Virus record (IMG/VR): IMGVR_UViG_3300010392_000276
Span: 1 to 46,194 of that record
From: a virus
Length of the DNA: 46,194 nucleotides
Direction: 5' to 3' (one strand)
Positions 1 to 46,194 of this stretch are shown here, in pieces. The notes beneath the pieces are model-generated. The model made no database searches and had not been told where the DNA came from. It saw only the letters and a program-made list of their open reading frames with translations. How positions within the stretch are numbered: the stretch's first letter is position 1; each line of letters opens with the position of its first letter. The translations under genes and the position numbers were made by a program.

Positions 1-127
1 CCCATATCAAAATTCTGTTCTCTCTCTTTGGCGTTGATACCCGGGCCGGCCTGGTCCGTGAAGCCATTCTCCACAAGATCGTTGTTCAGGTGGCCGCTGT
101 GTTCCTGGCCGCCCTGATGATGCCTGC
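1..127. repeat. Terminal direct repeat, left copy
   Basis: These 127 bases are identical to the last 127 bases of the window (46068-46194). The repeat cuts through the luxR-type gene, whose reading frame continues perfectly across the joint. A 127-base overlap is the size of a common maximal assembly k-mer, so this is best read as the closing overlap of a circular contig and not as a biological terminal repeat. Confidence 0.95.
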
Positions 128-221
128 CGTGATTGGTGATGTGGGTTTGCGCGGGAACCGCCTTCCACAAAGCCGGATCCGCCAGCGTGAACTCGAGACT
201 TTCCAGCAGGGAGCTATCTGA
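1..221 (+). CDS. LuxR-type HTH protein with C-terminal membrane segment (3' part)
   Basis: This is the 3' part of the gene that starts at 45914. Joined across the repeat it encodes 124 residues. The frame enters at base 3 and stops with TGA at 219-221. This part holds the end of the recognition helix region, then a hydrophobic stretch (VVQVAAVFLAALMMPAVIG) long enough to cross the membrane once, and a short arginine- and glutamine-rich tail. The stop overlaps the next start by one base (TGATG), so it heads a coupled operon. Known LuxR-type regulators bind DNA through this C-terminal HTH; here no sensor domain precedes it. Confidence 0.85.
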   Translation, partial: HIKILFSLFGVDTRAGLVREAILHKIVVQVAAVFLAALMMPAVIGDVGLRGNRLPQSRIRQRELETFQQGAI

Positions 222-481
222 TGAGCACTTCAAACACTTTCATGACCGTCGAGCAGCAGGGAAGCACATTGGGCCAGTCAGCTGTCGGCCCCTCTTTTCT
301 CGACGCAACATTTCACCGGGCTCAATCCCGGCTCAAGAACCGCAAAGCGGGTGGCGATGTTAAGGGCGGTGATGCTGTACGCCCTCTTTTTTGCCCAGAG
401 CTGGCCACTGAGCACGCCAAGGACAACGACGAACGCTGGTTGGACTACCAGCGGAAACTGATTGCGAGGAAAGCAGCATGA
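221..481 (+). CDS. Hypothetical protein, 86 aa
   Basis: I do not recognise this protein. It is soluble-looking, with a low-complexity N-terminal half (Ser/Thr/Gln), a basic middle and a charged C-terminus. Its ATG overlaps the stop of the luxR-type gene by one base, and its own stop overlaps the next start (ATGA). It is therefore translated as part of the rightward operon. Reality rests on frame continuity and coupling only. Confidence 0.6.
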   Translation: MSTSNTFMTVEQQGSTLGQSAVGPSFLDATFHRAQSRLKNRKAGGDVKGGDAVRPLFCPELATEHAKDNDERWLDYQRKLIARKAA

Positions 482-807
482 AACGACTAGTTGCAATTTT
501 TATCGACACCGCTTGGTTGGCTGGCCTGTATTTTGGCCTGGTCCACGGCATAGAGGGTGCGCTTAATGTCGGCATCTTCCTGACTTGGTTCATGTTCGTC
601 GTGAGCTTCGGACTATTCGATAAACAGGTGGCCTCTGAAACGGGGAATATCCCGCTCTGGGCCATCAGTCGATCAGTGGCATTTGACCTCGCTGCAATTG
701 CCATGCTCGTTTGGCACGGCTGGATCATTACCGCGATCGCAGCAACCTGGGCTTGTGTCATCGGTTTCGGCGCCTGGAGCCAGCAACGCAAAAGGAGAGC
801 AGCATGA
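478..807 (+). CDS. Small integral membrane protein, 109 aa
   Basis: The protein is dominated by three to four hydrophobic segments (about residues 4-22, 28-46, 62-80 and 82-98) and ends in a basic tail rich in Arg/Lys, consistent with an inner-membrane protein with a cytoplasmic C-terminus. The ATG overlaps the previous stop (ATGA), as does the next gene. No family recognised. Small membrane proteins in early or lysogenic phage operons are sometimes exclusion or immunity proteins, but nothing here proves that. Confidence 0.7.
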   Translation: MKRLVAIFIDTAWLAGLYFGLVHGIEGALNVGIFLTWFMFVVSFGLFDKQVASETGNIPLWAISRSVAFDLAAIAMLVWHGWIITAIAATWACVIGFGAWSQQRKRRAA

Positions 808-1073
808 ACACAGATACGGAAATCCTGCAGATCGTGAACCTCTCACTGATGATCAACCGGCTTGGTGGCCATCAGGTGGTTCTGAATATGCGCGGAGAGT
901 CTGCGCACTTCTGCGCTTTCATCTACCCGCACGGCTCACAGGCCCCGGTGGATTACCTGCACACGTTTACAGACAAGCCAGAGGCATACCCACAGCTACG
1001 GTTAATCCGCCAGCAGCTGGAGTTCCTTCTGGCCAATGAGGAAGCGAAAGCACAGCAGCAGGTGGCGGCATGA
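804..1073 (+). CDS. Hypothetical protein, 89 aa
   Basis: Starts at the ATG that overlaps the preceding stop (ATGA), which I prefer over an upstream in-frame start that would overlap the membrane-protein gene deeply. The product is a small, mixed alpha/beta-looking soluble protein with a helical, Gln/Ala-rich C-terminus. No motif recognised. It shares a loose pattern with the following gene (paired Arg-Gln/Leu-Glu helical C-termini), so the two could be distant relatives. Confidence 0.65.
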   Translation: MNTDTEILQIVNLSLMINRLGGHQVVLNMRGESAHFCAFIYPHGSQAPVDYLHTFTDKPEAYPQLRLIRQQLEFLLANEEAKAQQQVAA

Positions 1074-1327
1074 ACGCAATCAGAAAAGAAAAGCTCCGGA
1101 TACTGAATCTGGTTGAGGAGATTAAAGACCGCAACCTGGCCGCGCTCTCTATGGATATCGCGCACAAGAATGATCGGGTGGCTGTGTACCAGTGGGTTGG
1201 GGATCAAATACTGCACCAGTGGAACGCCTACCCAGTGCCAACCATTCTGGATGACCTGAAGCAAATCCGGGCGGAACTTGAGCAGATGCTGCGGGACGGC
1301 ATCAGAGAAGCGAGGAACGCAGCATGA
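1070..1327 (+). CDS. Hypothetical protein, 85 aa
   Basis: Small charged protein, predicted mainly helical, starting with a Lys/Arg-rich segment and ending with a helix (LEQMLRDGIREARNAA). ATGA overlaps at both ends fix the start. No family recognised. Its C-terminal layout resembles the preceding gene. Confidence 0.65.
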   Translation: MNAIRKEKLRILNLVEEIKDRNLAALSMDIAHKNDRVAVYQWVGDQILHQWNAYPVPTILDDLKQIRAELEQMLRDGIREARNAA

Positions 1328-1608
1328 ACTTCAACGATCTATCAGAGTTTGGCCGGGTATACGCCAGCCTTAGGGTTGATGATCCCCAGCAGATACATGA
1401 GGCGTTTGAGGCCGATCAGCTGGCTGATGATGACGCTGCACTCGATCTGGAGCCTGCCCGGGTGTATGTGCACCCAGACGGTGAGCACTTTGAGATTGGC
1501 GGCCTGTGTGGGGATGGCGGGTGCTTTACCACTACCGGGCGAGTGATCTCAAAAGCCGAGTTTCTGGAGTGTGAGAAGTTGCCGATTGGCAGGGGGTTTC
1601 GCAGATGA
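1324..1608 (+). CDS. Acidic hypothetical protein, 94 aa
   Basis: Strongly acidic protein: an Asp/Glu-rich run near residues 25-40 is followed by a beta-rich, Gly-rich segment (GGLCGDGGCF) with a pair of cysteines. ATGA overlaps at both ends. Not recognised. Small acidic phage early proteins can act as DNA mimics or inhibitors of host enzymes, but that would be speculation here. Confidence 0.6.
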   Translation: MNFNDLSEFGRVYASLRVDDPQQIHEAFEADQLADDDAALDLEPARVYVHPDGEHFEIGGLCGDGGCFTTTGRVISKAEFLECEKLPIGRGFRR

Positions 1609-1988
1609 ATATGAACGGCAGGAAGTTGCCCCAGGAAATAGAGGATGCCTTGTGTCGAGATATCCGCACGCGGATTGAGATTCAGAAAGGCATGGCAGAG
1701 AACACCCAGATGGTGCTCGAGCTTGAGCTGGGTATCAGCCTGAAGACTATTTACGCCATTGAGCACGGCCATTATGACGCCCTTTCACCAAGAAAGGTCA
1801 GCGCTCGAATAATGCATGAGGTTCGCAGGCGCAGGCAGATTTACAACCTGGGAAAAGAAGCGCTGCAGGGTTACACCGTGGATGCTTTATGTGAGCGATA
1901 CAACCTTGGCAGCACATCGATCGAGAAGCGGATCAGGCTTGTGAAGGACCAGATGATGCATGAGCTGGCGCGAAGGAACGTGGCATGA
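1605..1988 (+). CDS. Putative HTH DNA-binding protein, 127 aa
   Basis: Helical basic protein. Residues around 85-115 (YTVDALCERYNLGSTSIEKR) read like a helix-turn-helix in which a short helix, a turn with Gly and a recognition helix follow each other; a second possible HTH lies near residues 38-60 (ELGISLKTIYAIEHG). It would be a small transcription regulator in the rightward operon. ATGA overlaps join it to both neighbours. The exact family is not recognised. Confidence 0.6.
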   Translation: MNMNGRKLPQEIEDALCRDIRTRIEIQKGMAENTQMVLELELGISLKTIYAIEHGHYDALSPRKVSARIMHEVRRRRQIYNLGKEALQGYTVDALCERYNLGSTSIEKRIRLVKDQMMHELARRNVA

Positions 1989-2398
1989 ACCAGATCGACC
2001 TCATTCAAGCCGAACAGGTTATGCCGGCCAATCCGCCAGCACAGGCTCCAGTTCAGATTGCTCCTGTGCAGGGCAAAACCCGCTCGTATCGCGGATGCCA
2101 GGTGCCAGCCACCTACATCGATACATACGGGATGAGAACCTTCCGTCAGCCAGTCCTGTTCTGGGTTTTGGATCTGATTTTGGACGCGCTGGAGCTGGAT
2201 TCTATGCATTGGTACGACCTGCCTATGGCGGTCGGTGTGCCTGTGAGCACCTCCACGCTCTCCCGGCATCTTCTTCTGCTGGAGTCAGCCGGTTTGATTT
2301 CCGCAGAGCCTGTCTATTTCGGCAGCTCATCCCCTCGCCTGGGCAACTATCGCGGATATCAGAAGCGCTACCACCTGGCCGAATCGGAGGCTGCGTGA
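1985..2398 (+). CDS. Putative winged-helix protein, 137 aa
   Basis: The N-terminal 35 residues are Pro/Gln/Ala-rich and probably disordered. Residues about 70-115 look like a winged helix: a helix, then PVSTSTLSRHLLLLESAGLI, the usual recognition-helix pattern of MarR/replication-type winged helices, then a wing with Gly-Tyr-Arg-Gly. It probably binds DNA. Coupled by ATGA to the previous gene and by TGATG to the next. Confidence 0.6.
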   Translation: MNQIDLIQAEQVMPANPPAQAPVQIAPVQGKTRSYRGCQVPATYIDTYGMRTFRQPVLFWVLDLILDALELDSMHWYDLPMAVGVPVSTSTLSRHLLLLESAGLISAEPVYFGSSSPRLGNYRGYQKRYHLAESEAA

Positions 2399-2694
2399 TG
2401 GCTATGAGCGATAAAGAGCGCAAGCAGCGCCAAAGGGCTCGAGAGCGGGAGCTTGGCGTTTGTGAAATGCGGCTTTACCCAACAACGGTTGAGCGGCAAA
2501 TGATCCGCCTGGCTGCGATGGCGGCCGGGTATGAGGACCAGACAGAGTATCTGCTGGATCTGGTGCGCAAGGATCGTGACACGTCACAGAAAATCAATTC
2601 GGACTGTCCGGACTGCAAAGGCCGGGGATGCTTCACCTGCTGTAACAGTGAGGCGGAAATAAGAATGCGGGCCAGAAAGGGGGCAATGGCATGA
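2398..2694 (+). CDS. Small protein with DnaJ-like CxxCxGxGC cysteine motif, 98 aa
   Basis: Begins at the ATG that overlaps the previous stop (TGATG); a second Met two codons later is an alternative. A basic N-terminal helix (KERKQRQRARERELG) precedes a helical domain, and CPDCKGRGCFTCC near residues 71-83 matches the CxxCxGxG zinc-binding pattern of DnaJ-type and phage antiterminator zinc fingers. Likely zinc-binding and nucleic-acid associated. No named family assigned. Confidence 0.65.
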   Translation: MAMSDKERKQRQRARERELGVCEMRLYPTTVERQMIRLAAMAAGYEDQTEYLLDLVRKDRDTSQKINSDCPDCKGRGCFTCCNSEAEIRMRARKGAMA

Positions 2695-3185
2695 GCATTC
2701 CCAGCAAACCTCAATGGAAAGAAGGACTTTCCGAAGTTGATGTTGAGATCAACTGCGATGGTCAGAAACTTCAGGCGCAAGGCATCACCCATGAAAACAC
2801 TCCTGGGCTAGCAGTCACCATGCATCCCTTCGGACTTTTCACGGTGACTCACATAAACACAGGGCTTCGGATGTGCAACACCTACGAACGATCCGCTAGT
2901 GCCCTACTGGCCATGAGTCAGTTCAGCCTGATTGCGAAGATGCAGGGCAAGTCGTGGGTAGACCTTGATAAAGACGGTGGGTTCGATCTGATGCAGGAAG
3001 CCGCGGAGAACGAAGTGCCCTTTGATGGAAACAGCCACACCTCTATCGAAGGCACTCGGAAGATGACAGTGAAAGAGTGGTTTCAGGTTATTCGGATGCC
3101 AATGTGGGATGAATTCCCCTGGGAAGATCGGGATCCGTTTGATGAGGCGCTGGAGAACTTCAAAAAGCTTGGGGGTGCGGCATGA
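2691..3185 (+). CDS. Hypothetical protein, 164 aa
   Basis: Mixed alpha/beta protein with a beta-rich N-terminal half, a helical middle (SASALLAMSQFSLIAK) and an acidic C-terminus rich in Trp, Glu and Asp. No catalytic motif seen. ATGA overlaps at both ends place it firmly in the operon. Confidence 0.6.
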   Translation: MSIPSKPQWKEGLSEVDVEINCDGQKLQAQGITHENTPGLAVTMHPFGLFTVTHINTGLRMCNTYERSASALLAMSQFSLIAKMQGKSWVDLDKDGGFDLMQEAAENEVPFDGNSHTSIEGTRKMTVKEWFQVIRMPMWDEFPWEDRDPFDEALENFKKLGGAA

Positions 3186-3970
3186 GCATGCGGGAAGATT
3201 TTGAATCAAAGATGGCAGGCGAGGCCATGCTGGATTGGGATGACGGCATGCAGGAATACCGTTCAGTCGTCACTCAGAAGATGTGGGTTACATGGCAAGC
3301 GGCCCGCGCCACGGATTCAGGGAGTCAGGTGGTGCCGGAGTGGATGGCTGAAATTTCTCAGAACCTGAAAACTCAGGATAACCGGATAACCGCTGATCCT
3401 CTGTTTGTTGTTTTCCAGAAACGGGAAATTGTCACCCATGAGGATTTCGACTACGACAGAATTTCTTGGGGAAGCTCAGATGGCGAGGCACCAGAGGAAA
3501 TTCAAGAGCAGTTGAATGAGCTTTATGGCGATGTAGAAAGCGACTTTTTCCGAGAAGATCAAATCACCCACACTTCCGAGGATGGCACGGAGACCTGGCA
3601 GCGGGCGGCACTCAAAGAAATTGATGAGTTCGTTACCGCTTGTTTCACCGAGGCCGGCGCAGAAGCCTATCTGAAAAGCAACGGGCACAACCTTCGACAA
3701 CCGTTTATCTATGTGACCTCGCTATTCCGCAACGAAGAAATGAAAAACCTGCGCGAATGGCTATCCACCAGCCCCGGCAATGGGTGGGTTAGGTGTGAGG
3801 ATGAATGGCCTCACACAGAGGAAGTTATCTGGGTTGACGACAACAGCTATCCCAAGCCCACGCTGCTCGATGTTGGTTTTTTACAGATGGCAATTGATCT
3901 GGGGCGGGTCCGACACTGGATGCCAACCGGCCTCAAGCGCCCACAGCCCCCAACCGGAGAATCAAAATGA
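3182..3970 (+). CDS. DUF551-like phage protein, 262 aa
   Basis: Largest unknown in the operon. The C-terminal 60 residues (WVRCEDEWP, then EVIWVD, GRVRHWMPTG) follow the Trp...Pro...HWMP layout of DUF551, a small domain common at the C-terminus of phage early proteins of unknown function. The remaining 200 residues are acidic and not recognised. ATGA overlaps on both sides. The DUF551 call is by pattern only. Confidence 0.6.
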   Translation: MSMREDFESKMAGEAMLDWDDGMQEYRSVVTQKMWVTWQAARATDSGSQVVPEWMAEISQNLKTQDNRITADPLFVVFQKREIVTHEDFDYDRISWGSSDGEAPEEIQEQLNELYGDVESDFFREDQITHTSEDGTETWQRAALKEIDEFVTACFTEAGAEAYLKSNGHNLRQPFIYVTSLFRNEEMKNLREWLSTSPGNGWVRCEDEWPHTEEVIWVDDNSYPKPTLLDVGFLQMAIDLGRVRHWMPTGLKRPQPPTGESK

Positions 3971-4164
3971 ACACAGTAACCAGAACTCGTTTCAATCATC
4001 GCTGCGTCAGCCACACACGTTTCGGCGGGGTGACACGGATCAAAGGCCCAATCTGCGGTGATCTGTTCATCCCGGCCAAAGGGGTCAGGGTGCTGAACTA
4101 TGAGCGGAGTATTGAAGCGCCGAAGCCGGAGCGGTTGGCGGGGAATGGAGGGACGCCAGAATGA
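3967..4164 (+). CDS. Small basic hypothetical protein, 65 aa
   Basis: Very basic protein, with two Cys and several Arg/His in the first half. ATG overlaps the previous stop; the stop overlaps the next ATG. Could be a small nucleic-acid binding protein; no family recognised. Confidence 0.55.
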   Translation: MNTVTRTRFNHRCVSHTRFGGVTRIKGPICGDLFIPAKGVRVLNYERSIEAPKPERLAGNGGTPE

Positions 4165-4742
4165 TTACCTTCTCCGGAGGGCTGATACTTGGCCTGATTA
4201 TTGGGGCCCTGGTTGTCACTGCCCTGGCGCTATACATCCTCTGGTCGCCAGTTCGCGGGCTTCGTGATAGGTGCCGAGAAGCAGAGCAGGAAAACGAACG
4301 AGTCCGCCAGGCCAACCTTGATGTGATGATGCACTTTGAGGATATGAAGGCTGCTAAAGAGCAGGCAGAGGCGATTGCTGAAAGCGAGATACTTGGGTTC
4401 CAAACCGTAGCTATTGAGATCTGCCGGCAGGAGGCGGATGAGTGGGATAGCGATAGGCTTCATACGTTTAAAAATTACGCAGAGGCTTGCGGAAAGCGAA
4501 TTGGTAAATTGATACCAGCGAATGCAAGAGCACAATTGTTGCAATTACGGGCAGAGGCGGTGGAGGCGTTTCTTTTGGAGCAGGCACCACTGCTGGACAG
4601 ATACAGGCCCGGACCAATTAACGAACAAGACCATTGTTGTGAGTTTAATTTGCTGCGAGAAAGGGAGCGACTACATTCAGAGGCCAACCGCCTCAGAGCC
4701 AAAGCAGAGGAACAGGAGAAAGGGGGCGGGGATGAATCTTAA
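4161..4742 (+). CDS. Membrane-anchored coiled-coil protein, 193 aa
   Basis: One N-terminal transmembrane helix (about residues 8-28, LILGLIIGALVVTALALYIL) is followed by long, charged heptad-like helices rich in Glu, Ala and Arg that suggest a cytoplasmic or periplasmic coiled coil. There is no lipobox or signal-peptidase site. The gene starts in an ATGA overlap, and its end overlaps the next gene by 11 bases. Confidence 0.65.
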   Translation: MITFSGGLILGLIIGALVVTALALYILWSPVRGLRDRCREAEQENERVRQANLDVMMHFEDMKAAKEQAEAIAESEILGFQTVAIEICRQEADEWDSDRLHTFKNYAEACGKRIGKLIPANARAQLLQLRAEAVEAFLLEQAPLLDRYRPGPINEQDHCCEFNLLRERERLHSEANRLRAKAEEQEKGGGDES

Positions 4743-5061
4743 AGCATACAGCTTTCATGACGGTGAGCCGGTGGACGGCGCGGTTTTGGTGTTCGCTCCC
4801 AACTTCCGGCATGCAAAAAAGATTGCCTATCCAGTTGTTCGCGGATGGACTGGCTGTGAATACCTGGATGTTCAAGGACACCGGCTCTGGAATGATGCCT
4901 GGCTGAAACAGCACGCAGCTGATCAGAAGAAGCTGGCAGCCGGTGAGCCGCACGTTATCGACAATCCGCCAGCCTGCAAAGGCTGCGAACTCTGGCATGA
5001 CGAGCTGGAAGAATCCGGGTTCTGCGAGAGCTGTGCCGAAGAACAGGAGGAAGCCGCATGA
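4732..5061 (+). CDS. Hypothetical protein with four-cysteine finger, 109 aa
   Basis: The start at 4732 has a strong G-rich Shine-Dalgarno (aaagggggcgggg) just upstream, so I prefer it over longer in-frame alternatives inside the previous gene. Near the C-terminus CKGCELW...GFCESC forms two CxxC pairs about 14 residues apart, typical of a small zinc finger. It lies directly before xis. Function unknown. Confidence 0.65.
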   Translation: MNLKAYSFHDGEPVDGAVLVFAPNFRHAKKIAYPVVRGWTGCEYLDVQGHRLWNDAWLKQHAADQKKLAAGEPHVIDNPPACKGCELWHDELEESGFCESCAEEQEEAA

Positions 5062-5255
5062 GCAGAATAGCGCTTAGTGAATGGAAAGATGAAAACTACC
5101 CAGGGGAGCGCCCTTCCCTACGCACCTGCCAGAGCTGGGCAAAGCAGGGCCTGATCCCGGGCGCGGTCAAGATTGGTGGGCTATGGTTTGTTGATCTGGA
5201 AATCGAAAAGCAGGCCAATGGCAATAACCGAGTGGCAAGGATACTGGCGGCTTAA
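5058..5255 (+). CDS. xis: Excisionase-like protein, 65 aa
   Basis: Small winged-helix protein of the phage excisionase type: it contains the layout S-L-R-T-C-Q-S-W-A-K-Q-G-L-I-P followed by GAVKIGGLWFVDLE, the recognition helix and wing usual for Xis/MerR-like recombination directionality factors. It would bend attP DNA and steer integrase toward excision. ATG overlaps the preceding stop. It lies one small gene upstream of int, supporting the role. Confidence 0.8.
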   Translation: MSRIALSEWKDENYPGERPSLRTCQSWAKQGLIPGAVKIGGLWFVDLEIEKQANGNNRVARILAA

Positions 5256-5269
5256 ATTAGGAGGTTGAG

Positions 5270-5536
5270 TTGAACAAAGCAGAGCAGGAACTTTTTGAGA
5301 AGCATTTCCGCGAACTGAAGTTACAGGGGCGCCTCAGTCGAGAAGATGCCCTGGCTCTCTGGCTGGCCGGCAGGCGTAGCCATGGCCCTGTGGTTGCCGA
5401 GCTTCACCGGGCGGAAGTGATGGGCGGCGGGGTTCACGAATCATGGAAGGACTATCCGCGGGAATATGGATTCTTCCGGATGTATCGGGATGAAACAGCC
5501 TGCAGCGATCGAGTCGCGGAAAGCCCGGAAGGATAA
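5270..5536 (+). CDS. Hypothetical protein, 88 aa, TTG start
   Basis: Starts with TTG at 5270, chosen because an AGGAGG Shine-Dalgarno ends five bases upstream; no ATG with a comparable site is present. Helical N-terminus (ELFEKHFRELKLQG), then a basic-acidic C-terminus. It sits between xis and int and ends one base before the integrase start. Not recognised. Confidence 0.65.
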   Translation: MNKAEQELFEKHFRELKLQGRLSREDALALWLAGRRSHGPVVAELHRAEVMGGGVHESWKDYPREYGFFRMYRDETACSDRVAESPEG

Positions 5537-5537
5537 T

Positions 5538-6680
5538 ATGGCACCACGGAAACGGCTTCGAAGGAATGCGGATCTTCCCCCGAACCTATACACCAACAAG
5601 GTCGGGGCGGTCACTTATTATCGGTACAGGCGTCCGGACAATGGCCGGTTTCACAGCCTGGGCACGGTCAAGGGCACGGCAATCGCTGATGCCCGCCAGC
5701 TGAACGCCATCCTGCTGAAGGACCCGGATCGCATTGGCCAGGTGCTGGGGACGGCGGAGCAAACAATGGCCCACCTGATTGGCCGGTATCGGAAGGAATA
5801 TCTTCCGGATCAGAACCTGGCGCCGAGCACCGTGAAGCTGATTGGCTACAGGCTGAATCGATTTGAAAAGGATCTGGGCCAGATGCTGGTGGAATCGTTC
5901 GATGTAAAAGCGGTGGCTGAATATCTGGATGACAACTTCCAGCGGGACAGCTACATCAAGCACCGGACCACCCTCACCGATCTGTTCACGTTTGCGCAGA
6001 TGAAAGGGCTGTATCCGTCCGACATTCCCAACCCGGCCGGGGCCACCTATGCGAAGTCAGGCTATGAGAAGCAACGCCAGCGGCTCACCCTGGAACAGTT
6101 CAAAGCCATTTATGCGATTGCCCCGGAATGGCTGCAGGTTGCCATGGAGCTGGGCCTGGTTACACTGCAGGGCCGGATGGAAGTGATCAACATGCGCTTT
6201 GCAGATTACGATGAAAAGGCCGGGACGCTCCAGGTAGTTCGTGAGAAGGTCAAAAAACATGAGCACGCTTTCCTGATTATCGAAAGCCCGCGGTTGGCGA
6301 AGATTGTTTCCCGGGCCAGGCGCTCCGATATCGCCAGCCCGTTTATCGTTCACCGAGATCCAGAGAGGCGCAACAAGGCCAAAGACCGCCAGCACTGGTC
6401 ACAGCTTACCCCGAACCATTTCAGCTCAGAGTTCAGGCGCGTGCGGGATGAGACAGGTCTATTTGACGATGTGCCCAGGGAGAAGCGGCCAACCTTCCAC
6501 GAAGTCCGGGCGCTGGGCTCCTGGCTATACAAGAAACAGGGCTTTGATAACGAGGGGTATGTGCAGCCGCTGATGGCGCACGCTGACGAGAAGATGACAG
6601 AGCATTACCAGAAGGGGCACGAACAGCAGTGGGTTCGTGTTAAAGCGGAGTTGGATGTGAGCGGGGTTTTTGGGAAATGA
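5538..6680 (+). CDS. int: Tyrosine integrase (lambda Int type), 380 aa
   Basis: Site-specific recombinase for attP x attB recombination. Residues 1-60 resemble the arm-binding domain (basic start, YYRYRRPDNGRFHSLG), 75-165 the core-binding SAM-like domain, and 180-370 the catalytic domain. Catalytic residues visible: Arg213 in QGRMEV, a Lys in KVKKHEH (237-240), His321/Arg324 in HEVR, His348 in MAHAD and nucleophile Tyr357 in TEHYQKG. The ATG at 5538 follows a GGAAGGATAAT ribosome site. The attP core lies about 700 bases downstream, separated by two unknown genes. Confidence 0.95.
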   Translation: MAPRKRLRRNADLPPNLYTNKVGAVTYYRYRRPDNGRFHSLGTVKGTAIADARQLNAILLKDPDRIGQVLGTAEQTMAHLIGRYRKEYLPDQNLAPSTVKLIGYRLNRFEKDLGQMLVESFDVKAVAEYLDDNFQRDSYIKHRTTLTDLFTFAQMKGLYPSDIPNPAGATYAKSGYEKQRQRLTLEQFKAIYAIAPEWLQVAMELGLVTLQGRMEVINMRFADYDEKAGTLQVVREKVKKHEHAFLIIESPRLAKIVSRARRSDIASPFIVHRDPERRNKAKDRQHWSQLTPNHFSSEFRRVRDETGLFDDVPREKRPTFHEVRALGSWLYKKQGFDNEGYVQPLMAHADEKMTEHYQKGHEQQWVRVKAELDVSGVFGK

Positions 6681-6985
6681 GCGTAAAATTTAACTATGCA
6701 GAGCTTTTGGCGGGCTTGCACAAAACCAGCGTTACATTGGAACCGAAATCTGATGGCTTCTTTGTCTTTGATGAGGCGGGGAAAACGTTGATTGGCAACT
6801 TACCGATCACGCTTATTCAGGGCCCGCAAAAGCTTCATGGGGTTCTAATGGTTCGGGAGAATGCACTGCTTTTCGAATCAAAGGCTGAAGTCGCAATAGA
6901 ACTGGTTGATGGAAAAGGAGAACACCTTGATCTAAGGCCTGGCGATACGCTTCAACTGGAACTAGGAACCTTTTCCGATGCTTAG
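6677..6985 (+). CDS. Unknown protein between int and attP, 102 aa
   Basis: ATG overlaps the int stop (ATGA), so it is translated with int. The product looks all-beta, with alternating hydrophobic strands and a closing stretch HLDLRPGDTLQLELGTF. No signal peptide or membrane helix. No family recognised. Genes wedged between int and att are frequently lysogenic-conversion or defence cargo, but no such motif is visible. Confidence 0.65.
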   Translation: MSVKFNYAELLAGLHKTSVTLEPKSDGFFVFDEAGKTLIGNLPITLIQGPQKLHGVLMVRENALLFESKAEVAIELVDGKGEHLDLRPGDTLQLELGTFSDA

Positions 6986-6996
6986 AGGGGCTGGAA

Positions 6997-7254
6997 ATGG
7001 ATGAGCAGATTGAGAGAATAACGATCCCTGAAGTTATCGAACGCTTTCGGGAATATCAGGCGAAGAACCCTGCATGGGGATCTCTCCACATCGTTCTTGA
7101 TGATGGCAACGTGGAAGATCACTCCGTTCTATTCTGCTATCAGTACGCGATCGAGAAACAAGATCTTGAGGGTGCGGATCTGGCGCTGCTGCTTCTAAAA
7201 ATGTCCAAAACCCAGAGGCTGAAACTGCCGCACGCGGCTGGCAAAATACAGTAG
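6997..7254 (+). CDS. Unknown protein between int and attP, 85 aa
   Basis: Starts 11 bases after the previous stop with an AGAGGGGCTGG ribosome site. Small acidic protein, helix-rich at both ends (TIPEVIERFREYQAK and EGADLALLLLKM), with a beta hairpin between. Last gene of the rightward operon. No function can be assigned; the pair with the upstream gene could form a two-gene module. Confidence 0.65.
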   Translation: MDEQIERITIPEVIERFREYQAKNPAWGSLHIVLDDGNVEDHSVLFCYQYAIEKQDLEGADLALLLLKMSKTQRLKLPHAAGKIQ

Positions 7255-7270
7255 TTTAAGTTGTTGATTT

Positions 7271-7302
7271 CGTTATCTGCGCTATGTGCGTTATCTGCGC
7301 TA
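7271..7302 (+). repeat. 14-bp direct repeat pair, candidate integrase/Xis arm sites (left)
   Basis: The 14-mer CGTTATCTGCGCTA occurs at 7271-7284 and again at 7289-7302, a spacing of 18 bp. It lies between the last gene of the int operon and the tRNA-derived core, where lambda carries P-arm sites for Int, Xis and IHF. The arm-site role is inference; the repeat itself is exact. Confidence 0.7.
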
Positions 7303-7307
7303 CTGAA

Positions 7308-7347
7308 AAGGCCCGCTTTCGTTTTGTTTCAACTACTTGCGGGCCTT
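7308..7347 (+). terminator. Hairpin downstream of the int operon (possible weak terminator or att structure)
   Basis: A perfect 9-bp stem, AAGGCCCGC (7308-7316) with GCGGGCCTT (7339-7347), encloses a 22-base loop. The right arm is not followed by a T-run, so it is weak as an intrinsic terminator. It could end the int operon with Rho, or be part of attP architecture. Confidence 0.4.
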
Positions 7348-7354
7348 CGACCTT

Positions 7355-7403
7355 CACCTTGACATGGTAGAGGTCCCCAGTTCGAATCTGGGTGGTCCTA
7401 CCA
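7355..7403 (+). other. attP: attP core: 3' part of a tRNA-Val(GAC) gene
   Basis: The sequence reads as the anticodon arm (loop TTGACAT, anticodon GAC), variable loop, T-arm (CCCAG TTCGAAT CTGGG) and acceptor end with CCA of a tRNA; the 5' half is absent. Phage integrases commonly recombine in such tRNA 3' ends, restoring the host gene. The anticodon stem is imperfect in the phage copy (GGTAG 3' arm), so sequence identity with attB probably begins in or after the anticodon loop. Position next to int and at the end of the tail genes matches lambda att. Confidence 0.85.
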
Positions 7404-7438
7404 ATAAATCAGCCACTTACGCTGAACCTGCAAAAGCC

Positions 7439-7470
7439 TTGGCAAAATTTTGGCAATAGATTGGCAAAAT
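7439..7470 (+). repeat. Three 11-bp tandem TTGGCAA repeats, candidate arm sites (right)
   Basis: TTGGCAAAAT at 7439, TTGGCAATA at 7450 and TTGGCAAAAT at 7461 repeat with an exact 11-bp period just beyond the tRNA CCA. Helically phased repeats on this side of an att core are typical of integrase P'-arm binding sites. The binding role is inferred. Confidence 0.75.
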
Positions 7471-7496
7471 AAAAGGGCTATACAGTATCCAGAATC

Positions 7497-7518
7497 AGCC
7501 GCCTCCGGGCGGCTTTTT
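7497..7518 (+). terminator. Intrinsic terminator, rightward
   Basis: Stem AGCCGCC (7497-7503) / GGCGGCT (7508-7514) with a TCCG loop and a run of five T on the plus strand. It would stop rightward transcription leaving the int/attP region before it enters the convergent late genes. The minus-strand reading has no T-run, so it does not obviously serve the tail operon. Confidence 0.8.
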
Positions 7519-7520
7519 CG

Positions 7521-10103
7521 TTACTGGATGGCCAGCCGATCGAGCACAAAACCATCTTCTTCATCCTGCTCCAGAAGATCCGCAATCACGTTGTCGTAAC
7601 CGTCCATCTGGCTATACCACACAGGCGAACGATCGTTGGCCAGCTCCGGCTCATAGTAAACCATGGAAAGTGCCTTCTGGCCGTTGGCCTTCACGCCAGA
7701 GCCCCATAGCAAACCCCGGGCGCCATACTCCGTGTTGACGGTATCACCCAGGCTGCTGGTGGTCGTGAAGCTGTCTACGCCGAAACCCTGCGGGATTGAG
7801 AGCGCCGCCGTCTGGGTGTAGGTGCTATTCCCTGAGAACGAATCACCCTGAATCTGCAGTGACTTCTGCTTCACACCGTCCATGAAGATATTCACTTCTT
7901 CCGAATCGCTGTTGGATCCGGAGAAACTGACCACCCATTCATTAAATCCATCGTTGGTGTCATAGGGATCATCTGCGCTGGTGGTGTAGTCAGCAGTGAA
8001 GTAGTGGCACCACACCGCGCAGAAATTGAACCGGGCATCGATCGCCACAATCTTCAGTTCGTTATCGGTGGAGGAAAACGATTCGTTGATTGATTCTGAG
8101 AGCGTGCCGCTCGGTGTAGCCTGGCCGTCATCTGAAAACTGCAGCGAAGTGGTTGATTCTGAATTAGCGCTCCAGGTGAATGGCGCGGTGGCCAGAACCT
8201 TTCCCTCACTGGTGACAATTTCCGTTGGTCCTTCACTGGTCAGGGTTTCCGAAAACGCTGAGACCCCTTCACTTAACCTCGGGAAGTTGGTGTTCAGCCT
8301 GCCAGTCAGGTGACTGTCACGGTAGAGAGAATACGCCGGTAGTTTCTGGCTTACTTCCACCACCTCGTTGCCGATGTATTCATAGTAGATGGGCCGCTTG
8401 TTTTCGGTGAAGCTTCGGCTGGTGATCACGCGCCGCTCGATAACCTCCGGCACAATGTCATCGGAAAGGATGTTTGTGTAGTCCAGGGTTGTCGTGCCGA
8501 TGATATCGGCCTTATCCCACATTTTCAGGTAGCTGGCGCCGGTTGAGACGTTCAGGCGCATCCGGTAGATCTTTTCTGGCAGAAGGCCGCCCCGGTCCCT
8601 GGCGGTGCAAACCGCCTCCCTGCCGTCCCGGCTGAAATACCAGTCAGTTGTGGCCGCCAACTGAGTCGAGTTGTAAAACGTGAACAGTTCTTCTTCCTCG
8701 GCGTCCGGCACCGGGCGCAATTGCTCATCCAGAGGTACACGGACAACAGCGCCAGATTCGGCCAGGTATTTCTCAGAGTTGACCACGGCCACCAGATAGC
8801 GCTGCTCACCCTGCATATAGACTGCTGCACCGTGCACGTTGTCATCAAAAACCCAGAGCACTTCACCGCGCAAGAACACTTCCGGGCCCGCCATCCAATC
8901 CTTGCGCCAGTGGGCAAAATCCCCGGGCTGGTTCGGGTAGTCCTTGGTATCCGGCTCACCTACGCCGTGAACGTCATACATCCTGGTAGGCGGGCCAGCC
9001 CATGAGAGAACCACACCCTTATCACCAATCCAGTTCCGGTATCCGTAGCGCCGCGGCAGGCCCTTGTTGATGGTGTACGCCCCGGCCTTGTAGTTCAGGC
9101 GCCAGACGCCATCGTATCCATCTTCAGCGCCAATCGGCGGGTTAATCTCGCCCAGCTCTGTCTCATACGGCTGGCCGTGGACAATGGCAAACGAAACCTT
9201 GTCCGGCATCACCACCTGATATCTGGAAACCCAGAACACAAAGCTGATATCCGAGCACTGCGCGGGCTCTTTCTCAAAGCCAATGACCAGCGGGCCGGAA
9301 TCGGTGAACCTGACCAGAACACGGTCGCCTTCGTTGAAGGCCGCGCCGTTGCAATCCATATACTGAATTGGGACTGATTCGTAAGAAGCCAGCTGGTTGA
9401 TATTAAGATCTTGCGCAGAAGAAAAGGCATCATCCAGTGTCAGCTTGCAGGCATCCCCGGCAAGATCGGTGATCGTTCCAACGCGATACTTCGGCTGCCA
9501 CTTCTGAACACCAGGGAGAATCGCGCAGTTGAAGAAGATCTGGGCGGCGGATTGAGCTTCATCAGGGACCAGCCCGCCGTCACGGCTTTTGTTGTAGCGC
9601 GCTTCACCGCTGAACCCCGGCTGAATAATTACGCCCCGGCCGCCTTCATCGTTTACATCCGCCAGCCCGACTTCGCCCTGCAGTTCTTCGGTGTAGTCTG
9701 CGCACCAGGCGTCCAGGGTTTTGGATTCCGGGACGCTCTCGAGCTGGGCCCGGCGCTTCTGAAGGGAGAGCTGTTCAGCCTGCAGAACGTCAAGCTGATA
9801 CGTCAGGCGGGCAATCTCTCCGCGCTGTTTGGTGAGCTTCACCTGGAGATCACGGATCTGGGGCCCGAAGGTTTCCGGATCGTCCCGATAATCATCAATC
9901 AGCAGGTCGATATCCCGGGCGATATCATCGGCCACTGCCTGGGCCTGCAGCACTTCGGTTTTCTTTTGAGGCACCAGAACCGCCAGCTCCGCCAATCGCT
10001 TGTTGATCCGGTCCAGTTCTTCCTGCACCTTCTCCACGGCATACTTCAGGCGGATACGATAAAGGCCGGCGCCCTCGCTGGAAATGATTTCGCCTTTTGA
10101 CAT
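7521..10103 (-). CDS. Large tail tip / central fibre protein, 860 aa
   Basis: Last gene of the late operon, where lambda has gpJ. The N-terminal 125 residues are a long charged coiled coil (EELDRINKRLAELAV, then KLTKQRGEIARLTYQLDVLQ). About residues 130-290 are a beta-rich domain, including a barrel-like segment (FNEGDRVLVRFTDSGPLVIG). The remainder is beta-rich with many aromatic and Ser/Thr/Asn-rich stretches. It probably forms part of the tail tip or receptor-binding complex. The start overlaps the upstream stop by one base. I infer function from place, length and architecture; no catalytic motif seen. Confidence 0.7.
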   Translation of the reverse strand: MSKGEIISSEGAGLYRIRLKYAVEKVQEELDRINKRLAELAVLVPQKKTEVLQAQAVADDIARDIDLLIDDYRDDPETFGPQIRDLQVKLTKQRGEIARLTYQLDVLQAEQLSLQKRRAQLESVPESKTLDAWCADYTEELQGEVGLADVNDEGGRGVIIQPGFSGEARYNKSRDGGLVPDEAQSAAQIFFNCAILPGVQKWQPKYRVGTITDLAGDACKLTLDDAFSSAQDLNINQLASYESVPIQYMDCNGAAFNEGDRVLVRFTDSGPLVIGFEKEPAQCSDISFVFWVSRYQVVMPDKVSFAIVHGQPYETELGEINPPIGAEDGYDGVWRLNYKAGAYTINKGLPRRYGYRNWIGDKGVVLSWAGPPTRMYDVHGVGEPDTKDYPNQPGDFAHWRKDWMAGPEVFLRGEVLWVFDDNVHGAAVYMQGEQRYLVAVVNSEKYLAESGAVVRVPLDEQLRPVPDAEEEELFTFYNSTQLAATTDWYFSRDGREAVCTARDRGGLLPEKIYRMRLNVSTGASYLKMWDKADIIGTTTLDYTNILSDDIVPEVIERRVITSRSFTENKRPIYYEYIGNEVVEVSQKLPAYSLYRDSHLTGRLNTNFPRLSEGVSAFSETLTSEGPTEIVTSEGKVLATAPFTWSANSESTTSLQFSDDGQATPSGTLSESINESFSSTDNELKIVAIDARFNFCAVWCHYFTADYTTSADDPYDTNDGFNEWVVSFSGSNSDSEEVNIFMDGVKQKSLQIQGDSFSGNSTYTQTAALSIPQGFGVDSFTTTSSLGDTVNTEYGARGLLWGSGVKANGQKALSMVYYEPELANDRSPVWYSQMDGYDNVIADLLEQDEEDGFVLDRLAIQ

Positions 10104-10996
10104 TAACGCTGGCTCACTTCACAGAACTTGTCAGCGCTGCTGACGAAGAAATTGATGTAACTGGCAGTGAACGATTCCCCGAGCGCTTCCACGGTCATTC
10201 CGGGCTTCAGGAAAAGATCGATATCACACCGGGCGCGGAGCTTGCCATCGGTCAGACTCAGGGAGCGGACACCCTTCAGGATGCGGGTTGCTTTCTGAGC
10301 TGGGCTGGCCGGGGCATAACCGGAGACGGTAACGGTGAAATTACGGGGCCCACGATCATAGCGGAAGGTTTCGAACTTCGATCGGAGAATTTCTTCGGCC
10401 CGCTCGGTGCCATCGTCCAGGCGGTAGCCCTTGGAAATGATCAACTCGCCAGAGCTGCGTGATGAGATCTGCCCGATGATATCGGCGGCAGCCGGGATAA
10501 CCGCTTGCAGGTAGTTCCGGCGCTCTCCCTGATTCATCGTTGCTTGCCAGCTGGAGATCTTGAACGTCATATCCGGGGATCCGGTAATGGTCAGCGTGTA
10601 AAACTCCTGAAGGCGGGTGGCCGGCAGTGTCGCTGTCCAGTCCTGGAAGCCGGCAAACTGTGCCGAGAAATCAAGGCCAGCCGAGATCGAGCCGAACAGT
10701 GAGGCGGTGTTACCCTCGAAGGCAGCGGAGAAATCAAAGCTGGTATCCACCGAACCGCCAGCCCCCTGAACCGATGTGAACTGCGCAGTGAAGCCCAGGT
10801 CCGCATCAATTTGCCCGGTTACAAATCCGCCCTGGAAATCAGCCACAAAATCCAGGGCGCTGTTAATGATCCCTTCAGGGTCTGAACTCGGAGGTGTGGA
10901 TCCGGACAGATCGACGGAGCCAACAGCCGGGGCGGAGTAACCCGACGATGCGCCACTAAGATCAACGCTTCCGACTGCTGGCGGTGTGTAGCTCAT
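10103..10996 (-). CDS. Minor tail protein with repeated N-terminal motifs, 297 aa
   Basis: The N-terminus holds two copies of a Pro-Ala-Val-Gly-Ser-Val-Asp-Leu-Ser-Gly motif (about residues 5-32). A series of roughly 20-residue repeats of the form G-x-I-x-A-x-LDFSAQFAG (about 45-115) suggests stacked beta hairpins. The C-terminal half is a more globular alpha/beta domain. Sits between small tail genes and the central tip protein; likely a tail-tip structural component. Confidence 0.65.
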   Translation of the reverse strand: MSYTPPAVGSVDLSGASSGYSAPAVGSVDLSGSTPPSSDPEGIINSALDFVADFQGGFVTGQIDADLGFTAQFTSVQGAGGSVDTSFDFSAAFEGNTASLFGSISAGLDFSAQFAGFQDWTATLPATRLQEFYTLTITGSPDMTFKISSWQATMNQGERRNYLQAVIPAAADIIGQISSRSSGELIISKGYRLDDGTERAEEILRSKFETFRYDRGPRNFTVTVSGYAPASPAQKATRILKGVRSLSLTDGKLRARCDIDLFLKPGMTVEALGESFTASYINFFVSSADKFCEVSQR

Positions 10997-10998
10997 AA

Positions 10999-11271
10999 CT
11001 AGGCGGCCCCAAACGTGGTCACATCATAATCGCCGTGATAGATCGGCTGGAAAACCGGCAAGCCTCCATCTGTTAGCTTGAAAAGAAAGCCAACCTCTGA
11101 GGCGTTGAAATCATCGAAATTGAAACTGATTGAAGTTTCAGCAGAGCTGGCCGTGTAAACCTTGGAAATCTCAGTTTGCAGCCCGCTTACCTCAATGACT
11201 GCGAACACCGTGAAGCCATCACAGCCCGCCGGTAGCGTCAGCCCCATCGAGACGTTCCGCGTTGTCATCAC
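10999..11271 (-). CDS. Small tail-associated protein, 90 aa
   Basis: Beta-rich protein without membrane segments. Overlaps the preceding gene by four bases and precedes the 297-aa tail protein by two bases. Place in the tail cluster implies a structural or assembly role; no family recognised. Confidence 0.6.
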   Translation of the reverse strand: MMTTRNVSMGLTLPAGCDGFTVFAVIEVSGLQTEISKVYTASSAETSISFNFDDFNASEVGFLFKLTDGGLPVFQPIYHGDYDVTTFGAA

Positions 11272-11675
11272 GCACCCCCGACTGTAATGGTCCCTGATGT
11301 AATGGCCACAGGGCCGCCAGATGTGATCGAAGTGGTGTTCAGCTCCAGGTCAGCCCCTGAGCCGGTGGCGCCGACTGTCAGATAGATAACCTCGGCTCCA
11401 TCACGGTCAATGATTCGCGCCCAGCCCGCGGTTCCGGTGGCGTTCGCTGAACTGTCGTTGGTGATCGTTTCCAGGGTGATCACGCCGTTCGATTGGGTGG
11501 CGGCGGCGTTGGTCATTGCCAGCTCCGCCAGCAGGGTGTCTGTGATAGAACCGCCCATGCTTGTGGGGAGTGATCCGTTATAGATCTCGATCATCGGCGT
11601 TGAGGCGGTGCCGGTGGCCATGGCTGTGATGATTTCACCGGCAATCGTGGAACGTAGCGCAGTTGTCAGTTTCAT
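11268..11675 (-). CDS. Small tail-associated structural protein, 135 aa
   Basis: Ala/Thr/Gly-rich, beta-predicted protein with a short N-terminal helix (STIAGEIITAMA) and a repetitive Thr/Ser/Gly C-terminus. Composition resembles phage structural proteins that decorate tips or fibres. Start is in a four-base overlap with the upstream gene. No known family assigned. Confidence 0.6.
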   Translation of the reverse strand: MKLTTALRSTIAGEIITAMATGTASTPMIEIYNGSLPTSMGGSITDTLLAELAMTNAAATQSNGVITLETITNDSSANATGTAGWARIIDRDGAEVIYLTVGATGSGADLELNTTSITSGGPVAITSGTITVGGA

Positions 11676-12022
11676 TGGTCAAGTCGCCTCTCTACATAGA
11701 AGGTAAGCTGGGTGATTTCTTCTCCCGGGGTGAAGGGCCCGGGCGATCCGAGGAAGCAGCCCTCACTGCATGAAACAATCAGCTGGCCGTATGCCTGCAC
11801 CATGCGGGAAAGGTTGTTCACCACGGACTTGGTGGGCCGGTCAATCTCGATTTCCAGGGTGCGATCGGCATCCGAGAACCCGAAATCATTGAACACGGCG
11901 CCGCCGTCCAGAGTTGCGGTGCGGGAAAGCCGGCGCTCAATATCCCCCAGGCCCTCCCGCCGGTAGCGCTGAATGACTTCGTGGCCATCAATATCGAATT
12001 GCGGGGCGTTAATCGTCAGCAT
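11672..12022 (-). CDS. Minor tail protein, 116 aa (lambda gpM position)
   Basis: First gene after the tape measure, the position of lambda gpM. Beta-rich protein with a conserved-looking acidic/basic strand pattern (EIEIDRPT) and a C-terminal LTFYVERRL. Gap of two bases from the tape measure. The assignment to tail tip assembly is by position. Confidence 0.6.
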   Translation of the reverse strand: MLTINAPQFDIDGHEVIQRYRREGLGDIERRLSRTATLDGGAVFNDFGFSDADRTLEIEIDRPTKSVVNNLSRMVQAYGQLIVSCSEGCFLGSPGPFTPGEEITQLTFYVERRLDQ

Positions 12023-12024
12023 GG

Positions 12025-14766
12025 TTACAGCCTCAGAAGGAGTTCTTCACCATCCGCGTTCACGCGAACCTGAATGGCGTTGAGAATTTCGAACATGAAA
12101 GCTTCGAGGTGTGGCTGGAGGCCGGCGCCGTCCACTTTCAGCACAGCGTCACCGCGCTGGATGGCCCGGGTTCTGGCCTTGATCTGTTCAATCTCTGCTT
12201 CGGAGAGCCGCTTCTGAATCTTCAGGGCCTCATCCCGGCGTTCGTTTTCCAGTCGGATCTGGGCGGCAATGCCAACTTGGTCGAACTTCGAGCCTTCATT
12301 GAGCTGTCCGAACAGGGAGCTGATCAGATCCCCTGTGCCGGCGAAGGTGTCGCTGATTGACTTGGAAATGGCCTTGACCTTTTCCGCACCTGCTTCCACC
12401 TCTGCAATGTCCAGTTCAACCGTTGCCTGGATGCGGCTGATCTTTTCGTCACTGGCCAGCTCGAGCAGCCTGATCTGGTAGGCTTCAGTTTCCTTGATGA
12501 CCTTCTTTGTTTTCTCGGCGGCATCATCCAGTGATTTGTTGCTCTTGATGATGGTCCCGGAAAAGCTGTTCACCTTTCCGCTGGTTTCGTCATATCCAAG
12601 CTGCAGGGTTTTGTTGTTGTCCGCCAGCTCTTTGGTGGTTTTGGAGACTTCGCCCAGAGCGCCGCCACTATCCGCCACCTGCCGATTCAATTCCTCAACA
12701 GCGTCCGTGATCCCGCGCTGGGAACCGGTGAAGTCCTCTGTCTTGTTGGCGTTATCAACCAGCTGCTGGGCGTAACGGTTGAACTCCTGCCGCTGTTCTT
12801 CGGTGATCTCGGTGGTGTAACCCATGGTCTGGCCAAGGGTTTTATTCATTTCGTCGTAGCGTTTGCTGATCTGCCTCAGTTCTTCGGTTTCATCCTGAAG
12901 CTTTTTGATCTCTCCAGTGGCCGGGGCGAAGCTTTCAGCCAGGGCCTTGATCTCATCGGCGTTGAAATACTGGTAAAGTTTCGAGCCGATCGAGCCGAAT
13001 TCTTCCTCAATGTAATCGTTGATGAACGTGCCCAGGGCATAGCCGCCAGTCAGGGCAAGGCCCAGAAGCCCGCCCTTCCCTGCCGTAGAGGTGGCAATAC
13101 TCTTGATGCTGTTCAAATTACCGATCACAGCCTTGAAGCCTTGAGCTCCGGCCAGTGCTGTAAGGCCGCCGCCGATGGACTCAAGCCCGCCAGCCAAGCC
13201 GCCCACTGCTGGCAGCACGGTATTGATCGACTTCGCCAAGCCAAGGATCTGCCCGGCAGACTTTTTCGTTTCCTCATCGAGGGATTGGAACTGTTCAATA
13301 CCCTCGCCAATGGCGATGAACAGCGGCTCCAGGCCGTCAGCGATTCCGGCCGATACGTTGACCAGCGCAGTGAAAGCATCCACCACCTGCTGCAGCACAT
13401 CCTGCAAACCCTCAACGGTGGAAAGATCCACATCACCGAACAGGCCTGTGAACAGGTCGCCAAGCTCATCACCCAGATCACCGAATGCGGAGAGCAGTTC
13501 AGACAGATCAATACCGGAGAGCGCTTCCGGGAAGTTCTCAGCAATCACCTGCAGCTTCTGATCGATGTTCTGGGCCAGCCCCTCAAGGCCGTTCAGGATT
13601 GGCGCAAAAACGCCATCTTCCAGGCGGATCTCTGAGCCAAGGGAATTGAAGATGCTGGTGATTGATTGAACGATGGAACGGGTTTCGTCGGTGAGGTTTG
13701 AGCCCAGTCCGATCAGAGCGCTGTTCAGGTTGTTCTGGAGGGTTTGGCCAAGTGCGGAAAGCGTTTCTGTCAGTTCGCGGGAGGCGCGTTCGGCAGCGCC
13801 GGCATTGTCATCGAACTTTGCCAGGTTCTGTGCGAAAGCTTCTGAGGCGTTGCCGGTCAGTGCCAGCACCGGGGCCAATGCTTCGACGGAGCCAAACAGT
13901 TTCGCCAATAATTCTGTATTGCCACCAGTGGCGTCCGCAACGTCAGTCAGGACACCGGAGAAACCTTTGCTTTCGAGGGCTGCCGCGTTGAACTCAATGC
14001 CGAGTTCTTTGGCAAGATCGCTGGCTTCCTTGGAAGGTTTCAGCAGTGACTGGATGGCTGCCCGGATTCCAGTGATGGCTTCCGGGGTGCTGGTGCCGGT
14101 TTCAGCCGTGATGGTCGCAATGGCAGCGGCCATTTCTTCGAAAGAGAGTCCGGCCGCGGCTGCCAGCGGTGCGAGCCGGCCAATAGTTTCGGAAAGCTCT
14201 GGAATCGTAGTCTGGCCAAGCTGGACGGCTGTGAAGAAGTCATCCGCATACGCCCCGGCCTCATCTGCAGAAGCGCCGAAGGCATTCAGTGTGCTGACCA
14301 GTGCAGTTGTCGTTGATCCCAGATCAGCGCGGCCGGCAATTGAAAGCTGCTCGGCGGCGGCGATCAGTTCAAGCGAGTTCTGGTAGTCAATGCCGGCAGA
14401 GATCGCGCCATAGGTTGCGCTGGTGATCTGGTCAAGTGACTGCGTTGAGCGCTCGGAATACTCAAGAATCTGGGCTTGGAAGTCCCGCAGGTTGTCAGCG
14501 GGCTGGCCGATTAGGGTGGCGATTTCACCGAAAGCGGTATCAAAGTCATCAGCGATCTTTACCGCGTAGCCTGTGATACCGATGGCGGCGGCTGCCAGAG
14601 CAGCGTCCAGCTTAACGATGCTATCTGTGATGCCCGCCAGTGGGCCAGTGAGATCCCCTACCCGATTGGTAAGGCTGTCGAGGTTTCTGCCTACGGAGGT
14701 GACGGCGGAGCCGGTTTTATCGACACCACCGAAGATAATCTCAACCGTTTTCTGCTTATCGGCCAT
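12025..14766 (-). CDS. Tape measure protein, 913 aa
   Basis: Determines tail length and is ejected with the DNA. The ATG at 14766 has a CCCGGAGAAACC ribosome site; an ATG 15 bases upstream lies inside the T-run of a terminator and is less likely. Residues about 70-290 match the phage minor tail protein (TP901-type) domain: DDFDTAFGEIATLIGQ, TSATYGAISAGI, SIAGRADLGST, LAPLAAAAGLSFEEMAAAIA. Residues 300-620 are long alternating hydrophobic helices, and 620-860 are charged coiled coil. Length predicts a tail of about 130-140 nm by the usual 1.5 angstrom per residue rule. Confidence 0.9.
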   Translation of the reverse strand: MADKQKTVEIIFGGVDKTGSAVTSVGRNLDSLTNRVGDLTGPLAGITDSIVKLDAALAAAAIGITGYAVKIADDFDTAFGEIATLIGQPADNLRDFQAQILEYSERSTQSLDQITSATYGAISAGIDYQNSLELIAAAEQLSIAGRADLGSTTTALVSTLNAFGASADEAGAYADDFFTAVQLGQTTIPELSETIGRLAPLAAAAGLSFEEMAAAIATITAETGTSTPEAITGIRAAIQSLLKPSKEASDLAKELGIEFNAAALESKGFSGVLTDVADATGGNTELLAKLFGSVEALAPVLALTGNASEAFAQNLAKFDDNAGAAERASRELTETLSALGQTLQNNLNSALIGLGSNLTDETRSIVQSITSIFNSLGSEIRLEDGVFAPILNGLEGLAQNIDQKLQVIAENFPEALSGIDLSELLSAFGDLGDELGDLFTGLFGDVDLSTVEGLQDVLQQVVDAFTALVNVSAGIADGLEPLFIAIGEGIEQFQSLDEETKKSAGQILGLAKSINTVLPAVGGLAGGLESIGGGLTALAGAQGFKAVIGNLNSIKSIATSTAGKGGLLGLALTGGYALGTFINDYIEEEFGSIGSKLYQYFNADEIKALAESFAPATGEIKKLQDETEELRQISKRYDEMNKTLGQTMGYTTEITEEQRQEFNRYAQQLVDNANKTEDFTGSQRGITDAVEELNRQVADSGGALGEVSKTTKELADNNKTLQLGYDETSGKVNSFSGTIIKSNKSLDDAAEKTKKVIKETEAYQIRLLELASDEKISRIQATVELDIAEVEAGAEKVKAISKSISDTFAGTGDLISSLFGQLNEGSKFDQVGIAAQIRLENERRDEALKIQKRLSEAEIEQIKARTRAIQRGDAVLKVDGAGLQPHLEAFMFEILNAIQVRVNADGEELLLRL

Positions 14767-14781
14767 GGTTTCTCCGGGCAT

Positions 14782-14805
14782 AAAAAAACCCTGCCGGAGC
14801 AGGGT
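14782..14805 (-). terminator. Intrinsic terminator after the DUF4124 gene
   Basis: On the minus strand ACCCTGC-TCCG-GCAGGGT (14805-14788) is followed by seven T. It lies between the DUF4124 cargo gene and the tape measure gene, inside what should be one late transcript. It would be read through by Q-modified polymerase but would end a transcript started at a private promoter of the cargo gene. Confidence 0.9.
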
Positions 14806-14824
14806 TCTGTGGAAGTAAGCTTAT

Positions 14825-15253
14825 TTATTCAGTGGGCCGGCAGTGGAGCTCAACCCGATCTCGCCAGTGCTCAACGGTCTGAGCTCGGCGCTTCAATACA
14901 AAATTGTATGCGCCCTGGCTCTGGGCCAAGGTGAGCATCCTTTCGGCGCTTTCTAGCTCCAGGCGGGCGAGATTGCACGCATTTCTGTTTGCACTTTCCC
15001 GAGCTCTTACAAAGGCGGTTTCCGGAGCGTTCTCCGTGACCACGGTGCTCTCGGCAGAATCTGAGCTCACCAGTTTCTCTTTTTGACTTGCTCCCATATC
15101 GCCGGGAGAGCTCGCCCGGATCTTCACTTCCTCACTTTGTCCAGGGGGTGGCTGATTGCCAAAGTGAACATTGCCATCAGCGTCAGTCCACTTGTAAACC
15201 TGGGCCAATGCGGGAAACGAGAGAGCTGTGAGAAGAAGCAGAATCAGGCGCAT
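14825..15253 (-). CDS. Secreted DUF4124 protein (cargo gene), 142 aa
   Basis: Starts at the ATG preceded by ACGGAGGTACAC. Residues 1-18 are a signal peptide ending in FPALAQ, then VYKWTDADGNVHFGNQPP, the typical DUF4124 start found in many gammaproteobacterial periplasmic proteins; the C-terminal 80 residues form charged helices. It breaks the conserved tail order between the chaperone and the tape measure and is followed by its own terminator. This is the layout of a phage 'moron' that may be expressed from the prophage. Its role is unknown. Confidence 0.85.
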   Translation of the reverse strand: MRLILLLLTALSFPALAQVYKWTDADGNVHFGNQPPPGQSEEVKIRASSPGDMGASQKEKLVSSDSAESTVVTENAPETAFVRARESANRNACNLARLELESAERMLTLAQSQGAYNFVLKRRAQTVEHWRDRVELHCRPTE

Positions 15254-15324
15254 GTGTACCTCCGTGTCATGTACCTGATGAGCGTAGCACAAAGCCTCGG
15301 CGGCAAACCTCCCCAGAATGGGGG

Positions 15325-15485
15325 CTATTTCTTTTGCCTGTACCACATAGCCCAAAGGCTCATTTCCGCATCAGTCAGATAGCCCTCTGGAAAAACATCT
15401 GGCCGGATCTCAAAGAGAAACCGGCCATTCTTTTCTGCAAGGGCTAGGCTGGCTTGGATGCTTGCTTCGCTCCAGAGGGCTTTCG
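15325..15485 (-). CDS. Tail assembly chaperone -1 frame extension (gpT-like)
   Basis: In the -1 frame relative to the chaperone gene an open stretch runs past the chaperone stop (15446-15444) to a TAG at 15327-15325. The extension reads in pieces as LALAEKNGRFLFEIRPD and DAEMSLWAMWYRQKK, a Trp-rich ending typical of gpT/DUF4035-like C-terminal extensions. There is no good start, so it is expected as a frameshift fusion like lambda gpG-T. The likeliest slip is at A-AAG motifs, GTAAAG (15491-15486) or CGAAAG (15485-15480), both in the correct phase. Confidence 0.75.
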
Positions 15486-15908
15486 CTTTACCTGGGCCTG
15501 TTGGCCTTTCCCGGTCAGCTCCATGATCTTGTTGGCCATGATGCTGAACTCAATCGGGAACACCTGAGCCAACTTGGCAACATCCGCCAGTTCCATGGCG
15601 GGTTCAACCGTTCCCAGCCTTACGTGCTCGAGGCGCTTGGCTAAGGATGCAGGAACGTCCTGATGGTAGCCGATGCCATCCATCAGGGCGCCAACCTTCT
15701 CCTTTCCACCGCCAGAGAGCCGTTCAACCAGATCGGAGAGCAGCTTGCCCTTTGATGCGGATTCTTCGGATTCGGCCAGTTCGTGCGCAGTCAGCCCGCG
15801 CACTTTCACCACACCATCACCGAAGCCGGCCTCTTTCAGAGCGTCCAGCGTGACTTCCGTTTCACGCGGGACAAACTCGGCGTTCTGGAAGGCTTTGAGG
15901 TCCAGCAT
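15444..15908 (-). CDS. Tail assembly chaperone (gpG-like), 154 aa
   Basis: Lies between the tail tube gene and the tape measure, where lambda has G. Soluble, helical, Lys/Glu-rich, with a basic Gln/Lys-rich C-terminus where the frameshift extension begins. The start overlaps the tube stop by one base. The chaperone coats the tape measure during tail assembly. A GGGAAAG heptamer at 15512-15506 is present but in the wrong phase for a lambda-type slip. Confidence 0.75.
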   Translation of the reverse strand: MLDLKAFQNAEFVPRETEVTLDALKEAGFGDGVVKVRGLTAHELAESEESASKGKLLSDLVERLSGGGKEKVGALMDGIGYHQDVPASLAKRLEHVRLGTVEPAMELADVAKLAQVFPIEFSIMANKIMELTGKGQQAQVKRKPSGAKQASKPA

Positions 15909-16891
15909 TACGCTGTAACCTCAACACCCGCGGACTCAGGCGAAATGGTGCATGATGCCTGAATCTCATCACCGGCCGGGAAGGTACGGCTGATGCCGAA
16001 CTTGCCTTGCTCCAGAATGTAGCCGTTCTGGAATTTGTTCGGGAAGAACTTGAACCAGAGGATTTCATTCTTCAGCTTCACCAGGCCGTCACTGATGCCA
16101 TCGTTCAGATAGGCGGTGAAGGTTGACTGGTTCAGCGTTGAGCTGGTGGAGCCCAAAGTGGTGCCATAGATCTGGGTGGAGCTGACAGAGTGCGAAGTCT
16201 CGGAAGGCACGAAATCGGAGCCTTTCGGAACGTCCGCGAAGATCGGCTCCGCGTAGCTGGCGAACACTTTCTTGGGCAATGCCCCAGTGTGGATCTTCTG
16301 CAGAGCAGAGTTGAACACCACGTTGCCGTTCCGGTAGTCCACTTCGTAGATCGGGAAGTCGTAGCGCTCCTGATGCACGCCAACCACCTGGAACACGTCA
16401 CCAGCGACAACAGGGGCGGCGGTGGTGCCCTGCAGGCGAACCTGACCAATCTCGATTTTAGTCACTGCAACCAGAGGAGGCGCGCCGGCATCGCCACGGC
16501 TCTCACTGAATGAAGTGCCGCCAGTGCCAGCTGCCGCAGCAACGGTGCCACTGCCATCCACGGTGATGGAGCTGATCATGTGCGTATTGGTGGATGTGGC
16601 ACGGGTGCAAGTGATATCCGTGGCCGCAGAGAACGTGACCAGCTGGCCGCCAACATAGGCGGTTCCCGCCGAAATATCGACCGCGTTGTCATCGCCAGAA
16701 GCAGCTGGCGTGATGGTGCCGCCAGTGATCAGGCCGTCAGGACGAACCACCGGCTCAAAGCCAGTGCGGCGTGACCACAGGGCCGCGCCTGATTCGAATG
16801 TGGTTGCGTCTCCAGAATCAGACAGTGCAGCCATTGGTGACTGACTCTGGCCGCCCTCGTATTGGATCTTTGCATTTTCAGCGTTTGCCAT
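15908..16891 (-). CDS. Major tail tube protein, 327 aa
   Basis: Beta-rich, Ser/Thr/Gly-rich protein. The central region has repeated Asp-Ile-Ser-Ala-Gly-Thr and Ile-Glu-Ile-Gly strands, and the end (GKFGISRTFPAGDEIQASC) resembles the closing strand of phage tube proteins. It has its own ribosome site (GGAGAGAAAACC) and follows a terminator hairpin, in keeping with strong, separately tuned expression. Position between tail terminator and chaperone equals lambda gpV. Confidence 0.75.
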   Translation of the reverse strand: MANAENAKIQYEGGQSQSPMAALSDSGDATTFESGAALWSRRTGFEPVVRPDGLITGGTITPAASGDDNAVDISAGTAYVGGQLVTFSAATDITCTRATSTNTHMISSITVDGSGTVAAAAGTGGTSFSESRGDAGAPPLVAVTKIEIGQVRLQGTTAAPVVAGDVFQVVGVHQERYDFPIYEVDYRNGNVVFNSALQKIHTGALPKKVFASYAEPIFADVPKGSDFVPSETSHSVSSTQIYGTTLGSTSSTLNQSTFTAYLNDGISDGLVKLKNEILWFKFFPNKFQNGYILEQGKFGISRTFPAGDEIQASCTISPESAGVEVTA

Positions 16892-16948
16892 GGTTTTCTC
16901 TCCGGGGTGCTGATGCCCATTTCGGGCGGTTTACGAAATGTCAGGCAC

Positions 16949-16971
16949 AAAAAAACCCGCTCATTGGCGGG
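16949..16971 (-). terminator. Intrinsic terminator between tail completion gene and tail tube gene
   Basis: Minus strand CCCGC-CAATGA-GCGGG (16971-16956) followed by seven T. It lies inside the late operon, so it may reduce read-through or process messages around the highly expressed tube gene; antiterminated polymerase should pass. Confidence 0.85.
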
Positions 16972-16995
16972 CTGATTCGTGGGTTGTGTTGTGGG

Positions 16996-17430
16996 TTACT
17001 GGGTGAACGGATCGCCGTTCTCGGTTTCAAAAATCACTTCAAGGGTCACCGAGCATCCAATGATCTTCAGGCCTGCGTCTGGCGTCAGGATCAGGGTTCC
17101 GGTTTCATTCATGGAAACCGCCAAGCCACCCAGCGTTGGGTCAGGGGTGCTGGTTCCGTCCTTCATGACGGCAGCAAGCACCTCGCCATACATCGCATTG
17201 GCAGATGAAGAATATGGCTCCGGGGCTTTGTCCTTCAGGTATTCGATGACCACCTGCATGGTGTGATGAGACTTGCCATACTTCGCCTTTTCGGTCTGGT
17301 GCTCACCGTCCCACACACAAACGAATTCCTCGGCATCTTCGTATTCCTCGCGGCGAAGAACATCGCCGTCTGTAAGCGAATCCAGCCTGGCAATGATGGC
17401 TTTAACCACCTGCTCCCTGATCGTGTCCAT
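16996..17430 (-). CDS. Tail terminator / completion protein (gpU-like), 144 aa
   Basis: Starts with the helix MDTIREQVVKAIIARLDSL, typical of gpU-type tail terminators, followed by an alpha/beta body. It caps the tail tube and joins it to the head. Start overlaps the preceding stop by one base; lies between the gpZ-like and tube genes as in lambda. Confidence 0.8.
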   Translation of the reverse strand: MDTIREQVVKAIIARLDSLTDGDVLRREEYEDAEEFVCVWDGEHQTEKAKYGKSHHTMQVVIEYLKDKAPEPYSSSANAMYGEVLAAVMKDGTSTPDPTLGGLAVSMNETGTLILTPDAGLKIIGCSVTLEVIFETENGDPFTQ

Positions 17431-18005
17431 CAGAAAAAGCCTCTATCAATAAGTCCGATCTGGCGGTCCAGCTCTTTCAGCATTTCGGTTGCTGCAAGTT
17501 CTTCCGCTTTTTTGGCGAGCCCTGGGGTTTTGTCGTAAATGTTCGGCACGGCCGGGCCACGCTTTGATCGCAAGGGCGTTCTACCGTCATAGTCAGATGC
17601 TCCAATGTTGCGCTCGTAAACCCCCTTTGCAGAGCTGCCGGTGATCTGAGCAATAAATGCGTGGCGATACCTTTCCCGCTTGCTGTCTTTCCAGATCTTG
17701 AAGGTCACGCCCTTTTTCGTCTGGCGAGCGCCGTATTCCATCAACGGGAGCGGGCTGCCTTTTATAACCAGTTTTGCGGTCAGGCCACTCAGGCTGGCAA
17801 AGTACATCGAAGTCTGGCCCCGAATGGTCTTCTTCTTCAGGGCGGCCTTCTTCGCCATTTCGTCAACAGAGATCTTGCGGCCTTGCTTTGCGCCGTGGTT
17901 AACAGATCGCTGCAATGCTTTCTGGCCGCCTTCGCGGTATGCCTTCAGCAGATTCAGAACATCCTTCAGATCGGCCGGGTTAACTCGCGCATAGCTCTGT
18001 GTCAT
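17430..18005 (-). CDS. Minor tail protein Z-like, 191 aa
   Basis: Basic helical N-terminus (ADLKDVLNLLKAYREGGQKALQRSVNHGAKQGRK) followed by a beta domain and a C-terminal helix, matching the lambda gpZ / HK97 gp10 family of tail completion proteins. Overlaps the connector gene by four bases. Order connector-Z-U is that of lambda. Confidence 0.8.
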   Translation of the reverse strand: MTQSYARVNPADLKDVLNLLKAYREGGQKALQRSVNHGAKQGRKISVDEMAKKAALKKKTIRGQTSMYFASLSGLTAKLVIKGSPLPLMEYGARQTKKGVTFKIWKDSKRERYRHAFIAQITGSSAKGVYERNIGASDYDGRTPLRSKRGPAVPNIYDKTPGLAKKAEELAATEMLKELDRQIGLIDRGFF

Positions 18006-18313
18006 AGCTCACTCACCACCACGCGGACTGTGTAACCGTCATTCGCAAGCTTCCTTTCAACCCGCCAGCTCTCGGAACCAATTTCAATAACGTCCTTTTT
18101 CTTGAGCGTCACAACGTCCTCGGTCAGCATTTCTGCCTCATTGCGGGTTTCGCTGGTTTGAGTTTCACCGGCTGAAACAAACTCAACATCCCGGGACAGA
18201 TGCACATAAACATCGGTTACCTGGGAGCCGTCTGAATCGCGCGTCAGTGTGCAAGGAACGCCCTGGCTTTCCAAAAGCCGGCGGGCTGATCGCTTGAAGG
18301 TTCTTTCACTCAT
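18002..18313 (-). CDS. Head-tail attachment protein (gpFII-like), 103 aa
   Basis: First gene after the capsid gene. A basic N-terminal helix (FKRSARRLLESQG) is followed by a beta barrel-like domain with KKKDVIEIGSESWRVER and DDGYTVRVVV-type strands. Position and size match lambda gpFII (117 aa), which sits under the head-tail connector. Assigned by position and fold impression. Confidence 0.7.
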   Translation of the reverse strand: MSERTFKRSARRLLESQGVPCTLTRDSDGSQVTDVYVHLSRDVEFVSAGETQTSETRNEAEMLTEDVVTLKKKDVIEIGSESWRVERKLANDGYTVRVVVSEL

Positions 18314-18336
18314 AGGTCAATCTCCACAAACTGAAA

Positions 18337-18355
18337 CGGCCCCGGGATGGGGCCG
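18337..18355 (-). terminator. GC-rich hairpin after the major capsid gene
   Basis: Minus strand CGGCCCC-ATCCC-GGGGCCG (18355-18337), followed only by TTT. Too few T for a strong intrinsic terminator. It could attenuate transcription or protect the 3' end of the capsid message, a common arrangement after capsid genes. Confidence 0.5.
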
Positions 18356-18372
18356 CTTGGGTTTGCAGGCTG

Positions 18373-19362
18373 TTATACCTTCACAACAGCGTTTGGCCTG
18401 GTGCAAAGGAACAGCGGGTTGGATTGAGACTCAGCCTTTACACCCTTATTCATCGAAAGAGGCTCGATCTTGGTGTAGTAAGGCAGACCGTTAGTGCCAA
18501 CGGTTTCAAAGTAGTTGGCGGGAGCGAATCGGCCGATGAACAGGTCGGGCACCCCTTCTGGGAAAACGTAGCCTTCATCATCCGCGACAAACTTCACGCT
18601 GCCTACCTGGCCGCGATACTGCTCCCAGATAATGCCACCGAACTCAAAACCGCCGCGAACATCATCGCGGAGGGCGGAGCCGTCCTGCCAGCGCTGGTAA
18701 GCCTCGGTTACGGCGGGGTGATCAACGAACTGCTTGAACTTTGTGCGACCAAGCACCGCGCGAACCGATGTGAACGAAACACCGCCAAGCTGATCCTCGA
18801 TTTTATCGAGAATTTCAAGGCACTTCGTTCTGACTTTAGTGCCCGCGGTGCCAAGGACCAGATCATGGGTGGTTTGCGAGATACCAAACGCGGTGAAGGT
18901 GTTCACCAGCGGCGTGGTTCCGTCAGCGTCCATGATGATGCCCTTCACTGCACCGATCTTTAGGTGCTCCATGGTGGCGTCCAATTGCCGGCGGTGTTTT
19001 GCCTGGCGCTTCGCAACGTAGTTGGCAACAGCCTCTGCCTCTGACTCTGAACCAAAAGCCCGAAGGTTCTGGATCTCGTCCGCCATGATGGTGGATTCCG
19101 CCGGAAGGTGCAGCGTGTTAAAGGGAATCATCTTCCGCTTGTCGCCATTGACCTGCACTCCAGGAGCGCCACGATCGGCAGCCGGAACCAGAGCCAGCGT
19201 TGCACCGTCTTTTTCGATGCTCAGATGAGTGGTGTTGATACCTTCGTTGTCGAACAGTCCCAGGGCGCCAAGGCGGCCAGGAACGTAAGGGGTTTCGTTG
19301 ATCGCAGCAGTCAGGCTCGAAAGGCTGAATGCATCGTCATTGAAAATGTCCAGTGTAGCCAT
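18373..19362 (-). CDS. Major capsid protein (lambda gpE family), 329 aa
   Basis: Full-length member of the gpE family (lambda gpE is 341 aa). Recognisable features: the N-terminal MATLDIFNDDAFSLSSLTAA, IEKDGATLALVPAADRGAPG, then AKRQAKHRRQLDATMEHLK, GGVSFTSVRAVLG and the C-terminal GIIWEQYRG and YVFPEGVPDLF. HK97-fold capsid subunit. Follows the decoration protein as in lambda D-E. Confidence 0.95.
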   Translation of the reverse strand: MATLDIFNDDAFSLSSLTAAINETPYVPGRLGALGLFDNEGINTTHLSIEKDGATLALVPAADRGAPGVQVNGDKRKMIPFNTLHLPAESTIMADEIQNLRAFGSESEAEAVANYVAKRQAKHRRQLDATMEHLKIGAVKGIIMDADGTTPLVNTFTAFGISQTTHDLVLGTAGTKVRTKCLEILDKIEDQLGGVSFTSVRAVLGRTKFKQFVDHPAVTEAYQRWQDGSALRDDVRGGFEFGGIIWEQYRGQVGSVKFVADDEGYVFPEGVPDLFIGRFAPANYFETVGTNGLPYYTKIEPLSMNKGVKAESQSNPLFLCTRPNAVVKV

Positions 19363-19406
19363 GTTGTTTCTCCTGATCTCAGATTTGATTCAGCGGTTGC
19401 CGCCGA

Positions 19407-19742
19407 TTAGCGGGTGATGATGCCGATGGCGGCAAGGTCGGTGATCGCGTCTGCGTCTTCACCGGTGAGCATTGCTTCGGCAACTTCTGCATCACGAACA
19501 ACGCCAACAGCGGTCACATCGGCAGCGGAGCCATCAGCGGCATCCCAGAGAACGGCTGCGGCTGTTTCGGTGCCGTTGCTCGCGCCTGATGCGTAGGCGG
19601 TGTACTTTCCGGAAACGGTGATTTTGCCCAGCACCTGGCCAGCAGGGTAAGGGCCGCCGGTCACGGTGATGGATTCGCGGGAACGCTTGCCGTTAGCTTC
19701 TGAGACCAGAAATTCACCGGCACGGGTTGCTTCAGTTTTCAT
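19407..19742 (-). CDS. Head decoration protein (gpD-like), 111 aa
   Basis: Matches lambda gpD in size (110 aa), place and layout: EFLVSEANGKRSRESITV, GGPYPAGQVLGKIT, then ALLWDA-like AVLWDAADGS and a C-terminal EVAEAML. Binds the expanded capsid at three-fold positions and stabilises it. CTGGAGGTTAACC is a strong ribosome site upstream of the ATG. Confidence 0.9.
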   Translation of the reverse strand: MKTEATRAGEFLVSEANGKRSRESITVTGGPYPAGQVLGKITVSGKYTAYASGASNGTETAAAVLWDAADGSAADVTAVGVVRDAEVAEAMLTGEDADAITDLAAIGIITR

Positions 19743-19757
19743 GGTTAACCTCCAGGG

Positions 19758-20828
19758 TTACGCTTGGTTATTCAGTTGGGAATAGGCCTTTCTTGCGTCA
19801 GGCTGTTTACTGTTGCCCGGGCCGGGCGTGTGGTGATGCTCAAGATCCTGATCAACGAGGGCTTTCGCCTCTGCGATCGCAGTCCGGAGCATCTGGGTGG
19901 GGTCGGAAACGTGCTTCATCAGCACATCGGCATCAAGGCCGCCAGCAGTTGCAATGTCTTTTACTTCTGCGGCGAGCTTCAGGCGGGCCTGAACAGTGGC
20001 CATCGGCAATTTCTCTTTGGCCATGGAAACGGCCAGCGAATCGAAGCCAGCCTCAGAACACAGCGCAATAACTTCGTCTGCGCTGGCAGCAGCCGGGTTC
20101 TTGAAGGCCTCAAGCTCGGTACGCAATTCGTCCAGGGATTTGTTCTGCGCTTCAAGTTGAGCCTTATAGCCAGCCGCTTCGGCTTCAGCCGCCCGGATCT
20201 TGCCCTGCATTTCGATCTGCTGACGGAACTGAGCCGGGTCGGCACTGGCAACTGCTTTCAGCTTGGCGTCTTTGTCGGTGGCGAAGCCCCATTCAATGGC
20301 CTCATCCGCGCCCATGTATACATCGCCACGGTCCAGCAGTTCGTTGATTTCTTCAGCGGTCTTTCCGGTGGTGGCCACGTATGCATCAACGATGGCGCTA
20401 TCAATGGCAGCGATACCGGTTGCGTGATCTTCCAGTTCCTTGCGGTTGTAGTAACCCATCATCAGGGTGGAAGCGCGGTGGGTCATGATGCTGGTGCCCA
20501 CGCCCATGGTGCGGGTGTCACCGCCCAGCATGATCACGGTAGCGATGCTGGCCGCCATGCCGGTGACCTTTACGTGAACTTCAGCCTGGTGGCTTTTCAG
20601 GTAATTCATGATCCGGACGCCAGAGGCCACATCACCACCTGGGCTGTTGATCTCAAGATCAATCCGATCGAGCTCGCCCAGGGCGTCAACTGCCTCGATG
20701 AATTCGCGGGCTGGCTGCTCGCCGGTAAAGTCGGCCACCCAGTCCGGAGCCCAGTCCGAACCGATGGCCCGGTCAATAACTACCTTGGCCGTCCGGTCAC
20801 CGGAAGCCTGTGCTTTGAACCATGACAT
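19758..20828 (-). CDS. Head maturation protease, ClpP/S14-type, with scaffold-like C-terminus, 356 aa
   Basis: N-terminal protease domain: INSPGGDVASG (about 60-70), catalytic Ser94 in GMAASIAT, His117 in IMTHRAST. The C-terminal 160 residues are Ala/Glu/Lys-rich coiled coil (EAEAAGYKAQLEAQNKSLDEL) ending in a basic low-complexity tail, as expected for a combined protease/scaffold like lambda gpC/Nu3. It processes head proteins during assembly. No internal scaffold start was pursued. Confidence 0.9.
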   Translation of the reverse strand: MSWFKAQASGDRTAKVVIDRAIGSDWAPDWVADFTGEQPAREFIEAVDALGELDRIDLEINSPGGDVASGVRIMNYLKSHQAEVHVKVTGMAASIATVIMLGGDTRTMGVGTSIMTHRASTLMMGYYNRKELEDHATGIAAIDSAIVDAYVATTGKTAEEINELLDRGDVYMGADEAIEWGFATDKDAKLKAVASADPAQFRQQIEMQGKIRAAEAEAAGYKAQLEAQNKSLDELRTELEAFKNPAAASADEVIALCSEAGFDSLAVSMAKEKLPMATVQARLKLAAEVKDIATAGGLDADVLMKHVSDPTQMLRTAIAEAKALVDQDLEHHHTPGPGNSKQPDARKAYSQLNNQA

Positions 20829-20831
20829 GGT

Positions 20832-22271
20832 TTATTCCTCTTGGCTGAGCTCCGCCTTACGGAGCATTTCTGATTTGCGCTTTCGGGCGTCAACGTTGGC
20901 CTGCTGAACATCGCGGGCGCGATATCCTCGCTTGGCCACGGCCGCATCCAGGCTTTCCAGATCGTTGTCCAGCTCCTTGATGACAGCGTTAACGTCTTGC
21001 TCTGGGTGAATGTGCGGCCAGCGCTGGGTGCGCCAGTCACGCTTGTTGTAGTCGTCATACCGTTGCGAGTAACCCGGAGCACTGACGGCACCGGACAGAA
21101 CCGCGGCATCTGTGAACCAGAAGCCGACACGCTCGCAAACCTGATGGATGGCCAGATGGTCCTGGGCCATTTCGATCTCGCGGCGGTATTCGTTGATCAT
21201 CGCCCGGTAAACCCGGTCATTGATGTTCTTCCAGTCACCGGTCATCAGCTCATAAAGTGACTTGGTGCCAGCAGCCACCGCCAGCAATTGCTGCCGCTGG
21301 AAATCGGAATAGCCGGCGCCGGTGTTGTCACCGTCAAACAGGGTCAGCTTCTCACCAGCTGCACCGGTCAGAACTGTTCCAGGTTGGGCGCTGATTTCTG
21401 GCAACGGGTCATCATCACCAACCGGTTCGCCGGTGATTGGGTCATACTGCCAATCGTTCTCGCCGGAGTATTCTTTTTGCAGGAAGCCGGTGAACGGTGC
21501 CCGGGTTTCTTTCCGGACCAGTTCGCTGTCTTCGTAGCTGTCGTATGTCTTCGCCCGCAGCAGGGCTTGAACCACATCGGGCTCGCCACGGACTTGGCCG
21601 GGGCGGAGCGGCAAATAGTGGTGAATCACTTGGTTAGCCGGAATCCGCAGAGCCTTGGCGGCCATGATCATGCCGTCGTTGTCCTGCGGGTGCTCCGGAT
21701 ACATCCAGTACGCAACGCGCTGGCCGCGTTTGTTGAACTCGATTCCTGCAATGATGCGATTGCCATTGGCCCGGGTACGGTTCATCGTCTCCGGAACATG
21801 GTCCGGCTCTATCACCTGCAGCTGGATAGGCACAGCCATTCCGAATGAAGCCGGGCGGGAGCGCAGCCGGATGAATACTTCACCAGCGCTTCGGCGGCTT
21901 CGGCATGCCTGTGCCAACATCCCGTAGAAATCCAGCGTGCCATCTGGGCAGGCCATGCCAGTCCAGGGTGTCCAGAGCTCGGACAAGGCGTCATTGAATT
22001 CTGTGTTGCTCGATGCAAAGAGCGGCGTGATTCCTGTGCCGATCTCGTTGACCACGTTCCGAGTGATGCCGCGCTCAAGCCATGGGTTGTTTCTGAAACC
22101 CTGGCGGGCCCGGTTTCGGAGAGTGGTCAGTGAGGAATTGAGTGCCCGGTTCGGGCCGGTGGCCGGGGCATTCCAGCCCGTGGCCCGGCGGCCATGAGTA
22201 GCGCCCTCATAGGCCTGCGCCTTGTATTTCGGCACTTCGCCAGCGCGAACACGGATTCTTGGTTTGGTCAC
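20832..22271 (-). CDS. Portal protein (lambda gpB family), 479 aa
   Basis: Lambda-type portal: N-terminal NSSLTTLRNRARQGFRNNPW, then GITRNVVNEIGTGI, SAGEVFIRLRSR, VIEPDHVPE, RVAYWMYPEHP, VIHHYLPLRPGQVRGEP and MTGDWKNINDRVYRAMINEYRR. It forms the dodecameric ring at the head vertex. Starts with GTG at 22271, one base after the gpW stop, preceded by GGGTTTAAG. Somewhat shorter than lambda gpB (533 aa). Confidence 0.93.
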   Translation of the reverse strand: MTKPRIRVRAGEVPKYKAQAYEGATHGRRATGWNAPATGPNRALNSSLTTLRNRARQGFRNNPWLERGITRNVVNEIGTGITPLFASSNTEFNDALSELWTPWTGMACPDGTLDFYGMLAQACRSRRSAGEVFIRLRSRPASFGMAVPIQLQVIEPDHVPETMNRTRANGNRIIAGIEFNKRGQRVAYWMYPEHPQDNDGMIMAAKALRIPANQVIHHYLPLRPGQVRGEPDVVQALLRAKTYDSYEDSELVRKETRAPFTGFLQKEYSGENDWQYDPITGEPVGDDDPLPEISAQPGTVLTGAAGEKLTLFDGDNTGAGYSDFQRQQLLAVAAGTKSLYELMTGDWKNINDRVYRAMINEYRREIEMAQDHLAIHQVCERVGFWFTDAAVLSGAVSAPGYSQRYDDYNKRDWRTQRWPHIHPEQDVNAVIKELDNDLESLDAAVAKRGYRARDVQQANVDARKRKSEMLRKAELSQEE

Positions 22272-22272
22272 C

Positions 22273-22482
22273 TTAAACCCCCTTGCTCACGTTTAGGCGA
22301 AGCCCGCGCTTCGGCACTTTGCCACCAGCCGAATCGAGCGATTCCTGAATGTGTTGCTTGGCTCGCATCAGTTCATTGATGGAGCGATATCGAACGCGCT
22401 TGCCGTCCGCAAACTGCACTTCCAGCTCGCCGGTCGCAATCGCATCATTGATCACGGTCAGATCGTCTTGGGTAAATGCCAT
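22273..22482 (-). CDS. Head-tail joining protein W (gpW), 69 aa
   Basis: Matches lambda gpW (68 aa) closely in size and layout: helix FTQDDLTVINDAIATG, hairpin VQFADGKRVRYRS, helix INELMRAKQHIQESL. Starts at the ATG overlapping the terminase stop (TAATG). gpW stabilises DNA in the head and readies it for tail joining. Confidence 0.93.
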   Translation of the reverse strand: MAFTQDDLTVINDAIATGELEVQFADGKRVRYRSINELMRAKQHIQESLDSAGGKVPKRGLRLNVSKGV

Positions 22483-24539
22483 TAGGATTGAAACCTGATT
22501 CTGGAGCGCCTGCGCTGGCGTTGAGCCGGCGGCACTGTTGATTTGCGATTCGTTGAGCGTTCTCCGTCTGCCTGGATCTCGGTGTTGCTGTCCCAGTCCC
22601 GGGCCCACGGTGGGGGTGATTCCCAATTGATCTTGTCGTAGCCCTTCTTTGTGGCGGCAACATCGGCGTAAACGAAAAGGTCAAAGGCCTCGTTAGGCCC
22701 CTTGCCGGGCTTCTCCCATTTGCCGTTGTCCAGGCGCTGCTCATAGGTCAGTTCTTCAAAGAACCAATCTCCGAGCCAGTCCGGGAAGTGGCAGTAATTC
22801 GGGCCGGGCTCTTCCCGCTCGAGGGCGTTGCTGATTGTGTCTTTGATCAGGTTCGTGTTCAGAACATGCAGCGGGATATCGCCCTTCGCGCTGGTGTGGC
22901 GATCTTTCCGGCCGGTGTTGTCAGGAAAGGTTTCCCGCATTCGCGGTGCAGTCCTTGTGCTACCACCTTTTACAAGCATCACCTTCCTATGGAGGCCAAG
23001 GCGCTTCAGAGTCCGGTAAAACTGGTATGCGTTTTCGGTGACACTCGCGCCGCCGCCCTTCTCACCTTCACCGCCTGAGTCAATCGCGGTCAGAAGCACC
23101 GGCATTTCGCGGCCACTGTTGTCCGCCAGCGGATACTTTCTTGTGATCACATGAGTGACCAGAACTTCCCAGTCCTCGATGTGGCCAACTGGATCGATTC
23201 GGCGGAGCTCTCCATCTTCGTCTTTGCGTTCAGACTTGCGGAGGCTGAATCGATCGATCACCCAGCGCTCGCCGCGCTCGCCGTAACCGATTACCTGAAC
23301 CACAAACCGGCGCTTCTTACCGCCCTGAACATCCACTGCACCAAACAGGCAGCGGACACCTTCAGGCACAACCCTTTCGCCCAGTCGTTCAGAGCGCTGC
23401 TGGATTGCGTCAGTGCTTCGAACGTTCTCAGCTTTCCGGTATCGGTAAGGCCTGCCCCAATCGGTGTTGATGGTGGTCTTCAGTTTTTCCTGGGAACCGG
23501 TCTGGGCATAAACTTCTTCAGCCTGGGCAAGCTTGGAAGCCAGGCTTTCCCAAGTCTGGAAAGTGGCCGCTGGCCCTTCCATCCAGAACGATGCGATCCG
23601 GCTGGCCCGGGGCGTTCCGATCAACTCGCCATCTGGTGAAATGCTGCAGCCTTCTGGGATCCAGCGGGCCGCGTTGTTCAATGCCCGCTTGCCCTCCGCC
23701 ACTACACCGCAATGTGGACAGAATGGCTTGGCAGCTTCCAGGTTGAAGTTCTCAAGCACGGGCTGGAACCATTCTTCGCAGCTGGTGCACTGCCAATAGA
23801 GCCGTTCCCGGGTTCCGAGGTTGTAAAGAGCCAACGCGCCTTTTGTTGGTGGCGCCAGATGTGGCTGTTCTGGATCCGGCTTCCAGTCTGCGTCCGTTAT
23901 CTCCCAGCCCGGTGAGGTTTCCACCAGGGTCATGCCGGAAGACATAAAGGTTTGAGTACGCTTTGAGGCCAGGCTGAACGGGTCGCCTTCTCCGTTCAGG
24001 TCTTCATTCAACCGGTCGTAATCGGTCAGAGCTACGAACCGATAATCAGAGCTCGAGAGAACGTTGACCGTAGGCCACTTGATGCCCAGATAGTTGCCGG
24101 CCTTGAAGGTCTTGTCATGAACGTTGTTGTCATGGCCGTGCGGACTCATCAGAGGAACCAACTTCGGAGAGCTCCGAAGCATCCGATCAATCCGTTTCTT
24201 GCTGTACTCGCGGGCCTTTTCCTCACTGATCTGAACAATCAGCATATCCCCGGGATCACAGCTGACCACGTAGGCAACCCAGCCATCCAGCAGGCAGTTG
24301 GTCTTTCCGGATCGGGCCGGGCCAACGAAAACCACCGCGTCATAAACCCGGCTGGCCAGGCAATCCATCGGCCTGTTCATGTACGGCGTCAGGTCTTTTC
24401 GGAACTGGTCGATCTTCCCGCCACCGTCAACCACCTTCATCACTTCAACGGCGGCATCACTGACGGCAATTCTGCGGGGTGGTTTGATGAGCTCTGCAAC
24501 CTGACACTTGATCTGTGATGCACAGGCCAGTGAACTCAC
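22482..24539 (-). CDS. Terminase large subunit (lambda gpA family), 685 aa
   Basis: ATPase-nuclease that cuts at cos and pumps DNA. ATPase part: GPARSGKT at residues 73-80, then SDYRFVALTDYDRL as Walker B region. A zinc-like CTSCEEWF...CPHCG pair lies in the middle, as in gpA proteins. C-terminal nuclease: GAVDVQGGKKRRFVVQVIGYG and LLTAIDSGGEG. Length near lambda gpA (641 aa). Start overlaps terS stop by four bases. Confidence 0.95.
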   Translation of the reverse strand: MSSLACASQIKCQVAELIKPPRRIAVSDAAVEVMKVVDGGGKIDQFRKDLTPYMNRPMDCLASRVYDAVVFVGPARSGKTNCLLDGWVAYVVSCDPGDMLIVQISEEKAREYSKKRIDRMLRSSPKLVPLMSPHGHDNNVHDKTFKAGNYLGIKWPTVNVLSSSDYRFVALTDYDRLNEDLNGEGDPFSLASKRTQTFMSSGMTLVETSPGWEITDADWKPDPEQPHLAPPTKGALALYNLGTRERLYWQCTSCEEWFQPVLENFNLEAAKPFCPHCGVVAEGKRALNNAARWIPEGCSISPDGELIGTPRASRIASFWMEGPAATFQTWESLASKLAQAEEVYAQTGSQEKLKTTINTDWGRPYRYRKAENVRSTDAIQQRSERLGERVVPEGVRCLFGAVDVQGGKKRRFVVQVIGYGERGERWVIDRFSLRKSERKDEDGELRRIDPVGHIEDWEVLVTHVITRKYPLADNSGREMPVLLTAIDSGGEGEKGGGASVTENAYQFYRTLKRLGLHRKVMLVKGGSTRTAPRMRETFPDNTGRKDRHTSAKGDIPLHVLNTNLIKDTISNALEREEPGPNYCHFPDWLGDWFFEELTYEQRLDNGKWEKPGKGPNEAFDLFVYADVAATKKGYDKINWESPPPWARDWDSNTEIQADGERSTNRKSTVPPAQRQRRRSRIRFQS

Positions 24540-25033
24540 TCGTCGTCCTCGTCTTGAACTATTCGCAGGTACATCTGTTCGCGCAGGGAATCCACGCTGT
24601 CCTGCACCCGGTTGATTGCTTCGGGTGAAAGGTCACAATCACGTTCGAGAATGTCCGGAAGGCTGTCCAGGGTGGTGGTCACCGCCTTGGCCAGCTTGCT
24701 CATTTCCAGATGGACTTCTTCGGCGGGTATCAACTGGCGGAGCTCTTTCTCAAGCTTCACCCGTTCGTTTTCTGACTGATACCAAGCCTTTCGATCTGAT
24801 GGCGGCAGGGTTGAGGGATCGTCTTCTGGATCGAAAAGAATGTGATCCGAGAACAGTGCCGGGCCAACATCACGCAGCGCGTATGTCGGATAGCCGTTCT
24901 TCTTTCCGCCTGGTGTTATCCGTGCATCTTCGAGACGGCGGGCGACGGTTTTCCGGTCCATACCGAAGGCGCGGGCAATCTGACTGATCGACCAATTGTG
25001 CGCATCAGTAATGCTGTTGACCTCGCCAGCCAC
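24536..25033 (-). CDS. Terminase small subunit (Nu1/DUF1441-like), 165 aa
   Basis: N-terminal winged HTH (WSISQIARAFGMDRKTVARRLEDA), then YPTYALRDVGPAL, which matches Nu1/DUF1441 small terminases, and a C-terminal helical part that contacts the large subunit. Starts with GTG at 25033; the ATG two bases upstream is out of frame. Located immediately inside the cos site, as nu1 in lambda. The acidic tail ends QDEDDE. Confidence 0.88.
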   Translation of the reverse strand: MAGEVNSITDAHNWSISQIARAFGMDRKTVARRLEDARITPGGKKNGYPTYALRDVGPALFSDHILFDPEDDPSTLPPSDRKAWYQSENERVKLEKELRQLIPAEEVHLEMSKLAKAVTTTLDSLPDILERDCDLSPEAINRVQDSVDSLREQMYLRIVQDEDDE

Positions 25034-25099
25034 ATCGTTCTCTCTCGTTGCCTCTAATAACCAGATGAATCAGATTTAAGTGATTGTTTTAACTGGCGT

Positions 25100-25190
25100 T
25101 ACATTGGGGCTCTGGTGAGGCCCCATGCACCGCCAAAAATTTTACAAAAACCGCGTGGATGCGCCGCCCCCGCGGGCTAGCTCCGGCGCC
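25100..25190 (-). other. cos: cos site, lambda type
   Basis: On the minus strand, GGGCGGCGCATC (25169-25158) matches the lambda cohesive end GGGCGGCGACCT in its first eight bases. The flank CGCGGTTTTTGTAAAATTTTTGGCGG parallels the lambda left end in pieces (CGCGGGTTTTCG, then GAAAATTTTCCGG). It lies in the 187-bp gap directly upstream of terS, exactly where lambda has cos. If the cut is as in lambda, virion DNA carries 12-base 5' overhangs and starts near 25169. The GC-rich left flank holds nested palindromes (GGCGCC, GCTAGC, CCGCGG). Confidence 0.85.
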
Positions 25191-25220
25191 AGGGTCCCCG
25201 GTTTTTTGCACCAATATGGT

Positions 25221-25565
25221 TCACGCGGTCACCTTGAAGGCTGTCGGATCTGTGCTGAAACACCGGATTGCGGTTACAACCGCCGGCATCACTGCACCCT
25301 TAAAGGCGCTCACATCACCAGCATCCCAAGGCTTTGCAACAGGAGAACCTGAATCGAGTTCGGACACTGGTGCCTGGGTATATTCAACGCGGGCGGTACC
25401 GGCGCTTGGCTCAACGGAAACAAAAACCTCAGCAAGCCCGGCGGGGAGAATCAGCCAGTCTCCTGTGCCATCAACTGTTTCCGCGTGGTTGTAGTGCTGG
25501 CGGAAGTGTGCATTGTCTTGAAACGCTTTATCGGACTGGTCCGCGGATAGAGTGTTCACTGGCAT
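25221..25565 (-). CDS. Small structural protein before cos, 114 aa
   Basis: Beta-rich soluble protein with DWLILPAGLAEVFVSVEPSAGTARVEYTQ-like strands (given here in part), no signal or membrane segment. Starts six bases after the 613-aa surface protein. Size and strands resemble small phage head or fibre decoration proteins of the DUF-type that bind at the end of a receptor module; identity uncertain. Confidence 0.55.
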   Translation of the reverse strand: MPVNTLSADQSDKAFQDNAHFRQHYNHAETVDGTGDWLILPAGLAEVFVSVEPSAGTARVEYTQAPVSELDSGSPVAKPWDAGDVSAFKGAVMPAVVTAIRCFSTDPTAFKVTA

Positions 25566-25571
25566 GGCGCA

Positions 25572-27413
25572 TCACCTGAATAGTTTTCTGAAAAGTTCAA
25601 TGCCTTGGGAGGTGAACAGCGATCTGAACAAGCCAGCGCTGTCGCTTACGATTTCATCGACCACGTTCAGGGTGGCGCTTGACTCAACAGCTGGATTGCC
25701 GGCGGCGTCTTCACCGTTCAGAGTCATGGCATACTCACCGAGCGAGAGGGTCGGCAGCTGTTGGCTCCACGTACCACCGGAGGGTGTTGGGTTGTAGGTG
25801 CCAACACCGGACACAACCAGAGTCAGGCTGGTGGCATCCCCTGCACTACCAGAGACGATCGGGGCAGTGTCCAGGGTAGTCAGCGGATTGACGCTGATCA
25901 CCGGGCCAATGTCATCAACCACAGTCACGCTGAAGGCATCGTTGATGCTGCCATCGGCTGAAATCGCTGTGGCTGTCAGAGTGAACGGGGAGGCTGCAAT
26001 ATCGTCTTTGTTGACGTTCCCGCTCAAGACAGAGCCGGAGAACGAAAGGCCCGAATCCGTTGGAATGCCGGTCAGCGTGTAAGAGCTGGCGCCACTGAAG
26101 TAATCATCCAGATCGATGCTTACCGCGTCAGTTTCACCCAGGTTTAGATCCGAAAGCGTCACATCCTGAGTTGGAAGAACGGCCGCCCTGGTTGTGCGGG
26201 TGAAGGTGTCTGATACTCCACCAACTGTCAGAGTGGTATTGGTGGCCGTCTCGAACTCACTGCTGGCGGTGTTGCGAACTTTGATCTGGTAGCCAAGCTG
26301 AACATTTGTGCCGGTGCTGGTGAAAGCCCCAAAGCCTGCGCCAGCATCAACCGCGTATTCCCCGCCGGTCACGGAAACCGCTACATCTTCGCCCGCATCC
26401 ACCCCAGCCACGGTGATGGTGTTTGACTCAGCAACTGATTCAGGCTCAACGCCAGTCTGATCTGTAAAGCTGAACGCATCCGGGGTCAGGTCTGCTGGGG
26501 CTTTCGTGGTCGATGTGAATGTGTCACTCACACCGCCGATGGTGAGCACTGTGTTCGTTGCAGTGCTATTGCTGGCGCTTGAGGTGTGCCGAACCTTGAC
26601 CTGATCATTCAGCCCAACTGTGCCACTGCTGCTGGTGAATGCACCATAGCCAGATCCGCTATCAACTGCGTATTCACCACCGGTCACGCTGATGGCAATC
26701 GACTCTCCCGCGTCCACGCCAGTCACAGTGATAGCGTTCGATTCAACGGTAGCGCCTAAATCAACGCCGGTCTGATCGGTGAACGTGAATGCTGCGGGGG
26801 TTGTGTCGGCTGGTTCTTCAACGGTGATTGTGGCGTTAATGGTATCGGTGGTGCCGTCATCAAACAGCACTTCGATTTCAACTGCATCATCGCCAGTGAA
26901 GCCTTCATCTGGGGTATAGATATCAGCAACGTCATTGCCCCAGATATCATCCGCCTCAGCCGTGGCAGCATCCAGGGTGCCGTTGCTGGGGCCGTTAACA
27001 ATGCGGTGATAAGTGCCGGCAGTAATCAGCACCGGACTGGAGAACAGACTGTTACTGTCAACCGAGCCCACCGGGGAGGTGTACGGGTGGGTCTGCGTGT
27101 AATCAATGCTTTTGGTGGCCGACTCCGTAGCTCCGGACACCGAAAGCGTATAACTGCCGGTTGCCAGGTTGCCGGGAAAATCAACCGTAACGCTTGTGCC
27201 AATTACCTGAGATTGAATCGCGCAGGTTTCACCGGCCAGGGTAACAGCAGTGATTTCCTCGCCGAAATTGGTCAGCGGAATTGTGACTGACTGCTGATAC
27301 TGGTTGACCGCATCATCGGTATCGACTGTGCCAATGGCAGGGGCGCCAACGAACGGGCCAATGTAGCCCGTTTGCAGATCGCTGCCATTGATGCCACCAG
27401 TGATCAGATCCAT
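25572..27413 (-). CDS. Surface/fibre protein with tandem Ig/cadherin-like repeats, 613 aa
   Basis: Beta-sandwich repeat protein. Two near-identical repeats with a 105-residue period occupy about 203-305 and 308-409 (each begins TP-A-F-F-TDQTGV and ends GGVSDTFT-TT). A cadherin-like domain (DLDDYFSGASSYTLTG, VLSGN) and an Ig-like domain with AGNPAVESSATLNV follow. The last 25 residues (GLFRSLFTSQGIELFRKLFR) are an amphipathic basic helix of unknown role. Likely a host-surface adhesin. One-base overlap with the upstream gene. Confidence 0.7.
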   Translation of the reverse strand: MDLITGGINGSDLQTGYIGPFVGAPAIGTVDTDDAVNQYQQSVTIPLTNFGEEITAVTLAGETCAIQSQVIGTSVTVDFPGNLATGSYTLSVSGATESATKSIDYTQTHPYTSPVGSVDSNSLFSSPVLITAGTYHRIVNGPSNGTLDAATAEADDIWGNDVADIYTPDEGFTGDDAVEIEVLFDDGTTDTINATITVEEPADTTPAAFTFTDQTGVDLGATVESNAITVTGVDAGESIAISVTGGEYAVDSGSGYGAFTSSSGTVGLNDQVKVRHTSSASNSTATNTVLTIGGVSDTFTSTTKAPADLTPDAFSFTDQTGVEPESVAESNTITVAGVDAGEDVAVSVTGGEYAVDAGAGFGAFTSTGTNVQLGYQIKVRNTASSEFETATNTTLTVGGVSDTFTRTTRAAVLPTQDVTLSDLNLGETDAVSIDLDDYFSGASSYTLTGIPTDSGLSFSGSVLSGNVNKDDIAASPFTLTATAISADGSINDAFSVTVVDDIGPVISVNPLTTLDTAPIVSGSAGDATSLTLVVSGVGTYNPTPSGGTWSQQLPTLSLGEYAMTLNGEDAAGNPAVESSATLNVVDEIVSDSAGLFRSLFTSQGIELFRKLFR

Positions 27414-28573
27414 TACGCGATATCCTCAACCGTCAGATCAACGTTCAGGCCTTCATTCAGAGCCGGGTTGAAATAGGAGAAATGAACCGTATCCCCAACG
27501 CTAACACCAGCAGATTCCAGATTGATCGCTGCGGTCTGTGAACTGCCGTTCAAGCTTCCGGTGGTGGTGCTGTAATGCACCGTTGATTCCGGATCGGAGG
27601 ATGCACGAACGGCAATCTTAAGATTGGTGGCGCTGGGCGTCAGATCGCCAGCCTTGTCCCTGATGGTTTGCGCGGAAATGCCCTCGACTACTGCGGCATC
27701 TGTGGTTGCCTCCACCAATGTCGGGCTGGCCTGAACATTAGGGGTTCCTTCGTCATCCTCAGCAACTATGTAATAGTCATAGGCTGTTCCAGCGGAGCCG
27801 GTCGAGAAGGTAAAGCTATTTGCCACGCCTGCGGCGACCGTGACCGACTTCACCTCGGGGGCAGCAGAATCTGATGCGTCCGTCCCTGAAACCACTTGAG
27901 CGCTGTCTGGTGCGGTGGCGCCATTGGCAAGTCGGATGCCGTAGACAGTGCCTGCCTCATTGGCGGTGAAACCGATGGTGTGGCCGCTTTCGGTTGTGTT
28001 GGTTACAGCTGGAGCGCTATCCCACGTTGGTGGTGTGATATCAGCAGCTGAACCATAAGAAAGCCAGCCAGCGTTTTGATACGCAGAGCCAGAAGAACCG
28101 TCCCCTTGGCGGTGCTCAATAACCAAATTGCCAGAACCGTCAAATGTGGTGTTGAAAACCAGCACTTCGGTTTTGTTTACATTAGAGTCCTGGGTTTGCG
28201 AAGTTCCGCCATTGACTCGAACTTCCGTTAAGCGCCCAAAGCCGGCAGAGCAAAAACTGTAATACGTAACAGCGGCATTCGGCGTGCCGCCTGTGATCGT
28301 GTAGCTGGCCCATTCAGTTGAGCTGTTTTTATAATGGCCCCACCGCGCAATAGGCAACTCATCAACCCAGGCAGCATCAGCCGTTGGCAAAGAGTTAACA
28401 TCAACCGCAATCTCTATTGCGCCAGCAACGTTGGCAGCAGTTAATGAAAGCCCGCTGGAGGATCCGGCTGCGGTGTTCAATCCAAGTGATGAAGAACCAG
28501 TCTGAACGTTATTCCAGGTTTTATTTGTATTTGCTGGCGCCGAGCCTTGGAATGCAAGAAACACATCTGTCAT
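27413..28573 (-). CDS. Surface/fibre protein with Fn3-like domains, 386 aa
   Basis: Ser/Thr/Ala-rich beta protein. The N-terminal 170 residues look like one jelly-roll-type domain; residues about 180-295 resemble a fibronectin-III/Ig domain (TPPTWDSAPAVTNTT ... YDYYIVAEDDEGTPN), and about 300-385 another. Overlaps both neighbours by four and one bases, so it is made with the lyase-like and repeat proteins as one module. Confidence 0.65.
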   Translation of the reverse strand: MTDVFLAFQGSAPANTNKTWNNVQTGSSSLGLNTAAGSSSGLSLTAANVAGAIEIAVDVNSLPTADAAWVDELPIARWGHYKNSSTEWASYTITGGTPNAAVTYYSFCSAGFGRLTEVRVNGGTSQTQDSNVNKTEVLVFNTTFDGSGNLVIEHRQGDGSSGSAYQNAGWLSYGSAADITPPTWDSAPAVTNTTESGHTIGFTANEAGTVYGIRLANGATAPDSAQVVSGTDASDSAAPEVKSVTVAAGVANSFTFSTGSAGTAYDYYIVAEDDEGTPNVQASPTLVEATTDAAVVEGISAQTIRDKAGDLTPSATNLKIAVRASSDPESTVHYSTTTGSLNGSSQTAAINLESAGVSVGDTVHFSYFNPALNEGLNVDLTVEDIA

Positions 28574-29733
28574 AACTTATCCTCGGGCAAGCTGCTCCTG
28601 ATTAATACTTCATCGATCGCATACCACTCTTCACGGCGATCAGAATCTGGATAGGCGTGAAAGTAATCGTTGCCACCAATTGCCACGATGTTGAAGCCAA
28701 TACCACCAGGGCTGTCAGAGCCCATCCACGGGACTTGATTGCTCTGAACCACGATATCGTCATCAATCCACTGGCGAACGACGCCATCCCGGACACCTGG
28801 TGCGGAATTCATCTTTGCGTAGAACTCGACTTTGCGCCATGAATCACCATAAACCTCGTCATGCTCAACGATCCCAGCCAGCGGAAGGCCGGTCTGGAGG
28901 TTGAGCAGCGTGTCAATGGTGTTGTCATTCGTGCCATCGCCATTCAGGTCCCGAATGTTGTTGTCGAAGTTGAAAGTAAACTCCATTAGGTTTTGGTTGA
29001 TCGAGGAACGGGCAAAGCCAAGGGGGGCTGGATTAGCCATGCCATAATTGGTGGCGATTGGATGGCCACGAAGCGCGGTAAAGTTTCTGACCCCACCAGA
29101 AGTCTTTTCGTAGTCCCAGAACCATACTGGCCCGTTGTTTTTAGAGCTGCCAAAGCCGAAGATATCCCCTTCCCCATCCCAGCGGGACAGCCTGAAAAGC
29201 TTGCTTTGGCCTGTGAGCCCGCTCGGCGTCCAGTTCGGGCCGAAGCGAATCCATATCCGAACAAAAACCTCTGTTAACTCTTGCCCTGGGAAATACTTGG
29301 CTAAAATGCTGTCTGAATTCCACTGCCCATTTGCAACACCGGCAGTCGAATCTCTCCATGAGACATAGGATTTTCCGGTGCCGCTGCGCGTCTTGTCAGA
29401 ATTTGAGGCAAGGATTTCAATGGCTTCGTGGCGGTCAGGGTGTCCGGTGGAGGGTGCCCAGACTGGATCTTGTCGAACTGCATACCAGCCCTCTGGTACT
29501 GTATGAGTTCCAGCTATCTGAACCCTATCCGGGCCGGCGCCATTCACCGGAAACGCACCAGTGTTGTTTTCCGCTAATCCGCTATGCCAGTCAGGTTGAT
29601 CATCAAAAGTATCGTGAAATAGAACATCAGGATCTGCCTGTGATGCCACCGGCAACCGAGTAAGGCCAACGGCACCAACATTCCGCTCTCCGGCATTTGC
29701 AGCCTGGTTGTTGTACGCGCCGTTATTGGGCAT
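28570..29733 (-). CDS. Glycan-binding or polysaccharide-lyase-like protein, 387 aa
   Basis: Opens with a short low-complexity anchor (residues 1-35). FHDTFDDQPDW and a closing EEWYAIDEVLIRSSLP then frame a concanavalin-like jelly roll, the layout of polysaccharide lyase family 14-like and related tail depolymerases (KSYVSWRDS, VFVRIWIRFGPNW, GNDYFHAYPDSD). An Asp-rich DLNGDGTNDNTIDTLL could bind calcium. It could degrade or bind host glycans. I cannot confirm catalysis from sequence. Confidence 0.6.
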   Translation of the reverse strand: MPNNGAYNNQAANAGERNVGAVGLTRLPVASQADPDVLFHDTFDDQPDWHSGLAENNTGAFPVNGAGPDRVQIAGTHTVPEGWYAVRQDPVWAPSTGHPDRHEAIEILASNSDKTRSGTGKSYVSWRDSTAGVANGQWNSDSILAKYFPGQELTEVFVRIWIRFGPNWTPSGLTGQSKLFRLSRWDGEGDIFGFGSSKNNGPVWFWDYEKTSGGVRNFTALRGHPIATNYGMANPAPLGFARSSINQNLMEFTFNFDNNIRDLNGDGTNDNTIDTLLNLQTGLPLAGIVEHDEVYGDSWRKVEFYAKMNSAPGVRDGVVRQWIDDDIVVQSNQVPWMGSDSPGGIGFNIVAIGGNDYFHAYPDSDRREEWYAIDEVLIRSSLPEDKL

Positions 29734-29986
29734 TACTCAAAACCTCGTTTACGGCATCCACCAAGCCATGCTGGCGGATCCTGCATTCATGAAAGAGGCC
29801 ACCCCACTCGCGCATGGTCAGAACAACATCCTGGCCGGTGCCGTCAGTCAGTGGCGGTAGCTGGTCTGGAACTTTGGTCAGCAGGCTTTGCGGGATCTTT
29901 ACCTGCGGCGAGATCGTTGAGCAGCCTGAAAGACTCGCTATCAGTAGGAACGCACACGTTACGGAAAACAGGCGTTTGGATTTCAC
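29723..29986 (-). CDS. Rz1: Rz1-like outer-membrane spanin lipoprotein, 87 aa
   Basis: N-terminal lipoprotein signal with lipobox L19-S-G-C22, then a proline-rich short periplasmic domain (SPQVKIPQSLL, DQLPPLTDG). It starts inside the Rz gene in another frame and extends past its end, the classical Rz/Rz1 arrangement. It pairs with the inner-membrane spanin to fuse membranes at lysis. Slightly longer than lambda Rz1 (60 aa). Confidence 0.88.
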   Translation of the reverse strand: MKSKRLFSVTCAFLLIASLSGCSTISPQVKIPQSLLTKVPDQLPPLTDGTGQDVVLTMREWGGLFHECRIRQHGLVDAVNEVLSNAQ

Positions 29987-30224
29987 GGATCACCCCTCGG
30001 TCGATAACCCTTTCATTGGCCCTCAACCCTTTTAACTGGCCCTCAACGGTGGTGACGATTCCGCCAAGGTCTTCGCGTAATTTGTCCGCCAGAACCTGCT
30101 GAGCCTTCATGGCGGCGAGATCCTTGGAATCCTCAAACTTACCCTTGACCAACCAGCCCGCACCAAAGGCAGCGGATACTGCCACGGTGCCGGCAATGAG
30201 TTTTGCTTTGAGGCCGAAGATCAT
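29844..30224 (-). CDS. Rz: Rz-like inner-membrane spanin, 126 aa
   Basis: One N-terminal membrane helix (LIAGTVAVSAAFGAGWLVKG) followed by a periplasmic coiled-coil (SKDLAAMKAQQVLADKLRED), as in i-spanins. The 3' 143 bases overlap the lipoprotein gene in a different frame. Start overlaps the holin stop by one base. Pro/Ala-rich end. Confidence 0.85.
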   Translation of the reverse strand: MIFGLKAKLIAGTVAVSAAFGAGWLVKGKFEDSKDLAAMKAQQVLADKLREDLGGIVTTVEGQLKGLRANERVIDRGVIREIQTPVFRNVCVPTDSESFRLLNDLAAGKDPAKPADQSSRPATATD

Positions 30225-30433
30225 CAGGAATCGTCGTTTGATCGGTTGCGGAAGAACGCGGTGACGGTGGCAAGAATGCCAATCACTGCCGTAATAACGG
30301 TTGCGCCAGCGGTGCCAATCTGCGTTATCACTTCAGGCTCAGTCACTCTCAGCACAACAATGGTGATGATGACCGGAGCCCAGATCAGAAGCAGGCGGCG
30401 GAAAACGCGGTGGCGGTGAAGGAAATCAGGCAT
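30224..30433 (-). CDS. Holin candidate, two membrane segments, 69 aa
   Basis: Basic N-terminus, then two hydrophobic helices (about 13-29, LLLIWAPVIITIVVLRV, and 38-58, IGTAGATVITAVIGILATVTA) with a short loop and a charged tail. This is class II holin topology, in the usual place between endolysin and spanins. It could form the membrane holes that release the endolysin; the 96-aa neighbour is an alternative holin or antiholin. Confidence 0.7.
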   Translation of the reverse strand: MPDFLHRHRVFRRLLLIWAPVIITIVVLRVTEPEVITQIGTAGATVITAVIGILATVTAFFRNRSNDDS

Positions 30434-30435
30434 GG

Positions 30436-30726
30436 CTACTTGTCCCGCGCCTTTTCCAGAGCATCAATCCGAGAGTGAAGCATCTTGTCCCGGAGCAGCT
30501 GGGTTTCTTTGGCACTCTCGGCTTCGCGCTTGGTCTGGTACTTGTCGAAGCGCTCATCCATGGCGGCTATGGTGTGCTCAATGTTCTGAATACGGTTGAG
30601 AACCACGCCCATAGTGCCGGTAAGATCGGTGATTCCCTTACCCACCCAGATAATGGCGGCCAAGATCAGTGCTGCGATCAGGCTTTGTCCGTGTCTTTCC
30701 CAAGTCGTTGCTGCGTCTTTAGTCAT
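30436..30726 (-). CDS. Membrane protein with coiled coil in lysis cassette, 96 aa
   Basis: One membrane helix (about 17-33, IAALILAAIIWVGKGI) followed by a long charged coiled coil (RIQNIEHTIAAMDERFDKYQ). Lies between endolysin and the holin candidate with a GAAGGTCCGAT ribosome site. May be a second holin, an antiholin or a pinholin-like regulator. Confidence 0.65.
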   Translation of the reverse strand: MTKDAATTWERHGQSLIAALILAAIIWVGKGITDLTGTMGVVLNRIQNIEHTIAAMDERFDKYQTKREAESAKETQLLRDKMLHSRIDALEKARDK

Positions 30727-30735
30727 ATCGGACCT

Positions 30736-31197
30736 TCAATCAACCAACGCCAGCCGCTTGTAATTCTTGATCGCTTCTTCCGGTTTCCCGGCGCCGAGGT
30801 GGGTGTTGTAGTGCGCCTTCCAGTAGTCCGCCAGCCCATCCACATCAATGGCAGAAGGCAGGCGCTCCGGGACTCGCAGGTAATGAACCCGAGCCATGGC
30901 ACACGCATAGTAAAGATTGCCCGGGAGCTGCTGAGATAGCCGGCCAAAGTGCTTCACGCTGGAAGCCAAGTCAGGCTTGAAACTCAGAAAGTTGTCCCAG
31001 ATATCGTCATGTGTCCGCGGCTCCATCTGGAAGATGCCCAGAGCTGGCCCACCCACCTGATGAACGTACTTGCCACACAGGGATTCAGTGGCGGCCGTCA
31101 GCATGAGCAGTTCTTCAGCGGCTTCGGAATACAAGCCCAGACGATTGAGAACAGGCCGGATGATGTACTCACGCAGTTGTCCTGGGTGAATGCTCAT
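30736..31197 (-). CDS. Endolysin, lysozyme/transglycosylase-like, 153 aa
   Basis: Lytic glycosidase fold: ATESLCGK with probable catalytic Glu38, then GGPALGIFQMEP (49-60), the G-x-(F/Y)-Q-x-x motif of SLT/lysozyme-like transglycosylases, then VHYLRVPE. It is first in the lysis cassette with a TCGGAGGTCGCC ribosome site and lacks a signal peptide, so needs a holin. Confidence 0.82.
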   Translation of the reverse strand: MSIHPGQLREYIIRPVLNRLGLYSEAAEELLMLTAATESLCGKYVHQVGGPALGIFQMEPRTHDDIWDNFLSFKPDLASSVKHFGRLSQQLPGNLYYACAMARVHYLRVPERLPSAIDVDGLADYWKAHYNTHLGAGKPEEAIKNYKRLALVD

Positions 31198-31213
31198 GGC
31201 GACCTCCGAGAAT

Positions 31214-31237
31214 AAAAAGCCCTCCGGGACGGGAGGG
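31214..31237 (-). terminator. Intrinsic terminator upstream of the lysis genes (second)
   Basis: Minus strand CCCTCC-CGTCCC-GGAGGG (31237-31220), then C and five T. With the terminator at 31267-31299 it blocks unmodified polymerase before the late genes, the arrangement needed for Q-dependent late expression. A further 5-bp GC hairpin without T-run lies at 31241-31255. Confidence 0.88.
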
Positions 31238-31266
31238 AAACGCGCTGGGGGCGCGGAGTAGGCAAT

Positions 31267-31299
31267 AAAAAACCCGCGAACCGGGAAGGCTGCGGGTTT
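31267..31299 (-). terminator. Intrinsic terminator upstream of the lysis genes (first)
   Basis: Minus strand AAACCCGC ... GCGGGTTT stem (31299-31270), a 14-base loop, and a T-run of six reading to 31267. Lies about 60-90 bases downstream of the early operon end. It is tR'-like: early transcripts end here unless antiterminated. Confidence 0.9.
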
Positions 31300-31327
31300 C
31301 TGGGGATAGTCGTGGATTCTGGGGATA
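31298..31327 (-). repeat. 11-bp direct repeats before the late terminators, candidate qut/late promoter region
   Basis: On the minus strand TATCCCCAGAA occurs at 31327-31317 and 31308-31298, 19 bases apart, ending at the first terminator. The preceding bases include a possible weak sigma-70 promoter (TTGCGC, 17-base spacer, TTCAAT). By lambda logic this short gap after Q must hold pR' and the Q utilisation site. Role inferred. Confidence 0.5.
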
Positions 31328-31357
31328 TTGAATCACTTTTTTCGCAAAGGCGCAACC

Positions 31358-31963
31358 CTATGCTAAAAAATCAATCGCTGTGCTTACTCCCATGCTCCAT
31401 GGCTTATCTTCTCGGCATTTTATGCCATGCACCAGATCCTTGATTCTCTGCTCTATGGTTTCCGGGAATAGGCTGGCATCAACATGCTTTCCAATTTCCC
31501 CGGTCTTAACATCTTCGATGAATTCCGAAATCTCATCTGTGAGCGTGAACCATTCACCATGCTGCCTATCCTTGGCGAACTTCTCATGAAGTGCAGTTTC
31601 GATCTTTGGAGAGCCAAACACCACAGCAAACAGTTTGATCGGTGCCGGGCTGCTGTTCCGTAAGCTGCTCATTCTTTGCTTGAGCCTGGTGGTTACTCCA
31701 ATCTTTACTATTCTGTGCTGACGGCTTCCAACGAGATATGTCCAGGCCTGCCCATACTGCAGTGTAATGTCTCGCTTCATGTGGTCGGCGGGCGTCAGCG
31801 CCAGTTGATCAGCGAAGAAATTCAGGGCTGCGTCTATATGCCTCTCGCACAGCAGCGAACCTGGCGCTGGCTTTTCGTGGCAGTGGTTGGCATCACAGAT
31901 TTTCGGATAGTCTTTGGTGTTCAGTAGCCGGCTGAATGGTTCAATCAGTTCAACTCGTTGCAT
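31358..31963 (-). CDS. GIY-YIG-like (T5orf172/Mug113) protein, 201 aa
   Basis: N-terminal cysteine/histidine cluster (C23...C28...C39..H42) may bind zinc. The GIY-YIG core is YLVG at 76-79, VKIGVT at 86-91, Arg93 and Arg97, Glu122 in ETALHEKF and GEWF at 136-139, the T5orf172/Mug113 pattern. Members are putative nucleases of unknown role in phages. It follows Q and ends the early operon before the terminators. A second relative lies at 43371-43847. Confidence 0.75.
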   Translation of the reverse strand: MQRVELIEPFSRLLNTKDYPKICDANHCHEKPAPGSLLCERHIDAALNFFADQLALTPADHMKRDITLQYGQAWTYLVGSRQHRIVKIGVTTRLKQRMSSLRNSSPAPIKLFAVVFGSPKIETALHEKFAKDRQHGEWFTLTDEISEFIEDVKTGEIGKHVDASLFPETIEQRIKDLVHGIKCREDKPWSMGVSTAIDFLA

Positions 31964-31970
31964 GGTTGCC

Positions 31971-32516
31971 TCACGAAGCCTTTCTTGAAATTGCCATAAG
32001 TGCAGAGGTTTCTGCCTGCTCCACCATGTTCATGATCCGATCGTAGTCGCGTGAAAGGTTCTTTGAGCGCCATGTGGATTCGGGAATATCGCACGCCTTT
32101 GCTCGAGCATTTGCAGATGGCAATTTTGTCCCGGTTCCATTGCAGCCGCCACACTCAACAAAGCGGTTGCCAGTCTTGGTTTCACCCCTGCCCTTGCACC
32201 ACCGGCATTTCTTCGGACTCACAAAGTCCTGAATCATGAAAGCCGCCAGCGCGGAACGTGATTGAGGTTCTATGGCCGCCAGCTGTTCACTGGTTGCAGC
32301 CATCAGCTCATCCAGCTCACCTACGGCCGTGATCGCGCTTCGAACGTCATCGCAATACTTCGCCATGACCAGGTGGTAATCCAGTGAGGAAAGCCCGGAG
32401 CAGGCAGCCGCCACATCCATCTTGTCCAGATCTGCCTTACCCCCGAATATCAGCCCGGGCCGCAAGCCGTGACAGGCCATTTTTGCCATAAGATACGCGC
32501 CTCGATTAGAACTCAT
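31971..32516 (-). CDS. Q-like late antitermination protein, 181 aa
   Basis: Helical protein with a zinc finger C104-x2-C107-KGRG...C122-x2-C125-NGTG and a C-terminal HTH-like segment (ANARAKACDIPESTWRSKNL), the layout of lambdoid antiterminators (Antiterm/Q families). It lies last but one in the early operon, just before tandem terminators and the lysis genes. Expected to load on RNA polymerase at the late promoter. Coupled by ATGA to the upstream gene. Confidence 0.85.
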   Translation of the reverse strand: MSSNRGAYLMAKMACHGLRPGLIFGGKADLDKMDVAAACSGLSSLDYHLVMAKYCDDVRSAITAVGELDELMAATSEQLAAIEPQSRSALAAFMIQDFVSPKKCRWCKGRGETKTGNRFVECGGCNGTGTKLPSANARAKACDIPESTWRSKNLSRDYDRIMNMVEQAETSALMAISRKAS

Positions 32517-32761
32517 GCCTTTCCCCCTCGCCTATCATTCACCCAATCAGCCCGCCAGCCTGTAAACCTGTGATCTTTCGTTTCCATGCGGTACTGCCTG
32601 GCCGCATTCTGTTTGATCGTTTCGTACAGTACAGGCGGGTATTTCCTCGAAAGCTCAATCAGTGCAGCCTTGTAGGCTTCCCGGTCCTCTGTATAGGCCA
32701 GATCCACCAGCTTATTGGCCTCGATGTGCTCTGGACGCACGGTCAGCCCCAACTTCGTCAA
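32513..32761 (-). CDS. Hypothetical protein, 82 aa
   Basis: Helical protein with a Tyr/Arg-rich C-terminus (QYRMETKDHRFTGWRADWVNDRR), reminiscent of small phage proteins upstream of Q. The start is unclear: TTG at 32761 overlaps the previous gene by 50 bases; GTG at 32740 is an alternative. Its stop overlaps the Q start (ATGA). Function unknown. Confidence 0.6.
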   Translation of the reverse strand: MTKLGLTVRPEHIEANKLVDLAYTEDREAYKAALIELSRKYPPVLYETIKQNAARQYRMETKDHRFTGWRADWVNDRRGGKA

Positions 32762-33362
32762 TCCGCTTCAGGAGGTCGTTGATCTTTCGTTCTTCAAGCG
32801 ATTCGCTTGGGGCCTGATCTTGCTCAAGGTCAATCTCACCCATAAACATCAGGCAACAGACAGCGTGCGCGGCATGGTGCAGACCGCTTTCCTCGTCATA
32901 CTTCTCACCACGGCGGAGTGCGTTGATGTGGCGCTTTGCTGCTGAACGGTAGCGGGTGTGCAGATCCGGAACGTGGCGCCAGTTTTCGGCATCGTATTTC
33001 TGGGCGCCGAAGGTCAGAACCTTGGACACTTCCAGCTCCATGAGGGGCGGCATCAGATCCATGGCTGGTTTTTCACCGTCAAACTTCCGGCCAGACTCCG
33101 GGGCATAGGGGTTGTGAACCGTAAACCCATTCAAATGGCCCTTGCAGTCAGGTGTCTTGCATCCGAATCGGTCAACCTTGGCCGCGTTTTCCGGAACACG
33201 CAGATGATGCCCGCAAGAAAAGACTGCCCACATTTCCAGCGCATTGGGGCCTGGGTAAACCATGCTTCCCTCGTTGCACAGGGTGCACTGGGCTGGGGCA
33301 ACGACTTTGGAGTCATCTTCGACGGCCAGTTCATGCCCGCAGCTATATTCATAGGTAATCAT
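32712..33362 (-). CDS. dATP/dGTP diphosphohydrolase-like (DUF5664) protein with zinc-finger N-terminus, 216 aa
   Basis: Residues 1-80 hold two Cys/His clusters (CGH...CTLC; CGHH...C...C), probably zinc ribbons. Residues about 90-180 match DUF5664: GRKFDGEKPAMDLMPP, TFGAQKYDAENWR, GEKYDEESGLHHAAHAVCCLMF. Proteins of this type are predicted to hydrolyse deoxynucleoside triphosphates and may shape the nucleotide pool during replication. ATGA overlap with the upstream DUF4406 gene suggests a joint role. Confidence 0.78.
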   Translation of the reverse strand: MITYEYSCGHELAVEDDSKVVAPAQCTLCNEGSMVYPGPNALEMWAVFSCGHHLRVPENAAKVDRFGCKTPDCKGHLNGFTVHNPYAPESGRKFDGEKPAMDLMPPLMELEVSKVLTFGAQKYDAENWRHVPDLHTRYRSAAKRHINALRRGEKYDEESGLHHAAHAVCCLMFMGEIDLEQDQAPSESLEERKINDLLKRIDEVGADRASRAHRGQ

Positions 33363-33895
33363 GCTGTCACCTTCTCCAGTTGCGGAAGAACGTTGCTGCT
33401 CAGGTAAACCTTCAAGCCTATCTTCCGGGCCTCTTTGATCTCTGCGTGCGCTCCGCTGCTGTACTGCCAGCCATCCACCAGAACAACGGCATCACAACGG
33501 CGCATCAGCTCCATGGTTCCATCCCGCCAGAAGTCATCATCCGCAAGCCCTGGGAAGTCATGATCAAAGTGAGCTGTGTTGACAGTGGGGAGGATAGGAA
33601 ACCAGCCCTTGCGAACGCAGAGGCGGCCAACGTGCCGAGCGGCTGCTACGTTCTGGGCTACACCTTCCCGGGTTTCGGCGCGATAGGGGCCGGCTACATA
33701 CACCAGCTTCATGCCCTGCTTCTTCTCGGGCACTGGGCAGCCTGTAAGGATTTCGTGCCATGGAATGCCGTTTTCAGTGTTCACCGGCGGGAATTTTTGG
33801 TTGAAATGATCAGTGATCGGCTTCATCGCTTTCGCGAAATCGGCCGCGGTTGGCCAGTTTGGCGGAGTAATTTTGATCCTCTTGCCTTCGCTCAC
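33359..33895 (-). CDS. DUF4406 / nucleoside deoxyribosyltransferase-like protein, 178 aa
   Basis: C-terminal 115 residues: KLVYVAGPYRA, ARHVGRLCVRKGWFPILPTVNTAHFDH, DFWRDGTMELMRRCDAVVLVDGWQYSSGAHAEIKEA in parts, which match the DUF4406/nucleoside 2-deoxyribosyltransferase-like fold (conserved GPY, cation-binding Asp, S-x-G-A-x-x-E). The N-terminal 60 residues are unrelated. I choose GTG at 33895 because it overlaps the previous stop (GTGA) and follows GGGGGATTACGAA; ATG at 33910 is possible. Probable nucleotide salvage or hydrolysis role. Confidence 0.75.
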   Translation of the reverse strand: MSEGKRIKITPPNWPTAADFAKAMKPITDHFNQKFPPVNTENGIPWHEILTGCPVPEKKQGMKLVYVAGPYRAETREGVAQNVAAARHVGRLCVRKGWFPILPTVNTAHFDHDFPGLADDDFWRDGTMELMRRCDAVVLVDGWQYSSGAHAEIKEARKIGLKVYLSSNVLPQLEKVTA

Positions 33896-34071
33896 TTCGT
33901 AATCCCCCATACCAGAACCGCCAGCAGTGCGGCCACCAACCCCATGCCGGCAGAGAATGCGCCAGCCACCATCATGGCGAACAGGTCGGACACCATGAGT
34001 CGTCTTGTCAGGAAAAGGCAGTAAAACATCACGAAAATGGGCAGGGCCCACCATGAAAGTGAAATCGTCAT
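33892..34071 (-). CDS. Small membrane protein, 59 aa
   Basis: Two hydrophobic segments (about 5-21, LSWWALPIFVMFYCLF, and 28-57, LFAMMVAGAFSAGMGLVAAL) make up nearly the entire protein. The ATG overlaps the previous stop (ATGA) and the stop overlaps the next GTG. Function unknown. Confidence 0.7.
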   Translation of the reverse strand: MTISLSWWALPIFVMFYCLFLTRRLMVSDLFAMMVAGAFSAGMGLVAALLAVLVWGITK

Positions 34072-34259
34072 TGATGTTCCTCCGGGATCTCGAAAATCTC
34101 ATCTTCGCTTTGCCAGCCCGAATAACCCTGATCCGTTTCAATTTTAACGGTGCCAAAAAGCCACCCAATTAGCCCGGCCCTTCGCCGCACTATCCTGCAG
34201 CGCTCTACATACAGGCCGAAGCAGATCGTTGGTGCGAACCAGTGTGTGTAACTGCTCAC
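34068..34259 (-). CDS. Small hypothetical protein, 63 aa
   Basis: GTG start overlapping the upstream TGA (GTGA), with GGAGGTGGAGAGC as ribosome site. Aromatic-rich N-terminus, basic middle, a possible short hydrophobic stretch (LIGWLFGTV) and acidic end. No family recognised. Confidence 0.6.
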   Translation of the reverse strand: MSSYTHWFAPTICFGLYVERCRIVRRRAGLIGWLFGTVKIETDQGYSGWQSEDEIFEIPEEHQ

Positions 34260-35779
34260 GCTCTCCACCTCCCATCAATGATATGAATCAACGAGGCTAG
34301 GCCGTTCGGATAGATCACCGCATGGCTGTTCAGCCATGAGCTGGGGCCATCGTTGTACTCGAGACGCAGGACAGAGCTGGTGCCCACCTGCAGGACGTTC
34401 TTGTAAATCCCGGGCGTGTGGCTATGGCCGAGAATGTAATACCCGCCGAACTTGGTGAACTGCTTGGCGCTACCGCGGGAGCCGTTGGCGCCGATGTGGC
34501 CGTGGTTGCTTATGTCGTAGAGGCCAACCACCATGCCGTTGTCGTGATCGATGAACTTGAAGTTGCGATCTGGCAGGTATTTCTGGAACCACCACTCAAG
34601 CGGGTTCAGGAACTGGTCAGAGTCCTGGGCCTTCTTCAGCTGCTCCATCCGGATTTCCATGAACGTCAGGGCGTTTTCCGGATCCTCGTTCGGGTTGCAG
34701 CGGTTCAGCCACTGGTCAAGGTGTTCGTTGTGGTTGCTGCCCACGAAGATAATTTCATCGTCCTGATCGGAGATTTCCCGCATACCAGCCACCAAGCGAT
34801 CCAGTTCGGCACGGATGTTGTTCTTGCCATGGTGGTGCTTGTGGAACTTCAGCAGCGGGTTGCGTTCGTGATGGTGGCTGCCGGAATAGAAGTCCAGTAC
34901 ATCGTGAAGGATCAGCTTTTGAGGCTTCAGCACTGCCTTGATGGAGTCACCGGCCGTAAACGTGGCGGTCTTCACCTTCGGGCAAATGTAATCCCAATGG
35001 ATATCCCCACAGACCAGGCCAAGGGCTGGTGGTGCAGGCTCATAGCCTTTCGGGGTGAATCGCAGGTTCAGATCATAGAAACCGCCGGTATCGTCTGCCC
35101 GTAGCTGGCGCATCCAGAACAGATTGCCATCTGTCTCAACTACCAGGGCACCAATGCAGTGGTTATCGGCTGCAATCTTGCCGGCCTTGGTGTCTGAGTA
35201 GTTGGGTTCGGTGACGGATCCGGTGGTGTGCAGGATCTTCGGGAGCTTTGCGTTAGGGGTTGGGATCGGCAGCATTTCTATCTGGCCGTGGCCGAAGATC
35301 CCCGATCGCTTCCCGGTCACTGTCTCAAATCCGGATAGCGGGTGCTTGTTGGTGGCGTTCACCGACACATCCGCCATCAACATCAGGTTATCGTTCAGCT
35401 TCTCCCGCTCGGTTGCGAAGTACGGAACCAGGGGAGCGGCCCACCACTTTTCCTCTTTCCCGTTCTTGCTGGTGAGCGTGATGTTTTCGTAGTTCACCGG
35501 AATCACTTTCAGCTTGGCGTTGAAGTGTTCGCAGTATCGGAGAAGGCTTTCAAGGAAGGGCTGGTGTGGCTGGGTGTTGTTCTGGGCAGAGGTGATGACG
35601 TAGCGGGTAATTCTGTGGCCTCTTTGCTTTGGCTCCGCCAGCAGTCCCTTGGCTCTTATCCTCCGCATTCGTTTCTTCATGGCCACCCGGCTGATGCCAA
35701 GGTATTCAGCGGCCTTTACCTGATTCCGGAACAGTTGAACGGCATCAATGGTTTCCAGATCGATCTGCGTTGCACTCAT
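34256..35779 (-). CDS. Calcineurin-like metallophosphoesterase with N-terminal HTH (T5 A1-like), 507 aa
   Basis: Residues 10-60 are an HTH domain (VKAAEYLGISRVAMKKRMRR). The C-terminal half carries metallophosphoesterase motifs in order: GDIHWD (258-263), LHDVLDFYSGSHHHE around 291-305, GSNHNEH (347-353), HDNG (412-415) and GHSHTP (451-456). The layout resembles T5 A1-type phage proteins. It may act on DNA or nucleotides, for instance host DNA; substrate cannot be told from sequence. ATGA overlaps RusA upstream. Confidence 0.75.
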   Translation of the reverse strand: MSATQIDLETIDAVQLFRNQVKAAEYLGISRVAMKKRMRRIRAKGLLAEPKQRGHRITRYVITSAQNNTQPHQPFLESLLRYCEHFNAKLKVIPVNYENITLTSKNGKEEKWWAAPLVPYFATEREKLNDNLMLMADVSVNATNKHPLSGFETVTGKRSGIFGHGQIEMLPIPTPNAKLPKILHTTGSVTEPNYSDTKAGKIAADNHCIGALVVETDGNLFWMRQLRADDTGGFYDLNLRFTPKGYEPAPPALGLVCGDIHWDYICPKVKTATFTAGDSIKAVLKPQKLILHDVLDFYSGSHHHERNPLLKFHKHHHGKNNIRAELDRLVAGMREISDQDDEIIFVGSNHNEHLDQWLNRCNPNEDPENALTFMEIRMEQLKKAQDSDQFLNPLEWWFQKYLPDRNFKFIDHDNGMVVGLYDISNHGHIGANGSRGSAKQFTKFGGYYILGHSHTPGIYKNVLQVGTSSVLRLEYNDGPSSWLNSHAVIYPNGLASLIHIIDGRWRA

Positions 35780-36156
35780 GGGGTGATCCTTTCGGGCTCC
35801 AATTCGTCAGAAATGACCACGCGCACACCCCCACCCTTCACAATCGGCTGGCGGACTATCGTTAACTGGTCAATCTGTTCGTCGTCTCCCCACACCCCAG
35901 CGTGTGTTAAAGCGTCCAGTATGGCCTTGGGTAAGTTGTCCAGATCCCGGGCCCGCCGGTCTGGGGCATTGGCCCCAATCCAGACAGACACCCGGCCGTG
36001 GATCTTCTTGTGCTTCAGGCCAATGCTGGAAAGAACGGCTTTCCGGTATGCCCTCCCCTTTTCGCTGATCAATACCCGTACCCGGCGCTTGTGGATGGTG
36101 CTGCGCCAGTAGGTGTTCACCGAGGGCGGCCAGGGAAGATCGAAAACCACTTTCAT
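35776..36156 (-). CDS. rusA: RusA-type Holliday junction resolvase, 126 aa
   Basis: Matches RusA in length (120 aa in E. coli) and layout: N-terminal LPWPPSVNTYWR, central RRARDLDNLPKAILDAL with catalytic Asp71 and Asp73, and WGDDEQI with Asp91/Asp92. Resolves recombination or replication junctions before packaging. ATGA overlaps at both ends. Confidence 0.92.
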   Translation of the reverse strand: MKVVFDLPWPPSVNTYWRSTIHKRRVRVLISEKGRAYRKAVLSSIGLKHKKIHGRVSVWIGANAPDRRARDLDNLPKAILDALTHAGVWGDDEQIDQLTIVRQPIVKGGGVRVVISDELEPERITP

Positions 36157-36341
36157 TTGTATCGGCTCCCTTTCTGTCCTGGCTCATTGCTGCCAGTGCA
36201 GGCGTTGTCGTGATGCGTAGCCCGCGGGCATCGCTTGTTGCCGCACTCAGGGCAGACAATCATGGTGAACATCGTTACTTTCCAACCGGTGCGCTCATCC
36301 ACTTTCTTATCGGCACATGAGTAGCAGCAGTTGCCTGTCAT
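36153..36341 (-). CDS. Small zinc-ribbon-like protein, 62 aa
   Basis: Seven cysteines in CC-x2-C, C-x2-C-GNKRC and a later Cys suggest a small zinc-binding protein. No family named. ATGA overlaps couple it to the 200-aa gene and to rusA. Confidence 0.6.
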   Translation of the reverse strand: MTGNCCYSCADKKVDERTGWKVTMFTMIVCPECGNKRCPRATHHDNACTGSNEPGQKGSRYK

Positions 36342-36940
36342 TCCGCCCCCTTGCGCAGCAGGCCGGCGTCATATAGTGCTTCTACGTCAATGCGGGTGCT
36401 GTTGCTTCCAGGGTAAGGGCAAGCATTCATGGCAGCCTCGATAGTTTCCGCCCGCTCCTTCTGCTCTTTGGCGTAGTGCTCCCTCTGGATCTGGTCCTGT
36501 TGTTTCTGCTTTTCTGGACGATCAACTTGGGACCAAAGATCACGAATCATGCCCTTCACCGGGTTGTCGTAACTCATCCGCCCGGTTTCGGCGGCAATGC
36601 GCTGAAGCATCCAATAGGGCCAACTGCCCGGGGCAATCTTCCAGTCTTGCCATTCTTCTGGCGCCCTCTCTGGCAGGTCCTTCACCCAGGCCTCTGGGTC
36701 TGACTTGGTGGGGCGTGGTATTGCACCGCCCGGGAGTGTGTCGTACGCCCACGATGGATCTCTGTAATGAACCAAGGAGTCAACACCCACCGCCCAAGCC
36801 TCAACTCCAACGCCATTTACTACTCGCCAAAAAACATCGCTAAAAACACTCTTTCCGGAAATAAAGTGGGTGGCCCCGAAAGGGATGTTCTCATCCCACC
36901 ACGCCGGATCGCGCAGCTGCTGTTCTGTTGGTCTTTCCAT
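36338..36940 (-). CDS. Hypothetical early protein, 200 aa
   Basis: Starts at the ATG in the TGATG overlap with the DUF1364 gene. The opening ERPTEQQLRDPAWWDENIPFGATHFI resembles the start of a short protein further upstream (38476-38703, KAPTKDQL...WPDGATHYSP), so both carry the same small 'P-x-ATH-x' module of phage early proteins. The rest is Trp-rich then helical. Function unknown. Confidence 0.65.
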   Translation of the reverse strand: MERPTEQQLRDPAWWDENIPFGATHFISGKSVFSDVFWRVVNGVGVEAWAVGVDSLVHYRDPSWAYDTLPGGAIPRPTKSDPEAWVKDLPERAPEEWQDWKIAPGSWPYWMLQRIAAETGRMSYDNPVKGMIRDLWSQVDRPEKQKQQDQIQREHYAKEQKERAETIEAAMNACPYPGSNSTRIDVEALYDAGLLRKGAE

Positions 36941-37326
36941 CACGCCACCTTCCTGAATTGATAGCCTTCCTCGATCAGAAGGCGCTGGGTTCTGATGACG
37001 CCCTCCAAGTGCCAAAGGTCACGCTCTGCCCTTGTGTGCGTCTTTGCATAACCGCCATCAAGCCATGAGTGGCACGCGCTGCAGGCATAGGCCCCTTCAT
37101 GGTCATGAGCTTTCATGGCCATCCCTGCCCCGTTCAGGTGAGCCAGAACCGTCGTTGACCAGTCACCATTGCAGACGAAAGGAACACGAACTTGGCAGGG
37201 CTTTCCCTCGGCGCTCTGGCGTATTGGTGTGGTCTTTGGCCGGCTGGCGGACTTGCGGCTGGGCTTTCGCTTGATCGGGGCCCTTGCCTTCAGCGGTGTT
37301 TTCCGGGTCATGGGTGTTCGTTTCAT
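36940..37326 (-). CDS. DUF1364 (YbcO-like) nuclease-domain protein, 128 aa
   Basis: Very basic N-terminal 40 residues, then a domain with CQVRVPFVCNGD, VLAHLNGAGMAMKAHDHEGAYACSACHSWLDG in parts and a helical C-terminus; this Cys/His pattern is DUF1364, known from YbcO in the DLP12 nin-like region and predicted to be an HNH-type nuclease. It sits two genes upstream of rusA, as in many lambdoid recombination clusters. Confidence 0.82.
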   Translation of the reverse strand: MKRTPMTRKTPLKARAPIKRKPSRKSASRPKTTPIRQSAEGKPCQVRVPFVCNGDWSTTVLAHLNGAGMAMKAHDHEGAYACSACHSWLDGGYAKTHTRAERDLWHLEGVIRTQRLLIEEGYQFRKVA

Positions 37327-37661
37327 GCTTCATTCCCCAGGATCACGCGATCCTCTTTGACTCTGATGTACTTCGGCAGGCGGCCGTCATTGCAGGCTTT
37401 CCGATACCATCCAAGGAAGCGGGCCTCATTGCCGCGGGAGTGGTGCCACAGGTAGCGGCTGAGTTTGATGAAGCGGGCTTCAATGAAGTTTTCCGGTTTC
37501 GGGTTCTCCATCTGGGCCGCCTTCAAAGCCGCCAGCGCGGTTAAGGCGCATTCACTCGGGGTTCCAGTGTTTGCTTTGGCCGATGGAGCCACCAGAAGGA
37601 TCAACACCACAAACGCCAGGCTCCACCAGATTGCTTGTCTTGGGCTCAGTCGCTTTTTCAT
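37323..37661 (-). CDS. Exported or membrane-anchored protein, 112 aa
   Basis: ATG at 37661 preceded by ACAGGAGGATCGCCC. The N-terminus has a basic stretch, a hydrophobic core (IWWSLAFVVLILLVAPS) and SAKA-N as a possible signal-peptidase site, so it is secreted or anchored. The C-terminal part has ARFIKLSRYLWHHSRGNEARFLGWYRKAC. An exported protein amid early genes is unusual. Unknown role. Confidence 0.7.
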   Translation of the reverse strand: MKKRLSPRQAIWWSLAFVVLILLVAPSAKANTGTPSECALTALAALKAAQMENPKPENFIEARFIKLSRYLWHHSRGNEARFLGWYRKACNDGRLPKYIRVKEDRVILGNEA

Positions 37662-37680
37662 GGGCGATCCTCCTGTGGGT

Positions 37681-38001
37681 TCAGTCGCCTGTGTATTCCG
37701 TTCCCATGGGGCCGTGGCCCCTTGATCTGTCATCAAGCTTGAACAGCTTGCGCCGAAGCTCTCTCCGCTCATCTTCCAGTTCGTTGCAGAGCAGTCGGAG
37801 CTGCAGCACTACATCCGCCAGCGGTAACGTGGCGCCTGTTTCCTTGCAGACAAACCCGCTGCTCTCGCATCCCGGGCATGGCATCTGGTGGAAAAGGCCC
37901 TGAACCATGCCCTGACCTGAACAGTCGGGGCACTCTTTCAGCGGGATCTTCTGCTGGCGGAATGATGGTCCGGACCTTTTCAAGCGCTTTCCTCCGTTCA
38001 C
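37681..38001 (-). CDS. Zinc-finger protein with DnaJ-like cysteines, about 106 aa
   Basis: CPDCSGQGMVQG...MPCPGCESSGFVC gives CxxCxGxG and CxxC pairs like DnaJ/antiterminator fingers, followed by a Leu/Arg/Glu-rich coiled coil (VLQLRLLCNELEDERRELRRKL). GTG at 38001 directly follows the previous stop; TTG at 37983 has a far better GGAGG site seven bases upstream and may be the real start. Confidence 0.65.
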   Translation of the reverse strand: MNGGKRLKRSGPSFRQQKIPLKECPDCSGQGMVQGLFHQMPCPGCESSGFVCKETGATLPLADVVLQLRLLCNELEDERRELRRKLFKLDDRSRGHGPMGTEYTGD

Positions 38002-38277
38002 TCAATTGCGTTGTTCACGATTAATGAACAGCCGACGGCGTAAACACATCAGCCGGTTGTACTTCACACCCGCCGGGCTTCTGTGGCTGCTAACCCAATA
38101 CACCCGGAACTTTCCATCAATCATTCCACCGCTGGTTTTCTGGTGCGCCCCAGGCTGCAAGAATCCAACGGCTGTCTTGATGCTGTTCGGGAATACTCCG
38201 TTAAACCTGGCAAACCGCGAATCAGACAAATTGTGACCAGTCACGGAAATGTGGTTGCAGTTTGTCTGGGTTCTCAT
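38002..38277 (-). CDS. HNH/AP2-like small DNA-binding candidate, 91 aa
   Basis: ATG overlaps the previous stop (ATGA). Contains FRVYWVSSHRSPAGVKYNRLMCLRRRLFIN, a basic region that could bind DNA; the N-terminus has Asn/His/Cys-rich sequence. The family is not recognised and the label is only descriptive. Confidence 0.5.
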   Translation of the reverse strand: MRTQTNCNHISVTGHNLSDSRFARFNGVFPNSIKTAVGFLQPGAHQKTSGGMIDGKFRVYWVSSHRSPAGVKYNRLMCLRRRLFINREQRN

Positions 38278-38450
38278 GGCTTCACCCACATGGCACTGAA
38301 TCCGATGGAGAACAGAACCACGCCAACACCGTAGGCAATCAGCAACCTCTCGTTCCGGTACAAAAGCGGGCAGTAAGCGCCGGCCACAATTAACGTCACG
38401 CTGGCCAGCAGCGGGATCAGGTCGGAGAGGATGCGGAGCCAGAAGGTCAT
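38274..38450 (-). CDS. Small membrane protein, 58 aa
   Basis: Two hydrophobic segments (about 5-27, LRILSDLIPLLASVTLIVAG, and 36-55, LLIAYGVGVVLFSIGFSAMW). ATG at 38450, 25 bases after the previous stop, is preferred over an upstream in-frame start that overlaps it. Unknown role. Confidence 0.62.
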   Translation of the reverse strand: MTFWLRILSDLIPLLASVTLIVAGAYCPLLYRNERLLIAYGVGVVLFSIGFSAMWVKP

Positions 38451-38475
38451 GCGTATCGGCTCCCTGGCTGTCCCA

Positions 38476-38703
38476 TCACGCCGCTCCTTTAGGCCGCTCA
38501 ATCAGGTGACCGTGGAACCATTCTTCTTGAGCGACCTCTTGCACCCAAAAATTATTTTTCGGCTTTTCGTTGCGCGAAGCAGGACAGACCAGCCAATCTC
38601 CAAAGTCCCGCTGCAAAAAGCGATTCAATGCTGGGCTGTAATGAGTGGCTCCATCTGGCCAAGATTCCGACGATTGCAACTGATCTTTAGTTGGTGCTTT
38701 CAT
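38476..38703 (-). CDS. Hypothetical early protein, 75 aa
   Basis: Short module WPDGATHYSPALNRFLQRDFGDWLVC followed by NNFWVQEVAQEEW, similar in style to the N-terminus of the 200-aa protein at 36338-36940. Such Trp-rich small modules are common in phage early regions. ATGA overlap with the upstream gene. Confidence 0.6.
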   Translation of the reverse strand: MKAPTKDQLQSSESWPDGATHYSPALNRFLQRDFGDWLVCPASRNEKPKNNFWVQEVAQEEWFHGHLIERPKGAA

Positions 38704-38945
38704 GCCGCATTACCTCCGTTTGGCGAATAACCCCCATGCTGGCGCTCCTGGTAGTAAAACCCAGGCACGGCAACGGACTTGAAATACTGCTTCCAGACCA
38801 GGTCGCGATCCATCAGCCGAATCAGAGAACGTCTGGCCTCAAACTCAGTCACCTCAAGCGCCTCGGCAATTTGTTCGCAGCGCATGGGCTCCTGGCCATC
38901 GAGGAGCAGCATGGTTCTGGCATCGAATGCTTCTTCACTGGTCAT
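38700..38945 (-). CDS. Putative winged-helix protein, 81 aa
   Basis: Starts at the ATG in a TGATG overlap. Residues about 20-55 (EPMRCEQIAEALEVTEFEARRSLIRLMDRDLV) read as a winged HTH, then an aromatic C-terminus with GFYYQERQHGGY. Small DNA-binding protein of unknown target. Confidence 0.6.
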   Translation of the reverse strand: MTSEEAFDARTMLLLDGQEPMRCEQIAEALEVTEFEARRSLIRLMDRDLVWKQYFKSVAVPGFYYQERQHGGYSPNGGNAA

Positions 38946-39142
38946 CAGAACCACCTCGCTGTTTTCTGCGCTACCCAGGGTAGGAACTTGTAGCCGGTGA
39001 ACCAGCAGACGATGCACATAATCACCAGTGCCGGCCCCTCTCCGATCAGATCACGCAGCAGCCACGAGGCAACAATCACAAGCGCAATGACCGGCATGAC
39101 GATAGCCATCGAAAGCGCAAACTCTTTCAGGTCTTTGTTCAC
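38945..39142 (-). CDS. Small membrane protein, 65 aa, GTG start
   Basis: GTG at 39142 overlaps the previous TGA (GTGA). Two hydrophobic segments (about 9-29, LSMAIVMPVIALVIVASWLL, and 35-52, GPALVIMCIVCWFTGY). No family recognised. Confidence 0.65.
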   Translation of the reverse strand: MNKDLKEFALSMAIVMPVIALVIVASWLLRDLIGEGPALVIMCIVCWFTGYKFLPWVAQKTARWF

Positions 39143-39384
39143 TCGATCACCCTCCACAAGCACCCCATACAATCGCGGTCTGCTTTGCCCTCTTCGCTCT
39201 GAGCGTACTGACACGCTCCTGAAGCCGCTTCATTCCAAGCCGTCCTCACAATACTGAAACGCTTTGAGCCGTCCTCCTTGAAGCCGTCAGGCACGATGTA
39301 GGGCGAACTCAGTGCAGAGCGGGATCGGTTGAAGCAGGCTGGCTTACGTTGTCCTACTGGATTGTCGGACAATCTGATTGTCAT
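39139..39384 (-). CDS. Small cysteine-containing hypothetical protein, 81 aa
   Basis: Starts at the ATG in the ATGA overlap with the DpdA-like gene. N-terminal TIRLSDNPVGQRKPACFN, C-terminal GACQYAQSEEGKADRDCMGCLWRVIE; the four cysteines could bind metal. The direct coupling to the DpdA-like gene makes it a possible partner. Not recognised. Confidence 0.6.
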   Translation of the reverse strand: MTIRLSDNPVGQRKPACFNRSRSALSSPYIVPDGFKEDGSKRFSIVRTAWNEAASGACQYAQSEEGKADRDCMGCLWRVIE

Positions 39385-40112
39385 ATTAAAGCCTCCTGAA
39401 TCGGTGCGCGGCTCCACTGCTCTGCGCTGTTGTGTGATTCGATTCGAGCGGCCATTAACTCAGCTCTCCATTCTTTGCTTGGCGGCTGATAAGTTCCTCT
39501 CCAGGCTGAATCAATACCAATGTTGCGCCCGACGTTCGTGCTGTCTGCGCTGGCAAACGGCAACTTGGTGAACACAGCAGGGTCCAACATCCGGAGGCCA
39601 TGCAATCGAGTAACGGGGCGGCCATGCTCATCACAGATGGCATTAAGCGCTTCACTGATTCGCGCCCACCAGCGAGCATTGCCAATCTGCGAGAATGCTC
39701 CAGAGCTGCCAATGCAGACACGCGGCCAGAAGTGAGCCAAGTCGAACAAGCGCTCAATGGATTCGTGCATGTGCCAAACTGGCGCGGAGTAGTGCTTTTC
39801 GTGTGGCCATTCGCGGATCAGGTCATCGTTGGCAACTTCGTCACCGTCGATAACGTCCGGAATGACAGCAAAGTCAAAGCCGGGATGTGACTTCAGGCCG
39901 TCTACCCATTGATAGAATGGCGTCCAGTCGGTGATTGCCTCGCCGGACTTCCAGGCAGTGAAGGCGCCGTTATCCACCGCGAAGCTCTGGCAAAGCTCGG
40001 CGGCAATCTCCAATTGGTCCGAGTGCATGAAGGACACAAAGGCATGGCGGCCCTGTAGCAACTTTGCGGCGGCTGTGGCTGGAGTAACTGGCAATCCGTG
40101 GTAATGAATCAT
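39381..40112 (-). CDS. DpdA/queuine-tRNA-ribosyltransferase-like protein, 243 aa
   Basis: Matches the phage branch of TGT-like proteins (RefSeq-style name DUF7221, DpdA-related): VDNGAFTAWKSG (Asp47), IPDVIDGDE (84-92), VWHMHESIE, VCIGSSGAFSQIG, LHGLRML (170-176) and SADSTNVGRNIGID (188-201). DpdA enzymes exchange guanine in DNA for a 7-deazaguanine. No preQ0-synthesis genes are present here, so the base would come from the host. Substrate (DNA rather than tRNA) is inferred from the family. Confidence 0.75.
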   Translation of the reverse strand: MIHYHGLPVTPATAAAKLLQGRHAFVSFMHSDQLEIAAELCQSFAVDNGAFTAWKSGEAITDWTPFYQWVDGLKSHPGFDFAVIPDVIDGDEVANDDLIREWPHEKHYSAPVWHMHESIERLFDLAHFWPRVCIGSSGAFSQIGNARWWARISEALNAICDEHGRPVTRLHGLRMLDPAVFTKLPFASADSTNVGRNIGIDSAWRGTYQPPSKEWRAELMAARIESHNSAEQWSRAPIQEALI

Positions 40113-40354
40113 TGCCAGCCCCTCCGAGTCTCAATATCGACGCCGTGGTGATGAGCGCTGATCGTTTGCTGCCCTCCAAAGCGCTGATAAGACTGGTCTG
40201 CAATGTCCTCTTGGTAGGCAGCTGTGAAGCTCAGGAAGAATCCCGCGATGTTCTCAACCATGATGGTCTGCGCGGAGCGGATCTCGACTCGGTACGCAAT
40301 GCGCTGTTGGTTGTTCGGACATTCGCACTCAAACTTAAAGCAGTAAATATTCAT
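40109..40354 (-). CDS. Hypothetical protein, 81 aa
   Basis: N-terminal YCFKFECECPNNQQRIAYRVEI then a helical segment; ends with HHHGVDIETRRGWQ. Lies directly upstream of, and ATGA-coupled to, the DpdA-like gene. Unknown; may assist DNA modification. Confidence 0.6.
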   Translation of the reverse strand: MNIYCFKFECECPNNQQRIAYRVEIRSAQTIMVENIAGFFLSFTAAYQEDIADQSYQRFGGQQTISAHHHGVDIETRRGWQ

Positions 40355-40539
40355 CGCTCACCTCCACACACAAAAGGCACATCAGTCCGAAGTTCAGGCC
40401 GATACCATGTCTCACGCACCCTCGGCTCATGCTCTTTCGGCACAAGCTCAAGCTCTCTGGTGCAGCGCTCCATGAAGAACTCGCCACAGTGAATGCCGTT
40501 GTGTAGTGGAATGCCTCGCTGGCAGTAGGTGCAGGTCAT
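40351..40539 (-). CDS. Small CxxC protein, 62 aa
   Basis: MTCTYCQRG plus HCGEFF and ERC give a possible four-Cys/His metal site. Its ATG overlaps the TGA of the frame that overprints dcm (ATGA), not the dcm stop eight bases upstream. That coupling supports the overprinted frame as the translated one at this junction. Confidence 0.65.
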   Translation of the reverse strand: MTCTYCQRGIPLHNGIHCGEFFMERCTRELELVPKEHEPRVRETWYRPELRTDVPFVCGGER

Positions 40540-41327
40540 GCGGCGTTACTCCCTTCCCGAAAGTTCGGTGAATGCTGCTGCAGCCACAACCGCATCTTGT
40601 CCGTTTCCAATGGCTCTAAGTCGGTCCACCCCAAAGGCCTGTTCATGAGAAATTCGGCATAACTTGGGTTTACCGCCAGGCCAGGTGTCTCTTCTCCGCC
40701 TTCTTGCAAATGCCTCCAGGCAAGATAATCCGCCAGATTTGACCTGTGCTCTCCAGTTCTCGCCCGTGCCCAAGCTACTCCGTGGCTGCCCATGCTCGCC
40801 GTTGGCGTTGGCACAGATCCATACCCTGAATCTTTCGTGATCACCGCCGAGGTCTCGCGAGCCCAGCACTCCCCATTTCGCATCAAACCCCAGCGCGGCC
40901 AAGTCTCCGAGTACAACTCCCAATCCCCGAGAAGTGAGAACTGGGGAGTTCTCCACGTAGACGTCTCCGGGTCGAACTTCGCCAATGATTCGAGTGAACT
41001 GAGACCAAAGGCCGGATCTTGCTCCGCTAATACCGGCACCTGGTCCGCATTTGGATATGTCCTGACAGGGAAACCCTCCAGAAATAACGTCAACACGGCC
41101 TCGCCATGCTGTTCCGTCAAAAGTCGTAACGTCGGACCAAATTGGGAAAGTCGGGAGGCATCCATCATTTTGTCGTTGCGCCAGAACCCCTGCGGAGTAG
41201 GCATCACGCTCCACTGCGCAGATGGTTCGCCATCCGAGTAGGTGGCCTCCGAGAATGCCTCCACCGGCTCCGGCGAAGAGTGCAAGTTCACGGAGTCCAT
41301 GAGCGCTTTGCTGAATAGCCATGTCAT
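40536..41327 (-). CDS. Overprinted protein sharing the whole dcm locus, 263 aa
   Basis: Reads in the +1 frame relative to dcm and spans it completely. ATG at 41327 lies four bases after GGAGG. Features: MTWLFSKALMDS start, FDPETSTWRTPQFSLLGDWELYSETWPRWGLMRNGECW in pieces, SVPTPTASMG, and the end NPSYAEFLMNRPLGWTDLEPLETDKMRLWLQQH in pieces. I recognise this as a widespread phage family often annotated as methyltransferase-associated. ATGA overlaps join it to a 33-aa gene upstream and a CxxC gene downstream. Function unknown. Confidence 0.8.
   Translation of the reverse strand: MTWLFSKALMDSVNLHSSPEPVEAFSEATYSDGEPSAQWSVMPTPQGFWRNDKMMDASRLSQFGPTLRLLTEQHGEAVLTLFLEGFPVRTYPNADQVPVLAEQDPAFGLSSLESLAKFDPETSTWRTPQFSLLGDWELYSETWPRWGLMRNGECWARETSAVITKDSGYGSVPTPTASMGSHGVAWARARTGEHRSNLADYLAWRHLQEGGEETPGLAVNPSYAEFLMNRPLGWTDLEPLETDKMRLWLQQHSPNFREGSNAA
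40546..41322 (-). CDS. dcm: C5 cytosine DNA methyltransferase, 258 aa
   Basis: Motif I LFAGAGGG (15-22), motif II around AVERD (36-40), catalytic motif IV GGFPCQDIS with Cys86, motif VI ENSPV (Glu124), motif VIII HERFRVWI and motif IX/X AIGNGQDAVVAAAAF are all present. The target-recognition part between VIII and IX is short. Methylates cytosine, likely to protect phage DNA from host restriction. The ATG at 41322 lies nine bases after the same GGAGG that serves the overprinted frame, so both proteins can be made from one ribosome-binding site. Confidence 0.92.
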   Translation of the reverse strand: MAIQQSAHGLRELALFAGAGGGILGGHLLGWRTICAVERDAYSAGVLAQRQNDGCLPTFPIWSDVTTFDGTAWRGRVDVISGGFPCQDISKCGPGAGISGARSGLWSQFTRIIGEVRPGDVYVENSPVLTSRGLGVVLGDLAALGFDAKWGVLGSRDLGGDHERFRVWICANANGEHGQPRSSLGTGENWRAQVKSGGLSCLEAFARRRRRDTWPGGKPKLCRISHEQAFGVDRLRAIGNGQDAVVAAAAFTELSGRE

Positions 41328-41425
41328 GCCGCCTCCTTGCGGATCTCGCCTGCCGTCATGGGACCGGCCTGGTACATGGCGCGGAGGACTTTGCCGAGTT
41401 TGGTGTGTTGGCCTGGGGTTCTCAT
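41324..41425 (-). CDS. Mini-protein, 33 aa
   Basis: Short frame MRTPGQHTKLGKVLRAMYQ...GPMTAGEIRKEAA between the HTH protein gene and the dcm locus, with ATGA overlaps at both ends and GGGAGGTTGCC as ribosome site. It looks like the first two helices of a winged HTH (a lone 'M-T-A-G-E-I' helix), perhaps a remnant of a DNA-binding protein. Its translation would deliver ribosomes to the dual-start dcm locus. Confidence 0.6.
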   Translation of the reverse strand: MRTPGQHTKLGKVLRAMYQAGPMTAGEIRKEAA

Positions 41426-41739
41426 GCGGCAACCTCCCTTTCACCCATGCGCTCCAGTTGTTGCAGAACGGTGTGATGGGAAAAGCCGTGCTGTTTGCAC
41501 AGGCGGTTCAGGCCAAGCTCTGAGGCTTTCAATTTCAGCCGGTCGCGCTCGGCAATGCAGGCCAGTATCAGGCGGCGCTCATCCTCAGGCACATTGCAGG
41601 GCATCCCGTTCGCCACCTTGGCGATAGTCTTTTCACCGCGTGCAAACTTGTTGGCCAGACTGCGATTTGAAAGCTCAATGATCTGACTGCGCAGCTTCCG
41701 GCCTTTCAGGTACAGAGTGCAGATTTCATGCAGGCTCAT
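41422..41739 (-). CDS. HTH DNA-binding protein, 105 aa
   Basis: Starts at the ATG overlapping the dnaC stop (ATGA). Helical protein with a C-terminal HTH (LNRLCKQHGFSHHTVLQQLERMG) and an internal SNRSLANKFARGEKTIAKVANG that also reads as HTH. Possibly a transcription regulator of the early operon. ATGA joins it to the 33-aa gene. Confidence 0.65.
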   Translation of the reverse strand: MSLHEICTLYLKGRKLRSQIIELSNRSLANKFARGEKTIAKVANGMPCNVPEDERRLILACIAERDRLKLKASELGLNRLCKQHGFSHHTVLQQLERMGEREVAA

Positions 41740-42569
41740 GACGCACCCCCAACCCGGTAGGATTTCCAATCAAAGTCCAGGGCGCGGCCACCACCCTCGC
41801 GGAGACGGTCAACGACTCGCTCACCGACGCACAGAGGCAGATCCTTGGCTTGCAGGTTGGTAATCAGGACGGTGGGGCGCTCGGCCAGGTAGCGGGCGTT
41901 AATGGCTTCATACGCCACGGCTTGCTCGAACTCCGTGAAGTTCTGCATACCGACTTCATCAAGAACGGCCAACCGGCCCTTGGCGAAATCCTTGTACGCA
42001 TCTTCTTCGGAATGCTCCGCGCCTTTGGAAAACGACGCTTTCACGTACCGGACAAGCTCAGAGAAGGTCCAGTAGTACGATGGCTGGCGAGTCTCCCGGA
42101 TAACGCTTTCGATCAGAGCGCAAGCCAGATGAGTTTTCCCGTTTCCAACCTTGCCAAGCATAAGCAGGCAGCGACCGCCGTGGTCGTCCTTTGAGATCAG
42201 ATCCGCGTATTCCCGAACCTTGGCAAGATGGCTGGCTGCTTTTTGGTTTACTGCCTCAAAGTTATCGAAAGACTTTTTCCGAAAGCGGGAAGGTATGCCA
42301 GAATCAGCAACCATTGAATTGATCCGCCGCACCTCACGCTCTGCGTTTTCTTTGATGACCTGCTGCCTGGCTTCTTCATCCCACTGCAACTTCTTGCAAG
42401 TCGGGCAACCAGCCCACCCAGGCGTAACAATGTTTCCTTCGCCGGAGTAATGCTTATCTTCGAACTCTCCATGAATCTCACATTCGCCTTTGCGCTTGTC
42501 GGTAAGCCCGTTCTTCCGGTTTAGGCGATCTTCCAGGCTCTCAATCTGCTCAGAAATTGGCTGCGTCAT
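41736..42569 (-). CDS. dnaC: DnaC-type helicase loader ATPase, 277 aa
   Basis: N-terminal zinc-like cluster (C30-x2-H33...C55-x2-C58), Walker A GKVGNGKT (139-146), Walker B LAVLDEVG (200-207), and NARYLAERPTVLITNL sensor region, all as in DnaC/IstB-type loaders. It would load the host DnaB helicase at the phage origin, like lambda P. ATG at 42569 has GAGGGGGTGTCCG upstream. Follows the O-like initiator. Confidence 0.9.
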   Translation of the reverse strand: MTQPISEQIESLEDRLNRKNGLTDKRKGECEIHGEFEDKHYSGEGNIVTPGWAGCPTCKKLQWDEEARQQVIKENAEREVRRINSMVADSGIPSRFRKKSFDNFEAVNQKAASHLAKVREYADLISKDDHGGRCLLMLGKVGNGKTHLACALIESVIRETRQPSYYWTFSELVRYVKASFSKGAEHSEEDAYKDFAKGRLAVLDEVGMQNFTEFEQAVAYEAINARYLAERPTVLITNLQAKDLPLCVGERVVDRLREGGGRALDFDWKSYRVGGAS

Positions 42570-43371
42570 CGGACACCCCCTCAATCAATCCTTCGCTGTA
42601 GTCGCGCTCATCGAAGCCGTTGTGCCGGCTATGCATCGGGTGGATCTCAGCGGTCGGCTTCTGATTGCTCATCCAGTTGTTCAAGAATCGCGTCATGCCC
42701 CGGTTGGTTTTCTGCCTGGCTGGGTTTGCGATTAGCCAAAGGCGGGCTTTCTGTAGCTGGTATTCAACGTCAATCCGTGGATAGGTCGATTTCAGCTCGG
42801 TGACAAAAGATTCCTGTAGCTGGAAGGGCTTTTCGTCCTTGGTGGGGAAATCTCTGACGCCTGCCGGTGATTCAGATTCGGCTGGCGAGGCATCCGAAGA
42901 TGCGGAGCCTTGTTGTTTTTCAGGATTCAGGAATCCGGAATCAGGATTCAGGAATCCGGAATCAGCACGGCTATACTCAGGCTGGCCCTGGGCTTGTCCG
43001 GGGCTTTCCGAGGCTTCTTTCTTTTCAGGGGGTTGCGGGCCTTTTTCTGGCGGGCCAGGCAGTTCACTCGCCGGTTCGCGGTGATGCGGATTCTGATGTT
43101 TTTTAAAGTTGACCACTTCAATGCAGTCTTTGTTCTCGTTGCGGTAAACCGTTACGAGGCCAGCCTCGGAAAGCCTCGTAATTTCAAGGCTTACATCAAC
43201 GTCGTCAGCCGGAAAAATTTCCAACTTGATCTTCTTTGGCCTGTTTTCGAGCCGACCTTCTCGATCCGCCATATTCCAAAGGCCGATAAATAGAAGCCTC
43301 GCCTGAAACGGAAGCTCAACCAGCGCCTCATTGCGCCAAAAACCGGGCTTGATATTTCTTGCTCTAGCCAT
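42550..43371 (-). CDS. Replication initiator (O-like), 273 aa
   Basis: N-terminal winged helix of phage replisome organisers: RNIKPGFWRNEALVELPFQARLLFIGLWNMADREGRLEN in pieces, KKIKLEIFPADD, then FKKHQNPHHREP. The middle (100-175) is Pro/Glu/Ser-rich linker containing a duplicated SGFLNPD, whose DNA is the candidate origin. The C-terminal part (YQLQKARLWLIANPARQK and GMTRFLNNWMSNQ) would contact the loader. ATG at 43371 lies in a TGATG overlap with a GGAGG site. Confidence 0.88.
   Translation of the reverse strand: MARARNIKPGFWRNEALVELPFQARLLFIGLWNMADREGRLENRPKKIKLEIFPADDVDVSLEITRLSEAGLVTVYRNENKDCIEVVNFKKHQNPHHREPASELPGPPEKGPQPPEKKEASESPGQAQGQPEYSRADSGFLNPDSGFLNPEKQQGSASSDASPAESESPAGVRDFPTKDEKPFQLQESFVTELKSTYPRIDVEYQLQKARLWLIANPARQKTNRGMTRFLNNWMSNQKPTAEIHPMHSRHNGFDERDYSEGLIEGVSDDAANF
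42921..42965 (-). repeat. Tandem 21-bp palindromic repeats inside the O-like gene, candidate origin
   Basis: The 21-mer AGGATTCAGGAATCCGGAATC occurs twice back to back, plus a partial third start. Each contains the perfect inverted repeat GGATTC-AG-GAATCC (42923-42936 and 42944-42957). In lambda the origin is a set of iterons with internal symmetry inside O, bound by O itself; the place and form match. Only two copies are seen, so the origin role is inferred. Confidence 0.6.
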
Positions 43372-43847
43372 CACTGACCTCCAGATGCATCAATTTGAAA
43401 GAGTTTTGTGCGGCTATTTGTTCGCGCTTGACCCTGGGAAAAAACTGCAACTTGGTCAGGGTGATATAGTGATGCTTCGAACCATAAAGGGTTGTGGGGA
43501 TCGACTTGGCCGGGATTTAGCGCCTCAAGCGCCATATCAGAAATATATTCTGCAAGACCATCTTCGGTATTCTTCCGAATACTCCAGATGGCCATGCTCA
43601 GCGGGCATCGAAAAAACTCGCGCGCCGGGTTAATCCGGTACTCAACAAGATCTGCATGAACCATGCACTCAAGCTCACGAACCGCCGAGGTTTCCAGATA
43701 GTAAGCCGGCGAATAATCGTCAGCTACGCCAGCTCCTGCGGATAGCTCTTCCGCCCGCTTAAAAACTGACCTAGTTGTGAAGCCGATCTTATAAACGCCG
43801 TTCATGGCAAAGTTGTGCATCACATAGACAAAGCCGTAATCGCTCAT
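43371..43847 (-). CDS. GIY-YIG-like (T5orf172/Mug113) protein, 158 aa
   Basis: VYVMHN (7-12), VYKIGFTTRS (18-27), Arg31 and a Glu in ELECMVHADL (about 58) follow the T5orf172/Mug113 GIY-YIG arrangement. The C-terminal 60 residues are unrelated. Placed before the replication genes. Role unknown; a nuclease activity is possible. ATGA overlaps at the upstream end. Confidence 0.72.
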   Translation of the reverse strand: MSDYGFVYVMHNFAMNGVYKIGFTTRSVFKRAEELSAGAGVADDYSPAYYLETSAVRELECMVHADLVEYRINPAREFFRCPLSMAIWSIRKNTEDGLAEYISDMALEALNPGQVDPHNPLWFEASLYHPDQVAVFSQGQARTNSRTKLFQIDASGGQ

Positions 43848-44029
43848 GCCTGCCCCTCCTCACGCTCTTTCAGAAGCGCTCTGTTCAGCTCTCCCTTGGC
43901 GGCGGCATATCGGCTGGCTATTTGGCGGAAATCTTGACTACCGGCTGGCTCAAGCTCGACGGCCAGCCAGCGAAGCCAGACATTCAGTCTGAGCTTCATT
44001 ATTCGGGCCTTGCGGTGGAGTTCGTTCAT
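43844..44029 (-). CDS. Small basic helical protein, 61 aa
   Basis: MNELHRKARIMKLRLNVWLRWLAVELE start, rich in Arg/Lys/Leu and wholly helical. ATG at 44029 has GAGGTAAGCATAACC upstream; a longer GTG start would run through a hairpin and is rejected. It stands where lambda has cII, but no CII-like HTH is obvious. Confidence 0.6.
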   Translation of the reverse strand: MNELHRKARIMKLRLNVWLRWLAVELEPAGSQDFRQIASRYAAAKGELNRALLKEREEGQA

Positions 44030-44058
44030 GGTTATGCTTACCTCTAGATCGTTGATCG

Positions 44059-44097
44059 AAAGCCCGGTATTTGGTTGGTAGCCTGCCGGGCTTTTTT
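44059..44097 (+). terminator. Hairpin with T-run, best read as a rightward terminator
   Basis: A 9-bp stem, AAAGCCCGG (44059-44067) / CCGGGCTTT (44086-44094), with an 18-base loop, followed on the plus strand by a T-run to 44097. On the minus strand only TTT follows. It would stop an antisense transcript running toward cro, or act as a weak tR1-like signal on the early transcript. Confidence 0.6.
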
Positions 44098-44342
44098 GTG
44101 TCTGTTTGTCAGGCCAGATTTCCGACACGGCCCAGGTCGTACTGCTACAAGTTCACTGCTTTGATGCGCCGGCCGGGATCTCCCAACCCTTTCCGCATCT
44201 GTGAAAGGCTCTGTCCGGAGTTGCACCGGCTCTCACTACTTACAGCAGTCGCAAGGTCCGACAACGATTCATGTGCACCTTCCTCGCCGCCTCTACTTGC
44301 TAGCATCGATCTCGCAGATGCTTTCAGAGCCTTTCCAGATGC

Positions 44343-44358
44343 GCTCTCTTTCGAGAGC
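44343..44358 (-). promoter_or_regulatory. boxB-like hairpin with GAAA tetraloop (nutR candidate)
   Basis: The minus-strand RNA would read GCTCTC-GAAA-GAGAGC, a perfect 6-bp stem capped by a GNRA loop. Lambdoid boxB elements have such short stems with GNRA-like loops and lie just after cro. No clear boxA (CGCTCTTA) was found immediately upstream and no N-like gene is recognised, so this is a candidate only. Confidence 0.4.
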
Positions 44359-44435
44359 AGTTCCTTTCCCCCATCAGCGGGAAGTTGCAATCCTCATCTT
44401 TCCGTTAACCTGAATGAAACAGGTGGAGGAAAGAG

Positions 44436-44699
44436 TCATGCCGCAGACTTTCTTGATTGGCGATATTCGAAGTTTTCCTGGCGCAGCTGGGCATCCGTTA
44501 CCTGCCCGCCGGTCAGCGCTTCGATTACCTGGCCATAAGAAGTTTTCCGCTGGCCGAAAACCTCGATGATCTCGGTTTCAGGCAGAACGCCAATCTCAAA
44601 CCATTTCTTCACGGCTTGAGGGCTGCGATTGCAGGCGCGTCCGATCTCGCTGAACGCGCCGTAACCGAGAATCTTGTGGGCTTTCTTTAAACTGGTCAT
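44436..44699 (-). CDS. cro: Cro-like repressor (YdaS-type HTH), 87 aa
   Basis: HTH in AFSEIGRACNRSPQAVKKWFEIGVLPE (about 14-42), the YdaS/Cro-like form with a W in the recognition helix region. First gene of the leftward operon and divergent from cI. It would repress cI and tune early transcription. Confidence 0.82.
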   Translation of the reverse strand: MTSLKKAHKILGYGAFSEIGRACNRSPQAVKKWFEIGVLPETEIIEVFGQRKTSYGQVIEALTGGQVTDAQLRQENFEYRQSRKSAA

Positions 44700-44793
44700 A
44701 AGGCAAGATTAATCTAGCAGTTAAAACTTTGCAAGCGGAGTTGAAACTACCATTGGCCTGATTTAATTATCGGGGTGAGATAAAGTTCCCGGC
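44700..44793. promoter_or_regulatory. Divergent cI/cro promoter-operator region
   Basis: Two copies of the dyad AGTT-N2-AACT lie 20 bp apart, AGTTAAAACT (44719-44728) and AGTTGAAACT (44739-44748), on the same helix face. AGATTAATCT (44706-44715) is a third, different palindrome. Possible -10/-35 elements overlap them (TTGAAA at 44741 for cI; TTGCAA reading left for cro) but are not close to consensus. These are the likely CI/Cro operators. Confidence 0.65.
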
Positions 44794-45465
44794 ATGAAAC
44801 TTGATACAGATTTACAGAAGAAAGCGTTCTCATCGCGCCTTAATGAAGCCGCTAAAGCGGCTGGCCTGCACCACTATGGAATGTATTCGGATCTGGCCAG
44901 ACACTTTGATATGTCCGTGGCCGGGGTTCGGAAGTGGTTCACTGGTGATGTGATTCCATTACAAAAAATCGAGCAGCTGGCACTGTATTATCGTGTCAGG
45001 CCGGAATGGCTTCGGAATGGCACAGGGCCAATGCGGGAAGTCCAGGGCATCGATCAGGACGGCAGGCTGCAGCAGGTCGAATTGCACAACATCCCCCTGG
45101 TGAATGCCGAGCAATGGAAGGATTACGCCAACGGCCAGCTCCAAACTTCAGACCTCCCCACCGTCTTGGCTACCGGGAAAATGAATCCAGGGTGTTTCGC
45201 AATACAGGTTGAAGATAACTCGCTATCGGATCGCGTACTTAGAGGTATGTATGTAGTGGTGAATCCCTTTGAACGCCCGGGGCCCAACGATCTGGTGGTG
45301 GCTTATATCAATGAATCGTTCGTCAGCGGGGCGCTGGCAAAGCGGGACACCTATCAGATTATTCCACCAAACACCGATTTCCGGCCCGTTGATCTGGGCC
45401 ATGAGCCCGACATTCTTGGCGTTATGATCTCGGTAGTTCAACAAAACTTGAAACAACCGTCATAA
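44794..45465 (+). CDS. cI: CI-type repressor with degenerate S24 peptidase domain, 223 aa
   Basis: N-terminal HTH (about 28-75, MYSDLARHFDMSVAGVRKWFTG ... RPEWLRNGTGPM) plus a LexA/S24-like C-terminal fold (CFAIQVEDNSLSD, VVVNPFERPGPNDLVVAYI, PPNTDFRPVDL). Ser143 is in the nucleophile position. By eye-alignment with LexA the catalytic Lys (VKRL) falls at Gly179 (SGAL), and the Ala-Gly cleavage pair is absent near residues 100-110 (PLVNAEQWKD). It probably maintains lysogeny but may not cleave itself. Confidence 0.88.
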   Translation: MKLDTDLQKKAFSSRLNEAAKAAGLHHYGMYSDLARHFDMSVAGVRKWFTGDVIPLQKIEQLALYYRVRPEWLRNGTGPMREVQGIDQDGRLQQVELHNIPLVNAEQWKDYANGQLQTSDLPTVLATGKMNPGCFAIQVEDNSLSDRVLRGMYVVVNPFERPGPNDLVVAYINESFVSGALAKRDTYQIIPPNTDFRPVDLGHEPDILGVMISVVQQNLKQPS

Positions 45466-45547
45466 TTTACACAAGTTTACAATCCCCCCTTCCGCTTATA
45501 GTCAGTAACTGAGCATACTATCATCCTAAGCGACACATTCTGGTGCA

Positions 45548-45590
45548 TTGCCAGATTTCCACGGATGGATTACTGTATCCATATACAGTC
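45548..45590 (+). promoter_or_regulatory. LexA (SOS) box overlapping a sigma-70 promoter
   Basis: TACTGTATCCATATACAGTC at 45571-45590 fits the LexA consensus CTGT-N8-ACAG exactly and matches the extended E. coli box at 17 of 20 bases. A -35-like TTGCCA (45548-45553) lies 17 bases before TACTGT, so LexA would cover the -10. An AAGGAG ribosome site and GTG at 45608 follow directly. Expected to be off until DNA damage. Confidence 0.85.
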
Positions 45591-45607
45591 AAAAAAAGGA
45601 GTTTTGC

Positions 45608-45790
45608 GTGACCTTCCTGAGCCTTGACCTCCGCACCGACACTTACACCTTCCTTAATGCCGAAGGTCAGGCCGTATCCCTCTCCCCTTCCCAGGTTTTC
45701 AACTATGAGCCGGCGCTGGAAGCACTTCCTTTAGAACACCAAAGCCTGATTGCTCATAAGATGGTAATAACTGCAACTAAATCTGCATAA
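45608..45790 (+). CDS. LexA-controlled small protein, candidate antirepressor, 60 aa
   Basis: GTG start with AAGGAG six bases upstream. Small acidic protein: TFLSLDLRTDTYTFLNAEGQ, then a hydrophobic stretch and a helix (LEHQSLIAHKMVITATKSA). No known family. It is placed directly downstream of cI and right after the SOS box, with no other SOS-type gene. Known small LexA-regulated antirepressors (186 Tum, Salmonella Gifsy/Fels Ant proteins) are of similar size and place; the role here is inferred. Confidence 0.7.
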   Translation: MTFLSLDLRTDTYTFLNAEGQAVSLSPSQVFNYEPALEALPLEHQSLIAHKMVITATKSA

Positions 45791-45857
45791 TGAGAAACTT
45801 TTTTATCTTCCTTTCATAGAGTTTTAACCGCCAGTTACATTTTTTTGGGTTTTTGAC

Positions 45858-45892
45858 TTGCGAACCTTTTACTCTGAGTTTAAACTCGGAGT
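45858..45892 (+). promoter_or_regulatory. Promoter and operator of the luxR-type operon
   Basis: TTGCGA (45858-45863), 17 bases, TAAACT (45881-45886) form a moderate promoter. Over the -10 lies GAGTTTAAACTC (45876-45887), a perfect 12-bp palindrome that extends to a 22-bp dyad ACTCTGAGTT...GGAGT (45871-45892) with one mismatched pair. Its core AGTT-N2-AACT equals the cI/cro operators. AGTTTTAACC (45820-45829) is a weaker copy upstream. The phage repressor probably controls this operon too. Confidence 0.65.
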
Positions 45893-45913
45893 TAAAGGTT
45901 GGAGGAACAAGTC

Positions 45914-46194
45914 ATGAACCAGAAATTCACAAACACAAAAATCGAGCTTGGGGCAGATGCCGAATCTCTGAGCGGCCAGCAGCGGATTGTTCTCCTGATG
46001 GTGTGCATGGGCCTGACCGACAAGATGATTGCCAAGGCGATCAATCGCAGCCCGGAAACCGTTAAAACCCATATCAAAATTCTGTTCTCTCTCTTTGGCG
46101 TTGATACCCGGGCCGGCCTGGTCCGTGAAGCCATTCTCCACAAGATCGTTGTTCAGGTGGCCGCTGTGTTCCTGGCCGCCCTGATGATGCCTGC
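45914..46194 (+). CDS. LuxR-type HTH protein with C-terminal membrane segment (5' part)
   Basis: The ATG has GGAGG nine bases upstream. The protein opens with a short acidic stretch, then the complete LuxR/GerE HTH: LSGQQRIVLLMVCMGLTDKMIAKAI followed by NRSPETVKTHIKILFSLFGV, in order, and a helix to the membrane segment. The frame runs off the window end and resumes at base 3 of the left end, giving 124 residues in total. It is first in the rightward operon and probably senses or acts at the inner membrane; no receiver or ligand domain is present. Confidence 0.9.
   Translation, partial: MNQKFTNTKIELGADAESLSGQQRIVLLMVCMGLTDKMIAKAINRSPETVKTHIKILFSLFGVDTRAGLVREAILHKIVVQVAAVFLAALMMP
46068..46194. 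repeat. Terminal direct repeat, right copy
   Basis: Exact copy of bases 1-127. Joining the ends restores a continuous 124-codon gene and an operon without interruption, which supports a true circular molecule rather than two chance copies. Confidence 0.95.

Follow-up and report, generated by a model that had tools for sequence, protein, structure and literature searches.

A phage cytosine methyltransferase gene overprinted along its whole length by a second frame, the probable source of its motif IX subunit

Two reading frames on one segment

The window analysed here is the complete 46,194-nt stretch of the IMG/VR virus record IMGVR_UViG_3300010392_000276. On its minus strand, a dcm gene for a C5 cytosine methyltransferase (alpha) lies wholly inside a second ORF one base over (beta, the +1 frame), whose open frame continues upstream of its ATG. 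The features considered below are as follows.

40546-41322, minus strand: alpha, the dcm frame, an ORF of 258 aa with motifs I-VIII at alpha 12-172 and a putative motif X at about 231-251, and without motif IX (PF00145, phrog_363, AlphaFold2, Foldseek)
40536-41327, minus strand: beta, the +1 frame, an ORF of 263 aa from the ATG at 41327 to the stop at 40536, with a conserved core SWKTxQxSLLGDLxxFSETWPxWGxMRNGE and a C5 motif IX of the LNPxWxEWLMGWPxGWTDL type (PHROG and C-terminal profile)
41332-41338, minus strand: shared Shine-Dalgarno sequence AAGGAGG, preceding the ATG codons of both alpha and beta (from the sequence)
41292-41327, minus strand: displaced N-terminus of beta, MTWLFSKALMDS, where the alpha frame reads MAIQQSAHGL in place of the usual NELALF
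40660-40806, minus strand: variable region (alpha 173-221), a probable target-recognition segment, disordered in alpha (identity and fourfold divergence)
40572-40685, minus strand: motif IX segment of beta (beta 215-252), the same DNA encoding alpha motif X (HMM of these columns)
41324-41425, minus strand: upstream ORF of 33 aa, with ATGA joints to beta and to the ORF at 41422-41769
40351-40539, minus strand: downstream ORF of 62 aa, of CxxC type, with an ATGA joint to the beta stop

The original prediction, made from the window alone, described whole-gene overprinting of dcm by a second conserved protein, and both the coordinates and the frames were verified. The single GGAGG that it assigned to two ATG codons is present, 4 nt from the ATG of beta and 9 nt from that of alpha, and the shared end is dual-coding as it proposed; 40572-40685 carries both the motif IX segment of beta and motif X of alpha. 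The ATGA coupling that it saw on both sides of the second frame is found with the 33-aa and 62-aa ORFs, while alpha is coupled in this way to neither. Because these couplings belong to beta, the coupled chain of genes passes through the +1 frame and not through dcm.

A family search with the 62-aa ORF gave no match. The neighbouring gene at 39381-40112 (minus strand) matches phrog_887 (queuine tRNA-ribosyltransferase, 4.6e-75), a group which we take to include phage DpdA-like DNA base-exchange enzymes; it may be another gene for DNA modification next to that of the methyltransferase. A protein of the T5orf172/MUG113 (GIY-YIG-like) type, without a PHROG function, is encoded at 43371-43847 (minus strand; PF10544, 1.9e-10).

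Two start layouts were distinguished among 90 representatives of the family. The ATG of beta lies 4 nt after the alpha start in 67 of them, and 5 nt before it in 18, the window included. The start codon of beta is ATG in 86 of the 90, while that of alpha is GTG or TTG in 34. The Asn of NELALF in alpha is coded AAT in 69 of 69 sequences, and it is this codon that creates the ATG of beta. In the layout with the ATG before alpha, the beta start, M(S/T)WLFSxAL, has moved upstream of the DNA that encodes ELALFAGAG in alpha. In the window, beta retains MTWLFSKAL and alpha at this place is the unrelated MAIQQS; at 18 other loci, the E of ELALF is displaced downstream of the beta start, and most of these keep a beta start of the M(T/S/A)W(L)(F/I)S(K)A(L/M) type.

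Co-occurrence and constraint of the two frames

Searches of phage records by tblastn, with either alpha or beta as the query, led to the same loci, with beta always in +1 relative to alpha. In a first set, the dcm frame was present in 175 of 175 loci, and the +1 frame was open over almost its full length in nearly all of them. When 80 viral loci (58 non-redundant) were picked by the dcm protein alone, the +1 frame was open nearly end to end with few exceptions, and the +2 and reverse frames generally were not; at loci selected by beta, the +1 frame was likewise open over almost the entire gene. Searching via beta brought new prophage and viral loci, and each of the 150 that could be scored had the +1 arrangement, with an overlap of at least 85%. 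A scan of bacterial genomes added loci in Pseudomonas, Acinetobacter, Pantoea, Halomonas, Nitrosomonas, Verrucomicrobiota and others. Among 280 non-redundant alpha loci, drawn from phages, prophages and plasmids, the overlap covers at least 85% of alpha at 261, and motif IX was scored in the +1 frame at 272. The early suggestion of an ancient and widespread overlap was right. A pattern of separate genes without overlap in the majority of relatives would have spoken against the original prediction; this pattern was sought and not found in the nested family, and the neighbouring actinophage clade does contain monomeric and short-overlap split forms.

The eight loci without a scored motif IX comprise three contig edges, a Nostoc plasmid member whose segment, LNPAFVRWLLGFPLE, falls slightly under the motif IX threshold, and the loci L095, L238, L259 and L262, in which the gene has been rearranged, interrupted or shifted. 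L095 (about 3001-4087) and L259 (about 3001-3970) come from unrelated contigs, and each has an indel in one and the same G-run, located after motif IV of alpha (ISAAGGGG), by which both frames are shifted; sequencing error, decay and recoding are candidate causes. At two further places, alpha is open and beta is not intact: L047 has an in-frame stop in the middle of beta, and L037/L121 (one contig) has a stop between motif IX and the remainder of beta. These are candidates for natural loss of beta or for sequence error. An intact beta without alpha was not found among the loci collected, both beta-only loci being defective: L267 is a chimaera, and L266 (about 2950-3200) is a bacterial remnant in which an internal deletion fuses the start and the end of the nested gene.

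Relatives in E. coli are rare, as DNA similarity revealed them in 4 of 5,426 genomes (the chromosomes of PT62, LP5-1, PCP07014 and 23CRST032), where the annotation reads only 'DNA cytosine methyltransferase', with an ead/Ea22-like gene in addition in two. More generally, it is usually the dcm frame alone that is annotated in genome records, despite the presence of the nested pair in hundreds of phages and prophages.

An open second frame could in principle be a by-product of the amino-acid sequence of alpha and of base composition, with alpha alone being translated. Conserved alpha residues do partly fix the +1 frame, the stops expected are few (about 5 per gene), and some canonical methyltransferases also show long +1 runs. 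Nevertheless, full-length +1 frames are absent from canonical, monomeric and short-overlap split genes, and when the synonymous codons of dcm were shuffled, the +1 frame was never as open as observed (0 of 1000 shuffles; about 5.4 stops expected, 0 observed). A comparison of pairwise identity in the +1 frame with the codon-shuffle null was set aside, since identity exceeded expectation in +1 but also in +2; it was replaced by tests on silent sites.

These tests make use of the geometry of the overlap: each third position of an alpha codon coincides with a second position in beta, so that silent third-position changes in alpha replace residues of beta. In four bins of protein identity, the fourfold divergence of alpha was 0.292, 0.212, 0.112 and 0.080, whereas that of flanking genes in the same bins was 0.527, 0.475, 0.322 and 0.171. 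Silent-site divergence is thus 1.8-2.9 times lower in alpha than in neighbouring genes, and the ratio of position-3 to position-1 divergence is 1.1-1.65 in alpha as against 2.2-4.3 in the flanking genes. In a survey of wobble bases in 91 diverse members, single codons proved frozen: Ala142 of alpha (Pro144 of beta) is GCC in 80 of 80, Gly145 is GGG in 88 of 91, Arg223 is CGA in 44 of 44, and Ala229 (Pro231 of beta) is GCC in 78 of 79.

The variable region behaves differently in the two frames. Identity there is 0.449 in beta against 0.345 in alpha, although the alignment was built on alpha; the first codon position of alpha, which is the wobble position of beta, is the fastest (0.537), and fourfold divergence is at its lowest (0.143). 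The region is probably the target-recognition segment, read chiefly in the beta frame.

The second frame is therefore more open than chance allows and is subject to purifying selection, and a chance origin of the open +1 frame was rejected on the codon shuffle, the open-frame survey, the fourfold divergence and the frozen wobble bases. Translation of alpha alone is accordingly very improbable, given also the greater conservation of beta in the variable region and the retention of its N-terminal motif where the alpha frame has changed. Both frames are under selection, and in this respect the original prediction, which held both to be real, was correct.

An enzyme probably divided between the two frames

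The same prediction held that dcm keeps every C5 motif, and this did not stand: motif IX is absent from the dcm frame, which also lacks an ordered small domain. Alpha matches PF00145 with E=1.2e-23, a match that covers only positions 4-166 of the 324 of the profile, and it matches phrog_363 with 1.3e-53. On the alpha protein of a Salmonella phage, the PF00145 match ends at profile position 181, while the monomeric phage enzyme of RitaG, taken as a control, matches positions 1-317 of 324. The AlphaFold2 model of alpha (pLDDT 75, pTM 0.73) has ordered parts at about 11-176 and 242-255, with disordered residues between them (177-241, pLDDT below 50). Foldseek aligned this model with M.HaeIII (3e-12) and M.HhaI (1e-11) over 168-178 columns, the enzymes themselves having 324-327 residues. 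Since the Pfam match stops early and the region of the small domain is disordered, alpha corresponds to the large domain minus the small domain. The catalytic PCQ and EN(V/S) of PF00145 enzymes have their counterparts in alpha, where FPC and EN do not vary among 67 sequences, but the full motif set with target-recognition domain and motif IX in one chain is not found there. The candidate for motif X is GNGQVPxVAA, almost invariant in alpha, which a profile relates only weakly to the motif X of further methyltransferases (PropB22, E=0.005).

Beta matches phrog_1008 (9e-16) and phrog_26627 (1.4e-7), as do 79 and 78, respectively, of 81 beta proteins. Sequence searches of Pfam, NCBIfam and PDB with beta gave nothing useful, with no match to a Pfam family. 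Motif IX is short, and whole-profile hhalign of beta against canonical methyltransferases likewise gave no match; a profile of the C-terminal part was used instead. AlphaFold2 gave no confident fold for beta alone (pLDDT 59, pTM 0.24), which makes a Foldseek search of that model meaningless. In the conserved core, the string WPxWGxMRNGE partly shadows the alpha motif LxxLGFDAxW, so this part taken alone proves little; a similar string also occurs in the +1 frame of the monomeric RitaG and Lton. The N-terminal part of beta is cut back in L112, in L148 and in the basal nested members.

The profile of beta residues 215-252 was searched against 13,241 ORFs. Among split genes it matched beta of FoulBall (gene 5; 3.5e-8) and the C-terminal gene of Peaches (3e-4), and among monomers RitaG (6.5e-4), PropB22 (1e-3) and Philonius, the monomers spanning 6.5e-4 to 2e-3; no unrelated match fell below E 0.1 in this set. 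Outside the nested family, the matches fall at FxEWMMGxxxGW, directly before an in-frame motif X. Judged by these profile matches, the C-terminal segment of beta is C5 motif IX, a homology that rests on the actinophage bridge. Beta itself is without motif X.

It has to be asked whether beta, real as it is, might serve a separate function, such as regulation of the methyltransferase or counter-defence, its motif-IX-like end being coincidental or exapted. Its additional N-terminal half has no counterpart in known motif IX subunits, and the missing Pfam match points the same way. On the other hand, the motif IX that alpha lacks is present in beta, at the position which the gene order calls for; the same segment stands in frame with motif X in FoulBall and Peaches and with the whole enzyme in RitaG; and the only loci with beta and no alpha are the deletion remnant and the chimaera described above. 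We regard a separate function as unlikely; rather than an unrelated passenger, beta is most probably the other subunit of the enzyme that contains alpha.

A further possibility arises from the position of motif IX between VIII and X in the gene order, because a +1 shift followed by a shift back would rebuild a monomer. Programmed frameshifting of this kind would join both frames into one chain that gains motif IX, and the frame changes of L095 and L259 in the G-run could be taken in its support. Two opposite shifts within about 80 codons would be required, however, and beta possesses a conserved start, a stop and ATGA couplings that belong to it alone, while the conservation of its N-terminal half, which overlaps motifs I-VIII, would be left without a reason. 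We therefore consider frameshifting highly improbable.

The reading that we prefer is that of a two-polypeptide C5 methyltransferase resembling M.EcoHK31I, its two subunits being overprinted on a single segment, and we hold it to be very likely. One mRNA with one ribosome-binding site and two starts 4-5 nt apart would give rise to both proteins and, owing to this arrangement, the ratio of alpha to beta would stay near 1:1. Alpha would provide the catalytic, AdoMet-binding large domain with motifs I-VIII and the motif X helix, and beta would supply motif IX and the presumed target-recognition part of the small domain. Beta is presumed to be expressed and both proteins to be required; together they would form an active heterodimer methylating the DNA of the phage. 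We infer that specificity resides in beta and that the enzyme has a role in protecting phage DNA. The overall reading of the original prediction thus survives as regards overprinting, selection, shared start, dual end and a wide, ancient distribution; its complete dcm does not, and the role of the second protein as a partner had been missed.

Known systems, origin and significance

In M.EcoHK31I (YGGCCR), the ORF for the small subunit of 176 aa lies inside that for the large subunit, in another frame, and the small-subunit frame of the phage pair is likewise placed inside the large-subunit gene in another frame. The large subunit of M.EcoHK31I carries motifs I-VIII and X, with motif IX in the separate small polypeptide (PMC3404938). 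In the phage pair, motifs I-VIII are similarly found in the first polypeptide and motif IX in the second. There are also differences. The target-recognition domain of M.EcoHK31I is predicted in the large subunit, whereas the variable region of the phage pair is constrained mainly in beta. Unlike the small subunit of M.EcoHK31I, phage beta, mostly 230-365 aa long, spans the whole alpha gene and shares its start region, and its N-terminal half is a further difference. The genes, moreover, belong to phages and prophages, and no neighbouring restriction partner was noticed for the copy in the window. The phage pair would work like M.EcoHK31I, from which it is set apart by the length of the overlap, the shared start region, the N-terminal half of beta and the variable region constrained mainly in beta.

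M.AquI (CYCGRG) is another C5 methyltransferase naturally divided into alpha and beta polypeptides, its beta carrying motifs IX and X (PMC3404938). The family of the window differs in having no motif X in beta and a putative one in alpha, and it is the actinophages FoulBall, Peaches and Datway that have the M.AquI layout. The monomers M.HhaI and M.HaeIII (PF00145) share the fold of the large domain with alpha, but have the target-recognition domain, IX and X in one frame, while alpha is without the small domain. In PHROGs, alpha is family 363, and beta is spread over families 1008, 26627 and 35493; its C-terminus is held as separate families of unknown function, phrog_1008 being labelled merely 'DNA methyltransferase', and the entries do not reveal that alpha and beta share DNA. 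The internal frame of one basal member, gp63 of Paenibacillus phage Lily, was deposited as 'g62 internal gene', a short (about 163 aa) hypothetical protein without a function. A search of the available literature found no description of the nested alpha/beta family.

Candidate intermediates come from phages. The actinophages RitaG and Lton have monomers; Peaches and Datway have split genes with a 23-bp overlap and motifs IX and X in the second gene; and in FoulBall, the overlap of the split genes is 209 bp. A shorter beta inside alpha is found in the basal nested members Lily, S72, S-H1, Aubs, MoxR1 and Bacteroides phage BU730P1, and in the window type beta spans the entire alpha gene. In a tree built from motifs I-VIII and rooted by midpoint only, support is 93/79 for the grouping of the nested forms and 96/93 for a clade of those nested over their full length, and the actinophage monomers and splits are placed beside the nested forms, which is compatible with a single origin of nesting. 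Taken together, we think it likely that one segment encodes, along its entire length and in two frames, both subunits of a heterodimer (the large domain, and motif IX with target recognition), that this arrangement is old and widespread in dsDNA phages and prophages of many phyla and ranks among the most widely conserved long same-strand overlaps, and that it came about in steps, beginning with a split methyltransferase whose second frame then grew in the upstream direction.

To our knowledge, long same-strand overlaps in prokaryotes are widely doubted, and few combine strong evolutionary support with a known function. Here, silent-site constraint over hundreds of loci is accompanied by a concrete proposed role for the hidden frame, that of the missing part of an enzyme. 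As records usually annotate dcm alone, many phage C5 methyltransferases are listed as complete single enzymes and probably need a second product, and expression of such methyltransferases from recoded genes would destroy the beta partner. The family also offers a testable path from a monomer, through a split gene, to a nested one.

Follow-up and report, generated by a model that had tools for sequence, protein, structure and literature searches.

In the Gifsy-1, Gifsy-2, and Gifsy-3 prophages (GfoR/GfoA and kin), small antirepressors under LexA control free uncleaved repressors from DNA, and Tum of phage 186 and AntC of phage N15 are cited as earlier antirepressors under LexA or SOS control, according to the accessible text of PMC3121763. 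In the TF-smORF modules of Vibrio and Aeromonas phages, small homologue-less proteins inactivate CI without cutting it (PMC10432266, accessible text). We analyzed a region of a marine bacterial virus for which our preferred reading, with a probability of about 0.68, is LexA-controlled antirepression by a 60-aa protein, p60, acting on a CI that does not cleave itself, the SOS input having moved off the repressor. Such a switch would be of a kind already known; what sets this one apart is that p60 looks different, the S24 domain of the repressor appears retained but dead, and the p60 gene lies inside the immunity region.

The locus belongs to an IMG/VR virus record, and the whole stretch of 46,194 nt that we analyzed is called the window. 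Because an exact 127-bp repeat occurs at both ends (1–127 = 46068–46194), the genome is probably complete at about 46,067 bp; it is probably also circularly permuted or terminally redundant, although the record is listed as a virus contig whose ends are not specified. The window encodes an integrase (5466–6680), a terminase, a tape measure protein, a DnaC-like loader, and a replication initiation protein. Downstream of the integrase, positions 7360–7402 (GTTCGAATCTGGGTGGTCCTACCA) look like a tRNA gene's 3′ end and are probably an attachment site; no complete tRNA was identified by ARAGORN. The only match of the window’s DnaC in genome_contigs was a Marinobacter MAG (56% identity), which makes Marinobacter or a neighbor the likely host. 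In our reading, the virus is a lambda-like temperate siphovirus, probably one of Marinobacter, and the region analyzed is its immunity region. In lambda, cro stands on one side of cI, and on the other come the gene in the rex place and, after it, a left-operon promoter that has an operator of its own. The immunity layout of the window corresponds to this plan. A cro-like gene (44436–44699, minus strand; 87 aa; PHROG 35, transcriptional repressor, E 2.4e-6) precedes cI, and a gene for a small HTH protein of the LuxR type, which has a hydrophobic stretch toward its C terminus (45914–46194, continuing across the end repeat to 221, plus strand; GerE E 1.7e-9) is the first of a left-operon-like row.

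The block of cro, cI, LexA box, p60-like gene, and luxR-HTH gene is shared by the window and two further loci. One, L024, is a viral contig reached through luxR; its proteins are 86% (Cro), 69% (CI), 62% (p60), and 86% (LuxR) identical to those of the window, and its box is CTGTATACTCATACAG. The other, L030, comes from a Marinobacter-group genome, the only one of 124 in the Marinobacter MAG group matched by a two-CI profile. It has the same gene order, a 63-aa ORF, and the box CTGTACAGTTATACAG; its identities are 59% for Cro, 34–35% for CI, and 42–45% for LuxR. More distant kin of the LuxR-type protein occur in a further locus, L002. CI alone had no match in viral_contigs, and the CI pair and the p60 pair, as separate queries, each matched only the L024 record. 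Searches of genomes with CI gave 1/124, 1/163, 2/390, and 1/369 matches, with 7/124 at a looser limit.

The cI-like gene (44794–45465, plus strand) encodes 223 aa with an N-terminal HTH and a C-terminal S24 fold, the combination of the lambda CI type, and matches Peptidase_S24 (E 2e-7) and a PHROG “transcriptional repressor” family (E 4.5e-21). With a mean pLDDT of 59.7, the model of CI is of low quality and was used solely for the LexA-like match of its C-terminal half, which superposes on LexA (3k2z_A; Z 11.6, rmsd 3.0, 106 residues) and on lambda CI (1kca_A; Z 11.3, rmsd 2.3, 91 residues). An earlier note on this DNA had described an S24 fold that keeps Ser143 and lacks the catalytic lysine, and our analysis bears this out: the Ser/Lys dyad is incomplete, with Gly179 in the place of the lysine. 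When a profile of the three CIs was aligned with UmuD′, Gly179 fell on the first Lys of FTVKKL, which we take to be the catalytic Lys97. The note’s further statement that no Ala-Gly pair is present stands for the hinge, where VNAEQW of the window aligns with VQAGxW of four intact CIs and neither Ala-Gly nor Cys-Gly is found, but not for the HTH domain, which holds the remaining pairs (A23-G24 and A43-G44).

The same losses recur in the relatives. In the four intact CIs, which come from related loci, the hinge reads VQAGxW or IQAGQW, and these proteins also carry the motif G-x-S-M as well as FKK or LKK. The corresponding hinge is VNAEQW in the window, VAPEQW in L024, and IEPSEY in L030. The serine position falls in DNSL in the window and L024 and in DNAL in L030, and the lysine position in VSG in the window and L024 and in LAG in L030 (register of the lysine from the UmuD′ profile alignment). 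Lysine and hinge site are thus lost in all three CIs, and in L030 the catalytic Ser has become Ala. Having lost both its catalytic Lys and the Ala-Gly pair of the hinge, CI is predicted to be unable to cleave itself.

A LexA box, CTGTATCCATATACAG (45573–45588), begins about 107 bp past the end of cI and overlaps the −10 element of a promoter, TTGCCA-17-TACTGT (45548–45576, plus strand), upstream of p60. The near-perfect box that the earlier note placed over the promoter of a 60-aa gene is indeed a single strong site: it is the only one in 46 kb with three or fewer mismatches to TACTGTATATATATACAGTA, and none of 100 shuffled sequences contained such a site. The bare pattern CTGT-N8-ACAG, for which 0.44 occurrences would be expected, is present three times in the window; apart from the box itself, both copies are within ORFs. 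The promoter is absent from the list of a stricter promoter scan; its layout recurs in L024 and L030, with the same −35, 17-bp spacer, TACTGT, and LexA-box spacing at all three loci (41 bp spanning −35 through LexA box). With the box lying over the −10 and kept at three loci, p60 is predicted to be under LexA control. A host-like LexA would be expected to recognize this motif, as the L030-bearing genome carries the box CTGTATATAAAAACAG 20 bp upstream of lexA. In that 4.7-Mb genome, ACTGTA-N6-TACAG occurs at four places, one of them upstream of the 63-aa gene, and a backwards control pattern occurs at one. LexA-type boxes also stand about 20 bp before tyrosine recombinases in two Marinobacter-group genomes (L046 and L047); these recombinases look like integron integrases, a family assignment made by eye.

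The gene for p60 (45608–45790, plus strand), the predicted antirepressor, looks real, because it starts with GTG preceded by AGGAG, has a relative in L024 with 62% identity, and has diverged from it at about 26 of its 43 synonymous sites, against 36 of the 137 nonsynonymous ones (Fisher p = 8e-5). These proportions indicate that p60 is under purifying selection. The L030 63-aa protein shares only 28% identity with p60, and pairwise BLASTP was not significant. We nevertheless take it as a diverged p60 homologue, because it occupies the same position and its global alignment score of 33 with p60 was equaled by only 2 of 5,000 shuffles (17 of 5,000 for the L024 protein). Between the window and L024, pN was 0.27 for p60, 0.18 for CI (0.28 in its linker), and 0.08 for both Cro and LuxR. 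CI and p60 thus evolve faster than their neighbors, in the way that partners might. Such a pattern does not prove contact, and it could instead reflect loose constraint.

The earlier note had called p60 an orphan, which holds for Pfam, NCBIfam, and PHROGs, none of which gave a match above cut-off, and for 50,697 phage records searched by tblastn, but no longer for the gene as a whole, given its relatives in L024 and L030. Alone, p60 had no match in viral_contigs or genome_contigs, the p60 pair matched none of the 124 genomes of the G001 group, and the p60 triple matched one of the 124 (G029, already in the profile); the L030 63-aa protein had no match in phages. Across the order, 3 of 390 genomes matched, at E 0.017–0.047; with no CI or box nearby, these matches were judged to be chance. 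A DinI assignment was rejected, since neither Pfam nor NCBIfam gave such a match at E ≤ 1, as was a toxin or other known family, with nothing above cut-off in Pfam, PHROGs, or NCBIfam. The p60 model (mean pLDDT 89.5, from an alignment of two sequences only) has three strands followed by helices. A sequence search of the PDB gave one chance-level match, and with Foldseek none of 1,204 viral and none of 750 PDB matches (lists at E ≤ 10) reached E ≤ 0.001; the best fold match otherwise had Z 3.3 and rmsd 2.8 over 45 residues. These lists contain no known antirepressor, an absence that excludes nothing.

We compared loci with degenerate and with intact-looking CIs for the presence of the box. CTGT-N8-ACAG follows cI at all three degenerate loci (at 84, 108, and 117 bp) and at none of 14 intact-looking loci, including L057, over 400 bp past cI (324 bp being available in L005). 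The contrast suggests that box and p60 go with a degenerate CI; it is suggestive rather than strong because the 14 controls are not independent and amount to about six types, L005, L006, L008, and L009 being near-identical, as are L037 and L038, and L002, L010, L013, L043, and L045 making up one type. One of these controls, L002, has a DnaC 70% identical to that of the window and combines an intact-looking CI with a LuxR-HTH gene, with no box between them; the LuxR gene alone therefore does not accompany p60. The count leaves aside loci with an interrupted CI frame (L004), a cut-off sequence (L007), no S24 domain (L033), an HTH only (L041, L042, and L044), or no recognized CI (L003, L015, and L020 among others), together with the distant L036, which has Ser and Lys-like residues and no LexA-like site on the same strand within 1.5 kb of its end. 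L042, which falls outside the clean split, has CTGTATTCGCAAACAG about 115 bp upstream of its HTH match, which does not belong to an S24 repressor.

Candidate operators flank the repressor gene. Two palindromes lie between cI and cro, AGTTAAAACT (44719–44728; kept in L024), which falls between the −35 and −10 of a cro promoter read by eye, and AGTTGAAACT (44739–44748; one mismatch in L024), and a third, AGTTTAAACT (45877–45886; one mismatch in L024), lies over the luxR promoter. These are the only three occurrences of AGTTNNAACT in the window, against 0.40 expected, and all are in the immunity region; the p60 promoter has no exact AGTTNNAACT site. The operator call rests on this count, because the best 13-mer shared between the two operator regions was not above shuffles in the window (matched by 10/60) or L024 (7/60); the figure was 1/60 in L030. 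In L030, another shared motif, ATACTATTG[AG]TAT, occurs between cI and cro (4894–4990) and before luxR (5969–6091), as though operator and repressor had changed together; one shuffle in 60 did as well.

According to our preferred reading, CI and/or Cro would occupy the AGTTNNAACT sites at the cro and luxR-operon promoters and keep the prophage silent, while host LexA, bound over the −10, would keep p60 off. DNA damage would lead to LexA cleavage and p60 synthesis, and p60 would then bind CI, perhaps at its degenerate C-terminal domain or its linker, so that both operators are derepressed. The SOS input would have been transferred from the repressor to the neighboring gene at the lambda rex position, because CI lacks the parts for self-cleavage and p60 is predicted to be LexA-controlled. 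That p60 binds or inactivates CI we infer from the pairing of box and degenerate CI together with precedent. Counting against the reading are the small number of such loci, only three, and the failure of the family, phage-record, and fold searches to link p60 with any known antirepressor. The interpretation offered by the earlier note thus gains partial support, in that its two sequence premises, a CI without cleavage parts and a LexA box on the promoter, hold. A more specific version, tentative and put at somewhat less than even odds, is that the self-cleaving domain decayed yet was retained as the surface on which small antirepressors of a new family, encoded in the rex position, dock, with LexA instead of CI reading the SOS signal.

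Other readings assign p60 a different or lesser part. It might be an SOS-timed accessory, such as a modulator of RecA or LexA, a division inhibitor, or an exclusion or lysis-timing factor, with CI inactivated in some other way. The rex place is often home to accessory genes. SOS-controlled phage genes, moreover, include some that are not antirepressors, such as the dinI homologue in the Gifsy LexA operons (PMC3121763, accessible text). We consider this unlikely, since p60 matches neither DinI nor another family in Pfam, PHROGs, or NCBIfam and the pairing of p60 with a degenerate CI would go unexplained.

Readthrough from the LexA promoter into luxR, which would make the LuxR-type regulator the effector and p60 secondary, agrees with the lack of any terminator-like site between the two genes in the window scan; in L024, both terminator-like sites are inside cI. 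However, luxR is served by a separate promoter that bears an operator-like site, and in L030 a weak terminator-like hairpin (6005–6017) stands between the genes. In addition, selection acts on p60 as a protein, and the arrangement in L002 sets a LuxR-HTH gene beside an intact-looking CI with no intervening box. All of this makes the reading doubtful. Finally, CI could still be cleaved through a nonstandard site and base, leaving p60 merely to fine-tune induction; Ser143 is kept in the window and L024, and Lys183 is nearby in the window. This we regard as very improbable, given that L024 has Arg at the place of Lys183, L030 has Ala at that of Ser143, and none of the three proteins retains an Ala-Gly pair in the hinge.

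LexA-controlled antirepression thus remains our preferred reading. In lambda, rexA and rexB lie between cI and the left-operon promoter in the same direction as cI, as p60 does; p60 differs in having its own predicted LexA-controlled promoter and an unrelated-looking product. N15 AntC belongs to another phage type and another gene place than p60. The likeness to it is that of an SOS-controlled antirepressor of a nonproteolytic repressor (as cited in the accessible text of PMC3121763 and PMC10432266). The Gifsy prophages have a small antirepressor gene directly under LexA and a repressor that stays uncleaved on induction, and both features are predicted for the window. In contrast, the Gifsy repressor is short (136 aa in LT2) and without a cleavage motif, and its antirepressor is encoded away from the immunity region, after a dinI homologue (both from the accessible text of PMC3121763), whereas the window CI keeps an apparently dead S24 domain and p60 adjoins cI. 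Phage 186 likewise has a LexA-controlled antirepressor, but Tum has 146 aa with a DinI-like half (as given in the same text), whereas p60 has 60 aa and no DinI match; the earlier note’s appeal to 186 Tum and Gifsy as similar logic is apt. The C-terminal domain of 186 CI also matches the window CI model (2fjr_A; Z 7.7, rmsd 3.9, 93 residues), which may be a mere common arrangement. The TF-smORF modules resemble the locus in their small homologue-less protein, for p60 a predicted CI inactivator, and differ in being SOS independent, their CI being autoproteolytic and their small gene being driven by a transcription factor (PMC10432266, accessible text). Antirepressors of the PF03374 type, distinct from p60, are described in the accessible text of a Marinobacter phage paper (PMC8424206), and the accessible parts of the open-licence literature gave no antirepressor under LexA control, either from a Marinobacter phage or from the rex position.

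If our reading is true, LexA-controlled antirepression would appear to have been invented independently in marine phages. CI and p60 would then offer a small, tractable protein pair for studying how a repressor shifts from self-cleavage to inactivation from outside. The locus also suggests a rule for mining further cases, namely a CI with a degenerate S24 domain and a LexA box just downstream.
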